The translations under genes were made by a program, and so were the position numbers. Below are positions 1 through 64,000 of a DNA stretch of 64,000 nt, one piece after another (within the stretch, counting starts at the first letter, position 1; the number at the start of each line of letters is the position of its first letter). The notes below the pieces were generated by a model that saw nothing but the letters and a program-made list of their open reading frames with translations, made no database searches and was not told where the DNA came from. This DNA comes from Brevundimonas sp. SGAir0440 (lineage in GTDB: Bacteria; Pseudomonadota; Alphaproteobacteria; Caulobacterales; Caulobacteraceae). The stretch is from NCBI RefSeq assembly GCF_005484585.1, contig NZ_CP039435.1, positions 2,480,001 through 2,544,000 on the forward strand, read 5' to 3'.

Positions 1-361
1 ACAGCATCGTCAGGGTCGTGCCCCAGATCAGGTCGATGATCGTCAGCTTGGTCTGCCACACCGCCAGCGTCGCCTGATTGGTCAGGTCGTAGGTGGCGTA
101 GGCGACGAAGCCCAAGGCCGCCCCATTGATCGCCGCACGCGTCCAATTCCCTTCCTTCAGGGCCGGCGCGATCGCCAGAAACACGGTCCCGGCGATGGAG
201 ATCAGATAGAAGGCCACCGCCGCCTTCATGTCCGGCTTGTCGGCCATGATCGGCCCGATGACGGGCTTGTACAGCCGGTTCGTCATGGTGGTCAGCCAGA
301 CGAAATCGATGGCTGCAAAGGTCAGGCCGGCCCCGAGATAGGCCGCGACATATTTGATCAT
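1..361 (-). CDS. DUF2177 family membrane protein (3' end outside window)
   Basis: The reading frame starts at an ATG at 361 and runs off the left edge after 120 codons, so the last residues are missing. The protein starts MIKYVAAYLGAGLTFAAIDF and continues with hydrophobic stretches. Motifs such as DFVWLT near the start and a later YATYDLTNQATL segment match the DUF2177 family of small integral membrane proteins, usually about 135 residues. A GGGAG ribosome-binding site lies in the 11-bp gap after the upstream methyltransferase gene, so the two genes are probably one transcript. Family function is unknown. It is often found next to cyclopropane-fatty-acid synthase-like genes in Alphaproteobacteria, which suggests a role in membrane lipid stress. 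That role is inference. Confidence 0.85.
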   Translation of the reverse strand, partial: MIKYVAAYLGAGLTFAAIDFVWLTTMTNRLYKPVIGPIMADKPDMKAAVAFYLISIAGTVFLAIAPALKEGNWTRAAINGAALGFVAYATYDLTNQATLAVWQTKLTIIDLIWGTTLTML

Positions 362-372
362 CCTCGTCTCCC

Positions 373-1398
373 TTAAGCCGGCTTGAGTCGATAGTGGCTG
401 ACCGCCCAGGTGCGGCCCTCGTCGTTTCCGAATAGACCCGCCGTCGCCAGATAGAAGCGCCGCCAGCGACGGGTCCAAAGTTTGGCGTCGTCGCCATAAG
501 TCTCACGCATCAACACCGCGATCCGTGGGGCGTTCCGGTCCATGTTCGCCAGCCAGTCGTTGGCGGTCTTCGCATAGTGACCGCCGTTCCAGGTCCATTC
601 CTGCTCGACCGCGAACAAGTCGGGAAACTGCCGGATCAGGCCGTGGCTGGGCATGACCCCGCCGGTGAAGAAGTGTTGCGCGATGAAGTCGCCGCTGTCG
701 GTGTGATCGAACCGATAGGGCGCGTTGCGGTGCGTGAAGACGTGGATGAACATCCGCCCGTCCGGCGTCAGCCAGCGTCTCGCCTTGGTCAGCAGGGCGC
801 GCCAGTTGGCCATATGCTCGAACATCTCGACCGAGACGATGCGGTCGAACCGCTGCTCGGTGTCGAAGGCGTTCATGTCCTGAGTGATGACCGTCAGATT
901 GGTCAGGCCCCGCGCCGCCGCCTGGGCTTCGATATGGCCGCGCTGGCCGTGGCTGTTCGACACCGCCGTGATCTTCGAATTCGGATAGGTCTCGGCCATC
1001 CACAGCGACAGCGAGCCCCAGCCGCAGCCCATTTCCAGGATCGTCTGACCGTCATTCAAATCGGCATGGGCGCAGGTCTCGGCCAGCGCCGCCTCCTCCG
1101 CCTGGTCCAGCGTCTCGCGGCCCGTGGGATAGAGGCAGCAGGAGTATTTCAGCCGCTTGCCCAGGCACAGTTGGAAGAACTCGGGCGGCAGTTCGTAATG
1201 CTGCTGGTTCGCCGCGTCGGTATGTTCGGCGATGGCGCGCTGTGCCATTTCGCGCGCAAAGGCCGCCTCGTCATGCGGCCCGTCGCGATCCAGACGCTTT
1301 CTGGCCTCCGTGACCAGGCTGTCGATCGCCGGCCGCGTCACGAAGTCCGGGAACGGCGCGTCCTGAAGCTGGCGAATGGCGACATTGGTCAGGTTCAT
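373..1398 (-). CDS. Cyclopropane-fatty-acyl-phospholipid synthase family SAM methyltransferase
   Basis: This 341-residue cytosolic enzyme is predicted to transfer a methyl(ene) group from S-adenosylmethionine to an unsaturated acyl chain of membrane phospholipid. The SAM-binding glycine motif EMGCGWGSLS is visible near residue 120, after the family motif QQHYELPPEFF, and SVEMFEHM follows. The frame is open upstream to 1560, but the ATG at 1398 is chosen because it has a GAGGAC ribosome-binding site and fits the family N-terminus. It is shorter than E. coli Cfa (about 380 residues) and lacks the longer N-terminal domain, so it belongs to the related Cfa-like subfamily and the exact modification is uncertain. 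It lies 11 bp upstream of the DUF2177 gene and is probably co-transcribed with it. Confidence 0.85.
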   Translation of the reverse strand: MNLTNVAIRQLQDAPFPDFVTRPAIDSLVTEARKRLDRDGPHDEAAFAREMAQRAIAEHTDAANQQHYELPPEFFQLCLGKRLKYSCCLYPTGRETLDQAEEAALAETCAHADLNDGQTILEMGCGWGSLSLWMAETYPNSKITAVSNSHGQRGHIEAQAAARGLTNLTVITQDMNAFDTEQRFDRIVSVEMFEHMANWRALLTKARRWLTPDGRMFIHVFTHRNAPYRFDHTDSGDFIAQHFFTGGVMPSHGLIRQFPDLFAVEQEWTWNGGHYAKTANDWLANMDRNAPRIAVLMRETYGDDAKLWTRRWRRFYLATAGLFGNDEGRTWAVSHYRLKPA

Positions 1399-1544
1399 CG
1401 GCGTCCTCGATCGTCGGATCTTGCTGCAGGCTTGACTGCAATACGACGTCTCGGCCCCGATGGATGCCTGATGGATATCTAACCCCTTGAACACAACCCA
1501 AGCGATGCCGAAATCCGCCTCCCGCGACGACCGATTCTGTCGAA

Positions 1545-1561
1545 AGTGCACCAATTGCACT
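1545..1561. promoter_or_regulatory. Short inverted repeat upstream of the Cfa-like gene
   Basis: AGTGCA and TGCACT form a perfect 6-bp inverted repeat around a 5-bp centre. It lies in the 343-bp gap between the divergent Cfa-like gene and scoA. It could be an operator or a small hairpin. No known regulator motif is recognised, so this is only a candidate. Confidence 0.35.
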
Positions 1562-1589
1562 CTCTTTTTCGAACCCGGCTCGCCGTCGG

Positions 1590-1640
1590 TTCAGACGAAT
1601 TAGACGAATTAGACTCTGTTTTTCGCCTTCACCGTCTGAA
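1590..1640. repeat. Direct repeat AGACGAATT (2.4 copies) flanked by inverted arms
   Basis: The 9-bp unit AGACGAATT is present in two perfect copies plus AGAC at 1593-1614. The same stretch is bracketed by TTCAGACG (1590-1597) and CGTCTGAA (1633-1640), an 8-bp perfect inverted repeat. It lies about 100 bp upstream of scoA and contains a GACTC (GAnTC) sequence at 1612-1616. A role as a regulator-binding region for scoAB or the divergent Cfa-like gene is plausible but unproven. The rest of the 1399-1741 gap shows nothing else that I recognise. Confidence 0.5.
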
Positions 1641-1741
1641 ATCGCCGCGTCGGATCGACGCCGCGTCTTGCCCCCCGCCCGCCCCCGCGTTAGGCGTGGT
1701 CAAAAGCCGATATTCATCAGGCAGTGAAAAAAGGGAGAGCG

Positions 1742-2467
1742 ATGGGAAAGATCTACGCTGACGTCACGTCCGCGCTGGAGGGCCTGACCTTCGACGGTAT
1801 GACGGTCATGTCCGGCGGCTTCGGCCTGTGCGGCATCCCCGAGAACCTGATCGCCGCCCTGCGCGACAGCGGCGTCAAGGGCCTGACGGTCATCTCCAAC
1901 AACGCCGGCGTCGACGGCTTCGGCCTGGGCCAACTGCTGGGCACCCGCCAGATCGCCAAGATGATCAGTTCTTACGTCGGTGAGAACAAGGAGTTCGAGC
2001 GCCAGTATCTCGCCGGCGAGCTTGAGCTGGAGTTCAACCCGCAAGGCACTCTGGCCGAGCGAATCCGGGCAGGCGGCGCGGGCATCCCCGCCTTCTTCAC
2101 CGCCACCGGCGTCGGCACCCTGGTCGCCGAGGGCAAGGAGGTCCGCAACTTCAACGGCCGCGACTACGTCATGGAGACCGGCCTGGTCGCCGACCTGTCC
2201 ATCGTCAAGGCCTGGAAGGCCGACGAGCGCGGCAACCTCGTCTTCCGCAAGACCGCCCGCAACTTCAACCCGATGATGGCCACGGCCGGCAAGGTCACGG
2301 TCGTCGAGGTCGAGGAGATCGTCCCCGTCGGCGCGCTCGATCCCGACCACATCCACACGCCCGGCGTCTATGTCGACCGCCTGGTCCAGACCGTGTCCGA
2401 AAAGCGCATCGAACAGCGCACCGTCCGTCAACGTGCCGCCGGCGCCGCCGCCGGATCGGAGGTCTGA
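1742..2467 (+). CDS. scoA: 3-oxoacid (succinyl-CoA:3-ketoacid) CoA-transferase subunit A
   Basis: This is the A subunit (241 residues) of a heterodimeric CoA-transferase that moves CoA between succinyl-CoA and a 3-oxoacid such as acetoacetate, in ketone-body, short-chain acid or polyhydroxybutyrate metabolism. The N-terminal glycine-rich segment [18 protein letters not shown] and the later [20 protein letters not shown] block are typical of the family. The start is the ATG at 1742, preceded by a strong AAGGGAGAG site. An upstream in-frame codon at 1724 adds only MKKGRA and is not favoured. Subunit B follows after 2 bp, so the pair is one operon. Confidence 0.93.
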
Positions 2468-2469
2468 TC

Positions 2470-3126
2470 ATGCCCCGCACCCGTGAACAACTCGCCGAAC
2501 GCGCCGCCCAGGAACTGCAGGACGGCTTCTATGTGAACCTGGGCATCGGCATCCCGACCCTGGTCGCCAACTACATCCCCGTCGGCATGACCGTGACCCT
2601 GCAATCCGAGAACGGCATGCTGGGCATGGGGCCCTTCCCCTATGAGGGCGACGAGGACCCCGACCTGATCAACGCCGGCAAGCAGACGATCACCGAGATC
2701 CCGGAGTCGTCCTACTTCTCCAGCGCCGACAGCTTCGCCATGATCCGTGGCGGCCATATCAACCTGTCGATCTTGGGTGCGATGGAAGTGGCCCAGAACG
2801 GCGACATCGCCAACTGGATGATCCCCGGCAAGCTGGTGAAGGGCATGGGCGGCGCCATGGACCTGGTCGCCGGCGTCAAACGCGTGGTCGTCGTCATGGA
2901 ACACGCCAACAAGCACGGCCAGTCCAAGGTGCTGAAAGCCTGCACCCTGCCCCTGACCGGCACCGGCGTCGTCAGCCGCATCATCACCGACCTCGCCACC
3001 TTCGACGTCAAGCAGGACGGCGCTGGCCTCGAGCTGATCGAACTGGCCGACGGCGTCACCCTCGACGAAGTCGCCGCCAAGACCGAGGCGGCCTATTCGG
3101 TTTCTAAGGAGCTCACGAAGGCCTGA
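2470..3126 (+). CDS. scoB: 3-oxoacid CoA-transferase subunit B
   Basis: This 218-residue subunit B carries the catalytic glutamate, which in this family forms the covalent acyl-CoA intermediate. It is visible in the conserved block QSENGMLGMGP. Other family marks are YVNLGIGIPTLVANY near the N-terminus and the RGGHINLSILGAMEV block. It begins 2 bp after the scoA stop and is translationally linked to it. Its last 14 bp overlap the 3' end of the convergent gene at 3113-3682, which is unusual but consistent with how tightly genes are packed here. Confidence 0.93.
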   Translation: MPRTREQLAERAAQELQDGFYVNLGIGIPTLVANYIPVGMTVTLQSENGMLGMGPFPYEGDEDPDLINAGKQTITEIPESSYFSSADSFAMIRGGHINLSILGAMEVAQNGDIANWMIPGKLVKGMGGAMDLVAGVKRVVVVMEHANKHGQSKVLKACTLPLTGTGVVSRIITDLATFDVKQDGAGLELIELADGVTLDEVAAKTEAAYSVSKELTKA

Positions 3127-3682
3127 CCGATGGCGGCGATGACGACGTGCCCGATGATTGCTCGACGTGAGGAGGGCACGTCGGCACGGCGTCTGCCGAA
3201 GTCTGTAATCCGCCGACCACGATCTGGATGACGGGTTCGTTCCAACGTTCGTAGCCGACCATCCCCGAGGGCACAGTGCAGACTGAAGTTTCGGCAGGCC
3301 CCCGCGCCTGCCCGCCCACATATCTGACGATGAAACCGGAATACTTCAGCCCCTCGCCCTGACTATTCTCGACCTTCAGCACCGAACCCACATCTTGGCG
3401 CGCATGCAGTCCAAACCTGATCGTTCCGGGCGCCGCCTCATTCAGCGGGCCGCGTGAACCCTCGGCAGGCGGCAGGACATCGCCAATATCGATGCGGTCG
3501 ACCTTGATTAGGTCGTAGGTTCCATTCGCATTGCGACGCAGCGTCGCCCGCTCACCTATGGCGACATTGAGCGTGCCTTGCACGAAGCCGGACCGCCGAC
3601 CTTCGAACTGTTGCGGTGTAGCGGGATATGCCGGCTGGGCGTCCTGCATGAGGAACCCTGCCATCAAGGCGGCCAGTAGCAT
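3113..3682 (-). CDS. Hypothetical exported protein
   Basis: I do not recognise this 189-residue protein. The start is taken as the ATG at 3682 because a CTGGAG site lies just upstream. It gives a short hydrophobic N-terminus (MLLAALMAGFLMQ) that looks like a signal peptide or membrane anchor. The frame is open to 3733 but without a better start. The mature part has alternating polar and hydrophobic stretches without a repeat, and two widely spaced cysteines (SVCTVP and PTCPP) that could form a disulfide if it is exported. It converges on scoB and overlaps its end by 14 bp. No function can be assigned. Confidence 0.6.
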   Translation of the reverse strand: MLLAALMAGFLMQDAQPAYPATPQQFEGRRSGFVQGTLNVAIGERATLRRNANGTYDLIKVDRIDIGDVLPPAEGSRGPLNEAAPGTIRFGLHARQDVGSVLKVENSQGEGLKYSGFIVRYVGGQARGPAETSVCTVPSGMVGYERWNEPVIQIVVGGLQTSADAVPTCPPHVEQSSGTSSSPPSVRPS

Positions 3683-3793
3683 GATGATCTCCAGTTGCAA
3701 GCCAGCTAGCCTGCATCGCCTCAGATCCGTCAAGCGGCGATGATTGAGAAGATCGCGCTAGTGGCCGAGGTCGATTGGGCAGCGCCGGTGATC

Positions 3794-4561
3794 CTAGGCG
3801 TCTAGCCGGCGGTAGGCTGCGCCCACAAAGGCTATCGTCAGCGGGGCCTGCAAGCCTGTCAGCACGACGGCGAAGACGATCCAGCCCGCCGCCCCCGACA
3901 GCAGCCCCGCGCCCCACAGCAACACCAGCGCGATCTTCGGCGCCGCCGTCACGACAAGCCCGACCAGCAGGGGCCAGAAGCCGCCGCGCGCGATGCTCAT
4001 GCTTTGCAGCGACACCATCTGCCCGCGCCCGATCGTCGCCGGCGCGAACAGGGACAGGCGCACAGCCAAGGCGATGACGGCGAACAGGGCGAAGGTCGTG
4101 ACGACCGCCAGCAGGATCAGCTTCCATGCCGGCCCCACCGCGCTCCACTGGCGCATCTCGATGGCCTGGGCGTTCAACTCGGCCATGCCGAACACGGCCA
4201 GCAAGACCAGGGCCACGACCGACAAGATCATGGCGAGAAAGATCGCGCACAGCAGACCGGCGCCCAGCAGCCGCACCTCTGGCCGTCCGCACTGCAACCC
4301 GACCGGCCCCAGGCCCAGGCGTCGCGCGGCGGCCAGATCGTCGGTGATGGCGATCCGCGCCAGCGCGCCCGCCAGCACCAGGGTCGAGGCCAGGGCGCAC
4401 GCCGCCCAGATCAGGCCCGCCGGGCCCGTCGCCAGCGGCTTGAGGCTCCAGACCACGGCCGCCAGCACGATCGCGCCGCAAGCCCCGCGCCACAGGCGAG
4501 GCAAGGCGCGAACCGCCGCCGACAGCGTCTCGCCCAGTCGCAAAATCCGATGCTCGCCCAA
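3794..4561 (-). CDS. Hypothetical polytopic membrane protein
   Basis: The protein has about 255 residues and about six hydrophobic segments, for example AIVLAAVVWSL, LGAGLLCAIFLAMILSVVAL and WIVFAVVLTGL. This pattern is typical of uncharacterised Caulobacterales inner-membrane proteins. The frame is open back to 4609, but I prefer a TTG at 4561. It is preceded by GGGGGCG and leaves 76 bp for the promoters of this gene and the divergent trmFO. With the longer start only 28 bp would remain. The soluble N-terminus (EHRILRLGETLSAAVRALP) precedes the first membrane span. There are no recognisable catalytic motifs. Confidence 0.6.
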   Translation of the reverse strand: MGEHRILRLGETLSAAVRALPRLWRGACGAIVLAAVVWSLKPLATGPAGLIWAACALASTLVLAGALARIAITDDLAAARRLGLGPVGLQCGRPEVRLLGAGLLCAIFLAMILSVVALVLLAVFGMAELNAQAIEMRQWSAVGPAWKLILLAVVTTFALFAVIALAVRLSLFAPATIGRGQMVSLQSMSIARGGFWPLLVGLVVTAAPKIALVLLWGAGLLSGAAGWIVFAVVLTGLQAPLTIAFVGAAYRRLDA

Positions 4562-4637
4562 TCTACGCCCCCGATGACCGGCGGCGGATATAGCAGGGGG
4601 CCATGACACCGCGCCACCCGCCCGCTAGAAGGCCGCG

Positions 4638-6032
4638 ATGAGCGCTTCCCCCTCTCCTTCCCCCATCCACGTCATCGGCGGCGGCCTGGCCGGCTCCGAG
4701 GCCGCCTGGCAGATCGCCCAGGCCGGCGTGCCCGTCATCCTGCACGAGATGCGCGGCGTGCCCGGCGTCAAGACCGACGCCCACCACACCGATGGCCTGG
4801 CCGAGCTGGTCTGCTCCAACTCCTTCCGCTCGGACGACTGGCAGTTCAATGCGGTCGGCCTGCTGCACGCCGAGATGCGGGCGCTGGATTCGGTCATCAT
4901 GGCCTGCGGCGACATCAACCAGGTGCCGGCCGGGGGCGCCCTGGCCGTGGACCGGGACGCCTTTTCCCAGGCGGTGACCGCCAGACTGACCGCCCACCCC
5001 CTGGTCACGATCGTGCGCGAAGAGATCGCCGGCCTGCCGCCGCAGGAGTGGGACAATGTCATCGTCGCCACCGGCCCCCTGACCTCCCCTGCCCTGGCCG
5101 ACGCCATCCTGAAGGCGACGGGCGAGGAGTCCTTGAGCTTTTTCGACGCCATCGCCCCCATCGTTCACGCCGATTCCATCGACTTCGACATCGCCTGGCG
5201 TCAGTCGCGCTATGACAAGGAAGGTCCGGGCGGCGACGCCGCCGCCTACGTCAACTGCCCGATGGACAAGGCCCAGTACGAGGCCTTCATCGACGCCCTG
5301 CTGAGCGGTCCCAAGGCCGAGTTCAAGGACTGGGAACACGTCCCCTATTTCGACGGCTGCCTGCCCATCGAAGTCATGGCCGAGCGCGGTCGCGAGACCC
5401 TGCGGCACGGCCCGATGAAGCCGGTCGGCCTAACCAATCCGCGCGACCCGCTGGTCAAGGCCTACGCCATCGTCCAGCTGCGCCAGGACAATGCGCTCGG
5501 CACCCTGTTCAACATGGTCGGCTTCCAGACCAAGCTGAAGCACGGGGCGCAGGCCGAGATCTTCCGCATGATACCGGGGCTTCAGAACGCCCAGTTCGCG
5601 CGTCTGGGCGGCCTGCACCGCAACACCTATCTGAACAGTCCCCAGTTGCTGGACAAGCAACTGCGGCTGAAGGCCATGCCGCGCCTGCGTTTCGCGGGTC
5701 AGGTGACAGGGGTGGAGGGCTATGTCGAAAGCGCGGCCATGGGCCTGCTGACCGGCCGCCTCGCCGCCGCCCAGGCCCTGGGTCGCGACCTGGCCCCGCC
5801 GCCGCCCGAGACCGCCATGGGCGCCCTGGTCGAGCACATCACCGGCGGGCATCTGGCGGGATCGAAGTTCCAGCCGATGAACATCAACTACGGCCTGCTG
5901 CCGCCGCTCGAGGCGCCCAAGGTCGACGAGGCCGGCGTCAAGATCCCGCTGAAGAAACGCGGCCGCGCCAAGAAGCGGCTGATGAGTCTTCGGGCGATGG
6001 AAAGCCTGAAGGCCTGGCGCGACGCGGGCTGA
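4638..6032 (+). CDS. trmFO: Methylenetetrahydrofolate--tRNA-(uracil-54-C5)-methyltransferase TrmFO
   Basis: This 464-residue flavoprotein makes ribothymidine at position 54 of tRNA, using methylenetetrahydrofolate as carbon donor and FAD/NAD(P)H as reductant. The FAD-binding Rossmann motif is at the very N-terminus ([19 protein letters not shown]). The conserved blocks [33 protein letters not shown] and [12 protein letters not shown] match TrmFO closely, and the length is normal. The C-terminus adds a basic tail (KKRGRAKKR). It starts at an ATG with little room upstream, diverging from the membrane-protein gene on the other strand, and converges on the MFS gene with 18 bp between them. Confidence 0.97.
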
Positions 6033-6050
6033 TTTCTGAGGGTCGGCCGC

Positions 6051-7256
6051 TCAGCGCAGTTCGGGCAAGCCCAGCCTGAACTCCAGCGTCATTGCGCCCA
6101 GCAGGATGACGCCCACGCCCATCAGCACCCAGGCCTGGGTCAGGTCGGCCATGTGGTCGCGCAGCACGCCGGCGCCCAGCGGCGACAGGCTGGCGATGAT
6201 GTAGCCGCCGCCCTGAACGAAGGCGAGCAGATCGCCGGAACGGGCGGGATCGTCGATCTGGTCCATGGCCAGTATCAGGCTGAGCGGGAAGATCGCGCCG
6301 ATGCCGAGGCCCAGGAGGATCACGATCGGCACGGCAAAGCTGAGGGGCGCGACCACGAGACCGGCCAGACCCGCCAGGGCGAGCAGAAGCGCCGTCAGGA
6401 TCGGTCCGCGTCGATCCGGGAAGCGCCCGATGGTCAGCGACACCAGCAGGCCGGCCGTCACTTCCGCCGCCGTCATACCGCTGAGCAGATAGCCAGCGGT
6501 GGCCCTCGGCTCGCCCAGGTCGATGTAGAAGGGCGGCAGCCAGGCCAACATCAATGTATAGGCCGATGTCCCTAGCCCCATGATCAGGATCAGCCGCCAC
6601 GCCCGCCCCTGACGCCAGAACGGCAGCTCGGGGTCCGTCGCCTCGACCACCGCGGCACTATCCGGCTCTTCGGCTGCGGGGTCGCGCGACGCCGCCAGCC
6701 AGACCAATGCAGCGACAAAGGCCGGCGTGCTCCACAGCGCCAGCGTCCCGGCCCAGCCGATCGTCTCGGCGAGACCTGCCGCCGTGGCCGCCGCGACGGC
6801 GGCGCCGCCCATGATGCCGGTGGTGTAGAGCGCCATGACCGTGCCGAACTGCGCCGGAAACGCTCGTTTGATGACGACGGGCGCCAAGGCCTGGATCAAG
6901 GCGACGCCGACCCCGACAACCACGGCGCTGGCGATCAGGCCGGTCGCGCCGGTCAACACCGCCCGCACCAGGCAGGCCCCGCCGATCAGCAGCGCGCCCA
7001 GCAAGATGCCGCGCCGCTCGCCCAGTCGCCGACGCAATGGGCGAATCGACAGGGCGCCCAGACCGATCATCAGCACGGGCAGAGTGGTCAGCAGGCTGGC
7101 GGCGGTCGACCCTATGCCCGTCGCGCCCTCGATCAGATCCAGCAGCGGCCCCACCGCCGCCATCGCCGGCCGCAGATTCAGCGCCAGGGCGACGATGGCC
7201 GCCAGCAACAGCAGCGAAGCGCCGCGCGCGGGCGTGGCGTCAGATCGTGCGGTCAT
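6051..7256 (-). CDS. MFS transporter, CynX/NimT-like
   Basis: This is a predicted 12-helix major facilitator of 401 residues in the inner membrane. The segment ALALNLRPAMAAVGPLLDLI near the N-terminus is the characteristic CynX/NimT (cyanate/nitroimidazole transporter family) motif. The loop RPLRRRLGERRG corresponds to the MFS loop 2-3 signature. The start is the ATG at 7256, with GGAG about 11 bp upstream. The longer open frame to 7367 would run through the operator and into the divergent marR. It is divergent from a MarR regulator with a clear palindromic operator in the 66-bp gap, so it is probably repressed by that regulator and induced by its unknown substrate. Confidence 0.88.
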   Translation of the reverse strand: MTARSDATPARGASLLLLAAIVALALNLRPAMAAVGPLLDLIEGATGIGSTAASLLTTLPVLMIGLGALSIRPLRRRLGERRGILLGALLIGGACLVRAVLTGATGLIASAVVVGVGVALIQALAPVVIKRAFPAQFGTVMALYTTGIMGGAAVAAATAAGLAETIGWAGTLALWSTPAFVAALVWLAASRDPAAEEPDSAAVVEATDPELPFWRQGRAWRLILIMGLGTSAYTLMLAWLPPFYIDLGEPRATAGYLLSGMTAAEVTAGLLVSLTIGRFPDRRGPILTALLLALAGLAGLVVAPLSFAVPIVILLGLGIGAIFPLSLILAMDQIDDPARSGDLLAFVQGGGYIIASLSPLGAGVLRDHMADLTQAWVLMGVGVILLGAMTLEFRLGLPELR

Positions 7257-7288
7257 GGTGGGGACTCCGACTGAAAATCGCGCTAGTC

Positions 7289-7319
7289 TCTCGACCTCAA
7301 GTATCTCGATGTCAAGATA
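7289..7319. promoter_or_regulatory. Tandem MarR-type operator
   Basis: TATCTCGATGTCAAGATA (7302-7319) is a near-perfect 18-bp palindrome of the classic MarR/OhrR type. A second related copy, TCTCGACCTCAAG at 7289-7301, lies immediately before it, 15 bp from the matching part of the first. The palindrome ends 3 bp before the marR start codon and about 45 bp from the MFS start. Binding here would control both genes. That the neighbouring MarR is the ligand is inference from position. Confidence 0.75.
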
Positions 7320-7322
7320 ACC

Positions 7323-7814
7323 ATGCCAGATAGAGCTTCTCGCGCCGCCGCCCAATGGGCCGTGCAACGCCCCGACCTGGACATGTTGCCGATGGAGGTG
7401 CTGGGACGCCTAAACGAGGCGTCGCAACTGGTGATCCGCGAGCGCCAGACGCCGTTGTTCGCGCGCTATGGTTTGCAGCACGGCGAGTTCGACGTGCTGG
7501 CGACGCTGCGCCGATCCGGCGAACGCGAGGGCCTGACGCCGACGGCGCTGTTCGAGGCGGCGATGATGTCGTCCGGCGGCATGACCGCGCGGATCGACCG
7601 GCTGGAAAAGGCGGGCTGGGTCGAGCGGCGCCCGCATCCAAGCGACCGACGGGCGACCCTGGTCCGCCTGACGGACAGGGGTTTCGACCTGATCGAGACG
7701 ATCATGCCCAGCCACCAGGATACAGCCAAAGAGGCCTTGAGCGGCCTGTCTCGAGAGGATCAGAAAACGCTAAACGCCCTGCTGACCCGCTTGATCGCCG
7801 GCCTGAACGGCTAG
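7323..7814 (+). CDS. MarR family transcriptional regulator
   Basis: This 163-residue protein has the MarR winged-helix layout. Dimerisation helices flank the DNA-binding part, where MMSSGGMTARIDRLEKAGWV is the recognition helix and wing approach, and ERRPHPSDRRATLVRLTDRG is the wing with its conserved DRR. It probably acts as a dimeric repressor that leaves DNA on ligand binding. The ATG at 7323 lies immediately after the palindromic operator and has no good ribosome-binding site, so the mRNA may be leaderless or nearly so, or translation may start at a later ATG (7384, MLPMEVLGRL). Autoregulation and control of the divergent MFS gene are expected. It ends 1 bp before the convergent gene. Confidence 0.9.
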   Translation: MPDRASRAAAQWAVQRPDLDMLPMEVLGRLNEASQLVIRERQTPLFARYGLQHGEFDVLATLRRSGEREGLTPTALFEAAMMSSGGMTARIDRLEKAGWVERRPHPSDRRATLVRLTDRGFDLIETIMPSHQDTAKEALSGLSREDQKTLNALLTRLIAGLNG

Positions 7815-7815
7815 G

Positions 7816-8451
7816 TCAGATCCGGCCGCGCAGCACGGCCCAGAGCAGGCGCAGCCGCTTCAACGGCTCCGGCTGGTCCGGATCGGTCAGGGCGGCGTGA
7901 GCCACGGCCGGGAATCCCTCGGGCGGCAGGCGTTTCAACGCCGCATTGGCGGCGGATTTCTGGGACGCCGCCTCCTGGCGGCGGCCGGTCTGCGTCAGCC
8001 CCCAGACGCGGGCCGCATCCGCCACGGCGGCGTCATGCCCCTGCCCTGCCAGCACACGCGTCGCGACCTGCATCGGGCCGACGTAGAAGGCGTCGAGATC
8101 GTGCGGCTGTTCGCGCACGCGGCCGATGTGGGCGTCGATCAAGGCGTCGAACGGCGCGCGGTCCAGGCCGTGACGCGCGACGAGATCAGTCAGGGCTTCC
8201 AGCACCGGATGACCTTTGCGTGGCACGCCGGCGAAAACGCCGTCCATCTGTTCCGCCCACCAGGTGTAGCGCATCTCGGCCAGCAGCGGCTGGGTCACGC
8301 GCGTGGGGATGGTCATCAGCTCGGCTTCGAAGGCGTACAGCGTGATCAGGTCGGCGCGGGCGCGGTCATCCGCGACCAGGCGACCGGACAGCCAGCGGTC
8401 GAGGTCGGCGGTGCGGACCTGTTGGTCGAGCGTATCCGCAGTCTCGGTCAA
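7816..8451 (-). CDS. Squalene/phytoene synthase-like protein, probably non-catalytic
   Basis: The protein has about 211 residues and the squalene/phytoene synthase fold signature (ITLYAFEAELMTIP, MRYTWWAEQMDGVF, HPVLEALTDLV). It is shorter than catalytic members (about 280 or more). The first aspartate-rich motif is degenerate, with FEAEL where DxxxD would be expected. This resembles the NDUFAF6-like branch found in Alphaproteobacteria, which in mitochondria helps respiratory complex assembly. It is therefore probably not a terpene synthase. The start is a TTG at 8451 that overlaps the stop of the polyprenyl synthase as TTGA, which implies coupled translation. Function here is inferred only from family. 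Confidence 0.75.
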   Translation of the reverse strand: MTETADTLDQQVRTADLDRWLSGRLVADDRARADLITLYAFEAELMTIPTRVTQPLLAEMRYTWWAEQMDGVFAGVPRKGHPVLEALTDLVARHGLDRAPFDALIDAHIGRVREQPHDLDAFYVGPMQVATRVLAGQGHDAAVADAARVWGLTQTGRRQEAASQKSAANAALKRLPPEGFPAVAHAALTDPDQPEPLKRLRLLWAVLRGRI

Positions 8452-9464
8452 GCGGCGCGCGACACCGCGAAATCGGCCAGGTCTTCCAGCGCGGCGCGCC
8501 AGTCGCTGGACGGCAGAACCGACAGGGCGGCCTTGGCCTGATCGGCATAGTCGCCGGCGAGATCCAGGGTCGCGCCGATGGCGCCCGAGCCGATGATGAG
8601 TTCGCGCGCGCGGGTGAAGTCTTCCGGCGTCCGCTCGCCCTTGGTCACGGTGCGCTCCCAGAAGGCTTCCTCGCGGCCGCGCGTGCGGGCGACCGCCAGA
8701 AGCAGCGGCAGGGTCGCTTTGCCCTCGTTGAAATCGTCGCCGGCGTTCTTGCCCAAGGCCTCGGCCGTCGCGCCGTAGTCCAGCGCGTCGTCCGCCAGTT
8801 GGAAGGCGATGCCCAACGCCATACCGTAATCGCGCAAAGCCTTGATCGCGGCCGGATCGGCGCCGGCGCCCACCGCGCCCGCCTCGGCTGCGGCGGCGAA
8901 CAGTTCGGCGGTCTTGGCCGAGATGATCTGCAGATAGGTGGCCTGGTCCAGATTCAGGTCGTGGGCGCGCGTCAGCTGCAGCACCTCGCCCTCCGAGATC
9001 ACGCGCGAAGCCTCGGCCAGAATGCCCAGGGCGCGCATCGAATCCGTCTCGACCATCAGTTCGAAGGCGCGGGCGAACAGGAAGTCGCCGACCAGGACGC
9101 TGGTGGGCGCGCCCCAAATCAGGTGGGCCGCGACCTTGCCGCGACGCAGTTCGGACGCATCGACGATGTCGTCATGCAGCAGGGTGGCGGTGTGGATGAA
9201 CTCGACCGCAGCGGCCAGCTTGCGCGGTGCCACGATGTCGTCCGTCGCGCCCACGGCGCGCGCCGCGGCGACGGTCATCAGGGGGCGCAGACGCTTGCCG
9301 CCCGCCGACACCAGATGTTCGGCCAGTTTCGGAATGATCGGCACGTCCGACTGCATCCGATCCAGGATCAGGGCGTCCACGGCCGCCATATCGACCTCAG
9401 CCAGCCGGACAAGGGCGTTGACGTCCCCCTTCGGGCGGTGAGCGGCGGCGATGGCGACGTCCAA
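8448..9464 (-). CDS. ispB: Polyprenyl (octaprenyl/decaprenyl-type) diphosphate synthase
   Basis: This is a trans-prenyltransferase of 338 residues that adds isopentenyl diphosphate units to make the side chain of ubiquinone. The first Asp-rich motif is LLHDDIVD and the second is QLADDALD. The GGKRLRP substrate-binding motif precedes them, and the FNEGKATLP segment is typical. The product chain length (C40 or C50) cannot be read directly; Caulobacterales usually make Q-10, so decaprenyl is likely. The start is an ATG at 9464. The gene diverges from the TrmN6-like gene and its stop overlaps the TTG start of the downstream squalene-synthase-like gene. Confidence 0.92.
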   Translation of the reverse strand: MDVAIAAAHRPKGDVNALVRLAEVDMAAVDALILDRMQSDVPIIPKLAEHLVSAGGKRLRPLMTVAAARAVGATDDIVAPRKLAAAVEFIHTATLLHDDIVDASELRRGKVAAHLIWGAPTSVLVGDFLFARAFELMVETDSMRALGILAEASRVISEGEVLQLTRAHDLNLDQATYLQIISAKTAELFAAAAEAGAVGAGADPAAIKALRDYGMALGIAFQLADDALDYGATAEALGKNAGDDFNEGKATLPLLLAVARTRGREEAFWERTVTKGERTPEDFTRARELIIGSGAIGATLDLAGDYADQAKAALSVLPSSDWRAALEDLADFAVSRAA

Positions 9465-9587
9465 ACGAATACTCTTTCACTGGCGCGGCGGGCCGCGGGA
9501 ATGGCTTTTTGCGGCCGGGCCGGCTTGCCCCCGCGAGTTGCGGCGCACAATGATGTTCGACCCCTTGAGGGTCAAGGAGATTGAGGC

Positions 9588-10346
9588 TTGGAGCCGGTCG
9601 AAACCCTGCCGACGACGATCGTCGAGAACGGCCTGTTGAACGGCCGGGTGCGCTTGCGTCAACCCGCGCGCGGCTATCGCGCCGGGATGGATGCGGCTTT
9701 GCTGGCAGCGGCGGTCCCGGCCGAGGCAGGCCAGAGCGTGATCGAGGCAGGCTGCGGGGCGGGCGCGGTCCTGATGCAGATCGCGTCGCGACGACCGGGC
9801 GTGAGCCTGACGGGCGTGGAGCGCGATCCGGCGATGGCGGCGCTGGCGACCGAGAATGCGGCGCTGAACAGCACAGCTGGATCCGTCGTGATTCGTCAGG
9901 GCGACGTGGCGGCGGGATTTCGGGCCCTGGGCGTGGAGCCAGCCGACTGGGCCATATCCAATCCCCCCTTCTTCGATGACGCCACGGCTTTGCGCGCCCC
10001 TGCCGAGGGCAAGCGGGGCGCCTGGATGGCCGACGACGGGCTGAAGGCGTGGACCGATTTCCTGTTGAAGGCGGTGAAGGAAGGCGGGCGCATCGTGGTC
10101 GTTCACCGCGCCGACCGACTGGCCGATCTGCTGGCTCTGCTGGGCGAAAAGGCGGGGTCGTTCGCCGTGCGGCCCATCCATCCCTTCGCGGACGAGCCGG
10201 CCAAGCGGGTTCTGGTGCACGCCATCAAGACCGGACGCGCGCCGCTGCGTCTACTGCCGCCGCTGATCCTGCATGATCGCGATGGCGGCAAGCACACCCC
10301 CCAGGCCGAGGCCATCCTGCGCGGCGAGGCGTCGCTGGGATGGTGA
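9588..10346 (+). CDS. TrmN6-like tRNA1(Val) (adenine37-N6)-methyltransferase
   Basis: This 252-residue class I SAM methyltransferase of the TrmN6/YfiC family methylates adenine N6 in RNA. The SAM motif VIEAGCGAGAVLMQIASRRPG and the catalytic NPPF motif (WAISNPPFFDD) are both present, which places it among N6-adenine methyltransferases. The start is a TTG at 9588, supported by an AAGGAG site at 9574-9579 with 8-bp spacing. No in-frame ATG fits upstream. A RxGxR-like segment NGRVRLRQPARGYR lies near the N-terminus. The exact tRNA target is inferred from family. The 123-bp gap to the divergent ispB holds both promoters, but no motif stands out. Confidence 0.85.
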   Translation: MEPVETLPTTIVENGLLNGRVRLRQPARGYRAGMDAALLAAAVPAEAGQSVIEAGCGAGAVLMQIASRRPGVSLTGVERDPAMAALATENAALNSTAGSVVIRQGDVAAGFRALGVEPADWAISNPPFFDDATALRAPAEGKRGAWMADDGLKAWTDFLLKAVKEGGRIVVVHRADRLADLLALLGEKAGSFAVRPIHPFADEPAKRVLVHAIKTGRAPLRLLPPLILHDRDGGKHTPQAEAILRGEASLGW

Positions 10347-10409
10347 TCGGGTGGTCAATCGCCACCGGAACGCCTAAATGCCGCCTCCTGACGAAATCGA
10401 GCCCGCCCC

Positions 10410-10883
10410 GTGTCACCCGACGACCTTCCGCATGATCTTCAAGACGGCCTGATCGCCGTCGGCGAGGCCGCGCGCGACCTGCGCGAGCCGTGGTGGATCT
10501 TCGGCGGAGCGGCGATGGCGCTCTATGGCCTGACCGACATCCATGTGCCCGACATCGACGTGCTGTGCGCGCCGCGCGATGCGCGCAACCTGCTGGGCGC
10601 GCTGGGCGGCATGGTGATACCCGATCCGGGCGAAGGCCTGTTCCGCTCCGCCGTTTTCGGGCGCGCGCCGGATCAGCCGATCCTGGTCGAGGTCATGGCC
10701 GATCTGGAGACCCGCGACGGCGGCGACTGGACCCCGGTCGCCTTCGGCTCGCGCCGCCGCGTCTTCGTCGAGGACACGCCCCTGTTCGTCCCGGACATCC
10801 GGGACCACATCGCCCTGTATCGCCTGTTCGGCCGCCCCAAGGATCTGGCGCGCGTCGAACAGCTTGAACGACTGATCGCCTGA
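10410..10883 (+). CDS. Nucleotidyltransferase-fold protein
   Basis: The protein has 157 residues. The segment WWIFGGAAMALYG followed by VPDIDVLCAP is the minimal nucleotidyltransferase signature (GG..A then DxD), as in AbiEii/MNT-type proteins. A third acidic position may be EVMAD. It starts at GTG 10410 and its stop codon abuts the tgt ATG directly (TGAATG), so the two are co-translated. There is no antitoxin-like partner next to it, so a toxin role is not supported. Its tight coupling to tgt is the main clue, but a function in tRNA modification would be speculation. Confidence 0.7.
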   Translation: MSPDDLPHDLQDGLIAVGEAARDLREPWWIFGGAAMALYGLTDIHVPDIDVLCAPRDARNLLGALGGMVIPDPGEGLFRSAVFGRAPDQPILVEVMADLETRDGGDWTPVAFGSRRRVFVEDTPLFVPDIRDHIALYRLFGRPKDLARVEQLERLIA

Positions 10884-11996
<1,113 letters not shown>

Positions 11997-11999
11997 CGC

Positions 12000-12539
12000 C
12001 TAAGGGTGCGGTCTGAACCAACTGGGCGCCGCCGGCGGCGCGCAGTTCCGCTGCATGCCCATGCCCTTCAGGAAGGCGCGGCGCATCCGGCCGGACTGGA
12101 TGGCCGATTGAACGTGCTTTGAGTGCTGTTCGGCGCCGCTCAATCGACGAATCCAGTTTCGGCCGGGAATAAAGTCGGTCGTCGTGTCGCGAATGGCGTT
12201 CAGCGCCGCCTTGGCCGCCGCATCCGCCGCCCGCTCGCTGAGATAAGAGCCGTCCTGACGCGGCGGTTCGTCCGTGTCGGGTCCCAGCGCTTCGTCGAGC
12301 CTTGCGACCTCTGCGCCGATTGTCGTGCACTGATTCAGATTGCGCAGGTCGTAGGGATTGGCTTCGGCCTGAAGCAGCACCGTCGGGATCATCTGACGGC
12401 GCAGGTTGAAGTCTTCCAGCGGCGCCGTGGCCGCCGCCGCAAAGCCCGCCCCGACCTGTTCGGCGCCGCCCATCGCCGACCGACCGGCATTGCAACCGCA
12501 AAGCGCAACAAGACTGACTACGAGAAGAAGGCGTTTCAT
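12000..12539 (-). CDS. Putative lipoprotein
   Basis: This 179-residue protein has an N-terminal lipoprotein signal, MKRLLLVVSLVALCGC, with the lipobox ALCGC and Cys at about residue 16. It is followed by an alanine-rich linker and a helical region with blocks such as NPYDLRNLNQC and SYLSERAADAAAKAALNAI. I do not recognise a named domain. Two more cysteines (NQC and RNC) could form a disulfide in the periplasm. It probably sits in the outer or inner membrane facing the periplasm. The gene is monocistronic: it ends 3 bp from tgt (convergent) and diverges from the histidine kinase gene. Confidence 0.7.
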   Translation of the reverse strand: MKRLLLVVSLVALCGCNAGRSAMGGAEQVGAGFAAAATAPLEDFNLRRQMIPTVLLQAEANPYDLRNLNQCTTIGAEVARLDEALGPDTDEPPRQDGSYLSERAADAAAKAALNAIRDTTTDFIPGRNWIRRLSGAEQHSKHVQSAIQSGRMRRAFLKGMGMQRNCAPPAAPSWFRPHP

Positions 12540-12651
12540 GGGTGGGCTTAGACCACGCCTGCGCTGGTGATTAAAGCGTAGCGGCGGAAGCGGTCGGTAA
12601 CGAAGAATTCTCTGATTTCAGGTCACTTTGACCGGTCGTTGGAGTTCGGTC

Positions 12652-15081
12652 GTGCCTTACATCGCCAAGAGCCTGGAAGCCCTGGACGCCCCTGCCGGTC
12701 CGTTCCAACGTCTTACGGAACTGGCCTGCACGGTTTTCGATGCGCCCGCCGCCGTCGTCACCCTGGTCAGCGGCGACAACGCCGTCCTCTGGTGCAGCGA
12801 TCGTGAACTGGTCCGAAGCCTGCCGCGCGAACGCACCCTCGGCGACCGTCTACTACGCCAGGGCAAGGGCGCCGTCCTGGTGGTCGAAGACGGTCTGGCG
12901 GACCCCGCAGCGCGCAATCATTTCCTGGTGGCGCCCCCCTATAATCTGCGTTTCTACGCCGGCGTAACGATCTGCGGCCCGGACGATCAGCCGCTGGGCG
13001 CGTTCGGCGTCATGGATCGCAAAGCCCGCCCCCATCCCTCCGACGCCCAGATCGCGACGCTGCGCACGCTTGGCGCCATGGCCGAAGACATCATCGCGTC
13101 GCTGGAAGTCGGTCGCGTCAGCGATGAGCGCCACGGCACGTTGGAGCTGATCGAGAATATGGCCGGGGTCGGTCATTGGCGCTTGGAACTGGCCAGCGGC
13201 AAGGTCCACTGGTCCGACGAGGTGTTCCGCATCCACGGTCTGGATCGCAAAACCTTCGATCCCCAGGTCGATTCGGCCATCGACCGTTATCACCCCGACG
13301 ACAGGCCCGGATTGCTGGCGGCGATAGAACATTCGGCCGAAACCGGCGATGGCTACAAAATGCGTCTGCGGCTGATCCGCGCCGATGGCGAGGAGCGTGC
13401 GGTTCTGACCCAGGCGCGCGCCGAACGGGACGACGCCGGGGTCGTGAAGGTCCTTTATGGCGTGTTTCAGGACATCACGGACCAGCAGGCCCAGATCGCC
13501 CGCGCTCAGCGTGACGAGGCGCGCTATCGGCTGTTAGCCGAAAACGTAGGCGATGTGATCACCCGCGTTCGCCCGGACGGCACCAGCAAATACATCTCGC
13601 CGGCGATCGAAAGCCTGCTCGGCTGGACCACCGAAGAGATGAACGGCCGGCCCATGGACTATGTCCATCCCGACGATCGGGAAATGGTGACCCGGGCCGT
13701 GCTGGGCACCATCCACACCAAGGAGCCGTGCCGGCTGGAGCACCGCGCCCTTCATCGCGACGGTTCGATCGTCTGGGTCGAATGCACCTTCCGCGCCCTG
13801 GCCGCCGAGGTTGGCAAGCCGTCGGAGGTGGTGGTGGTCATCCGCGACATGACGGATCGAAAGATCCTGGCCGACGAACTGGTCACCGCACGCGACCGGG
13901 CCGAGGCGGCGGCGGCGGCCAAGAGCGAGTTCCTGGCGAACATGAGCCATGAACTGCGCACGCCTCTGACCAGCGTCATCGGCTTTTCCAACCTGCTGAA
14001 GGCCAGCGAGGCCTTGCCCGAAGCCGAGAAGGGCTATGTCGCGCGCATCGCCACGGCGAGCGAAGCCCTGCTGTCGGTCATCAACGACGTGCTGGACTAT
14101 TCCAAGCTTGAAGCCGGCATGATCGAGCTGGAGCCCCAGCGCTTCGACCCGGCCGCCCTGGCGCACGAGACGGTCCAGATGATGGAGGCCCAGTGTCTGG
14201 CCAAGGGTCTGGCGCTGCACGTCGATCTGGCGCCGGACTTGCCGGATCGCCTGATGGGCGACCAGGCCCGTCTTCGGCAGATTCTGCTGAACCTGCTGGG
14301 CAATGCGGTGAAGTTCACCAGCCAGGGCTCGGTCAGCCTGTCAGTCGGCGGAGCCTTGGAGGCAGACGGCGCATGGCGGCTGACGGCGGAGGTGACCGAT
14401 ACCGGCATAGGCATGAGCCCTCAGACCCAGGCCCATCTGTTCGAACGTTTCTCGCAGGCGGATCGGTCGACGACCCGGCTCTACGGCGGCACCGGCCTGG
14501 GGCTGGCGATCTCGCGGCGACTGGCGCGGGCGATGGACGGCGATATCGTGGTCACGAGCCAGCCCGGCCTGGGATCGACGTTCACGGTGACCGTCCCGCT
14601 GCACATCGCCGAGGGCGGATTGGAAGACGAAGGGCCGCGCCTCAGCGTCATGCCCGAGGGACGCGTGTTGATCGCCGACGACGCACCGGCCAACCGCGAA
14701 CTGATCAGCGTCATCCTGGTCGGCATGGGACTGGAGGTCGCCACCGCCAGCGATGGAGCCGAGGCGGTGCATGCGGTGCAGTCCGAAGTCTACGACCTCG
14801 TCCTGATGGATATGCAGATGCCGGTCATGGACGGCTTGACGGCCACGCGCGAGATTCGCCGGATTGAGCAGGGCAGCGGACGCCGACTGCCGATCATCGC
14901 CCTGTCCGCCAATGTTCAGCCGGACCAGATCCAGCTGTGTCGCGACGCCGGCATGGACGACCACCTGGCCAAGCCGCTGCAACTGCCCGCCCTGGTTGCG
15001 ACCCTGTCGAAGTATCTCGACAAATCGAACGCTCCGATCGCGGCAGATGCGACTGCGCCCGGTCGTTTCGCGACCCACTGA
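12652..15081 (+). CDS. Hybrid sensor histidine kinase (GAF-PAS-PAS-HisKA-HATPase-REC)
   Basis: The protein has about 809 residues and no membrane segment, so it is a cytosolic sensor. Approximate order: GAF 10-155, PAS 165-285, PAS 290-405, HisKA about 425-490 with the phospho-acceptor box MSHELRTPLTSVIGF, HATPase about 535-650 with LLGNAVKF and GTGLGLAIS, and receiver about 675-790 with VLIADD, the phospho-Asp in LVLMDMQMP and DHLAKPL. The GTG at 12652 is chosen because TTGGAG lies 7 bp upstream; a TTG at 12628 would add 8 residues. No separate response regulator or phosphotransfer protein is adjacent, so its output partner is unknown. A terminator follows. Confidence 0.93.
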   Translation: MPYIAKSLEALDAPAGPFQRLTELACTVFDAPAAVVTLVSGDNAVLWCSDRELVRSLPRERTLGDRLLRQGKGAVLVVEDGLADPAARNHFLVAPPYNLRFYAGVTICGPDDQPLGAFGVMDRKARPHPSDAQIATLRTLGAMAEDIIASLEVGRVSDERHGTLELIENMAGVGHWRLELASGKVHWSDEVFRIHGLDRKTFDPQVDSAIDRYHPDDRPGLLAAIEHSAETGDGYKMRLRLIRADGEERAVLTQARAERDDAGVVKVLYGVFQDITDQQAQIARAQRDEARYRLLAENVGDVITRVRPDGTSKYISPAIESLLGWTTEEMNGRPMDYVHPDDREMVTRAVLGTIHTKEPCRLEHRALHRDGSIVWVECTFRALAAEVGKPSEVVVVIRDMTDRKILADELVTARDRAEAAAAAKSEFLANMSHELRTPLTSVIGFSNLLKASEALPEAEKGYVARIATASEALLSVINDVLDYSKLEAGMIELEPQRFDPAALAHETVQMMEAQCLAKGLALHVDLAPDLPDRLMGDQARLRQILLNLLGNAVKFTSQGSVSLSVGGALEADGAWRLTAEVTDTGIGMSPQTQAHLFERFSQADRSTTRLYGGTGLGLAISRRLARAMDGDIVVTSQPGLGSTFTVTVPLHIAEGGLEDEGPRLSVMPEGRVLIADDAPANRELISVILVGMGLEVATASDGAEAVHAVQSEVYDLVLMDMQMPVMDGLTATREIRRIEQGSGRRLPIIALSANVQPDQIQLCRDAGMDDHLAKPLQLPALVATLSKYLDKSNAPIAADATAPGRFATH

Positions 15082-15101
15082 AGGCAAGGCCCGGACAGCA
15101 A

Positions 15102-15123
15102 AAAGCCCGCCGAAGCGGGCTTT
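15102..15123. terminator. Rho-independent terminator, probably bidirectional
   Basis: A 9-bp stem AAAGCCCGC/GCGGGCTTT with a CGAA tetraloop lies 20 bp after the histidine kinase stop. The A and T tracts on both sides let it work for the kinase gene on the plus strand and for the tRNA-Lys transcript on the minus strand. Confidence 0.9.
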
Positions 15124-15126
15124 AAA

Positions 15127-15203
15127 TGGTACGTCCTCTCGGGCTCGAACCGAGGACCCTCTGATTAAAAGTCAGATGCTCTAACCAACTGAGCTAAGGA
15201 CGC
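15127..15203 (-). tRNA. tRNA-Lys (anticodon TTT)
   Basis: Read on the minus strand, a 77-nt cloverleaf is complete. The acceptor arm is GCGTCCT with AGGACGT, the D-arm contains AGCTCAGTTGGTTAGAGC, and the anticodon stem TCTGA/TCAGA holds the loop CTTTTAA, giving anticodon TTT (15167-15169). The T-arm contains GGTTCGAGCC. The 3' CCA is encoded in the DNA at 15127-15129. The first acceptor pair is G-U. Confidence 0.97.
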
Positions 15204-15297
15204 ACCGCGCGACGTCCGGGCTGGCCCGAACCGTCGAAGGGCGCCTTCTGTTGTAATCCGGCCTTCCGGTCAAGACCTGGTCTGCTACTCATTGGGC

Positions 15298-16380
15298 ATG
15301 AAACCGTTAAATGGCGTCCGCATCATCGAATTCGACGGCTTGGGGCCGGTCACCTTCGCCGGAATGATGCTGGCGGACCTGGGGGCGGAGGTGGTGCGGC
15401 TGACGCGCGACGCCTCGGCCGGACCGGCGGTCTTTGACGAGGTCGGAGGCGAGGTCCTGCACCGGGGAAGAGCGGCCGTCCCGGTCGATCTGAAATCACC
15501 GGCCGATCGCAAGCGCATCCTGCAACTGATCGATGGGGCCGACGCGGTGATCGAAGGTTTTCGACCCGGCGTCATGGAGCGGCTGGGCTATGGTCCTGAG
15601 GTCCTCCGGGCGCGAAAGCCCGCGCTGGTGTTCGGACGTGTGACCGGATGGGGCCAGACGGGACCGCTGGCGAACGCGGTCGGGCATGATCTGAACTACA
15701 TCGGCCTGTCGGGCGTGCTGCACGCCATGGGCGAGGTGGATCGTCCGCCCTCCCCGCCGTTGAACCTGGTCGGAGATTACGGCGGCGGGGCCATGCTGCT
15801 GGTGGTCGGGGTGCTGGCCGCGCTGGTGGAGGCCAGGACGACGGGCCAGGGACGCGTGGTGGACGCCGCCATGACGGACGGTGCGGCTCTGCTGGGCGGT
15901 CTGTTCCAGGCCTTGCGAGGTCGGGGACTGTGGAGCGACCAGCGCGGATCCAACCTGCTGGACGGGGGCGCGCCCTTCTATCGCTGCTACGCCTGTCGCG
16001 ACGGTGGATTCGTGGCGGTGGCGGCGCTTGAGCCGCGCTTCTACGCTGCGCTGCTGGCCGGCTTGGCAATCGATCCGGCTGATGCGGTTCAATACGACAT
16101 CGCCGCCTGGCCGGCCCTGCAGGCGCGGCTTGCGGCCTTGTTTGCGAGCCGAGACCGTGACGACTGGAGCGCCCATTTCGCCGGGACGGAAGCCTGCGTC
16201 ACGCCCGTGCTGAGCCTGGACGAGGCGACGGATCATCCGCACAATCAGGCGCGTGGAACATTTCAAAGCGGCCTGCCGCAACCCGCGCCCCGCTTCGACG
16301 GCGTAGTTTATGCGCCCTCTTCCAAATCCGAACTGACCTTGGATCAAATGGTCACAAAATGGTCCGATCACGCAGGATGA
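15298..16380 (+). CDS. CaiB/BaiF family protein, alpha-methylacyl-CoA racemase-like
   Basis: This 360-residue family III CoA-transferase-fold enzyme probably interconverts 2R and 2S methylacyl-CoA thioesters for beta-oxidation of branched acids. The racemase branch is suggested by the motif GRVTGWGQTGPLANAVGHDL, with the catalytic His in VGHDLNYIGLSG, and LNLVGDYGGG with the catalytic Asp. The length matches mycobacterial MCR (about 360). A TTG at 15292 could add two residues, but the ATG at 15298 matches the family start MKPLNGVRIIEF. It follows the tRNA gene after a spacer of about 95 bp and is probably transcribed alone. Confidence 0.88.
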   Translation: MKPLNGVRIIEFDGLGPVTFAGMMLADLGAEVVRLTRDASAGPAVFDEVGGEVLHRGRAAVPVDLKSPADRKRILQLIDGADAVIEGFRPGVMERLGYGPEVLRARKPALVFGRVTGWGQTGPLANAVGHDLNYIGLSGVLHAMGEVDRPPSPPLNLVGDYGGGAMLLVVGVLAALVEARTTGQGRVVDAAMTDGAALLGGLFQALRGRGLWSDQRGSNLLDGGAPFYRCYACRDGGFVAVAALEPRFYAALLAGLAIDPADAVQYDIAAWPALQARLAALFASRDRDDWSAHFAGTEACVTPVLSLDEATDHPHNQARGTFQSGLPQPAPRFDGVVYAPSSKSELTLDQMVTKWSDHAG

Positions 16381-16453
16381 CCGACGCAGATTTCGGCGCT
16401 AAGGGAACAGCTTAGCGCGACAGGCGTTTCGTCGGCGGAGACCGGGGACTTTC

Positions 16454-16717
16454 ATGACACGCTCGATTTTTGTCTTGGCCGCTGCCGCTAGCGTGCTCGC
16501 GCTGTCGGCCTGCGACGACCGTCCTTCGCGCGCTAACGACGACTATCGCGAGATGTCGGTCGAGCCGGCGCCCCCGCCGGTCAAGGAAGAAACGCCCCCG
16601 CCCGCGCCAGAGGTTCAGGACCCGACGCCCACGCCGCCGCCGTCGACGACGCTTCCGCCTGAGGAACGCACGTCTGAACAGTCTGTCCAGCCTGAGAGCG
16701 AGACGCTGTTCTACTGA
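16454..16717 (+). CDS. Small proline-rich lipoprotein
   Basis: This 87-residue protein has a signal peptide and lipobox (LALSACDD, Cys about residue 20). The mature part is almost entirely low-complexity and rich in Pro and Glu (for example PAPPPVKEETPPPAPEV), which would form an extended periplasmic spacer. A GGGGA ribosome-binding site precedes the ATG. It lies 50 bp upstream of tamA and may be part of the same transcript. No family is recognised. It could be a cell-envelope spacer, but function is unknown. Confidence 0.65.
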   Translation: MTRSIFVLAAAASVLALSACDDRPSRANDDYREMSVEPAPPPVKEETPPPAPEVQDPTPTPPPSTTLPPEERTSEQSVQPESETLFY

Positions 16718-16767
16718 CGAACAGGTATGCCGGGGGGCGTCCTTTTGACGAAAGATCGAGATCGAGT

Positions 16768-18558
16768 TTGACGTTCAGGCCTACTCTGCTGGTCGCCCTC
16801 GCGGCGTTTTCGGCCTGCGCCCATGCAGCGGCGGCGGAACCCCGCGCGCAGATCCGGGGCGACATGGACGGCGATCTGCGGCGGGCGCTGGAGCGGGCCG
16901 TGGGCGAGGTGGACGGCGCGCCGGCCAGCCGCTTCGAGGCGCGTCGCCGCGCCGAGAGCGCCGTGACCTCGGCGACCGCCCTGCTGCGGTCCGAAGGCTA
17001 CTATCAACCGGTCGTCGAAGACATCGTCGAGGGCGAGGAGACGCCGATCGCGGTGGTCTCGGTCGAACCGGGGCGCCGTTTCCTGCTGACCGATCCGACG
17101 ATCCAGTGGGCTGATCCCGCGCCGGAGCCCCAAGCGGCGGACAAGGCCAAAGACGCCATTGCCCTGAAGGCCGGCGATCCGGGGCGGGCAGCGGACGTCA
17201 TATCCGGCGAAGGTCGGGCCGTGGCGGCGTTGGTGCGTGACGGCTATGCCGACGCCAAGGCCAATCCGCGCCGTGTCGTGGTGGATCACGCGGCCTTCAC
17301 CGTCGCGCCCGAGTATCGCATCGCCTCCGGCGCGCTGGTGCGTCTGGACGGCGTGCGTCTGACCAGCCAGGGCCGCACCAATCCCGCATGGGTCGCGGGC
17401 CTGGCGCCGTGGAACGAGGGCGATCGCTACGATCCCGAACTGGTCGCGGAGCTGGAACGCCGCCTGCTGGACACCGGCGTCTATGACGGCGTCAGCGTCG
17501 CGCTGTCGCCGCTGGACCAGATCACCGCCGACGGTCATCGCCCGGTTGTGGTCAGCCTGCAGGATCGACCGCGTCGCGTGCTGGAGGCCGGCGCCACCTG
17601 GTCGACGGCGGAGGGCGCGGGCGTGGACGTGATCCAGACCCGCTACAATCGCTTCGGCCGCGCCGATACCTTGAGGCTGGAGGCGCGACTGGCCGACATC
17701 GACAGCCGGATCGGCGCCGACCTGTCTCTGCCCCACTGGCGTCGGCCCGGCCGGACGCTGAAGCTGGGCGCGGCGGTCGTCAACGAAGACACCGACGCCT
17801 ATCTGCGCACCGCCGTGGTTCTGTACGCCGACCTGCAACAGCGGATCGGCAAGACCTCCTATTTCAACTACGGGATCGGGCTGGACGCCGGGCGCTACAG
17901 CGAGACCCGCTACGACTTCACCACCCTGCCGCCGCAGCGCGTGACCTTCGACCGCGATCTGGCGATCATCACCGCGCGGACCAGCGCCTACATCGATCGC
18001 TCCAACGATCCGCTGAACCCGACCAAAGGCTGGCGGGTCAATCTGGCGGTTCAGCCGACGGCGGTGACCGGCGAGAGCAACATCCTGTTTCTGCGCACCG
18101 AAACGCAGGCCACCGCCTACTTCCCCGTCGCGGGTGATCGCACCATCCTGGCCGGGCGCATGAAGATCGGCTCCATCGTCGGCGGCAGCGAGCTGAACGT
18201 GCCGGCCGACCGTCTGTTCTATTCCGGCGGCGGGGGTTCGGTGCGGGGCTATTCGTACCAGAACGTCAATCCGCAGCTGCCGGACGGCACGCCGCGGGGC
18301 GGTCTGTCGTTGTTCGAAACCTCATTCGAGGTGCGCCAGTCGATCGGTCAGAGCTTCCAAGCCGTCGCCTTTGTCGACGCCGGCTCCGTGGGCTTCCAGG
18401 AGACGCCCAACCTGACCAACATGCGCTACGGCGCAGGCGTGGGCGTGCGCTACATGCTGCCGTTCGGACCGATCCGGGCGGATGTCGCCATGCCTCTCAA
18501 CAAGCGTGAGGGCGACTCGGCCTTCCAGATCTACATCAGCATCGGGCAGGCGTTTTGA
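16768..18558 (+). CDS. tamA: Outer-membrane translocation/assembly module protein TamA
   Basis: This is a 596-residue Omp85-family protein with a signal peptide (LLVALAAFSACAHAAAAEP), N-terminal POTRA domains to about residue 265 and a C-terminal 16-strand barrel of the surface antigen (D15) type. The barrel shows FYSGGGGSVRGYSYQ, the conserved VRGY/F loop that reaches the pore, and the protein ends in a terminal Phe (SIGQAF), the usual outer-membrane sorting signal. It is predicted to work with TamB in the next gene to insert or transport envelope components. The start is a TTG at 16768. Its stop overlaps the tamB start as TTGA, a sign of coupled translation. Confidence 0.93.
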   Translation: MTFRPTLLVALAAFSACAHAAAAEPRAQIRGDMDGDLRRALERAVGEVDGAPASRFEARRRAESAVTSATALLRSEGYYQPVVEDIVEGEETPIAVVSVEPGRRFLLTDPTIQWADPAPEPQAADKAKDAIALKAGDPGRAADVISGEGRAVAALVRDGYADAKANPRRVVVDHAAFTVAPEYRIASGALVRLDGVRLTSQGRTNPAWVAGLAPWNEGDRYDPELVAELERRLLDTGVYDGVSVALSPLDQITADGHRPVVVSLQDRPRRVLEAGATWSTAEGAGVDVIQTRYNRFGRADTLRLEARLADIDSRIGADLSLPHWRRPGRTLKLGAAVVNEDTDAYLRTAVVLYADLQQRIGKTSYFNYGIGLDAGRYSETRYDFTTLPPQRVTFDRDLAIITARTSAYIDRSNDPLNPTKGWRVNLAVQPTAVTGESNILFLRTETQATAYFPVAGDRTILAGRMKIGSIVGGSELNVPADRLFYSGGGGSVRGYSYQNVNPQLPDGTPRGGLSLFETSFEVRQSIGQSFQAVAFVDAGSVGFQETPNLTNMRYGAGVGVRYMLPFGPIRADVAMPLNKREGDSAFQIYISIGQAF

Positions 18559-21500
18559 CCGATACACCGCCCGAAGCCACACCTGAACACGCGACGACGC
18601 CGGCCAAGGCCGCGCGGCCCGCAAAGCCGCGTCGCGGGCTGATCAAACGTATCGCCCTGGGCGTGGGCGTCGTGCTGGCCGGACTGCTGGTGCTGATCGC
18701 CGCCGCCCTTGTCGGAGGGCGTTACTACATCGCCTCGGACGGCGGTCGCGACTTGGTGCTGCAACGGCTTCAGGACCTGAAGATCAGCCGCTACGGCCGG
18801 CTGAAGGTCTATGGGCTGAAAGGCGATCTGCTCAGCGACTTCACCATCGACCGCATCACATTGGCCGACAGTCAGGGCATCTGGCTGGAGGCGAACAACC
18901 TCAGCATGGACTGGTCTTATCTGGCCCTGCTGGGCCGCAGCTTCCATGCAAACGACATCAAGGCCGAGACCATTCGCGTCCTGCGTCGGCCCGTGGTCGA
19001 GCCGCCCACCGGCGAACCGCCCAGCCCCCAGCCGATCTCGGTTCGCATCGACAAGTTCGCGGCCAATATCGAACTGATGGAAGGTTTCTCCAAGGAATAC
19101 GGCCGCTGGAGCCTGTCGGGGAACGCCAGCTTGCCGCGCGCCGGGGCCAAGAGCGCGACGGTCAACGCCGACAGCCTGAACCGACCAGGCGACTTCCTGC
19201 GTCTGGCGGCGACCTTCGGCGGCAAACTCGAAGACACGCGTCTGAACCTGCGCGCCAATGAGGCCCAGGGCGGACCGCTGGCCGGCGCCTTGGGCTATTC
19301 GCCGGATCAGCCGTTCTCGGCGGTCGCGGTTCTGAACGCGGATGTCGTCAATGCGCGGGTCCAGACGGGACAGTTCGTCCCCCTGATCGTCCAGGGCCAT
19401 TTCGGCGACAAGGGCTCGCGCGTGGCGGGCTTCGCCGACTTCAGCAACTCCGATTTGCTGGCGCCCTTCGTCACAAAGATCGGTCGTACTGCACGGTTCG
19501 GCTTCGCCATGGTCCCGACGCCGGACAAGGCCAGCCAGGGCGTGGCGTGGAAGCTGATTTCCGACAACGTCCAATCAGAGGCGCGCGGCCTGATCCGCAA
19601 CTCCGATCGCAGCTCACCCGACGGGATCAGCCTCAACATTCAGACGGCCTCGCTGAGCCGGCTGGTCGGGTCCGATGTGGCCGGACCAGCGGCCTATTCC
19701 GGCCTGTTCAAGGGCGACGCCCAGACCTGGACGCTGGACGGCCAGGTCACCCTGCTGAACGCCAATGTCGCCAGCTATCGCGCCACGCGCATCGCCGGAC
19801 CGCTGAACGTCGCGGTCAAGCACGGCCGCATCGATCTGGACGGCGACATTCGCGCCAACGGCGGATCAGGCGAAGGCATCATCGGCGGTCTCCTGGGGCC
19901 GGCCCCGCGCGTGCAGATGAAGGCGGCGCGGATGAAGGACGGCGCCATCCTGCTGACAAAGGTTGATCTGCAGGGCCAGGGCCTGACGCTGAACGGCTCG
20001 GGCTCGCGCTATCTGCTGGGCGGGATGAACTTCCGCGGCGAGGCGCAACTGACCGACGCCAGGCGCGTGCTGCCCGACGCGCGCGGCGCCTTCGGCGGTC
20101 CGATCCGGGCCTCGTCGGCGCGGACCGGCGCGCCGTGGGTGCTGAACTTCGACGGACGGGGCCGCAATCTGACGGTGGGTCTGGACGAACTGGATCGCCT
20201 GCTCGGCAAGACGCCGCGCCTGCAACTGGCCGGCAAGCTGAACGGCGGACGCATCGAGGTCGAGCGCGGCGAACTGACCGGCGCGGCCGGGCGCGCGGGG
20301 GCCAAGGGCATCATTGAAACCGCCGGCAAGCTGAGGCTGGCGCTGGACTGGAACGCGCGCGGTCCGTTCGCGGCCGGGCCGGTCGAGATCGGCGGCGACA
20401 TGAACGGACGCGGCGCCCTGACCGGCACCCTGGCCCAGCCGCGCGTCGATCTGACCGCCGGCTTCCAGCAAGTGACGGCCGGCGCTCTGACGCTGAACAA
20501 CGCCGACCTGACGCTGAGCTTCCGCAAGGGCGCGGATGCGTCGGACGGCCGGATTTCGGTGGTCAGCGGCTCGAACTATGGTCCGGCGCGCGCCTCGGGC
20601 AACTTCTTCCTGGGCGGGAAGCGCATACGGCTCAGCGATCTGGACGTGGATGCCGGCGGCGTGACGGCCAGGGGCGCCATCGCCCTGTCCGACAGCATTC
20701 CCTCCAGCGCAGACCTGACCTTCTCGGCGCGCGCTGGGGCCTTCCTGGCCTCGGGCGAAGCCAACGGACGGGTGCGGCTGACCGACGGCGGCGGATCGGA
20801 CAGCGCCATTCTGGACGTCAGCGGCCGCAATGTCCGGCTGGCGGGTCAGAGCTGGATCATTCGCAAGCTGGATCTGGACGGGCGCGGCACCCTCAACAAC
20901 CTGCCTTTCACCCTGGCGCTGGACGTGGGCGGCCCAAACCCGGCCCAGTTTAACGGCACGGGCGTCTATTCCCGGCAGAACACGACCCACGGCCTGACGC
21001 TGCGCGGCGGCGGACGGGTGCGCGAGGTGGCGTTCACGACCCGCAGCCCGGCCTCGATCACTCTGAACGGGGCCACCCGCACTGCGCATCTGGATCTGGG
21101 CGTGGGCGGCGGCGTGCTGCTGGCCGACCTCCGTCAGGATGCGCGCGGCGCGGCGATCCAGGCCGACCTGACGCGGGTCGATCTGGGCTCGATCTCTCCC
21201 GAACTGCGCGGCAGCGTGACGGGTCAGGTCGCCCTGCGCGGCGCCGGCAGCGATCTGTCGGGCACGGCCAATATTGCGCTCCAGAACGTGCGCAGCATCG
21301 ATGCGCCGCGCGGCCTGGCCGTCGATGGACGGGTGGACGCGACCCTGGCGGGCGACCGGCTGAGCATCAAGGCGACGGCGGTCGACGAGGGCGCGGTTCA
21401 GGCCTCGGCTGACGTCGTCCTGCCGGTCGAGGCCTCGGCCGCGCCGCTGCGGCTGGCCATCGCCCGGACACGCGAGATGTCGGGCCGGGTGTCGATCAAC

Positions 21501-22793
21501 GGTCAGATTCAGCCGATCTGGGACCTATTCCTGGGCGGCGACCGCAGTCTGGCGGGTCAGGTGGCGGGTCAGGCGACGATCGGCGGGACGCTGATCGCAC
21601 CGCGCCTGAATGGCCGGTTCGATCTGAGCCAAGGCTCCTATCGCGAGAATGCGGTCGGTCTGGTGCTCAGCGACCTGACACTGCGGACCCGGTTCGATGA
21701 CACAGCCGCCCAGATCGAGACCTTCACGGCCAACGACGGCAAGGGCGGCACGGTGTCCGGCCAAGGCCGCATCGGTCTGCGCCAGGGCTCCGGATCGAAT
21801 GCGCAACTGATGCTGAACCGCTTCCGGGTCATCGACAACGATATCGCCGAAGCGCGCGCCTCGGGCCCGGTCACCATCGTGCGCGGCGCCGACGGCAATA
21901 TCCAGTTGGGCGGCCGCATCGACATCGACGAGGCCAAGATTGAGCCGGAACTGCCCGGCGCGACCGGCATCGTCTCGATGGATGTGGTCGAGATCAATCG
22001 TCCCGGCGGCGATCCGGAGGAGACCGAGCAGAAGGCGCGCGGCCCGCAGATCGGCATGGACATCGTCCTGCGTTCCAGCGGCGGCAAGGTGCGGGTCAAC
22101 GGTCGCGGCCTGAACGTGATCCTGGACGTGAACGCCCGGGTGCGCGGCACCATCGCCCAGCCGCAACTGACCGGCACGGCCAATGTGGTGCGCGGGGATT
22201 ATGAGTTCGCGGGCAAGCGGTTCGTGTTCGATGACACCGGACGCGTCACCCTGTCGACCGATCCCAAGCAGATCCGTCTGAACCTGGCGGCGACGCGCGA
22301 GGACGCGGCCCTGACCGCATCGATCAACGTCACCGGAACGGCCGCCGAACCCAAGATCGCCCTGACCTCGACCCCGTCCCTGCCCCAGGACGAAATCCTG
22401 TCGCAGGTGCTGTTCGGACGTTCGGCGTCACAGCTGTCGGCCTTCGAGGCGGCGCAGCTGGCGGCCGGGGTCGCGGCCCTGGCGGGCGGCGGCGGGTTCG
22501 ACGTGATCGGCAACCTGCGCGAACTGGCGGGTCTGGACCGGCTGTCGTTCGGCGGCGACGCGTCTGCGGTCACCGTTGCGGGCGGTCGCTACATCACCGA
22601 CGACGTCTATCTGGAGGTCATCGGCGGCGGGCAGAACGGTGCGGCGGTCAAGGTCGAATGGCAGCCTCGGCGCAACGTCGCCATCGCCTCGCAGTTCGGC
22701 GGCCAGGGCCAGACCAGCCTGTCGATCCGCTGGCGTCACGAAAGCCGCGAGGCGGGCGACCGCCGTCCGAACCGGGGTGGTCGCAACCGCTAG
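18555..22793 (+). CDS. tamB: Translocation/assembly module protein TamB (AsmA-like/DUF490)
   Basis: This is a very large protein (1412 residues) with one N-terminal membrane anchor (GVVLAGLLVLIAAALVGG, about residues 36-53). A long periplasmic beta-groove follows, of the type proposed to carry phospholipid or guide barrel proteins between membranes. The C-terminal DUF490 domain is clear: motifs include GRIDIDEAKIEPELPG, LDVNARVRGTIAQPQLTG and SQVLFGRSASQLSAFEAAQ. The protein ends in a basic tail. The TTG start overlaps the tamA stop by one codon, as expected for a functional TamA-TamB pair. No frameshift is seen over its whole length. Confidence 0.94.
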   Translation: MTDTPPEATPEHATTPAKAARPAKPRRGLIKRIALGVGVVLAGLLVLIAAALVGGRYYIASDGGRDLVLQRLQDLKISRYGRLKVYGLKGDLLSDFTIDRITLADSQGIWLEANNLSMDWSYLALLGRSFHANDIKAETIRVLRRPVVEPPTGEPPSPQPISVRIDKFAANIELMEGFSKEYGRWSLSGNASLPRAGAKSATVNADSLNRPGDFLRLAATFGGKLEDTRLNLRANEAQGGPLAGALGYSPDQPFSAVAVLNADVVNARVQTGQFVPLIVQGHFGDKGSRVAGFADFSNSDLLAPFVTKIGRTARFGFAMVPTPDKASQGVAWKLISDNVQSEARGLIRNSDRSSPDGISLNIQTASLSRLVGSDVAGPAAYSGLFKGDAQTWTLDGQVTLLNANVASYRATRIAGPLNVAVKHGRIDLDGDIRANGGSGEGIIGGLLGPAPRVQMKAARMKDGAILLTKVDLQGQGLTLNGSGSRYLLGGMNFRGEAQLTDARRVLPDARGAFGGPIRASSARTGAPWVLNFDGRGRNLTVGLDELDRLLGKTPRLQLAGKLNGGRIEVERGELTGAAGRAGAKGIIETAGKLRLALDWNARGPFAAGPVEIGGDMNGRGALTGTLAQPRVDLTAGFQQVTAGALTLNNADLTLSFRKGADASDGRISVVSGSNYGPARASGNFFLGGKRIRLSDLDVDAGGVTARGAIALSDSIPSSADLTFSARAGAFLASGEANGRVRLTDGGGSDSAILDVSGRNVRLAGQSWIIRKLDLDGRGTLNNLPFTLALDVGGPNPAQFNGTGVYSRQNTTHGLTLRGGGRVREVAFTTRSPASITLNGATRTAHLDLGVGGGVLLADLRQDARGAAIQADLTRVDLGSISPELRGSVTGQVALRGAGSDLSGTANIALQNVRSIDAPRGLAVDGRVDATLAGDRLSIKATAVDEGAVQASADVVLPVEASAAPLRLAIARTREMSGRVSINGQIQPIWDLFLGGDRSLAGQVAGQATIGGTLIAPRLNGRFDLSQGSYRENAVGLVLSDLTLRTRFDDTAAQIETFTANDGKGGTVSGQGRIGLRQGSGSNAQLMLNRFRVIDNDIAEARASGPVTIVRGADGNIQLGGRIDIDEAKIEPELPGATGIVSMDVVEINRPGGDPEETEQKARGPQIGMDIVLRSSGGKVRVNGRGLNVILDVNARVRGTIAQPQLTGTANVVRGDYEFAGKRFVFDDTGRVTLSTDPKQIRLNLAATREDAALTASINVTGTAAEPKIALTSTPSLPQDEILSQVLFGRSASQLSAFEAAQLAAGVAALAGGGGFDVIGNLRELAGLDRLSFGGDASAVTVAGGRYITDDVYLEVIGGGQNGAAVKVEWQPRRNVAIASQFGGQGQTSLSIRWRHESREAGDRRPNRGGRNR

Positions 22794-22814
22794 ACCAGCC
22801 CGTCGGATCTGTCG

Positions 22815-23156
22815 CTAGAGGACCTCCAGCACCCGCTCCACGGGTCGGCCGATGACGGCGCCCTTATCGGTTTCGACAATCGGACGTTCGATCAGGATCG
22901 GCTGCGCGATCGCTGCGGCCAGGATGGCTTCGTCGTCTGCGCCGGCGTCCAGCAGCGCCTTGGCGTCGGCCTCCTTCTTACGCAGCAGGCCGGACAAACC
23001 GAGGCCGGTTCTGGAGGCCAATCGCTCCAGCGTTTCGCGGTCCCATCCGGTTTTCAGATATTCGACCACCGTCGGTTCGACGCCCTGTTCGCGCAACAGG
23101 GCGAGGGCGTTGCGCGACGTGCTGCATTTCGGATTGTGGTAGAGGACGACCGACAT
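22815..23156 (-). CDS. arsC: Arsenate reductase-family (ArsC/YfgD) thioredoxin-fold protein
   Basis: This 113-residue protein of the ArsC/Spx family begins with MSVVLYHNPKCSTSRNALAL, which has the conserved catalytic Cys of glutaredoxin-dependent arsenate reductases. A later ERPIV segment holds the conserved Arg. Members reduce arsenate with glutathione/glutaredoxin, but the YfgD-like branch is also found outside arsenic operons, and no arsB, arsR or acr3 is near. The function in arsenic resistance is therefore not certain. The ATG at 23156 shares one base with the stop of the upstream membrane protein gene (TGATG), so they are co-translated. Confidence 0.85.
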   Translation of the reverse strand: MSVVLYHNPKCSTSRNALALLREQGVEPTVVEYLKTGWDRETLERLASRTGLGLSGLLRKKEADAKALLDAGADDEAILAAAIAQPILIERPIVETDKGAVIGRPVERVLEVL

Positions 23157-23698
23157 CACGCCTCCTGCTTCAGGCGATGCAGCAGCATGGCGCCCTGCAG
23201 CGACGCGACATAGATCACGCCCGACACGATCATGGCGGGCCAGGTCGTCAAGTTGATCCACAGCGGAAGATCCGGCGACGGCAGGGTCCCCAGCAGCCGC
23301 ATCCCCAGATTGGCCACTACGCTGTAAGCGATCACCGCCAGCATGATGATCGGTATGGCGCGCGTCATCGTGCGCCACTGCACCACCGCCAAGACGCTGT
23401 AGAGCAGGACGGAGAAGATGGCGCTCGAGGCGATCAAGTATGGCCACATGACCTTCATGAACTCGCGTTGAATCGCAGCCTGATCCGCCGACAGCCCCAT
23501 CTTGGCGTACTCCGCGCTCATCGCCGTCTCGAACCAGCCCGAGGTGAACATCCACCAGGTCGGGATCAGGCCGACGATCAGGGCGATGACCAGCCCGATC
23601 ACCATCGCGCGCGCCGAACGCTGGGCCTCAGCCATGCCGCGCGGCAGCTTCATCGGGTTCATGGCGCGGAGCCAGAGGTCGATCGTTTTGCGTGTCAT
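23156..23698 (-). CDS. Hypothetical inner-membrane protein
   Basis: This 180-residue protein has four predicted membrane segments (VIGLVIALIVGLIPTWWMF, YLIASSAIFSVLLYSVLAV, IPIIMLAVIAYSVVANLG and MIVSGVIYVASLQGAMLL) and a basic cytosolic N-terminus. The ATG at 23698 has a GGGA site upstream. Longer frames to 24079 run antisense to the next gene and are not used. I do not recognise a family with confidence. Stop and start overlap with arsC by 1 bp, so the two form an operon. It diverges from the M20 peptidase gene. The 97-bp gap between them contains no motif that I recognise. Confidence 0.7.
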   Translation of the reverse strand: MTRKTIDLWLRAMNPMKLPRGMAEAQRSARAMVIGLVIALIVGLIPTWWMFTSGWFETAMSAEYAKMGLSADQAAIQREFMKVMWPYLIASSAIFSVLLYSVLAVVQWRTMTRAIPIIMLAVIAYSVVANLGMRLLGTLPSPDLPLWINLTTWPAMIVSGVIYVASLQGAMLLHRLKQEA

Positions 23699-23795
23699 TT
23701 TGCGTCCCTGTTCGCGCCCGAACCTAGCGGCGATCGGCGACGACTTACAGGCCCCGACCTTCACCTTTGAGGTCGAGGCGTCTAGGGTCCGGCCG

Positions 23796-25046
23796 ATGCG
23801 GATTCTGACCTCGGACCAGGCCGTCCTCGACCACGTCGCCGCGCGACGCGAGACGATCATCGGCCGCACCATCGACTGGGCGAACATCAACTCCGGCAGC
23901 CGCAACGCCGCCGGGCTGAATGCTGTGCTGGATGTTTTGGAAGCGGCGGCGAGCGCCCTGCCCGCCCGTGTCGAACGCCTCCCGACACAGGGCTCGACCA
24001 CCGTCGCCGACGACGGATCGGTACGGACCGAGGCCCATGCCGACGCGCTGAAGATCACCGCCCGGCCGGATGCGCCCATCCAGGTCGTGCTGACCGGCCA
24101 CTATGACACTGTCTTCCCCGCCGACAGCCGGTTCCAGACCGTGACCACGCGCGCCGACGGCGCCCTGAACGGGCCGGGCGTCGCCGACATGAAGGGCGGG
24201 ATCAGCGTGCTTCTGGCCGCGCTGGAGGCCTTCGAGACCCATCCAGACAAACACGGCGTCGGCTGGACCGTGCTGCTGAGCCCCGACGAAGAAATCGGCT
24301 CGCCCGCGTCCGCCCCGCTGCTGGCCGAACTGGGCGCCCGCGGCCATGTCGGCCTGACCTACGAGCCGGCGCTGGCGGACGGCACGCTGGCCGGCGCGCG
24401 CAAGGGCAGCGGCAACTATCATCTGATCGTGACGGGTCGCGCCGCCCACGCCGGCCGCGCCTTCGACGAAGGCCGCAATGCGGTTGCCGGCGCCGCCATC
24501 ATCGCCGCCGCCCTTCACGGACTGAACGGTCAGCACGCGGGCGTCACCGTCAACGTCGCCAAGATTTCGGGCGGGGGCGCATTGAACGTCGTCGCCGACA
24601 ACGCCGTGGTGCGCTTCAACGTCCGGGTGCCGGACAAGGCGGCGGCCGACTGGATCGACGCCTCCGTGCGGGCCATCGCCGCGACGCCGCCGTTCGAGGG
24701 TCTGACGCTGGATCTGCACGGCGGCTTCACCCGTGCGCCCAAGCCGATGGACGCCGCCCAGACCGCCCTGTTCGAGGCGGTGAAGGAAGCCGGGGCCCTG
24801 CTGGGCCAGCCCATCGCCTGGAAGCCTTCGGGCGGGGTATGCGAGGGCAACAATCTGCACGCCGCCGGCCTGCCCAATATCGACACCCTGGGCGTCCGCG
24901 GCGGCGACATCCATTCGGATCAGGAGTTCGCCTGGCCCGACAGCTTCGTCGAGCGCGCCCAACTGAGCGCCCTGATCCTGTGCAAGATCGCATCGGGCGA
25001 AATCGATGCGGCCAAACTGAAATCCCTGCGGATGGAAACCCTGTAG
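23796..25046 (+). CDS. M20 family metallopeptidase, candidate succinylglutamate desuccinylase
   Basis: This 416-residue zinc hydrolase of the M20 family (ArgE/DapE/CPG2 type) has its metal-site motifs visible: TGHYDTVFP (His, Asp), GPGVADMKGG (bridging Asp), SPDEEIGS (catalytic Glu pair) and the C-terminal GGDIHSDQEFAW. It is the first gene of an operon with astA, astD and astB, starting 1 bp before astA after its own stop. The classical AstE family (AstE/AspA, M14-like) is absent. This enzyme could therefore cleave N-succinylglutamate to succinate and glutamate, the last AST step. That substrate is inference from context. The ATG at 23796 is the best start; upstream frame codons are antisense to another gene. 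Confidence 0.85.
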   Translation: MRILTSDQAVLDHVAARRETIIGRTIDWANINSGSRNAAGLNAVLDVLEAAASALPARVERLPTQGSTTVADDGSVRTEAHADALKITARPDAPIQVVLTGHYDTVFPADSRFQTVTTRADGALNGPGVADMKGGISVLLAALEAFETHPDKHGVGWTVLLSPDEEIGSPASAPLLAELGARGHVGLTYEPALADGTLAGARKGSGNYHLIVTGRAAHAGRAFDEGRNAVAGAAIIAAALHGLNGQHAGVTVNVAKISGGGALNVVADNAVVRFNVRVPDKAAADWIDASVRAIAATPPFEGLTLDLHGGFTRAPKPMDAAQTALFEAVKEAGALLGQPIAWKPSGGVCEGNNLHAAGLPNIDTLGVRGGDIHSDQEFAWPDSFVERAQLSALILCKIASGEIDAAKLKSLRMETL

Positions 25047-25047
25047 A

Positions 25048-26055
25048 ATGCTTGTCGTGCGTCCCGCCGGCCCAGCCGATCTCGATCATCTGCTGGAACT
25101 GGCCATCCTGTCCGGCCCCGGCTTCACCAGCCTGCCCGAAGACCCCGACGCCCTGGCCGATCGGCTGGAGCTGAGCCAGGCCAGCTTCGAAGGTCGCGTG
25201 CCCTGGCAGGAGGCCTGGTACACGCTGATGCTGGAAGACGGCGACACGGGCGACATCGACGGCGTCGGCTCGGTCAAGGCGACAGTCGGACTGAAACGAC
25301 CCTTCTTCTCGTTCCGCGTCGTCAACAACACCGTCCAATCGCCCTCGCTGGGGGTGAAGCTGGACCACCAGACCCTGGTTCTGGTCAATGAATGCACGGG
25401 CTGGACCGAGGTCGGTTCGCTGTTCCTGAAGGCGGATCGGCGAAAGGGCGGCGCGGGCCGTCTGCTCAGCCAGTCGCGATACATGCTGATCGGCGCCCAG
25501 CCCGAGCTGTTCGCCGACAATGTGCTGGCAGAATTGCGCGGGGTCTTCACGCCCGACGGCGCCTGCCCGTTCTGGGACCATGTGGCGCACAAATTCTTCC
25601 CGATGGAGTTCGACCACGCCGATCGGATGACCGGCTCGACGGACAAGCAGTTCATCCTGGACCTGGCCCCGCGCCATCCGATTTACGTCGAACTGCTGCC
25701 CGAACCGGCGCGCGCGGTGATCGGCAAGGTCCATCCGCAAGGCGTGCCGGCCATGGCCCTGCTGGAAAGCGAGGGCTTTAGGCCCAATGGTCTGGTCGAC
25801 ATCTTCGACGCCGGTCCGACCGTCGCCTGCGGCCGCGACAATATCCGGACCGTGCGCGACGCCCGGCGTCTGACGGTTCAGATCGTCGAGGGCGTCGAGG
25901 CCGAGTTGCCGGCCCTGATCTCGACCGACAGCGTCGCCGCCTTCCGCGCCGTCCGCGCCAAGGCCGATATCGACGGCGACGTCGTTCGCCTGACCGCCGA
26001 AACCGCCGCCGCGCTCAAGGTGCGCAGCGGAGACCCTGTGCGAGTAAAATCATGA
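25048..26055 (+). CDS. astA: Arginine N-succinyltransferase
   Basis: This 335-residue first enzyme of the arginine succinyltransferase pathway transfers succinyl from succinyl-CoA to the alpha-amino group of arginine. The N-terminal MLVVRPAGPADLDHLLELA and later blocks TEVGSLFLKADRRKGGAGRL and PFWDHVAHKFFPMEFDHADR are characteristic. A C-terminal AVRARGKADID-type region follows DAGPTVACGRDNIRTVRDAR. It lies 1 bp after the M20 gene, and its stop overlaps the astD start by 4 bp, so the operon is translationally linked. A single AstA is present, rather than the AruF/AruG pair of Pseudomonas. Confidence 0.95.
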   Translation: MLVVRPAGPADLDHLLELAILSGPGFTSLPEDPDALADRLELSQASFEGRVPWQEAWYTLMLEDGDTGDIDGVGSVKATVGLKRPFFSFRVVNNTVQSPSLGVKLDHQTLVLVNECTGWTEVGSLFLKADRRKGGAGRLLSQSRYMLIGAQPELFADNVLAELRGVFTPDGACPFWDHVAHKFFPMEFDHADRMTGSTDKQFILDLAPRHPIYVELLPEPARAVIGKVHPQGVPAMALLESEGFRPNGLVDIFDAGPTVACGRDNIRTVRDARRLTVQIVEGVEAELPALISTDSVAAFRAVRAKADIDGDVVRLTAETAAALKVRSGDPVRVKS

Positions 26056-27467
26056 CCCGTTTCACCTCCACCGATCCCGCCACTGAAGCGACCAACTGGG
26101 AGGGCGAGGCCGCCAACCCGGCCCAGGTCCAGGCCGCCGTCGACGCCGCCCGCGCCGCCTTCCCCGCCTGGGCCGATGCGCCGCGCGCCGACCGGATCGA
26201 CGCGGTGAAGCGCTATCAGGCCGTCCTGAAAGACCGCGCGCCCCAGATCGCCGAAGCCATCGCGCGCGAGACCGGCAAGCCGCTTTGGGAAACCAAGACC
26301 GAGGCCGCCGCCATGATCGGCAAGGTGGACATCTCGATCCGCGCCTATGACGAGCGCACCGGCGAACGGACCAGCGACACGGCGTTCGGCCGCGCGACCC
26401 TGCGGCACCGTCCGCACGGGGTTGCGGCGGTGCTTGGCCCGTTCAACTTCCCCGGCCATCTGCCGAACGGCCATATCGTCCCCGCCCTGCTGGCGGGCGA
26501 CACGGTCGTCTTCAAGCCGTCGGAGGAAACGCCCCTGGTCGGTCAGGTGATGGCCGAAGCCTTCGCCGCCGCCGATCTGCCGACCGGCGTGGTCAATGTG
26601 GTTCAGGGCGGGCGCGAGACGGGCGCGGCCCTGCTGGACGCCGGCATCGACGCCCTGATGTTCACCGGCTCGGGCGCGGCGGGCGCGCATTTCCGCAGGA
26701 AGTTCGCCGACGATCCTCATGTCATCTTGGCGCTGGAGCTGGGCGGCAATAACCCGCTGGTCGTGTGGGATGCAGCGGATGCCGAGGCCGTCGCGGGCAT
26801 CGCGGTGCAGTCCGCCTTCATCACCACCGGCCAGCGTTGCTCGTGCGCGCGTCGCCTGATCTTGCCGGAAGGGCCGCAAGGCGATGCGATCATCGAAGCC
26901 ATCGCCGCCCTGTCCGACCGGCTGATCTTCGGCCCGTGGGACAGCGATCCCGAACCCTATGCCGGCCCGCTGATCTCGGCGCGTGCCGCCGAGGCGGCGC
27001 TGAAGGCGTTGCAGGAACGCATCGACATGGGGGCCAAGATCATCCGCGCCTCGGGGCCGGTCGCCAACCTTCCGGGCGCCTTCGTCGAACCGGCCATCAT
27101 TGATGTGACGGGGATCGACGTGCCGGACGAAGAGATGTTCGCTCCCTTCCTGTCAGTGACGCGCGTCGGCTCGTTCGACGCGGCGATCCAGGCGGCGAAC
27201 GCCACCCGCTACGGCCTGTCCGCCGGTCTGGTCAGCGATGATCCGAAGAACTGGAGCCACTTCATCCGCTGCATCCGCGCCGGCGTGGTCAACTTCAACC
27301 GGCCGACAACGGGCGCCGCCGGCGACATGCCGTTCGGTGGCCTGGGGGCCAGCGGCAACCACCGCCCCAGCGCCTATTACGCCGCCGACTATTGCGCCTA
27401 TCCGGTCGCCAGTTTCGAGGCCGACGCCGTCGCCAATATCGAAGGCGAGATCAAGGGATTGCGATGA
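26052..27467 (+). CDS. astD: Succinylglutamate-semialdehyde dehydrogenase
   Basis: This NAD-dependent aldehyde dehydrogenase (471 residues) oxidises N-succinylglutamate 5-semialdehyde to N-succinylglutamate. The family marks are VLGPFNFPGHLPNGHIVPAL, the cofactor motif FTGSGAAGAHF, the catalytic Glu region LELGGNNPLVVWD and the catalytic Cys in TGQRCSCARRL. It starts by overlapping the astA stop (ATGA) and ends overlapping the astB start (ATGA). The preceding step, the aminotransferase AstC, is not in this operon; a bifunctional ArgD elsewhere could provide it. Confidence 0.95.
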   Translation: MTRFTSTDPATEATNWEGEAANPAQVQAAVDAARAAFPAWADAPRADRIDAVKRYQAVLKDRAPQIAEAIARETGKPLWETKTEAAAMIGKVDISIRAYDERTGERTSDTAFGRATLRHRPHGVAAVLGPFNFPGHLPNGHIVPALLAGDTVVFKPSEETPLVGQVMAEAFAAADLPTGVVNVVQGGRETGAALLDAGIDALMFTGSGAAGAHFRRKFADDPHVILALELGGNNPLVVWDAADAEAVAGIAVQSAFITTGQRCSCARRLILPEGPQGDAIIEAIAALSDRLIFGPWDSDPEPYAGPLISARAAEAALKALQERIDMGAKIIRASGPVANLPGAFVEPAIIDVTGIDVPDEEMFAPFLSVTRVGSFDAAIQAANATRYGLSAGLVSDDPKNWSHFIRCIRAGVVNFNRPTTGAAGDMPFGGLGASGNHRPSAYYAADYCAYPVASFEADAVANIEGEIKGLR

Positions 27468-28801
27468 TCAGCGCTGTCGAGGCCAACGCCGACGGTCTGA
27501 TCGGGCCGACCCATTCCTATGCGGGCCTATCGCCGGGCAATCTGGCGTCCAGCCTGAACAAAGGCGAGGCGTCCAACCCGCGCGCGGCCGTGCTTCAGGG
27601 CCTCGACAAGATGAAGACCCTGGCGGACCTGGGCCTGCCCCAGTTCGCCCTGCCGCCGCATGAGCGACCGAATATCCCCTTCCTGCGGACCCTGGGTTTC
27701 ACCGGCTCGGACGCCCAGGTCCTGGAGCGGGCCTGGCGCAGCGCGCCCTCTTTCGCCGCCGCCGCCTGTTCAGCCTCGCCCATGTGGGCCGCCAACGCCG
27801 CGACCGTGACGCCCAGCGCCGACGCCGCCGACGGCCGAGTGCATTTCACGCCGGCCAATCTGCACACCAATCTGCACCGCAGCCTGGAGCACTGGCAGAC
27901 CAAGCGCGCCTTGGACGCCCTGTTTCCCGACACCAGCCGGTTCGTCGTCCATGACGCCCTGCCCGCGGTCGCGCATCTGGCCGACGAAGGCGCCGCCAAC
28001 CACGTTCGCCTGTGCGCCCAACATGGCGGTCGCGGCGTCAATCTGCTGGTGTGGGGTCGCGAGGCGTTCGAGCCGTGGGACGGCCCCTTCCCCGCCCGCC
28101 AGACGCGCGAAGCGTCGGAAGCTATCGTCCGCCGCCACGAAGCCGGACGGCCTGTCCTGGCTCAGCAATCCCGCGCCGCCATCGCCGGCGGCACCTTCCA
28201 CAACGACGTCGTCTGCGTCGGGGCGCTGGACACCCTGTTCTTCCACGAGCTGGCGTTCGAGGACACGGCCGCAACCCAGGCCGCCATCCGCCGCGCGGCT
28301 GATGGTCTGTTCGAGCCGATCTTCGTCGAGGTCTCATCCGCCGACCTGCCGCTGGCCGATGCGATCTCGAGCTATCTGTTCAACTCCATGCTGATCCGGG
28401 TTCCGGGCGAGGATCGCCTGACCCTGATCTGTCCGACCGAGACCCGCGACAACCCGCGCAGCCATGCGGTGGCGCAGGCCCTGGCCGCCTCCAACGGTCC
28501 GATCGGCAAGGTGCAGTACGTCGATGTGCGCCAGTCGATGCGCAACGGCGGCGGACCGGCCTGCCTGCGGCTGCGCGTCGTCCTGACCGAGGCCGAGCTG
28601 GCGGCGACGAACCCGGCCATGCGCCTGAGCGACGATCTGCATGCGCGTCTGTCGGACTGGGCCGGGCGCTGGTACCGGGACGAACTGCGCCCCGCCGATC
28701 TGGCCGACCCCGACCTGCTCACGGAAAGCCGGAGCGCTCTGGACGAACTGACAACGATCCTGAACCTCGGAACCGACTTCTACCCCTTCCAAAGAGGCTG
28801 A
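27464..28801 (+). CDS. astB: N-succinylarginine dihydrolase
   Basis: This 445-residue enzyme hydrolyses N-succinylarginine to N-succinylornithine, CO2 and ammonia. It is an amidinotransferase-fold enzyme, and the catalytic Cys is in the C-terminal NGGGPACLRLRVV block. Conserved blocks include LIGPTHSYAGLSPGNLAS at the N-terminus, FTPANLHTNLHRSLEH, and GGTFHNDVVCVG with the conserved His. The start is the ATG at 27464 overlapping the astD stop. Translation from an upstream in-frame codon at 27392 would lie inside astD. It is followed after 7 bp by the transporter gene. Confidence 0.95.
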   Translation: MISAVEANADGLIGPTHSYAGLSPGNLASSLNKGEASNPRAAVLQGLDKMKTLADLGLPQFALPPHERPNIPFLRTLGFTGSDAQVLERAWRSAPSFAAAACSASPMWAANAATVTPSADAADGRVHFTPANLHTNLHRSLEHWQTKRALDALFPDTSRFVVHDALPAVAHLADEGAANHVRLCAQHGGRGVNLLVWGREAFEPWDGPFPARQTREASEAIVRRHEAGRPVLAQQSRAAIAGGTFHNDVVCVGALDTLFFHELAFEDTAATQAAIRRAADGLFEPIFVEVSSADLPLADAISSYLFNSMLIRVPGEDRLTLICPTETRDNPRSHAVAQALAASNGPIGKVQYVDVRQSMRNGGGPACLRLRVVLTEAELAATNPAMRLSDDLHARLSDWAGRWYRDELRPADLADPDLLTESRSALDELTTILNLGTDFYPFQRG

Positions 28802-28808
28802 TACGGCC

Positions 28809-30095
28809 ATGACGACCGCAGCGCCCATGAGCCCCGCCCGCCGATTGAGAAATATCGTTGGCGGATCGGCCGGCAATCTGGTGGAGTGGTTCGACTGGTA
28901 CGCCTATGCGGCCTTCACCCTGTATTTCGCGCCCGTCTTCTTCCCCAGCGAAGATCCGACTGCGCAACTGCTCAGCGCCGCCGCCGTCTTTGCGGTGGGC
29001 TTCTTGATGCGGCCCATCGGGGCATGGATTATGGGGGTCTATGCCGACCGCAAAGGTCGCAAGGCGGGGTTGACCCTGTCGGTGACCCTGATGTGCACCG
29101 GTTCGCTGATCATCGGCGTGACGCCCGGCTATTCCACCATCGGCCTGGCGGCGCCGGCGCTGCTGCTGTTCGCGCGGCTGTTGCAGGGCCTGAGCGTTGG
29201 CGGAGAATACGGATCCAGCGCCACCTATCTGTCCGAAATGGCCGAGCCGCATCGCCGAGGCTTCTGGTCCAGCTTCCAGTACGTCACCCTCATCTCGGGT
29301 CAGTTGATCGCCCTGCTGCTGTTGATCGTGCTGCAAAATACGTTGAGCGAGACGGCGCTGGCCTCGTGGGGCTGGCGCATTCCCTTCTTCGTCGGCGCGG
29401 GCCTGGCGGTCGTCGTCTTCTGGCTGCGTCGCCGGCTGGACGAGACCCATAAGGCGACCGAGGCCAAGGACGCCCCGAAATCCAGCGCCGTTCAGTTGAT
29501 CCTGAAACACCCGAAAGAGGCGTTCATGGTGCTGGGCCTGACGGCCGGCGGCACCTTGGCCTTCTACACCTACACGACCTATCTCCAGAAGTTCCTGGTC
29601 AATACGAGCGGTTTTTCCAAGAACACGGCGACAGAAATCAGCGCGGCGGCCCTGTTCGTCTTCATGCTGCTTCAGCCGGCGGTCGGCGCGCTTTCGGACA
29701 GGGTGGGACGGCGTCCCGTGATGATCGCTTTCGGCGTGTTGGGGGTGTTGTGCACCGTGCCGATCATGACGACCCTATCGACGGTCGAGAGCCCTTTCGT
29801 CGCCTTCCTTTTGGCGCTGGCCGGTCTGGTGATCGTGTCGGGCTACACCGCGATCAATGCGGTGGTGAAGGCCGAGCTGTTCCCCGCCCATATCCGCGCC
29901 CTCGGCGTCGCCCTGCCCTACGCCATCGCCAATGCGGTGTTCGGGGGCACGGCGGAATATGTAGCGCTGTGGCTGAAAGGCGCGGGCGTCGAGAGCGTCT
30001 TCTTCTGGTACGTGACCGGCATGATCGGGCTGTCGCTACTGACCTTCATCCGCATGCGCGACACCAAGCACAACAGCCTGATCACCCATACCTGA
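28809..30095 (+). CDS. kgtP: Dicarboxylate/2-oxoglutarate:H+ symporter, KgtP-like MFS (MHS family)
   Basis: This 428-residue, 12-helix major facilitator of the metabolite:H+ symporter family is strikingly KgtP-like in GNLVEWFDWYAYAAFTLYFA, GFLMRPIGAWIMG, ADRKGRK (loop 2-3 signature) and the LLQGLSVGGEYGSSATYLSE block. KgtP imports 2-oxoglutarate. Its position 7 bp after astB fits an operon handling arginine-derived C4/C5 acids: the AST pathway yields succinate and glutamate and uses 2-oxoglutarate as amino acceptor. Transport of another dicarboxylate cannot be excluded. It converges on phhA with 6 bp between the stops. Confidence 0.88.
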   Translation: MTTAAPMSPARRLRNIVGGSAGNLVEWFDWYAYAAFTLYFAPVFFPSEDPTAQLLSAAAVFAVGFLMRPIGAWIMGVYADRKGRKAGLTLSVTLMCTGSLIIGVTPGYSTIGLAAPALLLFARLLQGLSVGGEYGSSATYLSEMAEPHRRGFWSSFQYVTLISGQLIALLLLIVLQNTLSETALASWGWRIPFFVGAGLAVVVFWLRRRLDETHKATEAKDAPKSSAVQLILKHPKEAFMVLGLTAGGTLAFYTYTTYLQKFLVNTSGFSKNTATEISAAALFVFMLLQPAVGALSDRVGRRPVMIAFGVLGVLCTVPIMTTLSTVESPFVAFLLALAGLVIVSGYTAINAVVKAELFPAHIRALGVALPYAIANAVFGGTAEYVALWLKGAGVESVFFWYVTGMIGLSLLTFIRMRDTKHNSLITHT

Positions 30096-30101
30096 CGCCG
30101 A

Positions 30102-30977
30102 TCAGGCCGCGAACCGCCCGCCGCGCTGGGCGTAGGCCTGGGTGCCGCGGGTGAACACCTGGTCGGTCGGCAGGACGGTTTCGATGGCGAGGTCGTCCTT
30201 GCCTTTCAGCGCCGCATAGACCGGGCCGAAGTCCTTGAGCGTCTCGTCCTTCAGGGCTTCCAGGCTGTCGATGACGAAATAGACCTGCTGGAAGTCGTCG
30301 ATCCGGTACAGGGTCCGCATCACCCGCTCCAGGTCGAAACCCAGGCGGTTGGGCGACGGATCGTCCAGAGCAAAGACGCTCTCGGTCGCCGAGGAGACGA
30401 TGCCGGCGCCGTAAATGCGAAGGCCGTCGGCGTCCTTCATCAGGCCGAACTCGACCGTGTACCAGTACAGGCGCGCCAGGTTCGGCAGCATGCCCAGGCT
30501 GGCCGCCCGCTGCCCACCCTTGCCATAGGCCTCCATATAGGCGGCGAAGTCGGGGTCGGTCAGCATCGGCACATGGCCGAACACGTCGTGGAAGATGTCG
30601 GGTTCCTGCAGGTAATCCAGCTGGTCCGGCTTACGGATAAACTGGCCCGAGACGAAGCGGCGATTGGCCAGATGGTCGAAGAAGACCTCGTCCGGCACCA
30701 GACCCGGCACGCAGACAACCGTCCAGCCCGTCAGGGCCTGGAGCTTGGGATTGATCACGTCGAAGTCGGGAATGCCGCCAGCGTTCAGATCCAACGCATC
30801 CAATCCCCGCATGAAGGCGTCGCAGGCGCGACCGGGCAGGATCTTCATCTGCCGGGCGTAAAGCGTGTCCCAGGTCTGGTGCTCGACCTCGGTGTAGGCA
30901 GCCCAGTTCTGGGGAATGGTCCAGTCGGCGGCCGCGCCCTCTGGCGGCTTTTCGAAGACGTGTTCGAAGTCGGACAT
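30102..30977 (-). CDS. phhA: Phenylalanine 4-monooxygenase
   Basis: This 291-residue, non-heme iron, pterin-dependent enzyme hydroxylates phenylalanine to tyrosine. The iron ligands are the two His of DIFHDVFGHVPML and the Glu of LYWYTVEFGLM. The bacterial single-domain form has the usual length and lacks the regulatory ACT domain of animals. The start is the ATG at 30977 with an AGAGGAA site 7 bp upstream. No pterin dehydratase (phhB) is adjacent. It probably serves phenylalanine catabolism or tyrosine supply. The gap to the divergently read but same-strand hspQ is 55 bp. Confidence 0.94.
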   Translation of the reverse strand: MSDFEHVFEKPPEGAAADWTIPQNWAAYTEVEHQTWDTLYARQMKILPGRACDAFMRGLDALDLNAGGIPDFDVINPKLQALTGWTVVCVPGLVPDEVFFDHLANRRFVSGQFIRKPDQLDYLQEPDIFHDVFGHVPMLTDPDFAAYMEAYGKGGQRAASLGMLPNLARLYWYTVEFGLMKDADGLRIYGAGIVSSATESVFALDDPSPNRLGFDLERVMRTLYRIDDFQQVYFVIDSLEALKDETLKDFGPVYAALKGKDDLAIETVLPTDQVFTRGTQAYAQRGGRFAA

Positions 30978-31032
30978 GGCGTATTCCTCTTTTGCCGCCA
31001 TCCTAGCCCGGAGCCGCCACGGCTTCCAACCG

Positions 31033-31341
31033 TCAGTGCAGACGTTCGTCCAGCGGGGCGTGGTGGCCCATGCCGTCGGTGGTGAACCACCGCTCGGCGT
31101 CGTCGGGCAACAGTACGGTATCGCCGTCTTCCAAAGCGCCCTCGGCCGCATAGGCGACAAAGCCACCGTCCTCGCCCAGGGCGAAGACGCGATAAAAGGG
31201 CTGATCCGGTCTGACCAAGCCGCTTTCACCGGCCGGTCCCTCATAGGCGTGATCGACATCCATCACGACGCCACGAAAGGCGTCGTCGCGGTGGCGTACG
31301 ATCTGGCCGATGGCGAAGCGTGCGGTCTGAATGCGGGTCAT
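31033..31341 (-). CDS. hspQ: Heat shock protein HspQ (hemimethylated-DNA-binding domain)
   Basis: This 102-residue protein has the YccV/HspQ domain: FAIGQIVRHRDDAFRGVVMDVD at the N-terminus, then QPFYRVFALGEDGGFVAYAAE and LLPDDAERW. In E. coli HspQ binds hemimethylated DNA and acts as a specificity factor of the Lon protease. In Caulobacterales, where CcrM methylation and Lon cell-cycle control matter, a similar role is plausible but is inference. It lies upstream of phhA on the same strand. Confidence 0.9.
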   Translation of the reverse strand: MTRIQTARFAIGQIVRHRDDAFRGVVMDVDHAYEGPAGESGLVRPDQPFYRVFALGEDGGFVAYAAEGALEDGDTVLLPDDAERWFTTDGMGHHAPLDERLH

Positions 31342-31486
31342 CGCGCTTCATACGATCCAACTCATGACCCCAATGCCTGCCGGTCTGTTCATCTTCCTGA
31401 CAGAATGGCTTGGCGCGGACGATCCTGGCGGGTTAGGCTGACCAGGACGGGCGCCGCTTTGGACCGCCCACAACGGATGACGGCCC

Positions 31487-32587
31487 ATGCCGGAGACCCA
31501 CGGCGCGCCCCGACGGCGCGACGAGCGGTCCCAGCCTTCCCGTTCGCGGGATGCGTCGGGTCGAGATGCGCCGCTGTATGGCGCGCTCGATCTAGGGACC
31601 AACAATTGCCGGCTGCTGATTGCGCGGCCGTCACGCGAAGGCTTTCGCGTGGTCGACAGCTTCAGCCGCATCGTTCGGCTGGGCGAAGGCCTGTCGCGGA
31701 CGGGCCTTTTGGACCCGCGCGCCATGGACCGGGCCTATGACGCCCTGGCCCTGTGCGCCGAACGGATCGTGCGCAAGGGCGTCGATTCGGCGCGATTGAG
31801 CGCCGTCGCCACCCAGGCCTGCCGCGCGGCCGAGAACGGCGCCGACTTCATCGACCGTGTACGCAAGGGCACGGGTCTGCGTTTGCGGATCATCGATCCC
31901 GCCGAAGAGGCGCGACTGGCGGTCGAGGGATGCCTGAATCTGATCGACCCCAAGGCCGAGGCGGTGCTGGTCATCGATGTCGGCGGCGGCTCGACCGAGA
32001 TGTCGTGGCTGAAGCGCAGCGGAACCGACTGGACGACCACCGCCTGGATGTCGGCGCCGGTGGGGGTCGTGACCCTGGCCGAGCGGCATCCCGAGCCGCC
32101 GAACTCCGGCGAGGCCTGGTACGAGGCCATGGTCGCCGACATGGGCGCGGCCATCGCAGCGGGCGGGATCGTCGACGAACCGATGCTGGAGTTGTTCCGG
32201 CAGAACCGGGCGCATCTGGTCGGCACCTCGGGCGCGATCACCAGCCTGGCCGGCATCCACCTGAATCTGCCGCGCTACAATCGCGACCGGGTCGATGGAT
32301 TGTGGATGACGCGCGCGGACTGCGAGGCGGCGGCGGATCGGCTGAAGGCGCTGGGACCGGACGGGCGAGCGCGCGAGGCCTGCATCGGTCCTGATCGGGC
32401 GGACTTGGTGCTTGCGGGCGCTGCAATCCTGGAGGCTGTCCAGCGGGCCTGGCCGTCGGAACGGGTGCGGGTCGCGGATCGGGGCCTGCGCGAAGGCCTG
32501 CTGCTGCAAAGGATGCGCGAAGACAAGAAACCGCCGAGAGGACGGCGTCGGCGGCGCGGACGGGGGCGGCCGGCCCCCGCCGCCTGA
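31487..32587 (+). CDS. Ppx/GppA phosphatase family protein
   Basis: This 366-residue member of the exopolyphosphatase/pppGpp phosphatase family has an ASKHA fold. ALDLGTNNCRLLIARP is the phosphate-1 loop, RLGEGLSRTGLLDP follows, and VLVIDVGGGSTEMSW is the phosphate-2 loop. A disordered basic N-terminal tail and a basic C-terminal tail (RGRRRRRGRGRP) flank the domain. The short single-domain form, without the C-terminal HD domain of E. coli Ppx, is common in Alphaproteobacteria. It may act on polyphosphate or pppGpp; the sequence does not settle which. Its stop abuts the end of the convergent cyclophilin gene. Confidence 0.88.
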   Translation: MPETHGAPRRRDERSQPSRSRDASGRDAPLYGALDLGTNNCRLLIARPSREGFRVVDSFSRIVRLGEGLSRTGLLDPRAMDRAYDALALCAERIVRKGVDSARLSAVATQACRAAENGADFIDRVRKGTGLRLRIIDPAEEARLAVEGCLNLIDPKAEAVLVIDVGGGSTEMSWLKRSGTDWTTTAWMSAPVGVVTLAERHPEPPNSGEAWYEAMVADMGAAIAAGGIVDEPMLELFRQNRAHLVGTSGAITSLAGIHLNLPRYNRDRVDGLWMTRADCEAAADRLKALGPDGRAREACIGPDRADLVLAGAAILEAVQRAWPSERVRVADRGLREGLLLQRMREDKKPPRGRRRRRGRGRPAPAA

Positions 32588-33463
32588 TCAGGCGGCGGGC
32601 GTCACGCGCACCGGCAGTTCGATGTCGCAGACCGAGAAATCCGCGCCGCGCGCCTGACGCGCCTGCTGCGCCAGGGTCTGGAAGGTGGCGGAATTGGTGT
32701 TCAGGACGGCCGCCGTCGGACGTTCGGCGGCGGGCAGATCCGACGCCACGCGAACGCGGGTCATCTGATCCGGTCCCTGAACCAGGCCATCCGGCGTGTC
32801 GCTGGCCTTCAGCGATCGCACGACGTCCAGACCGGACACGACCCGACCCCAGACGGTGTAGCGCTTGTCCAGCGCCGGATAGGCCTGACGCATCAGGAAG
32901 AACTGGCTGTTGGCGGTGTCGTTGCCCTCGTCACGCGCCATGCCCGCGACGCCCGGGCAATACAGCGCCCAACCGTGGACCTTCTTGTCGCTGGTGCCGG
33001 ACATCAGGGCGTCGGGCTGGGTCTGGACGGGGATGGAATCGACAAAGCCGACCAAGGCGCCGACCGGAGCCGCGACTGGGGTGAAGGCCATGTCCGCGCC
33101 ACGCCGGAAGGTGAACTCGGCCTTCAGGTCGGGATACCAGCTCTGCCCCTCGCCCGTGCCCAGCGGATCGCCGGTCTGGGCCATGAACCAGTCGATCACC
33201 CGGTGCCAGACGAGGTTGTCGAAGAAGCCGCGCGACGCCAGCAGCTTGATGCGTTCGACGTGGGCGGGCGCGATCTCGGGCGCCAGTTCGACCAGAACCC
33301 GCCCCTTGTTGGTGTCGATGACCAGCAGGTTCTCGGGCGCGATGGTCCTCCATTCACCGGGCGGCGGTGGGGGCGCGGGAACGGCGGTCGCGTCTTGCGC
33401 CAGGGCGGCGCTCGCCGTCGCAGCCAGCACGGCCGCCGCCATCGCCATCGTTCGTATCGTCAT
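32588..33463 (-). CDS. Periplasmic peptidyl-prolyl cis-trans isomerase (cyclophilin), copy 1
   Basis: This 291-residue cyclophilin has an Ala-rich signal peptide ending AALAQ, so it is exported and helps folding of periplasmic or outer-membrane proteins. The active-site block WHRVIDWFMAQTGDPLGTG carries the catalytic Arg and the FMxQxGD motif, with NSQFFLM later. A proline-rich linker follows the signal. It has a C-terminal extension of about 60 residues relative to E. coli PpiA, with a cysteine near the end (FSVCDIE). It is a tandem paralogue of the next gene, which lies 26 bp upstream. Confidence 0.9.
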   Translation of the reverse strand: MTIRTMAMAAAVLAATASAALAQDATAVPAPPPPPGEWRTIAPENLLVIDTNKGRVLVELAPEIAPAHVERIKLLASRGFFDNLVWHRVIDWFMAQTGDPLGTGEGQSWYPDLKAEFTFRRGADMAFTPVAAPVGALVGFVDSIPVQTQPDALMSGTSDKKVHGWALYCPGVAGMARDEGNDTANSQFFLMRQAYPALDKRYTVWGRVVSGLDVVRSLKASDTPDGLVQGPDQMTRVRVASDLPAAERPTAAVLNTNSATFQTLAQQARQARGADFSVCDIELPVRVTPAA

Positions 33464-33489
33464 CGTCCCCTCCCCCGTTTGCGAAAGCC

Positions 33490-34353
33490 TCAGCCGCCCG
33501 TCACTTCGGCGACCGGCTGAACATCGCAGACGCTGAAGGCCGCGCCGCGCGCGGCGCGCGCCGCAGCGATCCGTTCGGCGAAGGCGGCGCTGCCGGCGTT
33601 CAGGACGCGCACGATCGGACGCTCGGCTTCGGGCAGGGCCGAGGCCATGCGGACGCGGGTCATGGTGTCAGGATCGGTCACCTTGCCGTCCTCGGCGTCC
33701 GAACCCTTCTTCAGCTTGCCGACCACATCGAGGCCGGACACCACGCGACCGAAGGCGGTGTAGATGCCGTCCAGTTGTTCGCGCGCGCCCATCATCAGGA
33801 AGAACTGGCTGTTGGCGCTGTCAGGCGAACCCGAGCGGGCCATGCCCAGCACGCCGGGACAGAACAGGCCGTGGGCGTCGACCTTGAAGTCGGCGGTGAC
33901 CATCATTTGGGCGTCGGGTTGGGTCTGGACCGGCAGATCGCCGACCAGGCCGCGCACGCCCGCGCCGACGCTGGGCACGGCGACAAAGCCGGCGTCGCGT
34001 CCACGACGGAAGCTGAACTCGGCCTTCAGGTCCGGCAGTTCGCTGCCCCCCTCGCCCGTGCCCTTTGGATCGCCGGTTTGCGCCATGAAATCAGGGATGA
34101 CTCGGTGGAACTTCAGACCGTCGTAGAAGCCCTGGTTGGCCAGGGTGCGGATGCGTTCCGCATGATTGGGCGCGGCGACGGGGATCAGTTCGACCAGCAC
34201 CCGGCCCTTCGACGTATCGATAACCAGCAGGTTTTCCGGCGCGATGGCGCGCCAGTCGGACGCCGCCGGCGCCGTTTGCGCCACAGCCGGCGCCTGGGCC
34301 GCGCCAGCCGCGAGAAGAGCGGCGACGGTCGCTGCGATGATGGCCTTACGCAT
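33490..34353 (-). CDS. Periplasmic peptidyl-prolyl cis-trans isomerase (cyclophilin), copy 2
   Basis: This 287-residue paralogue of the adjacent cyclophilin shares the blocks WRAIAPENLLVIDTSKGRV, FHRVIPDFMAQTGDPKGTGE and NSQFFLM. It has a signal peptide (MRKAIIAATVAALLAAGAA) and the same C-terminal extension ending with a FSVCDV motif. The start is the ATG at 34353; the longer open frame to 34437 runs into coaD. The two isomerases probably arose by tandem duplication and have diverged in the middle and end. It lies 13 bp after coaD, so coaD and both isomerases may share a transcript. Confidence 0.9.
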   Translation of the reverse strand: MRKAIIAATVAALLAAGAAQAPAVAQTAPAASDWRAIAPENLLVIDTSKGRVLVELIPVAAPNHAERIRTLANQGFYDGLKFHRVIPDFMAQTGDPKGTGEGGSELPDLKAEFSFRRGRDAGFVAVPSVGAGVRGLVGDLPVQTQPDAQMMVTADFKVDAHGLFCPGVLGMARSGSPDSANSQFFLMMGAREQLDGIYTAFGRVVSGLDVVGKLKKGSDAEDGKVTDPDTMTRVRMASALPEAERPIVRVLNAGSAAFAERIAAARAARGAAFSVCDVQPVAEVTGG

Positions 34354-34366
34354 GGTCTTGTCTACC

Positions 34367-34852
34367 CTAATCGTTCTTGACCTTGGCCCGCACGCGCTCG
34401 GCGATGGCGGGGCTGACGAAACTGTCGATCGCGCCATCCAGTCGGGCGATCTCCTTGACGAGCCGCGAGGCGATCGCCTGATGGCGCGGATCGGCCATCA
34501 GGAATACGGTCTCGATGTCCTGATTGAGGCGCTGGTTCATGGCCGTCATCTGGAACTCGTATTCGAAGTCAGCGACGGCGCGCAGCCCCCGGATGATGAC
34601 GCTGGCGTCCAGCTCTTCGGCGAAATGCATCAGCAGGGTCGAAAAGGGCTGGACCACGATGTCACCGCCCAGGGGCGCCATCTCGGCCTTCAGCATCTCG
34701 ACCCGTTCGGCGGTGGAGAACAGCGGCCCCTTGTCGTCGTTCTGGGCGACGCCGATGACCAGCCGGTCCACCAGCTTCAGCGCACGCTTGATGATGTCGG
34801 TATGCCCGTTCGTCACCGGGTCGAAGGTGCCCGGATAAAGTCCGATGCGCAT
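34367..34852 (-). CDS. coaD: Phosphopantetheine adenylyltransferase
   Basis: This 161-residue enzyme adenylates 4'-phosphopantetheine to dephospho-CoA, the fourth step of CoA synthesis. The nucleotidyltransferase signature is GLYPGTFDPVTNGHTDII, with TNGH in place of HxGH as usual for CoaD. The C-terminal signature is ASRLVKEIARL. Length is normal. It is the first gene of a short minus-strand cluster with the cyclophilins. Its start is at 34852, 53 bp downstream of the aminotransferase gene, so it may be part of the same transcript. Confidence 0.96.
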   Translation of the reverse strand: MRIGLYPGTFDPVTNGHTDIIKRALKLVDRLVIGVAQNDDKGPLFSTAERVEMLKAEMAPLGGDIVVQPFSTLLMHFAEELDASVIIRGLRAVADFEYEFQMTAMNQRLNQDIETVFLMADPRHQAIASRLVKEIARLDGAIDSFVSPAIAERVRAKVKND

Positions 34853-34905
34853 GCGTGTCTCCCCGGCCTGTCGCGTGGCGTCAGCGTCGTTTAGCAGGTG
34901 CGAAA

Positions 34906-35739
34906 TCAGCGGCCTAGCCGGCTGACGCCTTCGTCATCGTCATGATCCGCGATGCGTTGGGGCGCCTGGGCGGTCCAGGCCGCTTCGACCTTGGCGAGCA
35001 GGGCCGGGTCATTGGCGAACGAGACGTCATCGATGGCGATGATCGGACAGACGGGCGTGGCGCTGTTGCACAGAAACGCGGCGTCAAAGGCGTTGATCGC
35101 GTCGAGACGGATCGGCCGCGTTTCACTGGTCAGCCCGACCTGGGGCAACCCGCGCTTTATCAAGGTCTGAGTCACGCCGGCCAGCATTGGGGCCTGGGGC
35201 CAGACGATCCGGTCGCCCTGGACAAAGCCGATGTTCCACAGCGTGCCTTCGGTGACCCGCCCTTCGCCATCGACAAACAGAGCGTCGTCAAACCCCGCGG
35301 CGCGCGCGGCGCGGCGGGCCCGAATCAGGCGGAAGGTGGCGAGATGCTTCAGATGCGGCGCCTCGCGCGCGTAGGGCATGGCGGTGATCCGCATCCGGTG
35401 CGCCAGCGGCGGGGGCGCAGGGGCGACGCTGGTCATCACCTTCGGTCGGCCGACGTAGGTCGGGTTACGATGGCCGATCTCGGGCGAGAACAGGCTGACG
35501 CGCAGCCAGCAGGCCTCACGACCGGCGACGGCCAGCGCCATCAGGCGCCGAAACTCCGCCTCGCCAGGGCTTTCGCCGAACAGTTCGACGGCGGCCTGCT
35601 CCAGACGCGCGAGGTGGAGGTCGAGGCCGCGCGCGGCGCCGTGCTCGACGCGGAAGGAGGTGTAGGCGCCGTAGTTGACGAAGGCCTGATGCGCCAGGTC
35701 GTCAGGCGTGGCGGGAAGGCCGTCGATCAGGATGTCCAT
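34906..35739 (-). CDS. PLP-dependent class IV aminotransferase
   Basis: This 277-residue fold-type IV PLP enzyme (branched-chain, D-amino-acid transaminase or ADC-lyase family) has the catalytic Lys in APHLKHLATFRLIRARR. The EGRVTEGTLWNIGFV block binds the cofactor phosphate. The N-terminus has YGAYTSFRVEHG and HLARLEQAAVELFG. It most resembles the ADC lyase / BCAT-like branch often annotated simply as aminotransferase IV, so the substrate is open. The ATG at 35739 is taken as start. A repeat element lies just upstream, leaving the promoter in or beyond it. Confidence 0.85.
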   Translation of the reverse strand: MDILIDGLPATPDDLAHQAFVNYGAYTSFRVEHGAARGLDLHLARLEQAAVELFGESPGEAEFRRLMALAVAGREACWLRVSLFSPEIGHRNPTYVGRPKVMTSVAPAPPPLAHRMRITAMPYAREAPHLKHLATFRLIRARRAARAAGFDDALFVDGEGRVTEGTLWNIGFVQGDRIVWPQAPMLAGVTQTLIKRGLPQVGLTSETRPIRLDAINAFDAAFLCNSATPVCPIIAIDDVSFANDPALLAKVEAAWTAQAPQRIADHDDDEGVSRLGR

Positions 35740-35747
35740 GCTCAAGC

Positions 35748-35875
35748 GATCCTCCCCCATTCATGGGGGAGGGGGACCACGCAGTGGTGGAGGGGGCGGA
35801 TGCAAGGCCGGTGTCTGGGGTCGCCCCGTTCACCATGCTGCGCATGGTCCCCCTCCCCCGCTGCGCGGTGGAGGA

Positions 35876-35877
<2 letters not shown>
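35748..35877. repeat. Intergenic palindromic repeat element (REP/MITE-like)
   Basis: A 130-bp stretch is bounded by GATCCTC at the left and GAGGATC at the right. It contains a near-perfect hairpin, CCTCCCCCAT-TC-ATGGGGGAGG (35751-35772), and several smaller ones (GACCACGCAGTGGT and ACCATGctgcgCATGGT). The body alternates C-rich and G-rich tracts with two GGGGGAC/GTCCCCC arms. Elements of this type are common as intergenic repeats in Caulobacterales. Only one copy is in the window. Its right end overlaps the gyrA stop codon by 2 bp. Confidence 0.8.
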
Positions 35878-38650
<2,773 letters not shown>

Positions 38651-38772
38651 TGAAGCGTGGCTTTATGCGGCCGGAATCGGAACGTGATCCGCTGTGACGA
38701 TTTCTAGCATTCCAGGGCCTCGGTGGCAAAGCGACGTCACCGTGAAAGCCCGTCTCTGAAAGGACTTTCGAC

Positions 38773-39348
38773 ATGCGCGCCACCCGCCTCGCCGCCGCCC
38801 TTCTCCTCGCCTCCCCTTTGGCCTTGACAACCGCCTGCGCCGCGACCGGAAACGCGCCCCAGGCGTCCGTCGAACGCGCGCCCGTCGGCGCGACGGGACA
38901 GGCCGTTCTGATCAACGCCTCGGGCGCCAATATCGGCCGCGTCGACCTGCGTCAGGGGCCGACCGGCCTGCTAATGAAGATTGAGGCTTCGGGTCTGACG
39001 CCCGGCTGGCACGGCATCCACATCCATGCGACCGGCGAATGCGCCGCACCTTTCACCTCGTCCGGCGCCCACATCAACCACGGCGAGCCCAAGGCTCCGC
39101 ACGGCCTGCTGAACGCCGCCGGGCCGGACGACGGCGACCTGCCCAACGTCTGGGCCGGTGCGGACGGCAAGGTGAACGCCGAACTGTTCACGACCCGCGC
39201 CCGGATCTCGTCCGAAGGCCCCGGCCAATGGCTGTGGGACGCCGACGGCTCGGCCATCATCATCCACGCCAACCCCGACGATCACTCGACCCAGCCCATC
39301 GGCGGCGCCGGCGACCGGGTGGCCTGCGCGGCGCTTAGCGCAAGCTAA
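38773..39348 (+). CDS. sodC: Cu/Zn superoxide dismutase, exported
   Basis: This 191-residue SodC-type enzyme dismutes superoxide in the periplasm. The metal-binding motifs are WHGIHIHATGEC, SSGAHINHGEPKAPHG and the C-terminal GSAIIIHANPDDHSTQP with its metal-binding His. GAGDRVACA provides the second disulfide Cys. The N-terminal signal has a lipobox-like LTTACAA, so it may be lipid-anchored. The start is an ATG with AAAGGA upstream. It diverges from gyrA across a 122-bp gap with no clear motif, and a terminator follows. Confidence 0.94.
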   Translation: MRATRLAAALLLASPLALTTACAATGNAPQASVERAPVGATGQAVLINASGANIGRVDLRQGPTGLLMKIEASGLTPGWHGIHIHATGECAAPFTSSGAHINHGEPKAPHGLLNAAGPDDGDLPNVWAGADGKVNAELFTTRARISSEGPGQWLWDADGSAIIIHANPDDHSTQPIGGAGDRVACAALSAS

Positions 39349-39372
39349 GTCTTTCTCCGAAACGGAAAGTGG

Positions 39373-39404
39373 CCCGCTGGACAGCGTTCAGCGGGTCTCT
39401 TTTT
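39373..39404 (+). terminator. Rho-independent terminator of sodC
   Basis: A 7-bp stem CCCGCTG/CAGCGGG (39373-39379 and 39389-39395) with a 9-nt loop is followed by TCTCTTTTT. It lies about 25 bp after sodC and extends over the last codons of the convergent DUF1003 gene, whose stop is at 39388-39390. Confidence 0.8.
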
Positions 39405-39921
39405 GCTCGAGCAGACGGCGGATCAGTTCGGTCTGCTCCTCCTGCCGGGCGGTCAGGTGTTCGACCTTTTCCAGCAGGGCCATGATCTCGATCTCGGCCT
39501 TCAGATTGACCTGATAGTCGTTGCCCGCATCCAGCCGATCCTTCGCGGCCTGGCGGTTCTGGCTCATCATGATGACCGGCGCCTGGATCGCCGCCAGCAT
39601 CGACAGGACCAGGTTCAGGAAGATGAAGGGATAGGGGTCGAAGGCCTCCTTGCGCAGCAGCAGGTTCAGCCCGGTCCAGATCGCCAGGAAGACGCCGAAC
39701 GCGATGATGAACGGCCACGAACCGCCGAAGGCCGCCACCCTATCGGCCAGCCGCTCACCGAAGGTCTGACGGTCGTCGAAGGTCTCGTTGATGTCTTCGG
39801 AAACAGGGCGACGATCGGCGGCGCTCTGAACCACGACGGCTTCGTTCGCTGGAAGATCGTGCTTGGCCTTCCCCAGCCAGCGGCGGGAGACGTGGTCGGC
39901 GTCGAGCGGGACGTGGTGCAT
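39388..39921 (-). CDS. DUF1003 domain-containing membrane protein
   Basis: This 177-residue protein has two central membrane segments (WPFIIAFGVFLAIWTGLNLLL and PFIFLNLVLSMLAAIQAPVI) typical of DUF1003, joined by a short KEAFDPYP loop. A coiled-coil C-terminus (LEKVEHLTARQEEQTELI) follows. The NQNRQAAKDR-type motif after the second segment is a family mark. Function is unknown; members are often found in stress regulons. The ATG at 39921 has AGGAG 7 bp upstream. It ends inside the sodC terminator and shares the minus strand with the EamA transporter. Confidence 0.88.
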   Translation of the reverse strand: MHHVPLDADHVSRRWLGKAKHDLPANEAVVVQSAADRRPVSEDINETFDDRQTFGERLADRVAAFGGSWPFIIAFGVFLAIWTGLNLLLRKEAFDPYPFIFLNLVLSMLAAIQAPVIMMSQNRQAAKDRLDAGNDYQVNLKAEIEIMALLEKVEHLTARQEEQTELIRRLLEQKETR

Positions 39922-39950
39922 GACGGGCTCCTGAAACGATCAGGAACAGA

Positions 39951-40889
39951 TCAAGCCTTGGCGGCCCCCGCACGCAAGCCCCGTTCGGCCAGGGCGACAA
40001 GGGCGACCCCGCCCATGGTGATGGCCGATCCCGTCAGAATCTGCGGCGTCAGGATGTCGCCCATGAAGCTCCAGCCGATGAACATCGACACCACGGGCGT
40101 GACCAGCAGATAGGGCGTCACCCGCCCCGCCTCGCGTCGCTGGACCAGCCAGAACAGCAGGGTGGTCGCCAGCACGGACGACACCACGCCCGCCCACAGC
40201 AATGAGGCCCAGACCATGGGCGTGGCGCGCTTCACCACCTCCCACTGGCCATGCTCGAACACCGCCGAGCCGAAGGCCATGACGGGAAATGCGCCGAGCG
40301 CCAGCAGGCCCTGCATCTTCAGCGGCGGGATGGAGGTGGTGCGGCGCGCCACCACCGTGGTCACGCCCCAGGCGGCGCCGGCCGCGATAGCGACCAGAAT
40401 GGCCTTCCAGTCCTGCAGCGCATGGGCGTCCAGCGTCATCCAGGCCACGCCGACGAAGGCCACGCCCATGCCGACCAGGGCCGCCCTGGACAGACGCTCG
40501 CCCAGGATCAGAAAGGCGAACAGGGTGGTGAAGGGGATCCACAGCTGGTTGGCCACCGTCACCGGGCTGACGTCCGTCGCCAGCCAGTAGGCTGTGTAGG
40601 CCAGGCCGTACTGGATCGGCCCGCCGATGATGACGATCAGAATCAGGCTCTTCCAGTCCGGAAACGGCGGCCGCACGAAGGCGATCAGACAGGCGGTGGC
40701 GATACCGAACCGGATGGCGCCGACCAGCAGCGGCGACAGCTCCTGCGTCGCCAGCTTGGCCCCGGCGTTGTTGACGCCCCACACCACTATGATCGCCACG
40801 ATGGCGGCGATCTCCAACCCTGTCAGGGCGTGAGGCCTCTTGGGCAGGGGCGCGGGCGCAGGCGCAATTTCGGGACGGACATCGGTCAT
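39951..40889 (-). CDS. EamA/DMT family transporter
   Basis: This 312-residue drug/metabolite transporter has ten predicted helices and two EamA repeats. Blocks VVWGVNNAGAKLATQELSPL and PLLVGAIRFGIATACL are typical of the first repeat, and TTVVARRTTSIPPLKMQGLL opens the second. It is predicted to export or exchange a metabolite, but the substrate is unknown. The ATG is at 40889. DUF1003 follows on the same strand with 29 bp between them, so they may be co-transcribed. Confidence 0.88.
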   Translation of the reverse strand: MTDVRPEIAPAPAPLPKRPHALTGLEIAAIVAIIVVWGVNNAGAKLATQELSPLLVGAIRFGIATACLIAFVRPPFPDWKSLILIVIIGGPIQYGLAYTAYWLATDVSPVTVANQLWIPFTTLFAFLILGERLSRAALVGMGVAFVGVAWMTLDAHALQDWKAILVAIAAGAAWGVTTVVARRTTSIPPLKMQGLLALGAFPVMAFGSAVFEHGQWEVVKRATPMVWASLLWAGVVSSVLATTLLFWLVQRREAGRVTPYLLVTPVVSMFIGWSFMGDILTPQILTGSAITMGGVALVALAERGLRAGAAKA

Positions 40890-40964
40890 GACCGCCCTAT
40901 GGCACGACCCGTCCGCCGCGTCGGCTCACTTTGGATGACCTCAGGTTTCCGCTCAGAAATCCGG

Positions 40965-40993
40965 CTTGGCGACCGCCTGCAGCGATCGCCAAG
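40965..40993 (-). terminator. Stem-loop downstream of ssb, probable terminator
   Basis: A 12-bp stem with one G-T pair, CTTGGCGACCGC/GCGATCGCCAAG, and a 5-nt loop lies 10 bp after the ssb stop. The run of T that follows on the minus strand is short (GGATTTCTG), so its strength as a terminator is uncertain. Confidence 0.6.
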
Positions 40994-41003
40994 TCAGACT
41001 GCC

Positions 41004-41516
41004 TCAGAACGGGATGTCGTCGTTCAGGTCGTAGCTTTCCTTGGGGCCGCTCGGCTTGTTGGCGCCGCCGGTGGAGAAGCCCGAGGAATAGTCGTCATCG
41101 CCGCGACCAGCGCCGTAGCCGCCACCGCCGCCACCATAACCGCCGCCCGACGAGCCGCCTTCCGAACGGCCGCCCAGCATGGTCAGTTCACCCTTGAAGC
41201 GGCTGACGACGATCTCGGTCGAATATTTCTCGACGCCTTGCTGGTCGGTCCATTTGCGGGTCTGGAGCGCGCCCTCAATGTAGACGGTCGAGCCCTTCTT
41301 CACATAGTTCTCGACCACCTTGACGATGTTGTCGTTGAAGATGACGACCCGGTGCCATTCGGTCTTTTCCTTGCGCTCGCCCGAGGACTTGTCGCGCCAG
41401 GTTTCCGAGGTGGCGATGGACAGATTAGCGATGCGGTCGCCATTGGGCATGGAGCGGATCTCGGGGTCGCGCCCGAGATTGCCGACCAGAATGACCTTGT
41501 TGACGCTGCCCGCCAT
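41004..41516 (-). CDS. ssb: Single-stranded DNA-binding protein
   Basis: This 170-residue OB-fold protein coats single-stranded DNA in replication, repair and recombination. The N-terminus [20 protein letters not shown], the [10 protein letters not shown] block, and [16 protein letters not shown] are canonical. A Gly-rich, Tyr-containing linker ([16 protein letters not shown]) leads to the conserved acidic tip ending DDIPF, which recruits partner proteins. A LexA-type box lies about 140 bp upstream, so the gene is likely in the SOS regulon. Confidence 0.97.
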
Positions 41517-41655
41517 GGAAACTTCCTTCTCGTGTGAGGCGGCGACGACTTCGCCCGCCCCGTCAATTCAGTCCGATGTCTGACCGGGGCGACGGCTCAT
41601 CGCCAGCCCTTTCGACAGCAAACCCGCTAAATCAGTGGATAAGCATTAACCGAAT

Positions 41656-41670
41656 GTTCCACTTTCGTTC
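41656..41670. promoter_or_regulatory. ssb: LexA (SOS) box upstream of ssb
   Basis: The sequence GTTC-CACTTTC-GTTC exactly matches the alphaproteobacterial LexA consensus GTTC-N7-GTTC. It lies 140 bp upstream of the ssb start. The next gene upstream (41685-42107) ends 15 bp away and is read toward it, so ssb is the only sensible target. Confidence 0.8.
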
Positions 41671-41684
41671 CGGTCGCGCAAGTC

Positions 41685-42107
41685 CTACTTCGCAGCGGGG
41701 TCGGCCGCGATTGCTACGGGCCGGCCCGTTTCGTCGCGCTGGATGGCACCGGGGATGGCCAGACGGCCGTCGCCGGTGCGGGCCATGGCGAAGAAGCGGC
41801 TGCCGTTAAGGCTCTTGCCGATCTTGACCCCTTCGCGGTCCACGAAGATGAAGCGGCCCTGATAGGCGCCGGCGATTTCCTGGTTCGATCCGCCCATGCG
41901 CAGGAAGCGAAGGCGCATCTCCTCCAGCCGCGCGGCGCATTGTTCCAGCTGGGGCTGGTTGTCGGCGATTTTCTGCAGGCGCGGCGGCGCATTGTCCGGC
42001 GTCGCCACGAAGTAGCAGGCGCCCTCTGCGAACTCATATTTGGGTTCGTTGGAGCAGGCGCCCAGCAGAGCAGTCCCGGCGATGGCGGCGAGAGCGACGA
42101 AACGCAT
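41685..42107 (-). CDS. Putative lipoprotein
   Basis: This 140-residue protein has a lipoprotein signal (MRFVALAAIAGTALLGACSN, lipobox LLGACS). The mature domain contains CYFVATP and LEQCAARLEEMRLRFLRMGG with two cysteines and a helix, then QGRFIFVDREGVKIGKSL and RFFAMARTGDGRLAIPG. I do not recognise a named domain; the layout is typical of conserved Caulobacterales envelope lipoproteins. The ATG shares a base with the stop of the upstream membrane protein gene (TGATG), so they are co-translated. Confidence 0.7.
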   Translation of the reverse strand: MRFVALAAIAGTALLGACSNEPKYEFAEGACYFVATPDNAPPRLQKIADNQPQLEQCAARLEEMRLRFLRMGGSNQEIAGAYQGRFIFVDREGVKIGKSLNGSRFFAMARTGDGRLAIPGAIQRDETGRPVAIAADPAAK

Positions 42108-42778
42108 CAGTTCATTCCCGTGAATTGGCAGTTGCGATCCTGCTCGGCCAGGGTCCTGAAACGGTTGTTGTCATTGGACTGTTCCACCCGGCGCGGCACC
42201 AGACGCAGGGTCGTATCGCCCCAGCGGCCGTATTGGGCGTCGCCCGGTCCGACGCAGGTTCCGGCGTAAAGCGCCTGAACGCAGGCGTTCAGGCTCATGC
42301 TTGGCGACAGGGTGCGCCAGTCCGAGCCGGTGTGGCGCAGGCACGGGCTGCCGCTGGCCACGGGCGTGGGGCGCGGCGCAGGCGTCTGTTCGACGGAGGC
42401 CGGCGGCAGGGTTTCGGCCATCTCGACCTTCGGCAGTTCGGGCGGCGGGGCGAAGGCGGCCGTCGGCGCGGCGGCCAAGGCGCCAGTCGCGTCCAGCCCG
42501 ACGTCCAGAGCGTCCGTCGCCAGACCGTTGCGCTGGGCGCAGACCGCCAGGGTCGCCATGCCGACGAACTGCCCGTCGACGAAGCAGCGCAGTTCCCGCG
42601 TCGGCTCCAGTGTGGGCGCCTCGGCCAGATTGACGACAAGGCCGCCCTTGGACGCCGGCGGTGCTTCCGTCGTCTTGTCGCCGCTGCCCGTGAAGATCAG
42701 GGCGAGAACGACGGCGATGACGATCGCCACGCCGGCGCCGACCAACAGGATGACGCGGTTGTCTTTCGGAAGGGCCAT
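42107..42778 (-). CDS. Hypothetical single-span membrane protein
   Basis: This 223-residue protein has one N-terminal membrane anchor (VILLVGAGVAIVIAVVLALIF). A Pro/Ala-rich periplasmic linker (APPPELPKVEMAETLPPASVE and PAPRPTPVA) leads to a C-terminal domain with several cysteines (ELRCFVD, VCAQRNG, SPCLRHTG, NACVQALYAGTCVG and DRNCQF) that could form disulfides. The middle block CLRHTGSDWRTLSP and the WGDTTLRLVPRRVEQ block look like a small folded domain. No family is recognised. Stop and start overlap with the downstream lipoprotein gene (TGATG), so both probably act together in the envelope. Confidence 0.7.
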   Translation of the reverse strand: MALPKDNRVILLVGAGVAIVIAVVLALIFTGSGDKTTEAPPASKGGLVVNLAEAPTLEPTRELRCFVDGQFVGMATLAVCAQRNGLATDALDVGLDATGALAAAPTAAFAPPPELPKVEMAETLPPASVEQTPAPRPTPVASGSPCLRHTGSDWRTLSPSMSLNACVQALYAGTCVGPGDAQYGRWGDTTLRLVPRRVEQSNDNNRFRTLAEQDRNCQFTGMN

Positions 42779-42859
42779 GAACGGGCTTTCGCGGATGAGG
42801 AGGTCAATAACTCCGACCCTGCCTCGGGCGTCAACCGCCTTGACCGGTCACGACCCCGA

Positions 42860-45568
42860 TCAGGCCGTCAGGCGGCTCAGCGCAGCCTGATAGTTGGCCA
42901 GCTGCGTCTGCTGGTAGGCGGTCGAGGAACCGTTGCCGGTCTGGGTGTTGGTTATGCCGCCGGTCGATGGCGCGAGGGCGCGGTAGGAGGACCGGACCGC
43001 CGTCATCGCCTGGGCCAGCGAATCGATGGCCGCCTTGATCGAGGCCGGATCGTTCAGGTTCAGCTTGTTCGACAGGTTCAGCCCATAGGTCTTGATCGCG
43101 TCCTTGTCCGGCTTCACCGGACCGACGAAGCCGGGCGTCAGACCCAGCGCGCCCAGGGCGTCCTTGCCGATCGCCCCAGCGGAGATGACGGCGCCGTCCT
43201 TGTTGGCCGCCGTCTTGATTTCCAGGCGCTGGACAATGGGTTTGGCCTTCAGGTCGGTGATGACCTTGGCTTCCAACTGGCGTCCAGAGGCGGCGTTGAT
43301 CTTCTTGGCCAGGCTTTCCAGCGTGTCCTTGGCGTCGATGGTCACAGTCACGGCGCGGCCGCCGGCGGCGGGGCTGATCGAAAACTGATCGCCGACGCGG
43401 GCCGAGGTGGCGACGGTCAGCAGCTTGGAATCCGCCTGCATGATCTGGCCCTGGGGCAGGCCGAGGCGGTCGAGCACGCTGGCCCCGCCCGCTGCGAAGC
43501 TCAGGCTGGTCGGCCTGGCCTGATCGCCGTCCGCGCGCCAGGTTCGGTTCGATTGAACCTGGCCGGTGGCCAGATCGATCTGGGCCAGATAGCCGGATGT
43601 GGGGTCGTCCTTACCGGCGCCTTCCGCCCGGTTCGTGCCGGTAATCCAGACTTTTCCGTGCTTGATGGCGACGTCGGCGGCGGAGTCCGCGCCCGCCCCG
43701 CCAAAATAGGTCAGCCGGTCGTTTGCCGAGGCCTGAAGGTCCGTCGACAAGGTGGCGATGAAGACGTCGCTGCCGCCGGCATGGGCGTTGGTCATCGTGG
43801 CGATATCGAGGGCGGTGTTCTCGGTATGGCCCGTCACGACGACCTTGCCGTTCTCGACCGATATGCCGGCGATCGCGCCGCTGGCGTAGCCAAGGTCACG
43901 CGTCGAAGCCAGGCTCGGTACGCCCTCGGCATCCAGGGTGAAGCGGCGCACGACCGCCTTCCCGTTTTCGACGCCCGCCGTGTAGAGGTCGTTTCCCGAC
44001 ACCGTCATGGCCTGAACGGAGTCGTCGCCGCTGGTGCCGAACTGCACGGTCGCGACGTTCACGCCCACGTCCGGGCCATTGATCTTTATCGGCTTTTCCT
44101 GGAAGGCCTGAAGATAGGAATCCCAGCCGCCCAGGGCCGCATTGCCCGGCATGGCCGATTTCGACCGGCCGGCGACATAGACCATGCCGTCGGCGCCGAA
44201 GCGAACCTCGGTCGCCTCATCGGCCGCCTTGGCGCCGCGCCGCTGGGTCCACAACTCTTGGCCCGAACTGTCGAACACAGAGACGAAACTGTCGGCCACG
44301 GCCGCGTTGTCGCCGCTCTTGCCGGGTTCCAGCGCCCCGGTCACCGATCCGGCCAGGGCGACCCGGCCGTCGTCGTCGATAGCGATGGAGAAGCCGTTGG
44401 CGCTGGAGGCGGCGCCGAGCAGCTTCGTCTGCATCAGATTGCCGGCGGAATCATATTTCATCAGGGCGACATCGCGCGCGCCCTTGATCGGTTGACTGGC
44501 GTCGCCCGCCGTCAGTTCGGCGACGACCCAGACGGAACCGTCCGGCGCCACCGCGCTGGCCTTAACCGCGGCGACCCCGTCGGGAAGGTCGGCGTGCCCC
44601 ACCCTGCCCTCGACCCAGAACGGATCGTCGACGCCCTGCTGGGCGGCCGGCGCCGCGCCGCCTTCGGCCTGGAACTTCAGCAGTTGGCCCGCCGTGCCGG
44701 TCTTGCCGACCCCTTGCGTCACATAGACGGCGTCGGAGGTGTCGACGGCCTGGAAGCTGATGGCCTCGCCGGTCCCGCCATTGACCTTCAACGCCCACCG
44801 ATCCGGTCCGGCCGGCAGGGTGATGGTCTTGGTTCCGCTCTTGACCGTCTTCGGCTCGGCCGGGATCAACTGAGCGCTGATGCGCGTCGCGACGCCCGCG
44901 TCCTCCAGCTTGCCGTTCATATAGGCGGTGACATTGGCCAACGATCGACCGGTCGCGCCCATCTCGGACAGGTCCATGGCGATCGCCTGCTCCCCAGCCG
45001 CCGTCTTGACGGTCACGGAGAATTTCACGTCGCCCTCGAACGCCTTGACCGAGGCGGTGGGGTCGCCGTCGTGGATGGGGGTGGTGACGAAGCTGGTCGG
45101 CGCCCGTTCCAGCGCATAGGTGCTTTTGACCGACGTCTGGGCCACGCCCTGCACCAGCCGCATGTCTTCGAAACTGGCGGTGCTCAAATAGGTCGACAGT
45201 TCGGCCAGGCCTTCGCTGAACCGCTTAGACACCAGAGCGGCTTCCGACGCGCTCAGCCCCTTGACGCCGGCACGGTCGGCCAGAGCGCCCAGCGTGTTCA
45301 GGCCCTGATACAGGGCGAACATCTTGCGGTAGTCGGTCGACGCGCCGGCCAGATCCAGGCTGACATTGCTCTCGTCGATCAGGCGGCGGCCGCCCAGAGC
45401 CGCGCGGACCAGATCGCTGGCCTTCGCCGGTGTCGCCGTGGAGGACCAGGGGGCCGTCGGCTGGGTCTTCTTGGTTTTGACGGCCGCGCTGGTGGTCGTG
45501 GCGGCGCCTGACGACGACGTCCCCGTCGTCGTTCCGAAAAGACCCAGCAGATAGCTGTTGTTGATCAT
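42860..45568 (-). CDS. FlaEY-like flagellar filament protein with beta-propeller repeats
   Basis: This 902-residue protein follows the flagellin genes on the same strand. It has no signal peptide. An N-terminal Ser/Thr-rich tail leads to a region with helices (about residues 60-150). A long central part has SBBP-type beta-propeller repeats, seen in segments like VALMKYDSAGNLMQTKLLG, FSIAIDDDGRVALAGSVTG and VWVVAELTAGD. Near the C-terminus, AVTVTIDAKDTLESLAKKIN resembles the flagellin hook IN motif. This layout and location match the Caulobacter FlaEY protein, needed for filament formation, so export through the flagellar system is likely. The assignment rests on context and domain pattern. 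Confidence 0.7.
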   Translation of the reverse strand: MINNSYLLGLFGTTTGTSSSGAATTTSAAVKTKKTQPTAPWSSTATPAKASDLVRAALGGRRLIDESNVSLDLAGASTDYRKMFALYQGLNTLGALADRAGVKGLSASEAALVSKRFSEGLAELSTYLSTASFEDMRLVQGVAQTSVKSTYALERAPTSFVTTPIHDGDPTASVKAFEGDVKFSVTVKTAAGEQAIAMDLSEMGATGRSLANVTAYMNGKLEDAGVATRISAQLIPAEPKTVKSGTKTITLPAGPDRWALKVNGGTGEAISFQAVDTSDAVYVTQGVGKTGTAGQLLKFQAEGGAAPAAQQGVDDPFWVEGRVGHADLPDGVAAVKASAVAPDGSVWVVAELTAGDASQPIKGARDVALMKYDSAGNLMQTKLLGAASSANGFSIAIDDDGRVALAGSVTGALEPGKSGDNAAVADSFVSVFDSSGQELWTQRRGAKAADEATEVRFGADGMVYVAGRSKSAMPGNAALGGWDSYLQAFQEKPIKINGPDVGVNVATVQFGTSGDDSVQAMTVSGNDLYTAGVENGKAVVRRFTLDAEGVPSLASTRDLGYASGAIAGISVENGKVVVTGHTENTALDIATMTNAHAGGSDVFIATLSTDLQASANDRLTYFGGAGADSAADVAIKHGKVWITGTNRAEGAGKDDPTSGYLAQIDLATGQVQSNRTWRADGDQARPTSLSFAAGGASVLDRLGLPQGQIMQADSKLLTVATSARVGDQFSISPAAGGRAVTVTIDAKDTLESLAKKINAASGRQLEAKVITDLKAKPIVQRLEIKTAANKDGAVISAGAIGKDALGALGLTPGFVGPVKPDKDAIKTYGLNLSNKLNLNDPASIKAAIDSLAQAMTAVRSSYRALAPSTGGITNTQTGNGSSTAYQQTQLANYQAALSRLTA

Positions 45569-45628
45569 TCAGACGGCTCCGACCCTATTGTGCGGCGGGC
45601 GCCGATAAGGAACCGTTAAGCTGTCGGA

Positions 45629-46507
45629 TCAGCCCTTGAACAGCGACAGGATGACCTGCGGCGCCTGGTTGGCGATCGACAGGGCCTGAACGCCGAGTTG
45701 CTGCTGGACCTGCAGGGCCTGAAGGCGGGCGCTTTCCTTAGCCAGGTCCGCGTCGACCAGATTGCCGATGCCGGCCTCCAGCGCGTCCGACAGCTTGCCG
45801 ACATAGGTGGTGTGGCGCTCGATCTGCTTGGACTGGGCGCCCAGTTCGGAAAGACGAGAACTCGAGGTTGCGATGGCGTTGTTGATCCGGTTCAGCGCGG
45901 CTTTGGCATCGGACTCAACCAATAAGCTTGGCGCGTCAACAGCGGGCGTAGCCGAAGCGTCGGCCGCAAGCCCCAAGCCTGAAAGTGTCAGGTTTTGACG
46001 CTTCAGCTGGATATTCTCCTGGCCGTCCGCACTGGCGATAAAATTCAAGTCCCCGAGCGGCGCAGGAGGTGTCGCGCCGTCCGTACGCCCTGCGAGAATG
46101 TTCTCACCATCAAAAATGGCGTTGTCTGCAAAAGACTGGATCGACAACAGAAGCGATTGAAACTCCTGGTCATACGATTTGCGAGTCGCATCGCTGGCGC
46201 TCGGGTCCGCCGCTGCGGTCGCCTTCTGCTTCAGCTCCAGAAGAATGTCCGAGATTTGCTCGCCGGCCGCCAGCGACACGTCGGCGATGGACGTCGCGCG
46301 CTTCAGGCTGGTGGTGACAGCTTCGAGCGATCCCCGGTCCGCGCGCTGCCCCTGAGCCACCGCCCAGACCGCGGCGTTGTCGCGCGCGCCCTGAACCTTC
46401 AGCCCCGTGTTCACCCGGCTCTGCGTCGCCGCCAACTGGTCGTTGGTGCGGTTCAGATTCTGCAGGGCGATCATCGCCGAGGTGTTGGTGTGGATGCTGG
46501 TGGTCAT
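45629..46507 (-). CDS. Divergent flagellin (FljJ-like), flagellin D
   Basis: This 292-residue flagellin has conserved N- and C-terminal coiled-coil domains (IALQNLNRTNDQLAATQSRV and GVQALSIANQAPQVILSLF). Compared with flagellins A-C here it lacks the shared middle. It has its own segment with ELKQKATAAADPS and a D1 region, and it is related to the 29-kDa Caulobacter flagellin FljJ. Filament position in Caulobacter depends on flagellin type, so this may form the hook-proximal part of the filament. It lacks the hairpin leader of the other flagellins and instead has a CtrA-GAnTC-CtrA promoter. The ATG is at 46507. Confidence 0.85.
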   Translation of the reverse strand: MTTSIHTNTSAMIALQNLNRTNDQLAATQSRVNTGLKVQGARDNAAVWAVAQGQRADRGSLEAVTTSLKRATSIADVSLAAGEQISDILLELKQKATAAADPSASDATRKSYDQEFQSLLLSIQSFADNAIFDGENILAGRTDGATPPAPLGDLNFIASADGQENIQLKRQNLTLSGLGLAADASATPAVDAPSLLVESDAKAALNRINNAIATSSSRLSELGAQSKQIERHTTYVGKLSDALEAGIGNLVDADLAKESARLQALQVQQQLGVQALSIANQAPQVILSLFKG

Positions 46508-46543
46508 GGCTTCAAGCCCCCGGACGTTCTGTGGGCTACAGCA

Positions 46544-46572
46544 TTAACCATGAGTCGTAATCACATGGTTAA
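46544..46572 (-). promoter_or_regulatory. Paired CtrA sites enclosing a GAnTC methylation site
   Basis: TTAACCATG (46544-46552) and CATGGTTAA (46564-46572) form a perfect inverted pair of CtrA half-sites with an 11-bp spacer. The minus-strand motif TTAA-CCATGTG-ATTA is close to the full TTAA-N7-TTAA consensus. The spacer starts with AGTC, so GAGTC spans 46552-46556; this is a CcrM methylation site. The element lies about 37-65 bp upstream of flagellin D. It would give cell-cycle control of that flagellin. Regulation is inferred, not shown. Confidence 0.75.
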
Positions 46573-46642
46573 CGCGCCGGAAACCATGATTGCGCCGTCC
46601 GGCGAGCCGGCGGCGTTGAAAAGCCAGACCTGTCGCCTGTCG

Positions 46643-46924
46643 TCAGACGGCGGTATCGACCAGACGACCGCCGCGATAGGTCGGGTCGCTGTTCAGCTTT
46701 TCGACATCCTCGCGCGGCAACTGGCGGATCACCTCCCCCGTCACCCGGTCCAGGACCTTGTAGACGAAGCGGTTGTCGCCAACGGCCTCGATGGTGAGGC
46801 GAAAGCGGCTGGCGTCGTGGTTGTCGTTTTTCGCTACCGGCGCGGGCGTCGCCGGCTGCACGGCGATCGGAGCGACGGGAGAAATCTGAGGTACGCTTAC
46901 TGATCTCGCGACATTGTCTGTCAT
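46643..46924 (-). CDS. flaG: FlaG family protein
   Basis: This 93-residue protein has an FlaG core: RFRLTIEAVGDNRFVYKVLD then RVTGEVIRQLPREDVEKL, which matches the consensus phrase TGEVIRQIP. The N-terminal 35 residues are a flexible Pro/Ala-rich tail. FlaG proteins sit in flagellin loci and affect filament length. The start is uncertain: the ATG at 46924 is used, while a GTG at 46948 would add 8 residues; neither has an ideal ribosome-binding site. It lies between flagellin C (after a terminator) and flagellin D. Confidence 0.88.
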   Translation of the reverse strand: MTDNVARSVSVPQISPVAPIAVQPATPAPVAKNDNHDASRFRLTIEAVGDNRFVYKVLDRVTGEVIRQLPREDVEKLNSDPTYRGGRLVDTAV

Positions 46925-46972
46925 GGCTCCACGCGCAGGTCGGCCCACGCCCTCTAGAGAAACAAGCGATCA

Positions 46973-47000
46973 GCCGGAGCGGTCGCAAAACCGCTCCGGC
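46973..47000 (-). terminator. Terminator after flagellin C
   Basis: A strong 10-bp perfect stem GCCGGAGCGG/CCGCTCCGGC (46973-46982 and 46991-47000) with an 8-nt loop lies 8 bp after the flagellin C stop codon (minus strand). It is followed on that strand by a T-containing tract (TGATCGCTTGTTTCT). It separates flagellin C from flaG. Confidence 0.8.
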
Positions 47001-47008
47001 CGCGCGTC

Positions 47009-47830
47009 TTAGCGGAACAGCCCCAGCAAGATCTGGCTGGACGAGTTGGCGATCGACAGCGCCTGCACGCCAAGCTGTTGCTTGGTTTGCAAGGCGGTCA
47101 GTCGGGCGCTTTCCTTGGCCAGGTCGGCGTCCACCAGGTTGCCGACGCCGGTTTCCAACGAGTCTTGCAGCTTATTGACGAAGGTCATCTGACGATCCAG
47201 CGACTTCGACTTCGTGCCGAGATCGGCAAGGGTCGAAGCGAAGCTGCTGATGGCCTTATCGACGTTAGCGGCCGTGCGATCTGCCGTGGTCGCCAGATTG
47301 TAGGCGCCAGCACCCGTCGCTACCGTAGGATCGGTTGCTGCCGTGCTGATTGCTTTCAGGCTGAACTTGCCGCCAGAGGTGTTCGTCGTCACCTCGATTG
47401 CAGCGGCATTGGCGGCAAACAGATTGACGCCGTCGAACTTGGCGCCGGTAAGCGCCGAGCTGATTTCGGACAGGATCGCCGAGAAATCGGCGTTCAGCTT
47501 ATTGGCCGTATCGCTGCCCGCCGTTGCATCCTGAATCGAAACAGCGAGGCTCTTCAGTTCGTTCAGGGCGCTGGTCACCGTATCGCCGGCCGCCAGAGCG
47601 ACGTCGACGATGGATTGACCGCGTTGAAGCGACTGACGCACCGCATCCTGAGCGCCCATTTCTGCACGCTGGGAGGTGGCGATGGCGAAGATGGCGCCGT
47701 TGTCCTTGGCCGAAGAGACTTTCAGGCCGGTGTTTACGCGGCTTTGAGTGGTCTCCAGCGCCTTGTTGGTCGCATTCAGGGTTTGCAGCGCGACGAGGGC
47801 GCCGCCGTTGGTATTGATGCTATTAGCCAT
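47009..47830 (-). CDS. Flagellin C
   Basis: This 273-residue flagellin has an N-terminal D0/D1 region (INTNGGALVALQTLNATNKA) and a C-terminal D0 (LSIANSSSQILLGLFR). The middle region is short, rich in Ala, Thr and Ser, and surface-exposed in filaments. The first 97 residues match those of flagellin B except at residue 39 (Ser against Ala), and the C-terminal 80 are also nearly the same. A GGACAGCCAAA ribosome-binding region precedes the ATG at 47830. A conserved twin-hairpin leader lies upstream. It is one of the structural filament subunits secreted by the flagellar type III system. Confidence 0.95.
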   Translation of the reverse strand: MANSINTNGGALVALQTLNATNKALETTQSRVNTGLKVSSAKDNGAIFAIATSQRAEMGAQDAVRQSLQRGQSIVDVALAAGDTVTSALNELKSLAVSIQDATAGSDTANKLNADFSAILSEISSALTGAKFDGVNLFAANAAAIEVTTNTSGGKFSLKAISTAATDPTVATGAGAYNLATTADRTAANVDKAISSFASTLADLGTKSKSLDRQMTFVNKLQDSLETGVGNLVDADLAKESARLTALQTKQQLGVQALSIANSSSQILLGLFR

Positions 47831-47864
47831 TTTGGCTGTCCTTCTTCATTTCATAAAGGGCCGA

Positions 47865-47894
47865 CGGCGTTTTGCCGAAGGGAGCATTTTACTC
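47865..47894 (-). ncRNA. Twin A-loop hairpins in flagellin C leader
   Basis: Read on the minus strand, GAGTAAAATGCTC (47882-47894) and CGGCAAAACGCCG (47865-47877) are two adjacent 4-bp hairpins with A-rich 5-nt loops. The first has one G-U closing pair. They start about 64 nt and end about 35 nt before the flagellin C start codon. The same pair occurs in the leaders of flagellins A and B. A role as a target for a post-transcriptional regulator such as FlbT/FlaF is inferred. Confidence 0.7.
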
Positions 47895-47909
47895 GGGGAT
47901 AGAAAGATG

Positions 47910-47929
47910 GGCGGGGCCGGAACCCCGCC
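47910..47929 (-). terminator. GC-rich stem-loop after flagellin B
   Basis: A 7-bp stem GGCGGGG/CCCCGCC with a 6-nt loop lies 7 bp after the flagellin B stop codon (minus strand). It is followed by CATCTTTCT. It is probably a terminator or attenuator between flagellins B and C; the T tract is weak, so read-through is possible. Confidence 0.65.
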
Positions 47930-47936
47930 GGTTTTA

Positions 47937-48830
47937 TTAGCGGAACAGGCTCAACAGGATGGAGCTGGACGAGTTGGCGATCGACAGCGCCTGCACGCCA
48001 AGCTGTTGCTTGGTTTGCAGGGCGGTCAGCTTGGCGCTTTCCTTGGCCAGGTCGGCGTCCACCAGATTGCCCACGCCGGATTCCAGCGAGTCTTGCAGCT
48101 TGTTGACAAAGGTCATCTGACGATCCAGCGACTTCGACTTCGTACCGAGGTCGGCAAGGGTCGAAGCGAAGCTGTTGATGGCCGTCTCGACGTTGAACGC
48201 CGTGTAGGCAGCCTTTTTGTCGGCATAGTCGGCATCAGCTGTCCAGGCGCTGCCCGTTACTGCGCCGCCGAACAACAGGCTTGAACCAACCGACGCCACG
48301 GCGGCCGATCCCGTCGCGTCACCTCTCAGGAAGAACTTGCCACTGGACGTGTTCGTCGTGACCGACACGCCAGTTGCGCCTGCTGCGATGGCGTCGAAAA
48401 GATTGACACCATCGAATTTCGCTCCACCCAGAGCCGAGTGAATTTCCTTCACGACAGCTTCGAAGTCCGCGACCAGCTTTTTACCGGTTTCGCTGAAGTC
48501 GGTAGGTGTAGCCGCGTTTCCGCGATCATCTTGAATCGCGACAGCGAGGCTCTTCAGTTCGTTCAGGGCGCTGGTCACCGTATCGCCGGCCGCCAGAGCA
48601 ACGTCGACGATGGATTGACCGCGTTGAAGCGACTGACGCACCGCATCCTGAGCGCCCATTTCTGCACGCTGGGAGGTGGCGATAGCGAAGATGGCGCCAT
48701 TGTCCTTGGCTGAAGCGACTTTCAGGCCGGTGTTTACGCGGCTTTGAGTGGTCTCCAGCGCCTTATTGGTCGCATTCAGGGTTTGCAGCGCGACCAGGGC
48801 GCCGCCGTTGGTATTGATGCTATTAGCCAT
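47937..48830 (-). CDS. Flagellin B
   Basis: This 297-residue flagellin has D0/D1 ends almost identical to flagellin C (N-terminal 97 residues differ only at residue 39) and a longer, different middle region (about residues 98-218) with Ala-, Gly-, Thr- and Ser-rich stretches such as ATGVSVTTNTSSGKF. The middle would be the exposed surface of the filament. The start at 48830 follows the conserved leader with twin hairpins. Upstream are a CtrA-type site and several palindromes, so this is probably an independent transcription unit. It is exported by the flagellar type III system. Confidence 0.95.
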   Translation of the reverse strand: MANSINTNGGALVALQTLNATNKALETTQSRVNTGLKVASAKDNGAIFAIATSQRAEMGAQDAVRQSLQRGQSIVDVALAAGDTVTSALNELKSLAVAIQDDRGNAATPTDFSETGKKLVADFEAVVKEIHSALGGAKFDGVNLFDAIAAGATGVSVTTNTSSGKFFLRGDATGSAAVASVGSSLLFGGAVTGSAWTADADYADKKAAYTAFNVETAINSFASTLADLGTKSKSLDRQMTFVNKLQDSLESGVGNLVDADLAKESAKLTALQTKQQLGVQALSIANSSSSILLSLFR

Positions 48831-48864
48831 TTTGGCTGTCCTTCTTCATTTCGTAAAGGGCCGA

Positions 48865-48894
48865 CGGCGTTTTGCCGAAGGGAGCATTTTGCTC
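48865..48894 (-). ncRNA. Twin A-loop hairpins in flagellin B leader
   Basis: On the minus strand, GAGCAAAATGCTC (48882-48894) and CGGCAAAACGCCG (48865-48877) form two perfect 4-bp stem hairpins with AAAAT and AAAAC loops, separated by CCTT. They end 34 nt before the start codon. The pair is shared with flagellins A and C. The leader is nearly the same as that of flagellin C for about 65 bp. A regulatory role on mRNA is inferred. Confidence 0.72.
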
Positions 48895-48961
48895 GGTCTG
48901 ATCGGAAAATTTTTCCGAGTGTCATGTTTGGACCCTAGGGGTGTCCAAATCGTTGTTCTGC

Positions 48962-48980
48962 ATGGTTAATCGTCGATAAA
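48962..48980 (-). promoter_or_regulatory. CtrA-type site upstream of flagellin B
   Basis: The plus-strand sequence TTAA-TCGTCGA-TAAA (48966-48980) matches the CtrA consensus TTAA-N7-TTAA at 7 of 8 positions. It is joined to ATGG, so TTAACCAT reads on the minus strand. It lies about 135 bp upstream of flagellin B. Between it and the hairpin leader are a 15-bp palindrome CGGAAAATTTTTCCG (48903-48917) and an inverted repeat TTTGGAC/GTCCAAA (48927-48949). Confidence 0.65.
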
Positions 48981-49066
48981 CCTCCTGTGCGGCTCGGCGT
49001 GGTCCGCCGACGTTTCGAAACAAGGCCTGGATTGTTGCGGCACACCCGGCAAAATCGACCCAGCGA

Positions 49067-50002
49067 TCAGTTGCGGAACAGGCTCATCAGGATTTGGCTG
49101 GACGAGTTGGCGATCGACAAGGCCTGAACCCCCAGCTGCTGCTTGGTTTGCAACGCGGTCAGCTTGGCGCTTTCCTTGGCCAGATCGGCATCGACCAGAT
49201 TGCCGATGCCGGTTTCCAAGGAATCTTGAAACTTGTTGACGAACGTCAACTGGCGATCCAGCGACTTCGACTTGGTGCCGAGATCCGCAAGCGTGGACGA
49301 GAAGGACGTTATCGCCGCCTCGACATTGGTCACAGAGTAATCATCGAGAGCAGTGGGCGCAGCGCCGGTCGTCGCGTTCGCCTTGGCCGCCCAAGCCCCC
49401 GAGGCCTGGTTGAAGGTTCCCGCCGCGCCGGTGGTTGCCGCCGTTGAGCCGAAAGCAAGGCCTGCGGCCGCCGCCGTATCCGACGTTGACTTCAGGGTAA
49501 AGGTGTTGTTGGCCGCACCCGTATTGGTCGTGACCTTGAGGTCATTGACCTGTGTCTTGAAAACATTCACGCCGTCGAAGTTGGCGTTGGCCAAGGCAGA
49601 GTGGATTTCCTTCACGATGGCTTCGAAATCGGCGACCAACTTCTTGCCGCTCTCGCCCAAGCCCGTGACGGCGCCGGCGGCGTCGTAGGTTTTCGGAGCG
49701 TCAGCCAAGGCGACGGCGATGCTCTTGAGTTCGTTCAACCCGGCCGTCACTGTATCGCCGGCTGCCAAGGCGACATCGACGATGGACTGGCCACGTTGCA
49801 GCGACTGACGCACAGCGTCTTGAGCGCCCATCTCGGCGCGTTGGCTCGTTGCGATGGCGTAGATCGCGCCGTTGTCCTTGGCCGAGGCCACTTTCAGGCC
49901 CGTCGAGACACGGTTTTGCGTGCGCTCCAACAGAGCGTTGGTCGCATTGAGATTTTGCAGCGCGACAGCGGCGCCGTAGTTCGTATTGATGCTCGTAGCC
50001 AT
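49067..50002 (-). CDS. Flagellin A
   Basis: This 311-residue flagellin has the usual D0/D1 ends (ALQNLNATNALLERTQNRV and LSIANSSSQILMSLF) and a distinct middle region rich in Ala, Thr and Gly, including VTTNTGAANNTFTLKS. It is the first flagellin in transcription order. The ATG at 50002 is used; the extra MNRKAK codons upstream are not favoured because the GGAAAGCC region serves as ribosome-binding site. Upstream are a canonical sigma-54 promoter and the twin hairpin leader. It diverges less from B and C in its ends than in the middle. Secreted by the flagellar type III system. Confidence 0.95.
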   Translation of the reverse strand: MATSINTNYGAAVALQNLNATNALLERTQNRVSTGLKVASAKDNGAIYAIATSQRAEMGAQDAVRQSLQRGQSIVDVALAAGDTVTAGLNELKSIAVALADAPKTYDAAGAVTGLGESGKKLVADFEAIVKEIHSALANANFDGVNVFKTQVNDLKVTTNTGAANNTFTLKSTSDTAAAAGLAFGSTAATTGAAGTFNQASGAWAAKANATTGAAPTALDDYSVTNVEAAITSFSSTLADLGTKSKSLDRQLTFVNKFQDSLETGIGNLVDADLAKESAKLTALQTKQQLGVQALSIANSSSQILMSLFRN

Positions 50003-50034
50003 TTTGGCTTTCCTGTTCACTTCGTGTGATGTCC

Positions 50035-50066
50035 GACGCCATTTTAGCGTCAGGAGCGTTTTGCTC
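50035..50066 (-). ncRNA. Twin A-loop hairpins in flagellin A leader
   Basis: On the minus strand, GAGC-AAAAC-GCTC (50054-50066) and GACGC-TAAAATG-GCGTC (50035-50051) form two hairpins with A-rich loops. They begin about 2 nt downstream of the start predicted from the sigma-54 element. They end 32 nt before the start codon. Stem sequences differ from those of the B and C leaders while the loops stay AAAA-like, which supports selection on structure. Confidence 0.72.
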
Positions 50067-50079
50067 GATCTTCAGGAGA

Positions 50080-50094
50080 GCAAGGGCGGGGCCA
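50080..50094 (-). promoter_or_regulatory. Sigma-54 (RpoN) -24/-12 promoter of flagellin A
   Basis: On the minus strand, TGGCCC-CGCCC-TTGC matches the consensus TGGCAC-N5-TTGC with the GG and GC dinucleotides exactly 10 bp apart. Transcription should start near 50068, giving a leader of about 66 nt that begins at the first hairpin. Flagellin genes of Caulobacterales are typical sigma-54/FlbD targets. A GAGTC methylation site lies further upstream at 50202-50206. The rest of the 50003-50220 gap shows nothing else recognisable. Confidence 0.8.
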
Positions 50095-50220
50095 GTCCAA
50101 AATGCGACGCCGGCCAGACTTCGACACTGATTTCATTGAACTTATCTCGGCGGTTTGCGAAACGACCCGGCAAGCCTGCACACCAGGCGGCAGAAGTTGC
50201 CGAGTCGTTTTTGCAGGGCG

Positions 50221-50520
50221 TCAGTCGCGGCGTCGCACCTGCGCGTCCTGCATCGCGCGTTCGGCCAACAGGGTCTCGACCGCCAGCCGCCGCGCTCCGT
50301 CGCAGGCCACGATCTGGGCGCCGCGCAGCAGATAGGCTGCGTCCAGATCGCCGGCCGTAGGTTCAGCCGGCAGGATCACCAGCGCGCACGGACGTGTCGC
50401 CGCCTCGGGCAAGATCAGTCGCGCCGGCGCAACCGGCGAGATCGGGGGCGATGCGGCACAGTTCGCCGTCATGGTCGCGCAGGCGATCAGCGCGAAGGGT
50501 CTCCAATGGTTGGTCGGCAT
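50221..50520 (-). CDS. Rz1-like outer-membrane spanin subunit (o-spanin)
   Basis: This 99-residue protein begins MPTNHWRPFALIACATMTANCAAS, a lipoprotein-type signal in which the lipobox-like TANCA gives a Cys at about residue 21. A Pro-rich segment (SPPISPVAPARLILPEAATRP) follows. The gene starts inside the Rz-like gene in another frame and extends 142 bp past its end, as in the overlapping Rz/Rz1 pairs of phages. It would link the outer membrane to Rz to complete lysis. The C-terminal half (about 45 residues) is longer than usual for Rz1. Assignment rests on context. Confidence 0.65.
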   Translation of the reverse strand: MPTNHWRPFALIACATMTANCAASPPISPVAPARLILPEAATRPCALVILPAEPTAGDLDAAYLLRGAQIVACDGARRLAVETLLAERAMQDAQVRRRD

Positions 50521-50842
50521 CGTCGGCGCTCCTGGCCTGGGCGACGGCGGCCGTGGTCACCCGGCGCGCCGCCCCCGTGGTGTGATAATAGTGATCGACG
50601 CGCCGGGCCTGAACCGCCGCGCCTTCGGTCTCGATGCGTCGGGCGTCAGCCTGCGCCGCCGCCACGGCCGCCGCATCTCGCGCCTGAATGCGCGCGGCCT
50701 CCAGGCGCTTGTGCTGCAGGTTCAGCGGATCCCAGCGAAAGCCGAGCCCGCCGAGCAGCACGAATCCCAGTGCCAGCGCTGTCGCAGCGGCCGCGAGCCA
50801 GCCGAGCGGTGTCAGCGCCCGCAGGACCGATCCGGCGCTCAT
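50363..50842 (-). CDS. Rz-like inner-membrane spanin subunit (i-spanin)
   Basis: This 159-residue protein has one N-terminal membrane anchor (WLAAAATALALGFVLLGGLGF) and a long periplasmic helix rich in Ala, Arg and Gln (RLEAARIQARDAAAVAAAQADARRIETE), the layout of Rz proteins. The start is the ATG at 50842, which overlaps the endolysin stop as ATGA. In phages, Rz and Rz1 fuse inner and outer membranes after the cell wall is cut. It has a late CRIAPDLAGC segment with two cysteines, which could stabilise the dimer. Sequence identity to known spanins cannot be judged here. Confidence 0.72.
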   Translation of the reverse strand: MSAGSVLRALTPLGWLAAAATALALGFVLLGGLGFRWDPLNLQHKRLEAARIQARDAAAVAAAQADARRIETEGAAVQARRVDHYYHTTGAARRVTTAAVAQARSADDADQPLETLRADRLRDHDGELCRIAPDLAGCAGATDLARGGDTSVRAGDPAG

Positions 50843-51222
50843 GGAAAGGCCTTTCGATCCAGCTCGAAATGTGGACCGTCCCGCAGCGTCTTCCAGTCGC
50901 CGCCCCAGATCAGCGGCGTCTTCAGATCCAGCGCCGCCGCCTTGAACGCCTTGGCGATCCGGCCGTACAGCGGCCAGTCCCACCGCACCTGGCCTTCGAC
51001 CAGGGCGGCGACGTCGACGGCATGGCCCGTCAGATGGCGCGAGCGCGTCGTGCGGCTGGCCCCGGCCTTGACCAGGGCGGCCTGACGTTCGGCCGTGCGC
51101 AGTCCCTCGGTGACCATAAAGTCCACCGGCGTGCGCGCGATCGCCGCCTCGACCACCGCAATCAGGGCCGGATGCACGCCGACGAGCCGCGTGCGCGACC
51201 GGCTGGACAGACGAAAGCTCAT
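50839..51222 (-). CDS. M15-family peptidoglycan peptidase (endolysin)
   Basis: This 127-residue zinc peptidase of the M15 type (VanY/L-Ala-D-Glu endopeptidase, as in phage T5 and Ply500 endolysins) has zinc-binding motifs SRHLTGHAVDV (His and Asp of SxHxxGxAxD) and the terminal DGPHFEL (His). VTEGLRTAERQAALVKAG is the substrate-side segment. It has no signal peptide, so it needs the holin in the next gene to reach the wall. ATG 51222 overlaps the holin stop and its own stop overlaps the Rz-like start, both as ATGA. Confidence 0.9.
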   Translation of the reverse strand: MSFRLSSRSRTRLVGVHPALIAVVEAAIARTPVDFMVTEGLRTAERQAALVKAGASRTTRSRHLTGHAVDVAALVEGQVRWDWPLYGRIAKAFKAAALDLKTPLIWGGDWKTLRDGPHFELDRKAFP

Positions 51223-51488
51223 GGTCGGCCTCCGCTGATCCGCAGCCGCGCTGTGGCGATCGGGGTGATCAACTGCTGAGCGGTCGGCGCCACCAGATAG
51301 AGCGCCAGGATCAAGGCCAACAGGCCCATCAGCCCGTCCGTGATCCTGGGCAGCATCTCCGGCGGCATTCGGCCGACCGTACGCATCAACAGCACCCACA
51401 GCCCCGCGCTAACAGCGAAGACGTAGAGGCGACGAAACAGCCACCGCCCCTCCGCCAAGGGGATCGCACCCTGTTTGTGTCGGGTCAT
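51219..51488 (-). CDS. Holin-like small membrane protein
   Basis: This 89-residue protein has two predicted membrane segments (LYVFAVSAGLWVLLMRTV and LMGLLALILALYLVAPTA), a basic N-terminus (MTRHKQ) and a basic C-terminus (RLRISGG). Size, topology and position just before an endolysin gene indicate a holin that forms membrane holes to release the endolysin. Sequence alone does not identify the holin family. Start and stop overlap the genes on both sides as ATGA. Confidence 0.72.
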   Translation of the reverse strand: MTRHKQGAIPLAEGRWLFRRLYVFAVSAGLWVLLMRTVGRMPPEMLPRITDGLMGLLALILALYLVAPTAQQLITPIATARLRISGGRP

Positions 51489-51640
51489 CGTTCGTCCTCC
51501 TCGTCATAGGTTTCGACGGCGCAGCGGCCGTCCCAGCCGGACTGGGCGCGCCATTCCCCGTCGCTGAGGCTGTCGGGCGCTTCCCACGCCTCGGCCTCCA
51601 GCACCTCGACCGGCTCGGCCGGATGTCCGCGCCGGCTCAT
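51485..51640 (-). CDS. Small acidic protein of the lysis cassette
   Basis: This 51-residue protein (starts MSRRGHPAEPVEVLEAEAWE, ends YDEEDER) is very acidic, with a short basic N-terminus, Trp-rich middle and one Cys (RCAVE). Its ATG at 51640 overlaps the fibre gene stop and its stop overlaps the holin start, both as ATGA, which strongly supports that it is translated. It could be a tail-fibre chaperone or a small regulator of lysis. I cannot tell. It is too short to match any family by eye. Confidence 0.65.
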   Translation of the reverse strand: MSRRGHPAEPVEVLEAEAWEAPDSLSDGEWRAQSGWDGRCAVETYDEEDER

Positions 51641-53073
51641 CCGACGACCGTGATCATAACTGCGCCTGAAGCGCCCGAACCGCCCTGGCCGCCGAAGGTC
51701 AGGCCCGCGCCGCCTCCGCCGCCCCCGGCCCCGAACAGCGCGCCTGAGCCGCCGGGACCGCCCGCTCCGCTTGCTGATGCGTCGCCGCCCCCGCCGCCGC
51801 CGCCGACGATCGACAACAGCGGCTTGGGCGAGGCCTGTCCCGCAGCGCCCGCGACGCCGCCGGCCGCGCGAAGGCCTGACCAGCCGCCCACACCGCCCGC
51901 GCCTCCGGCATAGGCGACATCCGCCGCGCTCAGACCGCCGCCCGCCCCGCCTCCGCCCGGTCCGTGCGAGCAAAGGGTTTCTGCGCCCGTCGCTGCCGTT
52001 GCGCTTGTCGAAGAGCTGCCGCCGGAGTTGGCGAGCCGTTGGCCGATACCGCCTGCTCCACCGACGCCAGAGCCGCCTGCGGTCCCGCCCGTCGCGCGTA
52101 ACAGGACCATGTCGCCTGTCGCCACCTCACTATCGCCGCCCGAAACGCCGCTGATCCCGCCGGCGCCGACCTTGACCGACAGGACGCCGTCCAGATCGTC
52201 CGCCGACCATCGCGCGAGGCTCAGCCCGCCGGCGCCGCCTCCGCCACCGCCGAGGCGTGCGGCGCCAGACGGACCCGTCAGCCCTTCGCCCCCGCCGCCG
52301 CCGCCGCCCACGCAGGTCGCCTCGACCCAGCACGCCCAGGCCGGCAGGGCATAGTCGTCGTCGCTGGTGAACAGCGTCGTCTCGCGCCGGACCGCCCCCT
52401 GATCGAAGGCGGCACGCCCCGTCTCGCGATCCACGCGCCACACCGATCGCCAAGTTCCGGCGTCGTCGCAGGCCTTGAGGGTCAGGTCGTCATCGCCGAT
52501 CAGACCCAGCTCTGCGCGGGCCGCGTATCCGCTCTGAAACAGCAGCGACAGGACATCGCCCGCCGTCGTCTTGTTCAGCGTCAGGCGCAGGTCGCCATCA
52601 CCGCCCTCCTCCACGCTGCGTGCCGTGAACAGGGCGGCGTTGATCTTGGCCGCAAGGGGATTGGCGTCGTCGGCGGTCGTCCCGATAGCCAGCCGCGTCA
52701 GGCCCTGCACCTCGCCCAGTCTCTGCGCCAGCGCGACCCAGCCCTCATCGGCCCGTACCACCACGACGCCTTCGTCCAGAACGCAGGCGATCATGCCGTC
52801 CGGCGTCGTCACGACTGTCCAGCCGCCGCCCTCGAACCGCATCAGGGCGCCGGCCGCCCGCCCGGCCCAGGCTGCGCCTTCGGCCTCTGGCGGCAGGATA
52901 TAAAGATCGCCGTCCGACGCATCGTCCGGCTGGATCGCCGTCGTGCGACTGACCACCGCCGTCTGCAACAGGGCGTCCAGCCGGGTCAGGGCCGTATTCA
53001 GGGTCACATGCTTCTGCATCTGCCCCGCCGCCAGATAGGGCAGGTTCAGACGCGCGCTGAAATCGTCGCTCAT
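51637..53073 (-). CDS. DUF2793 protein with glycine-rich adhesin-like domain (tail fibre candidate)
   Basis: This 478-residue protein begins with the DUF2793 domain (SARLNLPYLAAGQMQKHVTL, about residues 5-115), found in phage and gene-transfer-agent clusters of Alphaproteobacteria. A middle part (about 140-250) looks like a beta-rich linker. Residues about 255-473 are a run of Gly with short spaced Ser/Ala/Thr turns (many GGGGGGG, GGSGASG), ending GAVMITVVG. This composition resembles polyglycine-II receptor-binding domains of phage adhesins. A GGAGAG ribosome-binding site precedes the ATG at 53073. The Gly codons use many GGC/GGT, consistent with the local GC content. Confidence 0.8.
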   Translation of the reverse strand: MSDDFSARLNLPYLAAGQMQKHVTLNTALTRLDALLQTAVVSRTTAIQPDDASDGDLYILPPEAEGAAWAGRAAGALMRFEGGGWTVVTTPDGMIACVLDEGVVVVRADEGWVALAQRLGEVQGLTRLAIGTTADDANPLAAKINAALFTARSVEEGGDGDLRLTLNKTTAGDVLSLLFQSGYAARAELGLIGDDDLTLKACDDAGTWRSVWRVDRETGRAAFDQGAVRRETTLFTSDDDYALPAWACWVEATCVGGGGGGGEGLTGPSGAARLGGGGGGAGGLSLARWSADDLDGVLSVKVGAGGISGVSGGDSEVATGDMVLLRATGGTAGGSGVGGAGGIGQRLANSGGSSSTSATAATGAETLCSHGPGGGGAGGGLSAADVAYAGGAGGVGGWSGLRAAGGVAGAAGQASPKPLLSIVGGGGGGGDASASGAGGPGGSGALFGAGGGGGGAGLTFGGQGGSGASGAVMITVVG

Positions 53074-53216
53074 TCTTCTCTCCGTTGTCGTGGAGATCAG
53101 TCTGCGCGCAGCCCTTCCTCAGGCCGGAAGACGGGCGGTCACTTGGGTCAGGTCCTTGATTTCAGGCAGATTTGTTGCGGAGAAAACGATGGCTAGGCCG
53201 CCTCAGCCAGCGTATC

Positions 53217-53678
53217 TCAATCGTGCAGATAGATGACCCGCTTCAGCGTCTTGTCGTTCTGCACGCGGGCCTCGTGCATCTCGTGGTCGCCGGTGGCGCG
53301 CGCATTGGCCTCGGTGTCCTCGACCCAGTGTGTGCTTTCGATATGTTTTTGCAGCGCCCGCGCCGCCATCAACTGCCCGGGAAAGAAGGTGTCGACGATG
53401 TCGCCCGCTATCGGCACCGTGCCGGTGGCGGTGTCGATGGCCATATAGGCCCCCATCCGCGCCAGGGTCGCCGGCGTCGCCTTGGCCCGCACGGCTTGAA
53501 GCATCAGCCAGCCGCCGGTCCCGACCGTATAGGCCGTGCCGACGACCGGCACCCAGGTCAGCATGGCGTCCAGCCCCATGCCGAACGGGCCGATGCCGAT
53601 GACCCGGTCCGACAGATTCTTCACGCCCTCGACATTGGACCAGATGTTCTCGATATCCCGGATCGACCGTCTGGCCAT
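53217..53678 (-). CDS. DUF4112 domain-containing protein
   Basis: This 153-residue protein matches the DUF4112 pattern: IGIGPFGMGLDAMLTWVPVVG, then TGGWLMLQAVRAKATPATLARM and VPIAGDIVDTFFPGQL, with two hydrophobic segments likely in or on the membrane. Function is unknown. The start is the ATG at 53678, preceded by GGAGGG; an upstream TTG would add four residues. It lies on the same strand as the fibre/lysis cassette and 143 bp upstream of it, but nothing suggests it belongs to that cassette. Confidence 0.85.
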   Translation of the reverse strand: MARRSIRDIENIWSNVEGVKNLSDRVIGIGPFGMGLDAMLTWVPVVGTAYTVGTGGWLMLQAVRAKATPATLARMGAYMAIDTATGTVPIAGDIVDTFFPGQLMAARALQKHIESTHWVEDTEANARATGDHEMHEARVQNDKTLKRVIYLHD

Positions 53679-53746
53679 GTCGCCCTCCAAAGCGTCGCCT
53701 TAACGCTGGGCGAGGCTTCCTGTTCAATCCGAGAGATACGTCTTCG

Positions 53747-54703
53747 ATGACCCTGATCAAGCTGGCGGCGAATGTGACGGCGAGCGCCCTGCTGCTGGGC
53801 TTGGCGGCTTTCGGCGCAGCGGCGCTCAGCGGCATCGGCCATCGCTGGGTGGATATCTTGGCGCAGTTCACATCGCCGGTATTGCTGGCTGCCGTCGGCG
53901 TGACCGTGGCGTGTCTGCTCTTTCGCCTATGGCCGGCCTCGATCGTCGGTGGACTGGCGTGTGTGGTGCTGGCCCTGTCGGTCTGGCCGCAATGGACGCC
54001 GGCGAAGGGCGTGCCCGTTCCCGATCAGCCGATCGTGCGGGTCTATTCGGCCAATCTGTATGTGTTCAACACCGATGTCGCAGCCATGCGCCGGTCCATC
54101 GCGGCCGCCGACGCCGACATCCTGGTGCTGGTCGAGTTGGGGCAGGCGCCGGCGTCGCGGCTGGACCAGTTGCTGCCGGACTATCCGCATCGCGTCCTGA
54201 TCGGCCAGGCGCGCGCCGGCGACCACGCGCGCTCGATCATCGCTTCGCGCTATCCGATCCTGCAAGGGCTGCCCGAGCGTCCCGACGGCCTCAGCGCCGT
54301 GGGCGCGACGGTCCAGACGCCCATCGGCCCGATCAACGTCTTCGGCGTCCACCTGACGCGGCCCTGGCCCTATCAATATCAGTGGGGTCAGATCAGCCAG
54401 GTCATGGCCTTGGCCGAGCGGATGAAGGCCGCGCCAGACCATCCCGTCATCGCCGCCGGGGATTTCAACAGCGTCTCCAGCGCCCGCATCGGCAAACAAA
54501 TCCAGTCCGACCTGGGCCTGATCCCTGCGCCCGGCTGGCCCGGCACCTGGCCCAGTCAGATCCCCGCCTTCGCCGGCATCACCATCGACCAGGTCTATCG
54601 TTCGCCGGATCTGGCCCTGATCACGCGCCGCCTGGGCGAGCCGACGGGATCCGATCACCGCCCCGTCGTCACCGAGTTCACCCGCGCTCAGCCGCCGCGA
54701 TAA
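53747..54703 (+). CDS. Endonuclease/exonuclease/phosphatase family membrane protein
   Basis: This 318-residue protein has two or three N-terminal membrane spans (ASALLLGLAAFGAAALSG, VLLAAVGVTVACLLF and SIVGGLACVVLALSVW). The EEP-family catalytic domain follows, with VRVYSANLYVFN, LVLVELGQAP (metal-binding Glu), NVFGVHLTRPW, IAAGDFNSV (catalytic Asp-Asn) and GSDHRPVVTEF (His). Substrates of such membrane-linked EEP proteins may be phospholipid, nucleic acid or sugar phosphate; the sequence does not decide. Its last 26 bp overlap the convergent CCA-adding enzyme gene. Confidence 0.88.
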   Translation: MTLIKLAANVTASALLLGLAAFGAAALSGIGHRWVDILAQFTSPVLLAAVGVTVACLLFRLWPASIVGGLACVVLALSVWPQWTPAKGVPVPDQPIVRVYSANLYVFNTDVAAMRRSIAAADADILVLVELGQAPASRLDQLLPDYPHRVLIGQARAGDHARSIIASRYPILQGLPERPDGLSAVGATVQTPIGPINVFGVHLTRPWPYQYQWGQISQVMALAERMKAAPDHPVIAAGDFNSVSSARIGKQIQSDLGLIPAPGWPGTWPSQIPAFAGITIDQVYRSPDLALITRRLGEPTGSDHRPVVTEFTRAQPPR

Positions 54704-55892
54704 GGGTCTTCAGCCGCCCCTCATGCCCCTCGCCAGGGAAGTCGTCAGCGACCCAACCGTCCTCGAACGCCTTCAACACCCGCCCTGTCTCCGGCCCTGG
54801 CTTCAGGCCCAGACGCGCCAGATCGCGCCCCCCGACCGGCATCTTGGGCGGCGTCCAGTCGGCAATCAGAGCCCGCAACCGCGCGCCGTCGCCCCCTCCG
54901 GCCGCCTGGGCGCGCATCAGCCGATCCTCGAACGTCCTGCGCCCCAGCCTATAGATCGCCGCGCGCGCCTCGGCGTCGCTCATGGTCGGCCAAACGGCAG
55001 GCCCATCCGCGACCGCCGCCGCCAACCGATCTCGCACCGCGTTCGACAATCTCAAACCACCTGCGAGCTCTGTCACCCCCGCCGCATCTGCGGGCAGCAA
55101 GGCCGACAACCGCATCACCGGATCGTCAGTCAGGTCACACATCGCCTTGAACAGCGCCAGCGGCTGGGCCTGCGGCAGCACCTGGGCCAGCACGCCGGTC
55201 TCGGCCATCGCCCGCACCGCCGCACGCGGGTCGGGCGCCGCCAGCAGTTTCAACACCTCCTTGGACACCCGCTCGGCCGACAGCTGCGCCATGCCGCCCT
55301 TCAGCGCCGCACACGCCGCCAGCCCGACCGCGTCCGGCTCCCCCCGCCCATACCAGGCGTAGAACCGGAAGAAGCGCAGGATGCGTAAGTAGTCCTCGCG
55401 GATGCGCGTCTCCGCCTCGCCGACGAAAACGATGCGTCCCGCCGCCGCATCCTCCAACCCGCCGCCGGTCGGATCGAACACCGTCCCTGCCGCATCGGCG
55501 TAAAGGGCGTTCAGCCGGAAATCCCGCCGCGCCGCGTCCTCGGCCCAGTCCTCGGTGAAGGCGACCACCGCGCGGCGTCCATCCGTCTCCACATCGCGAC
55601 GCAGGGTCGTGATCTCATAGGGCCGCCGCTCCGACACACCCGTCACCGTGCCGTGCTCGACGCCCGTTGGCACGGCCTTCAACCCCGCCGCCTGCAGCGC
55701 CGCCATGGTCCGTTCGGGCCGCAAGCGCGTGGCGATGTCGATGTCGTCGACCGGCTGGCCCAACAGACTATTCCTCACACAGCCGCCCACGAACCGCGCG
55801 CAGCCCGCACCGCCAGCCGCTTCCAGCGCCCGCATCACCGCCCGCGTCGCCTGGCTTTCCAGCCAGGGCTGTCCCTTCACAGAGACGCCCAT
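54678..55892 (-). CDS. cca: CCA tRNA nucleotidyltransferase / poly(A) polymerase family
   Basis: This class II nucleotidyltransferase (404 residues) adds or repairs the CCA 3' end of tRNAs. Motif A is FVGGCVRNSLLGQPVDDIDIATRLRPE (GGxVRD-like with the DxD pair). RRDFRLNALYAD is motif B and EDYLRILRFFRFYAWY is the RNA-binding signature, followed by a helical C-terminal part. Poly(A) polymerase and CCA-adding enzymes cannot be told apart by sight. The ATG at 55892 is chosen as start; a longer frame to 56003 is not needed. It overlaps the NUDIX gene by 16 bp. Confidence 0.93.
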   Translation of the reverse strand: MGVSVKGQPWLESQATRAVMRALEAAGGAGCARFVGGCVRNSLLGQPVDDIDIATRLRPERTMAALQAAGLKAVPTGVEHGTVTGVSERRPYEITTLRRDVETDGRRAVVAFTEDWAEDAARRDFRLNALYADAAGTVFDPTGGGLEDAAAGRIVFVGEAETRIREDYLRILRFFRFYAWYGRGEPDAVGLAACAALKGGMAQLSAERVSKEVLKLLAAPDPRAAVRAMAETGVLAQVLPQAQPLALFKAMCDLTDDPVMRLSALLPADAAGVTELAGGLRLSNAVRDRLAAAVADGPAVWPTMSDAEARAAIYRLGRRTFEDRLMRAQAAGGGDGARLRALIADWTPPKMPVGGRDLARLGLKPGPETGRVLKAFEDGWVADDFPGEGHEGRLKTLIAAAERG

Positions 55893-56551
55893 GCCGCGTC
55901 CTCGTCGGCCGCCGACTCTGGCGCAGCCTCGTCGCCATAAAGCCGCACGTGCAGAGCCTTCAGTATCCCCGCCGTCACGCCCCAGATGTAGCGCTCGCCC
56001 CAAGGCATGGCCCAGAACCAGCGCCGCAACCCCTCATCCAGATCGTAAAAGTCGCGACGATGGTTGGCGGCGTCCATCAGAAAGTCCCAAGGCGTCTCGA
56101 ACACCTCGGCGACCTCGTCCGGCGACGGCGTGGTGACCGGCGCCTCGCGCAACCAACCGATCACCGGCGTGACCAGAAATCCGGTCCCCGTCTCATAGGC
56201 GTCCGACAGGCCCAGCACCTCGACCGCCGACGGGTCCAGCGCCACCTCTTCGTCCGCTTCGCGCAGCGCCGCCTGAACTGCGGTCTCGCCGGGGTCGAGC
56301 CGACCGCCCGGGAAGGCGATCTGCCCCGTGTGCCGCGCCAGGGTGTCCGCGCGCCGCGTGAGCAGCACCGTCGCCCCCTCGGGCCGCGCCACGATGGAGA
56401 TCAGCACCGCCGCCGGCCGAAGTTCCCTAGCCGTCCGTGTCGCCTGCGGGTTCAGGTCGAAGTCCGACCGCGCCGCGACCTGTTCAGGCCGCCACGTCTC
56501 GACCGGCGCCAGCCGATCGACCAGCCGGGCCTTCAAGGTCTCCAGGCTCAC
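55877..56551 (-). CDS. NUDIX hydrolase, CoA pyrophosphatase-like
   Basis: This 224-residue NUDIX protein carries the box GGRLDPGETAVQAALREADEEVAL in full, with the catalytic Glu pattern READEE. The following segments (VLGLSDAYETGTGFLVTPVIGWL) match the CoA-diphosphatase branch, which includes NudL and Nudt7. It may remove CoA derivatives, but specificity is not proven. Translation starts at ATG 56551 and it overlaps the upstream DUF1285 gene by 4 bp (ATGA) and the downstream cca gene by 16 bp, so the three form an operon. Confidence 0.9.
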   Translation of the reverse strand: MSLETLKARLVDRLAPVETWRPEQVAARSDFDLNPQATRTARELRPAAVLISIVARPEGATVLLTRRADTLARHTGQIAFPGGRLDPGETAVQAALREADEEVALDPSAVEVLGLSDAYETGTGFLVTPVIGWLREAPVTTPSPDEVAEVFETPWDFLMDAANHRRDFYDLDEGLRRWFWAMPWGERYIWGVTAGILKALHVRLYGDEAAPESAADEDAAWASL

Positions 56552-57093
56552 GTCACCGCGCCCAGCGAGAACACCTGGCCGCCCGACCGAACGACCAGGC
56601 GTCCGTCGACCTCTTGGGCCATCTCGACCATTTCATAGAAGACCGGCCGGGCGATCCGCGCCCACAGATCACCGCGCACACGGATGCGCGGCGCTGGCTC
56701 GCCCGTCGTCGGGTCGGTTTCGACGACGATGGGATCGGCTTCGCTTGCCGTAACCTCGTCTCCGACATCGGTGGTGAAAATCAGGACGTCGCCTTCCCTG
56801 CGCATCGCGACAGCCCGGAACGGCAGATCCTCGACGGTGATCTTCAGCTTTTCGACCGGCGTGACCAGGTGATAGCCGTCCGAATCCTTTCTCAGCACCG
56901 TCGAGAACAGCCGCACCAATTCCTTACGGCCAATAGGCGAGCCTTCGTGCATCCAGACGCCGTCCGCCCGGATGACGATATCGATGTCGCCGCAATGCTC
57001 GGGATGCCACAGGTGGACCGGCGGCAACCCCTTGCCGGGCGCCTGTTTGGCCGCCTCGGCGACAGCGTTCAGTCCTGACCTGGGATTATCCAT
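56548..57093 (-). CDS. DUF1285 domain-containing protein
   Basis: This 181-residue protein matches DUF1285. The motif CGDIDIVIRADGVWMHEGSP is near the N-terminus, then IGRKELVRLFSTVLRKD, and YHLVTPVEKLKITVEDLPF follows with VFYEMVEMAQEVDGRLVVRS near the end. It is a cytosolic, predicted beta-rich protein of unknown function. Conserved linkage of DUF1285, a NUDIX hydrolase and a CCA enzyme is typical of Alphaproteobacteria, so a role in RNA or nucleotide metabolism is plausible but not shown. Confidence 0.92.
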   Translation of the reverse strand: MDNPRSGLNAVAEAAKQAPGKGLPPVHLWHPEHCGDIDIVIRADGVWMHEGSPIGRKELVRLFSTVLRKDSDGYHLVTPVEKLKITVEDLPFRAVAMRREGDVLIFTTDVGDEVTASEADPIVVETDPTTGEPAPRIRVRGDLWARIARPVFYEMVEMAQEVDGRLVVRSGGQVFSLGAVT

Positions 57094-57131
57094 CCCCCTG
57101 ACTTAGGCCCCGCGAACCGTGCGGGAAAGGG

Positions 57132-57626
57132 TCAGCCGATGCGAACCGAACCCGAAACCTGATCTACCCCGGTCGCCAGCCACAGGACGCGGCGGCGATC
57201 CACAGGTCCGGGCAGCGTCGCCTCCGGCGCAGGGACAAATCCGAACCGCTCGAAATAGGCCGCGTCCCCGACCAGCAGCACGCCGCCGATGTCCAGCGTC
57301 CGTGCCTGACCCACGCACGCCTGAACCAGTTCGGCGCCCAGACCTTCGCTCCGGCGGCCGGCGTCCACCGCGATCGGTCCCAAAAACAAAGCCGAGGTGT
57401 CTCCGACCACGACCGGCCATAGCCGCACCGAGCCCACCACGTCCCCGTCGCGCTTCACGACAAAGCCGGCGCTTGGTTGCGAGCCTTCACGCAGACGCTC
57501 GGCCGTCTTGGCGAACCGGCCCGGCCCGAAGGCGGCCATGACCAGCGCATCCACGCCTTCGGCGTCGGCCGGGCTCTCGGCTTCAATACGGCTTACGGCC
57601 GGAGGTATGGAAAGGGCGTGCGACAT
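57132..57626 (-). CDS. GNAT family N-acetyltransferase (YhbS-like)
   Basis: This 164-residue acetyltransferase has the GNAT core: VKRDGDVVGSVRLWPV (strand 2-3), LFLGPIAVDAGRRSEGLGAEL (acetyl-CoA binding loop) and VLLVGDAAYFERFGFVPAP. The last block, GDAAYFERFGF, is typical of the YhbS branch. The substrate is unknown. The ATG at 57626 is used; a codon at 57638 would add four residues. It lies 38 bp upstream of the DUF1285 gene and may be co-transcribed with it. Confidence 0.88.
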   Translation of the reverse strand: MSHALSIPPAVSRIEAESPADAEGVDALVMAAFGPGRFAKTAERLREGSQPSAGFVVKRDGDVVGSVRLWPVVVGDTSALFLGPIAVDAGRRSEGLGAELVQACVGQARTLDIGGVLLVGDAAYFERFGFVPAPEATLPGPVDRRRVLWLATGVDQVSGSVRIG

Positions 57627-57686
57627 CGGCGCGCGCACCTAGAATCAAAGGTGCGCCAAATCAAGGCAAGGCCTCGTGACGGCCGT

Positions 57687-58460
57687 TTAACCCGCCTTGG
57701 AAAAGTCCGGCGCCCGCTTTTGCGTAAAGGCCATGAAGGCCTCGATCGCCTCGGGACTGCGCATCTGCGAGCCGAAGGCTTCGCCCTCGCGCTGCATTAG
57801 TCCCCACAGACCTTCTGCGTCACGCATCAGCCGCTTGGTCTTGCGGATCGAGTTGGGCGCTCGGGCCGCCACCTTGGCCGCCAGTTCCGCCGCGGTCGCC
57901 TCGACCTGATCGGCCGGGACCGCGCGATTGGCGATGCCCCAGGCCAGGGCCGTCCGGCCATCCAGCGGCTCGCCCAGCGCAAACAGTTCAAAGGCCCGCT
58001 GATGACCGATCACGGCCGGCAACAGCAGGCTGGACGCCGCCTCGGGCGCGAGGGCCAGATTGACGAAGGGCACGGAAAGCAGCGCGTCCTCGGCGACCAC
58101 CACCAGGTCGCAGTGCAGCAGCATGGTCAGGCCGATCCCGACCGCCCGCCCCTTCACCGCCGCCACGGCCGGCTTGTCCAGATCCGCCAGCGCCTTCAGG
58201 AAACGAAACACCGGCATGTCGCCCGGCCCCGCCCCTTGCGAGCCCAAGGCGATGAAGTCCTGAATGTCGTTGCCGGCCGAGAAGCTGTCGCCCTCCGCGC
58301 GCAGCAGCAGCACCCGCACCGCATCGTCGGTCCGCGCCCGCTCCGTCGCCTCGGCCAGGGCCGAATACATGGCCTGGGTGATGGCGTTCTTCTTGTCGGC
58401 CCGTTCCAGGGTGACGGTCAGGACGCCGTCGGCCAGTTCGCTGCGGATATGTTCGCTCAC
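57687..58460 (-). CDS. Enoyl-CoA hydratase/isomerase family protein
   Basis: This 257-residue crotonase-fold enzyme shows AEGDSFSAGNDIQDF as the oxyanion-hole segment and AVKGRAVGIGLTMLLHCDLVV, with LSVPFVNLALAPEAASS after it. The last block keeps a Glu at the usual position (APE), so hydratase activity is possible; it could also act as an isomerase. The GTG at 58460 has GAGGAAA upstream and overlaps the MBL gene stop as GTGA. Substrate and pathway are unknown. Translation from a longer frame at 58496 is not supported by a site. Confidence 0.88.
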   Translation of the reverse strand: MSEHIRSELADGVLTVTLERADKKNAITQAMYSALAEATERARTDDAVRVLLLRAEGDSFSAGNDIQDFIALGSQGAGPGDMPVFRFLKALADLDKPAVAAVKGRAVGIGLTMLLHCDLVVVAEDALLSVPFVNLALAPEAASSLLLPAVIGHQRAFELFALGEPLDGRTALAWGIANRAVPADQVEATAAELAAKVAARAPNSIRKTKRLMRDAEGLWGLMQREGEAFGSQMRSPEAIEAFMAFTQKRAPDFSKAG

Positions 58461-59542
58461 GTCGTTTCCTCGTCCTGTGCGACGGCGCTCCACCAATCGA
58501 CGCCGCTCTCGTCCCGCGTCCGCGTCGCGCGGCCGCGTCGTTCCAGATAGTTCAGGTGCGCCTGGGCTTCGCCCGTGGCCATGCCCAGCACCCCGTCCCC
58601 GACCGCCCGACCGAAAACGGCGGGAAAGCCGTCGATCACCCTAGACGGTTGACGCAACGTCCGCTCAAGCCGTTTCAGCGCGACCTCATGCCCCCGCTTC
58701 AGGGCGTCGAGCCGCGCATGAACGCCATAGAAGGGCTCGCCATGCGCCGGCAGGACGAACGCGCCCTCCGGCAACAGCGCCCTCAGCTTGTCCAACGAGT
58801 CCATCCAGTCGCCCAGCGGATCGGCCTCAGGCTCCGTCGGCCAGACCGAAACATTGGACGAAATGCGCGGCAGGATCTGATCCCCGGCGATGAAGACGTC
58901 GTCCGACCGCCGCCACAGGCAGACGTGCTCGGGGCTATGGCCCGACCCAACGACCACGCTCCAGTCGTCGCCGTCGATCTGAACGATGTCGCTGTCGGAC
59001 AGTCGCAGATATCTACGCGGCATCGTCGCCACGCCCTTGCCGAACCCGCCGTAATCGGCCCGCCAGCGCGCGATCTGCTCATCGCTCCAGCCTGCGGCGC
59101 GATAGTATCGCTCGCCGTCCACCGGCGCATCGCCTGCCTCCTCGGCCATCAGCATCCTCGTGGTCACATACTCCAGTCGCGACATCAGCAACGGCGCGCC
59201 CGACCGCTCGCAAAGCCAGCCCGCCAGTCCGATGTGATCGGGATGCATATGGGTGCAGATCAGCCGCGTCACGGGCTTGCCGCCCAGCGCCGCATCCAAC
59301 GCAGTCTCCCACGCCGCTACGGTCGCCGATGTCTTCAAACCCGTATCGACGACGACCCAGCCGTAGCCGTCCCGGATCGCATAAACATTCACATGATCCA
59401 GCTGAAACGGCAGGGCGAACCGCAGCCACAGCACGCCGCGCGCGACCTCGATCGCCTCGCCCGCACCGGGCACGGCGTCGAACGGATAGGTCAGCCCCCG
59501 CCCATCCTTCGCGGCCGTCGTCGGCGCCGTTCCATCAGCCAA
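58457..59542 (-). CDS. Metallo-beta-lactamase fold hydrolase
   Basis: This 361-residue MBL-fold protein shows the zinc motif THMHPDHIGLAG in full (HxHxDH), with VVVGSGHSPEHVCLW and FIAGDQILPR as the next metal-binding elements and LPAHGEPFYGV as the last. A C-terminal winged-helix-like domain follows, seen in related thioesterase-like proteins. It is likely a thioesterase or lactonase-type enzyme, perhaps acting with the enoyl-CoA hydratase to which it is coupled. The TTG at 59542 has TTGGAG upstream. Specificity cannot be read. Confidence 0.85.
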   Translation of the reverse strand: MADGTAPTTAAKDGRGLTYPFDAVPGAGEAIEVARGVLWLRFALPFQLDHVNVYAIRDGYGWVVVDTGLKTSATVAAWETALDAALGGKPVTRLICTHMHPDHIGLAGWLCERSGAPLLMSRLEYVTTRMLMAEEAGDAPVDGERYYRAAGWSDEQIARWRADYGGFGKGVATMPRRYLRLSDSDIVQIDGDDWSVVVGSGHSPEHVCLWRRSDDVFIAGDQILPRISSNVSVWPTEPEADPLGDWMDSLDKLRALLPEGAFVLPAHGEPFYGVHARLDALKRGHEVALKRLERTLRQPSRVIDGFPAVFGRAVGDGVLGMATGEAQAHLNYLERRGRATRTRDESGVDWWSAVAQDEETT

Positions 59543-59668
59543 GTCAGTCTCCAATCGAAACGCGCAGATACTTAGCCCGTGTCCCGTGCCGCCGTCCACA
59601 CCCGCCTTGACCCCGCCCAAATACACCGCCACGAAGCAGCCATGCATTCAGAAACCCAAGGTGTTTCC

Positions 59669-60607
59669 ATGAAGTCCCGCCTCGCCGCCGCCTTTGCGGC
59701 GCTTGTGTTCAGCGCCTTCGCCGTCGCGCCGGCCACGGCCCAAGAGCGCCAGCAACCTCGCAACAGCGGCGACGAAGCCGCCGTAACCCAGGGCACATCC
59801 CGCGCTGCCGCCGGCCGCCAACGCCGCGAACGCGCGCCTGCCCCGCCGACGCCCGAGCAAATCCTGGCTGCCGCCCAGGCGCAGATGGCTCTGACGACCA
59901 CGGGCTGTCAGGTCAGCGAGGCCAAGCTCCTCGGCAAGACTGCAGCCGACACGACGGTCTATGAAGTCGCCTGCGGAACCGCACCGGGCTACATCGTCGA
60001 AACCAAGACCCCGCCCGAAGCCAGCAGCTGCATCATTCTGGCTCACTCCGCCGACGTCGCGCGCGCCGCCGATCCGACCGCATCGCCTGCCCAATGCACG
60101 CTGGCGGCCAACACAGACATTCAGAAGTTCCTTCGACAATACGCCAAGGACGCGGGCGTTGCTTGCACCGTTGATCAGGCGAAGCTGCGCGGACAGTCCA
60201 GCGACGGCGCAGTCGTCTATGAGGTGGGCTGCTCAGACGGGCCTGGCTACTGGATCAAGCAGCAGGCTGCGACCTGGACGAAAACACCCTGCATCCAGGT
60301 CCTTGCAGAGCGCGGCACTTGCGACTTCACCACGACCGCCGAGAACGCCGCCTTCGTGAAGACGCTTCTGGCCGGTTCGGAAGCCGCCTCGTGCAACGTG
60401 ACCGAAGCTCGCCTGATGGGCCAGAACGCTAACGGCATGTTCTACGAAGCCAAGTGCGACGGAGCTGATGGCGTGATCGCCCGCGTGAACGCCGAAAACG
60501 CAGTCCAGCAAATCTATCCTTGCGCAACGGCGCAGCAGATCGGCGGGGGCTGCAAGCTGACGACGGCGCCGGCCGCTGCCCCCGCTCCGGCCGGCGGTCG
60601 TCCGTAA
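59669..60607 (+). CDS. Exported Cys-repeat protein
   Basis: This 312-residue protein has a signal peptide (LAAAFAALVFSAFAVAPATAQ) and a low-complexity linker rich in Arg, Pro and Gln. It then has three or four tandem units of about 75 residues, each with a Cys pair near the start (CQVSEAKLLGK, CTVDQAKLRGQ, CNVTEARLMGQ) followed by VYEVACG-, VYEVGCS- and FYEAKCD-type motifs and a later PC. The repeats suggest a disulfide-stabilised periplasmic or secreted protein. I do not recognise the family. A terminator follows 20 bp after its stop. The start at 59669 is supported by AAGGTG upstream. Confidence 0.75.
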   Translation: MKSRLAAAFAALVFSAFAVAPATAQERQQPRNSGDEAAVTQGTSRAAAGRQRRERAPAPPTPEQILAAAQAQMALTTTGCQVSEAKLLGKTAADTTVYEVACGTAPGYIVETKTPPEASSCIILAHSADVARAADPTASPAQCTLAANTDIQKFLRQYAKDAGVACTVDQAKLRGQSSDGAVVYEVGCSDGPGYWIKQQAATWTKTPCIQVLAERGTCDFTTTAENAAFVKTLLAGSEAASCNVTEARLMGQNANGMFYEAKCDGADGVIARVNAENAVQQIYPCATAQQIGGGCKLTTAPAAAPAPAGGRP

Positions 60608-60630
60608 GCGACCCTTTAGACCAGACGAAG

Positions 60631-60664
60631 GGGCCGTCGGAGCGATCCGGCGGCCCTTTTCTCT
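60631..60664 (+). terminator. Rho-independent terminator
   Basis: A 10-bp stem GGGCCGTCGG/CCGGCGGCCC (60631-60640 and 60647-60656, one G-U pair) with a 6-nt loop is followed by TTTTCTCTT. It ends the Cys-repeat protein gene. Confidence 0.85.
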
Positions 60665-60709
60665 TGCGCCCTCTTTTCCAAAACCGAGACGCAGCCTAGC
60701 GTCGCCCTC

Positions 60710-61495
60710 ATGCGCATCGCCACTTGGAACGTGAACTCCGTCAACGCCCGCCTGCCCACCGTCCTGGCGTGGCTGGAGCAGGCCGCCCCCGACGTCGCCT
60801 GTTTCCAGGAGATCAAATGCGTGGACGAGAAGTTCCCGCGCGAGGCCTTCGAGAGCCTCGGCTACAACGTCGAGACTCACGGCCAGAAGAGCTATAACGG
60901 CGTCGCCCTGCTGTCGAAATACCCATTGTCCGACATCCGACGCGGCCTGCCTGGCGACGAGACGGACGAACAGGCGCGCTATATCGAGGCCTTGGTCGAG
61001 GCGCCCCGGCCCATTCGTGTCGGGGCCCTCTATCTGCCAAACGGCAATCCGATCGCGACCGAGAAGTTCGATTACAAGCTGGCCTGGTTCGACCGGTTGA
61101 ACCGCCATGCCGAGGATCTGCTGGCGTTCGAGGAGCCGCTGGCCCTGTGCGGCGACTACAACGTCATCCCCGAGGCGGAGGACGCCAAAACCCCGGCCGC
61201 CTGGACCGACGACGCCCTGTTCCAGCCGCAGAGCCGCCAGGCATTCCGCGCGCTCAAGAACCTGGGACTGGCCGACGCGCACGAGATCGGCGGCGAACCC
61301 GCTGGCACCTACACGTTTTGGGACTATCAGGCCGGCGCCTGGCAGCGTGATCACGGAATCCGCATCGACTTCGCCCTGCTGTCGCCCCAGGCCGCGGACC
61401 GGTTACGTGGGATCGAGACCCACCGCGACGCCCGCGACATGGACAAACCCAGCGACCACGTCCCCGTGGTGGTCGATCTCGATCTGGAGGCCTGA
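60710..61495 (+). CDS. xth: Exodeoxyribonuclease III
   Basis: This 261-residue AP endonuclease/3'-5' exonuclease removes 3' blocks and cuts at abasic sites in base-excision repair. The motifs are MRIATWNVNSVNARLP at the N-terminus (metal-binding Asn), CFQEIKCVDEKFP (Glu), LCGDYNVIPEAED (Asp, Asn) and DKPSDHVPVVVDLDL (Asp-His pair). Length is normal. It is followed 5 bp later by a membrane protein gene, so they are co-transcribed. There is no LexA box upstream. Confidence 0.96.
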   Translation: MRIATWNVNSVNARLPTVLAWLEQAAPDVACFQEIKCVDEKFPREAFESLGYNVETHGQKSYNGVALLSKYPLSDIRRGLPGDETDEQARYIEALVEAPRPIRVGALYLPNGNPIATEKFDYKLAWFDRLNRHAEDLLAFEEPLALCGDYNVIPEAEDAKTPAAWTDDALFQPQSRQAFRALKNLGLADAHEIGGEPAGTYTFWDYQAGAWQRDHGIRIDFALLSPQAADRLRGIETHRDARDMDKPSDHVPVVVDLDLEA

Positions 61496-61500
61496 CGACC

Positions 61501-62016
61501 ATGGCCGACGTCTTGCGGGTGGTGTTGCTGATCGCCCTCGCGGCGGCCCTGCTGACGACCCTGGCCCTGGCGCTTTCGTGGTGGATGGAGCCGCCGCGCC
61601 GCCTTCACCGCGCCATGCTCAAAACCCTGGGCGCCGCGCCGGAGGTCGAGGCCGTGTCGCCGGGCGAAGGTCGGGCCTGCGCCCTGAATTTCGACGTCGA
61701 ACAGGTTGTTGTACTGTGGGCCAACGGCGCCCATGGCCTGGTCTACGCCTTCGATGAGGTGGAGGGGGGCGAGATCATCGTCGATGGCCACGTCGTCGCC
61801 CGCATCCGCCGGGGCGAGGCGCGCAAGTCGCTGGACGTGCTGGCCCCCGACGCCGAACAGGTGGTGCTGCGGCTGATGTTCGCCGACGCCCGCCACCCGG
61901 AGTTCGAACTGGCGCTGTGGGACGCCGCCCTACCCGTCGAGACCGGCTCCCCTGGCGAGGCGCTTCGTCTCGGCCGCCGCTGGTTGTCGCATCTGGAAGC
62001 CCTGCTGAAGGGCTGA
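61501..62016 (+). CDS. Hypothetical membrane-anchored protein
   Basis: This 171-residue protein has a single N-terminal membrane segment (VVLLIALAAALLTTLALALSW). The rest is a beta-rich domain with CALNFDVEQVVVLWANGAHG and LVYAFDEVEGGEIIVDGHVV, then RIRRGEARKSLDVLAPDAEQ. I do not recognise the family. The gene is 5 bp after xth with ATG at 61501. The position suggests a co-transcribed partner, but not a repair role. Confidence 0.7.
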   Translation: MADVLRVVLLIALAAALLTTLALALSWWMEPPRRLHRAMLKTLGAAPEVEAVSPGEGRACALNFDVEQVVVLWANGAHGLVYAFDEVEGGEIIVDGHVVARIRRGEARKSLDVLAPDAEQVVLRLMFADARHPEFELALWDAALPVETGSPGEALRLGRRWLSHLEALLKG

Positions 62017-62104
62017 GACGGCGTATGGGCCTTTCAGTCGCCGCGATGCGGCGTTAGAAGCCCGGCTCACTCCTAACCGACACGCCTTTATCAGGGAGGC
62101 CGCC

Positions 62105-63010
62105 TTGGCCCGCCTTTTCGACGCCTATATCGTCGCTGACTGGACCGCCGCCGAAACCAAGAAGCTCGGCGACGCCTCGCTGTGGATCGGCGTGGCCAAG
62201 CGCGACGTGCGTTTCCGCCTCTATACCGAGACACACAACGTCGCGACCCGGGCCGAGGGCGAAGCCCTGCTGGCCTCGATCCTGGCGGATCACAGAAAGC
62301 GCGGCGACCGGGTGCTGGTCGGGCTGGACTTCAATTTCGGTTATCCCGTCGGCACGGCCGCGCGGCTGAAGTTGGACGGAACCCCGTGGCAAGCCATGTG
62401 GAAGTTCATCGCCTCCAACATCGTGGACAAGGCCGACAACACCAACAACCGCTATCAAGTCGCGGCCAAGATGAACCGGCTGATGACCGACGAGGCCTGG
62501 CCTCTGTGGGGCGCGCCGGCCAAACAGGCCCAGCGCTGGTTGACCACGACCAAACCCCCGGCAGGCTCCGGCGCCGACATCCCCGAGTTCCGCGCCACAG
62601 AAAACGCAGCCCGCAAGGGCCGGCTTCAGCCCAAGAGCGTTTGGCAAATGCATGGCGCCGGCGCCGTCGGTGGCCAAACTCTGGTCGGGATCCCGGCTGT
62701 GCGGCGACTGCTGGAAAGCCTCGGCCCGTCAGGCGCCGTCTGGCCCTACGGCACCGGCTGGCGCACCCTGACCCCCGATGATGTCGAGCCGCTGTCCGCT
62801 CTCTTCGTCGAGGTCTGGCCGTCGATCTTCGAGACCAGACTGCAGCCGGGCGAGTTCAAGGACCAGGCCCAGGTCCGCTCCACGGCCGAGGCCCTCGCTC
62901 GGATGGACGAGGTCGGCGACCTAGCCAAGGCGTTCGCCCCGCCCAAGGACGCCACGCCCGAGCTGATCGCCCAGGTCGAACAGGAAGAAGGCTGGATTCT
63001 GGGCGTCTAG
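62105..63010 (+). CDS. Conserved hypothetical protein, RNase-H-like fold possible
   Basis: This 301-residue protein starts at a TTG (62105) with a strong AGGGAGG site 5 bp upstream. Its N-terminus (MARLFDAYIVADWTAAETKK) and the block VLVGLDFNFGYPVGTAARL recall proteins of the DUF429-like, RNase-H-like group. The region RATENAARKGRLQPKSVWQMHG also looks conserved. Similar sequences are sometimes annotated as cobalamin- or molybdopterin-related; I see no evidence for either in this window. Function is unknown. It converges on recN. Confidence 0.7.
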   Translation: MARLFDAYIVADWTAAETKKLGDASLWIGVAKRDVRFRLYTETHNVATRAEGEALLASILADHRKRGDRVLVGLDFNFGYPVGTAARLKLDGTPWQAMWKFIASNIVDKADNTNNRYQVAAKMNRLMTDEAWPLWGAPAKQAQRWLTTTKPPAGSGADIPEFRATENAARKGRLQPKSVWQMHGAGAVGGQTLVGIPAVRRLLESLGPSGAVWPYGTGWRTLTPDDVEPLSALFVEVWPSIFETRLQPGEFKDQAQVRSTAEALARMDEVGDLAKAFAPPKDATPELIAQVEQEEGWILGV

Positions 63011-63019
63011 AAAGTTTAG

Positions 63020-64000
63020 TCAGCCGATCAAGGCCCGCGCCGCTGCGCGGGCTTCATCGGTGATCTCGGCTCCCGACAGCATGCGCGCAATCTCTTCCTG
63101 ACGGCGCTGGTCGTCCAGGGCGACGACGGTGGTGGTGGTCAGGCCGTCGCGATCGGCCTTCATCACCTTCCAGTGGGCGTGGCCGCGGGCGGCGACTTGG
63201 GGGCTGTGGGTCACGACAAGGACCTGAGCCCCGTTCGACAGGCGTTTCAGGCGCGAACCGACGGCCTCGGCCACTGCGCCGCCGACTCCCTGGTCGACCT
63301 CGTCGAAGATCATCACGGGCTGGCGCATGTCCTCACGGCTCGCCAGAGCGGCCTTCATCGCCAGGGCGAAACGCGCCAGTTCACCGCCTGAAGCGATGGC
63401 GTCCAGAGGGCCGAAGTCGGTTCCGGCGTTGGTGGCGATCTGGAAGCGCACCGTCTCGACGCCGTCCGGCCCACGCCGGCCCTCGATCGGTTCCAGCGCC
63501 ACGCGGAACCGGGCGCGCTCCAGCTTCAGCGGGCCCAACTCGCCCATGACGGCGGCGGTCAGGCGTTCGGCGGCGGCTTCCCGCGCCGAGGTCAGGAAGG
63601 TGGCCGCCAGATCATAGTCTTCCGCCGCCTCGGCTGCCTTGCGCCCGGCGTTGGCCAGCGCCTCCTCGCCATCGTCGATCAGCCGCAGCTGCTCGCGCAG
63701 ACGAATGCGCAGGATCGGCAGGGCGTCGACGGTGGTGTGCAGCTTGCGGGCGGCGGCGCGCAGGGCGAACAGACGCTCCTCGGCCTTGTCCAGACGGCCG
63801 GGCTCATAATCGAAGGCGTCGGCGGCGGCGTCCACGGCGGCAAGCGCTTCCGCCGCCTCGACCATGGTGCGGTCGATCGCCTCCACGGCGGCCGACAGTT
63901 TGACGATGACCGGATGATCGCCCTCGGCGCCCGCCTGCCCGGCGCGCTGACGCGCATGTTCGACGGCCCTCAGCGCCGCGCCCAGCTTCTGGCTCAGCTT
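63020..64000 (-). CDS. recN: DNA repair protein RecN, C-terminal part (5' end outside window)
   Basis: The reading frame is open to the right edge of the window, so the N-terminal half with the Walker A motif is missing. The visible 326 residues show a coiled-coil segment and the C-terminal ATPase part: ASGGELARFALAMKAAL (signature), MIFDEVDQGVGGAVAEAVG (Walker B and D-loop) and VLVVTHSPQVAARGHAHW (switch His). RecN is an SMC-like protein that helps repair double-strand breaks, usually under LexA control; the promoter is outside the window. Confidence 0.93.
   Translation of the reverse strand, partial: KLSQKLGAALRAVEHARQRAGQAGAEGDHPVIVKLSAAVEAIDRTMVEAAEALAAVDAAADAFDYEPGRLDKAEERLFALRAAARKLHTTVDALPILRIRLREQLRLIDDGEEALANAGRKAAEAAEDYDLAATFLTSAREAAAERLTAAVMGELGPLKLERARFRVALEPIEGRRGPDGVETVRFQIATNAGTDFGPLDAIASGGELARFALAMKAALASREDMRQPVMIFDEVDQGVGGAVAEAVGSRLKRLSNGAQVLVVTHSPQVAARGHAHWKVMKADRDGLTTTTVVALDDQRRQEEIARMLSGAEITDEARAAARALIG

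Follow-up and report, generated by a model that had tools for sequence, protein, structure and literature searches.

The role of FlbT as a flagellin regulator goes back in the literature to at least 2000, when Anderson and Gober reportedly described the FlbT-dependent 5′ UTR of fljK in Caulobacter crescentus, in a paper that is said to discuss predicted structures of this leader. The CsrA/RsmA operators of other bacteria consist of several hairpins with GGA in their loops, one of which lies over the ribosome site. According to the available part of a 2015 review, FlbT exerts its effect at the flagellin 5′ UTR, the RNA motif is left blank, the mechanism is listed as unresolved, and FlbT has been proposed as an activator in Brucella (PMC4347634). 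Flagellin repression requires the flagellin FljJ and ends upon FljJ export, and FlaF is assigned the role of a secretion chaperone for flagellin (PMC7591256, in the part available). Campylobacter employs CsrA on its flagellin mRNA, and the accessible text of the corresponding paper names FlaF/FlbT as a possible analogue (PMC4894983).

The window analyzed here, 64,000 nucleotides of the genome of Brevundimonas sp. SGAir0440, contains four flagellin genes; all of them, together with their leaders and hairpins, are on the minus strand. Flagellins A (49067..50002; Pfam Flagellin_N and Flagellin_C, and tree), B (47937..48830; Pfam and tree) and C (47009..47830; Pfam, 81% identity to B) are of the structural type, and flagellin D (45629..46507) falls in the FljJ-type clade with 100/99 support, i.e., it is by orthology the regulatory paralogue. 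The genome encodes FlbT (PF07378, E=4.2e-44), with a FlaF-like ORF, recognized by eye, next to flbT.

The earlier note had described two consecutive A-loop hairpins in each leader of flagellins A, B and C, the second ending about 32–35 nt 5′ of the start codon (starts at 50002, 48830 and 47830). This observation is confirmed, and the element is larger than described. The first hairpin, HP1, has the form GAG[C/U]-AAAA[C/U]-GCUC, its loop beginning at −60: GAGC-AAAAC-GCUC in A (50054..50066; part of a two-hairpin model match at contig positions 2530032-2530070, E=2.6e-5), GAGC-AAAAU-GCUC in B (48882..48894; model match and fold) and GAGU-AAAAU-GCUC in C (47882..47894; model match). The loop of HP2 begins at −43 in all three leaders; its sequence is CGGC-AAAAC-GCCG in B (48865..48877; model match) and C (47865..47877; model match and fold), and CUGACGCU-AAAAU-GGCGUCGG in A (50033..50053; hairpin scan and fold). 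A third A-loop hairpin, HP3, overlooked in the earlier note, is formed by AGCC-AAAAU-GGCU around the start codons of A (49997..50009; pair probabilities 0.92-1.0), B (48825..48837; scan and fold) and C (47825..47837; scan and fold). In single-sequence folds, HP3 is predicted with probabilities of 0.99-1.0 for the inner pairs and 0.90-0.92 for the outer pair across the three genes. The array is not always preferred when one sequence is folded alone: alternative pairings win over HP2 of B (0.04) and HP1 of C (0.05). A whole-genome search with the two-hairpin model returned, at E<1e-4, only the leaders of A, B and C, the next match being at E=0.25, and yielded no convincing non-flagellin target in this genome. 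Since B and C are close paralogues, they amount to nearly one observation within the window, and the case rests on the comparative set.

This set comprises 226 leaders from Caulobacterales. At least two A-loop hairpins are present in 65 of 73 deduplicated structural-flagellin leaders, compared with 1% of shuffles; here the class sizes are 73 structural and 38 FljJ-type instead of 74 and 37, because one leader (L081_+5631), structural by score, was reassigned to the FljJ type by the tree. The mean number of such hairpins per structural leader is 2.1, as opposed to 0.06 in dinucleotide shuffles (n=164). The change of the second stem in A had been taken as a sign of selection on structure, a reading to be judged by covariation in an alignment of leaders, and covariation is what the leaders exhibit. 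Thus, in alignment A1, 10 of 12 pairs vary on both sides, and covariation is 0.42 versus 0.18 in shuffles. It should be noted that A1 consists of 49 of the 52 two-hairpin leaders, which were chosen from 74 for the pairing of both stems, so that the share of paired cells comes out too high in A1; the test free of this selection is the permutation of 3′ arms. When loops were picked regardless of pairing in the 74 deduplicated leaders, 3-bp stems were found at 51/61 HP1, 55/70 HP2 and 29/59 HP3 candidates, and permuting the 3′ arms 1000 times never gave the observed counts for any of the three. While the stems covary, the loop, C-ARAAY-G, is nearly constant: the scan for A[AG]AAN found 346 loops, namely AAAAT (194), AAAAC (95), AGAAT (20), AAAAA (17) and others (20).

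A σ54-type −24/−12 element of flagellin A, TGGCCCCGCCCTTGC, is located at 50080..50094 on the minus strand (score 12.5 of 14); the transcript is predicted to begin near 50068, which is 2 nt 5′ of HP1. A σ54 score of at least 11 occurs in 51 of 74 deduplicated structural leaders, against 4.1 expected from shuffles, and the spacing between the −12 C and HP1 is 13–14 nt in 37 of the 44 leaders where it is measurable. HP1 lies at the predicted 5′ end of σ54 transcripts. At the other end of the array, the last hairpin takes in the start codon (the situation in the window) or else the Shine-Dalgarno sequence; among 74 structural leaders, 54 have a ribosome-site hairpin belonging to one of three kinds, and the other 20 have none of these.

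Flagellin promoters of the σ54 type raise the question of whether the repeats are DNA sites, e.g., ftr sites of the σ54 activator FlbD, with the RNA hairpins a by-product of symmetry; flaN/flbG have downstream ftr sites, to judge from the title of a work cited in PMC3096577. Such sites would not account for the strand specificity of the ARAAY hairpin loops (138 sense versus 0 antisense) or for the preference for G-U (21) over A-C (7) in the stems, and on these two grounds the FlbD ftr reading was rejected. Moreover, among 22 leaders that lack a σ54 promoter, 20 retain the array, and HP3 keeps to the position of the start codon or Shine-Dalgarno sequence. A DNA site is thus already disfavoured, and we consider it extremely improbable.

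Flagellin D is the exception within the cluster. Its leader lacks A-loop hairpins in the hairpin scan and has no σ54 element, carrying TTAACCAT sites instead. Together with its FljJ-type placement in the tree, these features bear out the suggestion of the earlier note that D is regulated differently. The distinction is general: none of the 38 deduplicated FljJ-type leaders, window D included, has two or more A-loop hairpins, and eight have one.

Outside the order, similar arrays were found in 16 of 25 sampled FlbT-positive genomes of other Alphaproteobacteria and in 1 of 25 FlbT-negative genomes, among the matches listed; the remaining nine FlbT-positive genomes have no array among these matches. 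Because the FlbT-negative genomes mostly possess other flagellin types, this association is partly confounded by lineage. Arrays with the strict loop number eight in FlbT-positive and zero in FlbT-negative genomes, again among the matches listed. The class survey is based on 192 sampled genomes, with flagellins taken among the matches listed; no start was obtained for 8 of 90 loci, several loci having probably been taken from the wrong strand, and the 29 FlbT-negative leaders include four (L126, L131, L141 and L153) that look misplaced yet were kept in the counts. At E up to 0.1 the two-hairpin model (R1) had matches in 11 of 192 genomes, several of whose loci read as chance; the model is too narrow for distant families.

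These observations bear on the possibility that the array works without a dedicated protein, the 5′-terminal hairpin guarding against decay from the 5′ end and the last hairpin pairing with itself at the start codon or Shine-Dalgarno sequence to keep translation low. The position of HP1 at the predicted 5′ end agrees with such a function, as does the ability of the start-codon HP3 to fold alone with pair probabilities of 0.90 or more. Pure stability, however, does not need a constant ARAAY loop over changing stems, and it leaves unexplained both the FlbT association and the absence of arrays from FljJ-type genes; furthermore, the Shine-Dalgarno versions of the last hairpin, at only −0.8 to −1.4 kcal/mol, are too weak alone. 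We regard a protein-free array as rather unlikely. In our opinion, the array is probably a multi-site translational operator of structural-flagellin mRNAs, with FlbT as its most likely ligand, perhaps together with FljJ.

A related question is which protein would read the A loops. FlbT is the better candidate compared with FlaF, because the function ascribed to the latter is that of a chaperone in flagellin secretion. The loops might instead be bound by a different RNA-binding factor, be it FlaF, an Hfq-like protein or some other, with FlbT acting indirectly; the treatment of the FlbT motif and mechanism in the 2015 review (PMC4347634, part available) is compatible with this, and so is the predicted N-terminal domain of FlbT, which alone has no match at Z of 2 or more among solved structures. 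The association of arrays with FlbT and the published link of FlbT to the flagellin 5′ UTR nevertheless favour FlbT, and the chaperone function attributed to FlaF (PMC7591256, part available) argues against that protein, so that a different reader of the loops appears quite improbable.

The domains of FlbT were compared with CsrA and with solved structures. The N-terminal part is predicted to form five strands, and its hhalign comparison with CsrA covers the whole CsrA domain, if weakly (score 21.2, P=4.6e-4, probability 33%, 41 columns); this score was reached by none of 300 column shuffles, the best of which scored 18.1. Four FlbT proteins had no match to the CsrA family PF02599 in hmmscan at E up to 10. 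A sequence search for solved FlbT structures found nothing relevant (best E 0.037, ribosomal protein L14), and Foldseek found no match with E under 2 for the full FlbT model (pLDDT 82, from 18 similar sequences). No CsrA chain is among the matches listed for the FlbT models by Foldseek and VIA, though a swapped dimer could escape a monomer search. The C-terminal bundle resembles FliS (Z 8.2), but many four-helix bundles score alike (NiSOD, Z 10.0; sensor domains, about 8), so that the match is not specific. Among 57 genomes, 8 encode CsrA and 19 encode FlbT, and none encodes both (Fisher P 0.042, a statistic that ignores lineage). It is conceivable, and we advance this only tentatively, that FlbT combines a CsrA-like RNA-binding domain with a FliS-like four-helix flagellin-sensing bundle. 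Such a protein would read tandem C-ARAAY-G hairpins, would replace the CsrA/FliW switch in Alphaproteobacteria and would sense flagellum completion directly through bound FljJ flagellin; the array would be its operator, seated on the start codon or Shine-Dalgarno sequence.

Taken as an FlbT operator, the array would be modular. It has two, sometimes more, C-ARAAY-G hairpins, the first at the very 5′ end predicted for the σ54 transcript and the next directly behind, plus a hairpin at the ribosome site that in most cases shares this loop type and encloses the start codon or Shine-Dalgarno sequence. FlbT, aided by an FljJ-type flagellin (here D), would read the A loops, fill the array, presumably cooperatively, and keep the last hairpin shut, so that the ribosome start would be blocked and the mRNA degraded. 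Opening of the hook-basal body and export of D/FljJ would then make the complex let go of the leaders, and A, B and C would be translated. Flagellin D must, in this proposal, be made first and consequently would carry no operator.

Apart from the choice of FlbT or FlaF as the ligand, which we infer, the interpretation given in the earlier note is supported, because covariation is present and because the element occurs in nearly all structural leaders, occurs in no FljJ-type leader (as at least two hairpins) and tracks FlbT. The array has the look of a docking site that had long been missing for a known, poorly understood flagellin repressor. It offers an explanation of how the regulatory flagellin could be produced ahead of the filament subunits, with the latter withheld, and it provides a means of seeking FlbT targets across Alphaproteobacteria. 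The constant loop, the defined array and a negative control in the same gene cluster (D/FljJ) make FlbT targeting simply testable.

No Rfam family reached its gathering score in nine array-bearing loci, and RF01736 (flg-Rhizobiales RNA), considered here as a possible flagellin-leader motif, had no match in window positions 45000-51000 at E up to 1. That RNA resembles the array in having three stem-loops and in its occurrence at flagellar genes of Alphaproteobacteria (PMC3765529, part available). As a candidate for the present element it was rejected: its two sub-threshold matches overlap a flagellar rod/hook-type gene start (by Pfam at locus L123, by eye at L122), not a flagellin. The targets of ANTAR proteins likewise are tandem stem-loops, two in number, recognized by a protein (PMC4347634, part available), but they work in antitermination, whereas the last hairpin of the array sits at the gene's ribosome site. 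CsrA/RsmA operators are similar in architecture, with several short hairpins sharing one loop motif and the last placed over the ribosome site. Their motif, however, is GGA, which the A[AG]AAN loops scanned here cannot contain, as opposed to ARAAY, and CsrA is not encoded in this genome (no PF02599 match). The closest likeness is to the fljK 5′ UTR, also a structural-flagellin mRNA leader of the FlbT lineage under post-transcriptional control linked to hook-basal-body completion. fljK is a single leader with its motif left blank in the 2015 review (PMC4347634, part available), whereas the arrays described here show, in many species, a defined loop consensus, a tandem arrangement and a hairpin over the start codon or the Shine-Dalgarno sequence.

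Four minus-strand genes of the window encode flagellins, each with both flagellin Pfam domains: flagellins A (49067–50002), B (47937–48830), C (47009–47830) and D (45629–46507). Among named loci, those of Brevundimonas are closest to these flagellins. The 3.15 Mb genome has one FlbT gene followed by a FlaF-like ORF, the FlaF assignment having been made by eye. Two short hairpins with A-rich loops, described earlier for the leaders of A, B and C, are seen in all three (HP1 and HP2, 5′ to 3′), and in each of them the start codon is surrounded by a further A-loop hairpin, AGCC-AAAAU-GGCU (HP3; predicted probabilities of the inner pairs, 0.99–1.0). The hairpin scan found no A-loop hairpin in the leader of D, as had also been noticed before. 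In the leader of A, HP1–HP3 are backed by single-sequence folding, which gave no backing to HP2 of B or HP1 of C. The 3′ arm of HP2 of B (48865–48877) can pair instead with early codons, within the first 30 nt of the coding region (HP2 probability 0.04); this modeled alternative fold could be part of a switch.

Other features lie close by. Two more inverted repeats, TTTGGACACCCCTAGGGTCCAAA and TCGGAAAAATTTTCCGA, occupy 48895–48960 between A and the B array, without a sigma-54 element, and may represent a terminator or a site of processing downstream of A. A strong GC-rich hairpin with no clear T run, GGCGGGGTTCCGGCCCCGCC, lies between B and the C array (47906–47930). Beside the flagellins, on the minus strand, are a weak FlaG match under its cut-off (46643–46948) and a protein of 902 aa that matches no Pfam family (42860–45568).

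The row of hairpins, hereafter the array, is far more frequent than chance predicts in structural flagellin leaders of Caulobacterales. Across 226 flagellin leaders from Caulobacterales loci, a scan for 5-nt A[AG]AAN loops on stems of 3 bp or more gave 2.11 hairpins per structural leader (n = 164), 0.06 in shuffles and 0.08 per FljJ-type leader (n = 62). After deduplication, and with loops of 4–6 nt, at least two hairpins are present in 65 of 73 structural leaders versus 1.0% of shuffles; none of the 38 FljJ-type leaders has two, and eight have one. A covariance model of HP1 and HP2 searched against its own genome matched only the leaders of A, B and C (E = 1.6e-6 to 2.6e-5), with no further good match (next E = 0.25).

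The earlier note had proposed selection on structure, and structural covariation is indeed present. To keep pairing from guiding the choice of words, A[AG]AAN words were taken by position, as the first or the last one within a fixed range, and the flanking arms were then checked for complementarity. Complementary arms flanked 51/61 words for HP1, 55/70 for HP2 and 29/59 for HP3; permuting the 3′ arms among leaders gave means of 28, 25 and 13, respectively, and none of 1000 permutations reached the observed values. In an alignment of 49 leaders, which were picked because both stems pair and whose paired percentage is thus inflated, both sides change in 10 of 12 pairs; covariation is 0.42 versus 0.18 in shuffles, and 0.07–0.15 after slides of 1–3 columns. 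The loop stays constant (ARAAN) over varied stems, including GAGC/GCUC, GGGC/GCCC, GGAC/GUCC, GCC/GGC, GUC/GAC and GGC/GCC. A DNA palindrome is the alternative to an RNA-level element, and the data argue for RNA, since ARAAY occurs as a hairpin loop 138 times and its reverse complement never, and since single non-Watson-Crick cells are G-U more often than A-C (21 vs 7, P 0.013).

A strong sigma-54 element lies upstream of 51 of the 74 deduplicated structural leaders (4.1 expected; one leader was later moved by the tree, leaving 73). The distance from the -12 C to the first stem base of HP1 is 13–14 nt in 37 of the 44 leaders in which it is measurable, which places HP1 at, or adjoining, the predicted mRNA 5′ end. 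In the window, A has both the element and the spacing. No sigma-54 element lies near B or C, and the array is nonetheless retained there, just as it is in 20 of 22 deduplicated leaders without one. Three forms of the last hairpin, each linked to the ribosome site, were distinguished: around the start codon (21/74 leaders), as CC-ARAAN-GG on or beside the Shine-Dalgarno sequence (20/74), or as a CCU..AGG hairpin containing the Shine-Dalgarno sequence (13/74). None of these was found in 20/74 leaders, and one Hyphomonadaceae leader (L081) combines the Shine-Dalgarno and start-codon versions. With one loop motif repeated, the first copy at the 5′ end and the last on the ribosome site, the layout matches a multi-site translational operator.

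Because reviews place the action of Caulobacter FlbT on the flagellin 5′ UTR (PMC4347634, PMC3930126), FlbT is the obvious candidate reader of the array; the same reviews leave its RNA motif blank and its mechanism unresolved. The class sample comprised 192 alphaproteobacterial genomes, of which 67 have FlbT and 93 a flagellin match; 50 genomes with a leader, 25 with FlbT and 25 without, were compared. At least two hairpins in at least one leader (loops 4–6 nt) were found in 16/25 genomes with FlbT versus 1/25 without, figures to be read with lineage and some doubtful starts in the FlbT-less genomes in mind; under a stricter rule, by which only 5-nt loops closed by C-G or U-G are counted, the figures are 8 and 0. 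Several genomes with FlbT carry the array on one of two flagellins, the other having none. Genome G238 has GGGC-AAAAU-GCCC, GGAGC-AAAAU-GCUCC and UCC-AGAAU-GGA on one of its two flagellins. In G149, from another family, a flagellin leader behind the sigma-54-like TGGCACGGGCATTGC contains GGAC-AAAAU-GUCC, GGC-AAAAU-GCC and a start-codon AGCC-AAAAU-GGCU identical to that of the window.

The first 45 residues of FlbT (consensus LKLSLKPGEKFVLNGAVVQNGDRR..LVLQNKASVLREKDIM) can be aligned over their whole length with alphaproteobacterial CsrA (..ASVLRREIYERI), a likeness that is, in our opinion, a lead and not a result. Comparison of 55 FlbT with 14 CsrA sequences by hhalign gave a score of 21.2 (P 4.6e-4, probability 33%), which none of 300 column shuffles reached (best 18.1; reversed profile 8.1); smaller alignments gave probabilities of 12% and 6%. 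Pointing the other way, FlbT has no Pfam CsrA match, and no CsrA chain was among the matches listed in fold searches with two FlbT AlphaFold models. Among 57 genomes of the class sample, CsrA (8 genomes) and FlbT (19) have zero overlap (P 0.042), as if one replaces the other.

No Rfam family matches the array, and a search of a limited body of literature listed no paper whose title and abstract describe it. A 2000 paper on FlbT reportedly considers structures predicted for the fljK leader, and for this reason part of the anatomy may already be in print, for fljK alone.

The suggestion that D is regulated differently is supported by its relationships and upstream layout. D falls inside the FljJ-type clade (support 100/99 in a maximum-likelihood tree of 108 flagellins). 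The 8-mer TTAACCAT, on either strand, is present in 34/38 deduplicated FljJ-type leaders versus 2/73 structural ones, and the sigma-54 element in 4/38 versus 51/73. TTAACCAT resembles a CtrA half-site, and the leader of D (about 46520–46565, minus) has the inverted pair GTTAACCATG...CATGGTTAA. The common 8-mer, the mostly absent sigma-54 element and the inverted pair together suggest a CtrA-type promoter for FljJ-type genes, D included. Equating the clade with FljJ rests on the 47% identity of D to B, on the 49% quoted for FljJ (PMC7591256), and on the presence of the clade in Caulobacter species of the tree, which was built without C. crescentus FljJ itself. In the account given there, FljJ is the regulatory flagellin of Caulobacter crescentus that, unlike the other flagellins, interacts with FlbT, and its export ends translational repression of the structural flagellins (PMC7591256).

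Follow-up and report, generated by a model that had tools for sequence, protein, structure and literature searches.

The fibre-plus-lysis cassette of Brevundimonas sp. SGAir0440 described here is likely to belong to the gene transfer agent (GTA) of Brevundimonas, as its late, distal operon. An earlier note on the same 64,000-nt stretch of DNA (the window in the following) had suggested that it may be the lysis/adhesin unit of a Caulobacterales GTA, remote from the structural cluster. This suggestion is now backed by a GTA cluster in the same genome, by the membership of the fibre in a GTA fibre family, by synteny within the genus, and by a promoter shared with the GTA cluster.

Gene content of the cassette

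Inspection of the open reading frames in the window yielded a minus-strand operon at 50221-53073 with six intact, open genes. The row of six genes joined by four ATGA overlaps (fibre/p51, p51/holin, holin/lysin, lysin/Rz) with a nested spanin, as described earlier, was recovered at the same positions:

51637..53073, minus strand: DUF2793 tail fibre, 478 aa, C-terminal half Gly-rich
51485..51640, minus strand: 51-aa ORF (p51) in the interval between fibre and holin, acidic, ATGA overlaps on either side
51219..51488, minus strand: holin-like protein, 89 aa, two hydrophobic segments (topology)
50839..51222, minus strand: M15 peptidase endolysin, 127 aa, matching Peptidase_M15_4 (4e-12) and phrog_465 (6e-58)
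50363..50842, minus strand: Rz-like inner-membrane spanin, 159 aa, one N-terminal TM segment
50221..50520, minus strand: Rz1-like outer-membrane lipoprotein spanin, 99 aa, signal peptide with Cys

The fibre matches DUF2793 (4e-21) and Gly_rich_2 (2.6e-7) in Pfam, and its gene is the sole DUF2793 gene of the genome. DUF2793 is the tail fibre of the Rhodobacter capsulatus GTA (RcGTA) and co-evolves with GTA genes (PMC10883770); this domain makes the cassette fibre a homologue of an established GTA component. The 51-aa ORF has a net charge of -10 and no TM segment, and a homologue is recognisable in about half of the syntenic loci.

The residues SxHxxGxAxD and PHFE of the endolysin are invariant among 32 sequences, so that its catalytic motif is intact. 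Profile searches gave no significant family match for the holin, Rz and Rz1, and these were assigned by position, topology and homology to the lysis block of P2-like phages. The holin-like protein is homologous to the gene in holin position of P2-like viral contigs, and Rz to the gene 3' of the lysin in P2-like phages. Rz1 starts inside Rz in another frame and extends beyond its end; its match to the phrog_456 Rz-like spanin is weak (E=0.016), and a lipobox-like [TI][AST][SNA]C is kept in about 30 relatives and in the phage copies. Judged by these predicted features the cassette is of the holin-endolysin-spanin type, with a motif-intact endolysin, a small TM holin and an Rz/Rz1 pair with a lipoprotein signal. 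The cassette proteins scanned with PADLOC gave no match.

The GTA cluster and the shared promoter

The search of the remaining genome for a GTA structural cluster, which the earlier note had recommended, was successful. An RcGTA-type head-tail cluster is located at G000:C1:1152750-1171863, 1.36 Mb from the cassette, and contains terminase (terL), portal, capsid, tail tube, DUF2460, Gp84 N, NlpC/P60 and GTA_TIM genes. It is broken by a nonsense codon in terL and by a frameshift and a stop in GTA_TIM; the portal-to-TIM genes are intact in most other Brevundimonas, and G122, G162 and G168 are examples of genomes whose cluster seems intact. Since the GTA cluster of SGAir0440 itself looks inactivated, we infer the function of the cassette from the genus. 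Both gafY and gafZ are present and intact in this genome.

Upstream of the fibre gene the following elements were found:

53190..53209, minus strand: terminator-like hairpin where the upstream DUF4112 gene ends, from a consensus scan alone
53149..53161, minus strand: IHF-like element AATCAAGGACCTG of the operon promoter, also in the GTA cluster promoter with identical 24-nt spacing
53116..53130, minus strand: -35-region element CTTCCGGCCTGAGGA, common to the GTA cluster promoter
53096..53104, minus strand: putative -10 region CAGACTGAT; an alignment of 40 upstream regions shows it conserved genus-wide

The 3.15 Mb genome has only two copies of the 15-mer CTTCCGGCCTGAGGA, one at the cassette and the other upstream of the GTA cluster (G000:C1:1152474). 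The composite IHF-like/-35-like element is likewise matched perfectly at just two genomic sites, namely the cassette and the GTA cluster promoters. Across 40 genomes it has 15 perfect matches, 8 belonging to fibre promoters and 6 to GTA promoters. The element was discovered by comparing these two promoters, and the clade that defined it accounts for most of the perfect matches. A 250-aa gene is found at the third motif site. If the tested clade was left out in building a matrix of GTA promoters, the fibre promoter ranked first of approximately 24,000 positions in 18 of the 40 genomes and among the top five in 27; the matrix misses the fibre-promoter site in several genomes (G073, G112, G117, G143). 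A standard sigma-70 consensus scan found no promoter. The hairpin at the end of the DUF4112 gene might perhaps insulate the operon.

The common promoter design suggests that the cassette and the distant GTA cluster are probably turned on together. We infer that the GafYZ activators and IHF act at the shared element, where they would switch on the GTA cluster and, via the promoter of matching design, the cassette as well. The fibre could then be fitted to the particle tail and serve attachment. In releasing the GTA, the holin would permeabilise the inner membrane, the M15 endolysin would cleave peptidoglycan cross-links, and Rz/Rz1 would disrupt the outer membrane, by which the particles would be set free. 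The promoter signature can be used to find further distal GTA genes.

Conservation, probable phage origin and alternative explanations

The synteny comparison proposed earlier placed the cassette at one matching locus in 30 of 40 Brevundimonas genomes, and in 5 more it is split by contig ends. Because gene order and locus are identical across the genus, the cassette is more than a chance arrangement. In close pairs, the dN/dS values of lysin, holin and fibre are all well below 1, indicating purifying selection (holin 0.06-0.28 in the listed pairs; lysin 0.13 for G073 versus G143, both with a failed GTA), and cassette distances correlate with those of neighbouring housekeeping genes. Genome G007 (62% lysin, fibre and capsid absent) was set aside as a probable prophage case.

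In P2-like phages (viral contigs L176 and L177) the lysis genes follow one another as in the cassette, from holin through M15 endolysin and Rz to Rz1, and homology is recognisable across the whole block. The lysins of P2-family viral contigs are 82 and 76% identical to the cassette lysin. As this block is also found in P2-family phages, the lysis half of the cassette was probably captured from a P2-like phage; its genes would have been acquired and inserted after the GTA fibre gene. In the P2-family myophages the block is flanked by the tail X and tail completion genes, whereas in the cassette it follows the GTA fibre gene and other phage genes are absent.

The homology to P2-family phages, and a second, more diverged lysin copy elsewhere in some Brevundimonas, could also point to a remnant of a P2-like or other prophage, of which fibre and lysis block were left by chance and have no GTA role. 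We regard this as quite improbable. No phage structural gene or integrase adjoins the cassette, as a complete prophage would require; an integrase match is missing in the entire window, and no convincing att-like repeats flank the cassette. The only PF05065 capsid gene of the genome is that of the GTA cluster, 1.37 Mb away, which agrees with the previous observation that capsid, integrase and attachment repeats are not nearby. The P2-like contigs examined have no DUF2793 match near the lysis block. Its single locus genus-wide, the purifying selection, the distances in step with housekeeping genes and the promoter common with the GTA cluster also contradict a remnant. Of the prophage module considered earlier, the phage descent of the lysis half is retained, but not a prophage at this locus: no full prophage is found here in relatives, and gene loss or frameshift affects only a few of them, so that the remote GTA unit withstands both objections.

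The state of the GTA itself could point to a different view. A decayed or capsid-less GTA is found in about 12 of the 40 Brevundimonas genomes, only two of which show damage in the lysis part. Four genomes have GTA structural genes and no lysis cassette. Retention of the cassette is thus not tightly coupled to the GTA, whose decay it often outlives; strict co-loss of both was rejected by comparing their states in the 40 genomes. Together with gafZ it persists beside a broken or capsid-less GTA in SGAir0440, G135, G143, G155, G159 and G180. This and the low lysin dN/dS between two genomes with a failed GTA could be explained by a GafY-controlled adhesin/lysis operon which no longer, or not only, serves the GTA and by programmed lysis releases DNA, nutrients or free fibres. 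We consider this unlikely, as retention may merely reflect recent GTA loss, the regulators are retained as well, and DUF2793 strongly tracks the capsid in the wider family. Among Caulobacteraceae outside Brevundimonas, 56 of 57 capsid-bearing genomes have DUF2793 (56 both, 1 capsid only, 10 DUF2793 only, 92 neither).

A GH24 lysozyme gene lies 3' of the fibre gene in G161, G150, G176, G011 and G028, and the small TM proteins behind the fibre gene in other genera had no Pfam confirmation as holins. By sequence, the slot behind the fibre gene in other Caulobacteraceae holds different lysis genes or none. A doubtful extension would be that this slot is a plug-in site for repeatedly exchanged phage lysis modules, and that the GafY-controlled operon persists as an independent programmed-lysis device after death of the GTA. 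The examples meant are M15-holin-spanin in Brevundimonas, GH24 lysozyme in others, and none in Caulobacter crescentus, where an immune-type system would have been recruited.

The adjacency to flagellin genes pointed out earlier is conserved within Brevundimonas, where the flagellin array adjoins the cassette in most loci. A functional coupling, e.g. a fibre using or decorating the flagellum, is nevertheless barely conceivable: about 200 nt separate Rz1 from the flagellin gene and the promoter groups with the GTA cluster. The fibre gene of other genera has unrelated neighbours, e.g. murA-like or carboxylase-like genes. With a neighbourhood conserved solely within Brevundimonas, the flagellar link was rejected.

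Comparison with known GTA systems

For the distal GTA operon proposed here, RcGTA is among the closest known parallels, having a distal DUF2793 fibre (rcc00171) and distal lysis genes (rcc00555/rcc00556) that serve a head-tail cluster of the same type, and its late genes are controlled with GafA (PMC9638019, PMC3423380). In RcGTA, fibre and lysis genes are separate loci, whereas in Brevundimonas the fibre gene shares a single operon of overlapping genes with those for the holin, the M15 endolysin and the two spanins, and the lysis block resembles that of P2-like phages. Homologues of rcc00171 and rcc00555 adjoin the structural cluster in the RcGTA-like prophages of Methylobacterium nodulans ORS 2060 (PMC11409702), and proximity of fibre and lysis genes may for this reason be ancestral. 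The M. nodulans segments are prophages with rcc00555 (lysozyme) homologues, whereas the Brevundimonas pair is remote from the cluster and its enzyme is of the M15 type. The cassette would be a case of phage lysis genes recruited into a domesticated particle system.

The GTA of C. crescentus (CcGTA) is similar to that of Brevundimonas in family, in cluster type and in a DUF2793 fibre gene, ccna_02456, outside the cluster. CcGTA is regulated by GafYZ and IHF (PMC9632790, PMC11150451), and ccna_02456 is induced by GafYZ (PMC9632790). In contrast to Brevundimonas, C. crescentus lacks homologues of holin and endolysin and is lysed by the CARD-NLR-like LypABC; among 11 GTA-bearing Caulobacter species only 4 have this system (PMC13236601). 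The immunity-derived system of the best-studied species is therefore absent from most GTA-bearing relatives, which concerns the exit route of GTAs in Caulobacterales. The conserved and apparently co-regulated fibre-plus-lysis operon of Brevundimonas would represent a concrete alternative release route.

Gene content and the GTA cluster

The earlier note had described a row of six fibre and lysis genes with four ATGA overlaps and a nested spanin, and this description held: all six open reading frames (ORFs) are intact, and four stop-start overlaps link the first five.

Genes of the cassette (window positions)
53073-51637, minus strand: fibre, intact ORF, DUF2793 (4e-21) and Gly-rich domain
51640-51485, minus strand: 51-residue ORF, intact
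51488-51219, minus strand: holin-like protein, intact ORF, two hydrophobic segments
51222-50839, minus strand: endolysin, M15 peptidase (4e-12), phage endolysin phrog_465 (6e-58)
50842-50363, minus strand: Rz, intact ORF, one hydrophobic segment
50520-50221, minus strand: Rz1, start within Rz in another frame, signal peptide with Cys

The lipobox-like Cys of Rz1 is conserved among relatives, and the M15 motif residues of the endolysin are invariant in 32 sequences. No integrase was matched anywhere in the window and no convincing att-like repeats flank the cassette, in agreement with the absence of both noted earlier.

The earlier note had considered that the structural genes of a gene transfer agent (GTA) might lie elsewhere in the genome, and a cluster of the Rhodobacter capsulatus type (RcGTA) was indeed found at ~1.153-1.172 Mb of the 3.15 Mb single-contig genome, the window lying at 2480001-2544000. 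It contains the sole PF05065 capsid of the genome as well as terminase, portal, tail tube, DUF2460, Gp84-like, NlpC/P60 and GTA_TIM genes. The terL gene carries a nonsense codon (G000:C1:1153158-1153160, locus L002) at a site that is Trp in most relatives, and GTA_TIM is interrupted by a frameshift and a stop (~G000:C1:1169880-1170798, L003). Given these lesions the GTA of this genome is probably defunct, unless they represent assembly errors. Between terL and portal lie SGNH-hydrolase-like and acyltransferase-like genes (G000:C1:1154247-1156765, L002), likewise in two further genomes (G131, G192).

The fibre and its promoter

The RcGTA tail fibre is a DUF2793 protein that co-evolves with the GTA genes (PMC10883770), and ccna_02456, the homologue of the fibre in C. 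crescentus, is induced by the GTA activators GafYZ (PMC9632790). We searched 199 Caulobacteraceae genomes for DUF2793 and with the capsid of the cluster as query, low-identity capsid matches being removed by hand before counting. Each of the 40 Brevundimonas genomes has one DUF2793 gene. Outside Brevundimonas, capsid and DUF2793 occur together in 56 genomes, the capsid alone in 1, DUF2793 alone in 10 and neither in 92 (Fisher p 2.6e-31, not to be taken literally because the genomes are related).

The regions upstream of the fibre and of the GTA cluster have in common an IHF-like site, 24 nt and then a GCCTGAG element (−35 region). The 15-mer CTTCCGGCCTGAGGA occurs exactly twice in the genome, at these two promoters; by our estimate the chance of a common 15-mer in two 200-nt regions of such composition is about 2e-4. 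A genome-wide search for the composite pattern gave exactly two perfect matches, and no further site came within one mismatch. Over the 40 Brevundimonas genomes its perfect matches number 15, mostly in the clade on which the pattern was based: 8 at fibre promoters, 6 at GTA cluster promoters (one on a separate contig, judged by sequence alone) and 1 elsewhere. To reduce circularity, we derived a matrix from 13 GTA promoters, each time excluding the genome under test and those closely related to it, and searched the fibre loci with it. Among about 24,000 positions, the highest score fell on the fibre promoter in 18 of 40 genomes (about 0.2 expected by chance), and in 27 genomes this promoter was among the top five.

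In this genome gafY (weak Bac_DnaA_C) adjoins gafZ (DUF6456, 1.8e-44), and all 19 Brevundimonas examined for DUF6456 have it, GTA-less ones included. IHF co-occupies 18 of 20 GafY sites in C. crescentus (PMC11150451), and we infer that GafY or IHF binds at the shared element. A third site, with two mismatches to the GTA promoter element (CTTCTTCCGGCCTGGG, G000:C1:2878486-2878529, L157), lies upstream of a 250-residue gene of unknown family, which may also belong to the GafY regulon.

Conservation and GTA decay

When the window genes were located on 12-kb stretches of the relatives' genomes, the cassette fell at a conserved locus, as the conserved unit considered in the earlier note would have it. 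The usual order in most genomes is flagellins, Rz1/Rz, lysin, holin, fibre, DUF4112, endonuclease-like gene, CCA-adding enzyme and NUDIX. In 30 of the 40 Brevundimonas genomes the fibre gene has a direct link to the lysin gene, and in 5 more a contig end falls in the fibre gene (G097, G102, G147, G174, G192). G186 and G198 have lost the lysin by deletion, and G151 has a frameshift in it; in G083, G092 and G171 the fibre stands at another place without the cassette. This mapping gave no Rz/Rz1 match in G058, G073, G117 and G131. Tandem flagellin genes adjoin the cassette (window 45629-50005), their copy number differing among Brevundimonas loci.

Nearly all Brevundimonas genomes have the endolysin, at 68-95% identity; few other members of the family do. 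Where a near-identical endolysin comes from a named relative, that relative is a Brevundimonas, among them B. vesicularis and B. intermedia; the protein also occurs in B. diminuta and other named species. For close pairs, dN/dS ranges over 0.06-0.27 (lysin), 0.06-0.28 (holin) and 0.17-0.28 (fibre), values similar to those of the GTA capsid. The protein distances of all four correlate (Mantel r 0.6-0.8) with distances in the neighbouring housekeeping genes, the pattern expected for vertical descent.

Decay of the GTA is common in Brevundimonas: it is decayed or capsid-less in about a dozen of the 40 genomes (G000, the genome studied here, G073, G107, G135, G139, G143, G151, G155, G159, G180, G186, G189), and among these the lysis part is damaged in G151 and G186 only. 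GTA structural genes are present and the lysis cassette is absent in G198, G083, G092 and G171. Either the GTA losses are recent, gafZ being kept as well, or the operon has a further role besides the GTA.

Origin of the lysis genes and comparison with known GTA release

Two viral contigs (L176, L177) carry holin, M15 lysin (82 and 76%), Rz and Rz1 in the order of the cassette. In L177 this block sits amid P2-family genes (GPO, P2 capsid, small terminase, GPL, tail X, GpR, tail S, baseplate J, tail I), and L176 has a GPO homologue. Such an arrangement argues that the cassette has a phage-type lysis block, which probably came to lie behind the GTA fibre gene by capture.

Other genes follow the fibre elsewhere in the family. 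A GH24 lysozyme stands there in G161 (L137; Pfam 5e-32), its start overlapping the fibre by ATGA, and also in G150 (L170) and G176 (L171). All three belong to g22, expected to be the genus of C. crescentus, and two of them are without GTA capsid and GTA_TIM despite the GH24 gene directly behind the DUF2793 fibre; in most g22 genomes examined, lysis-protein queries had no match behind the fibre. After the fibre follow a GH24 lysozyme and a spanin-like gene in G011, a GH24 homologue and a small transmembrane protein in G028, and a small transmembrane protein of putative role in several genomes of other genera. The GTA-like prophages of M. nodulans likewise have fibre and lysozyme homologues beside the cluster (PMC11409702), and by this analogy the proximity of fibre and lysis genes may be ancestral, the enzyme having been swapped later. 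G068, G124 and G023 (L126, L138, L119) have after the fibre a protein of 160-190 residues with C-terminal hydrophobic segments; it may be a GTA-associated holin, and no Pfam match supports it as such.

In the literature, mainly openly accessible papers, we found none linking Brevundimonas, gene transfer agents and endolysin. Fibre and lysis genes are separate late loci in R. capsulatus (PMC9638019), whereas Brevundimonas joins them in one predicted transcription unit. C. crescentus is without holin or endolysin and needs the LypABC lysis system, which only 4 of 11 GTA-bearing Caulobacter possess (PMC13236601). In contrast to LypABC, the Brevundimonas operon combines lysis genes of phage type with the fibre, and would offer GTA particles a different, phage-type exit.
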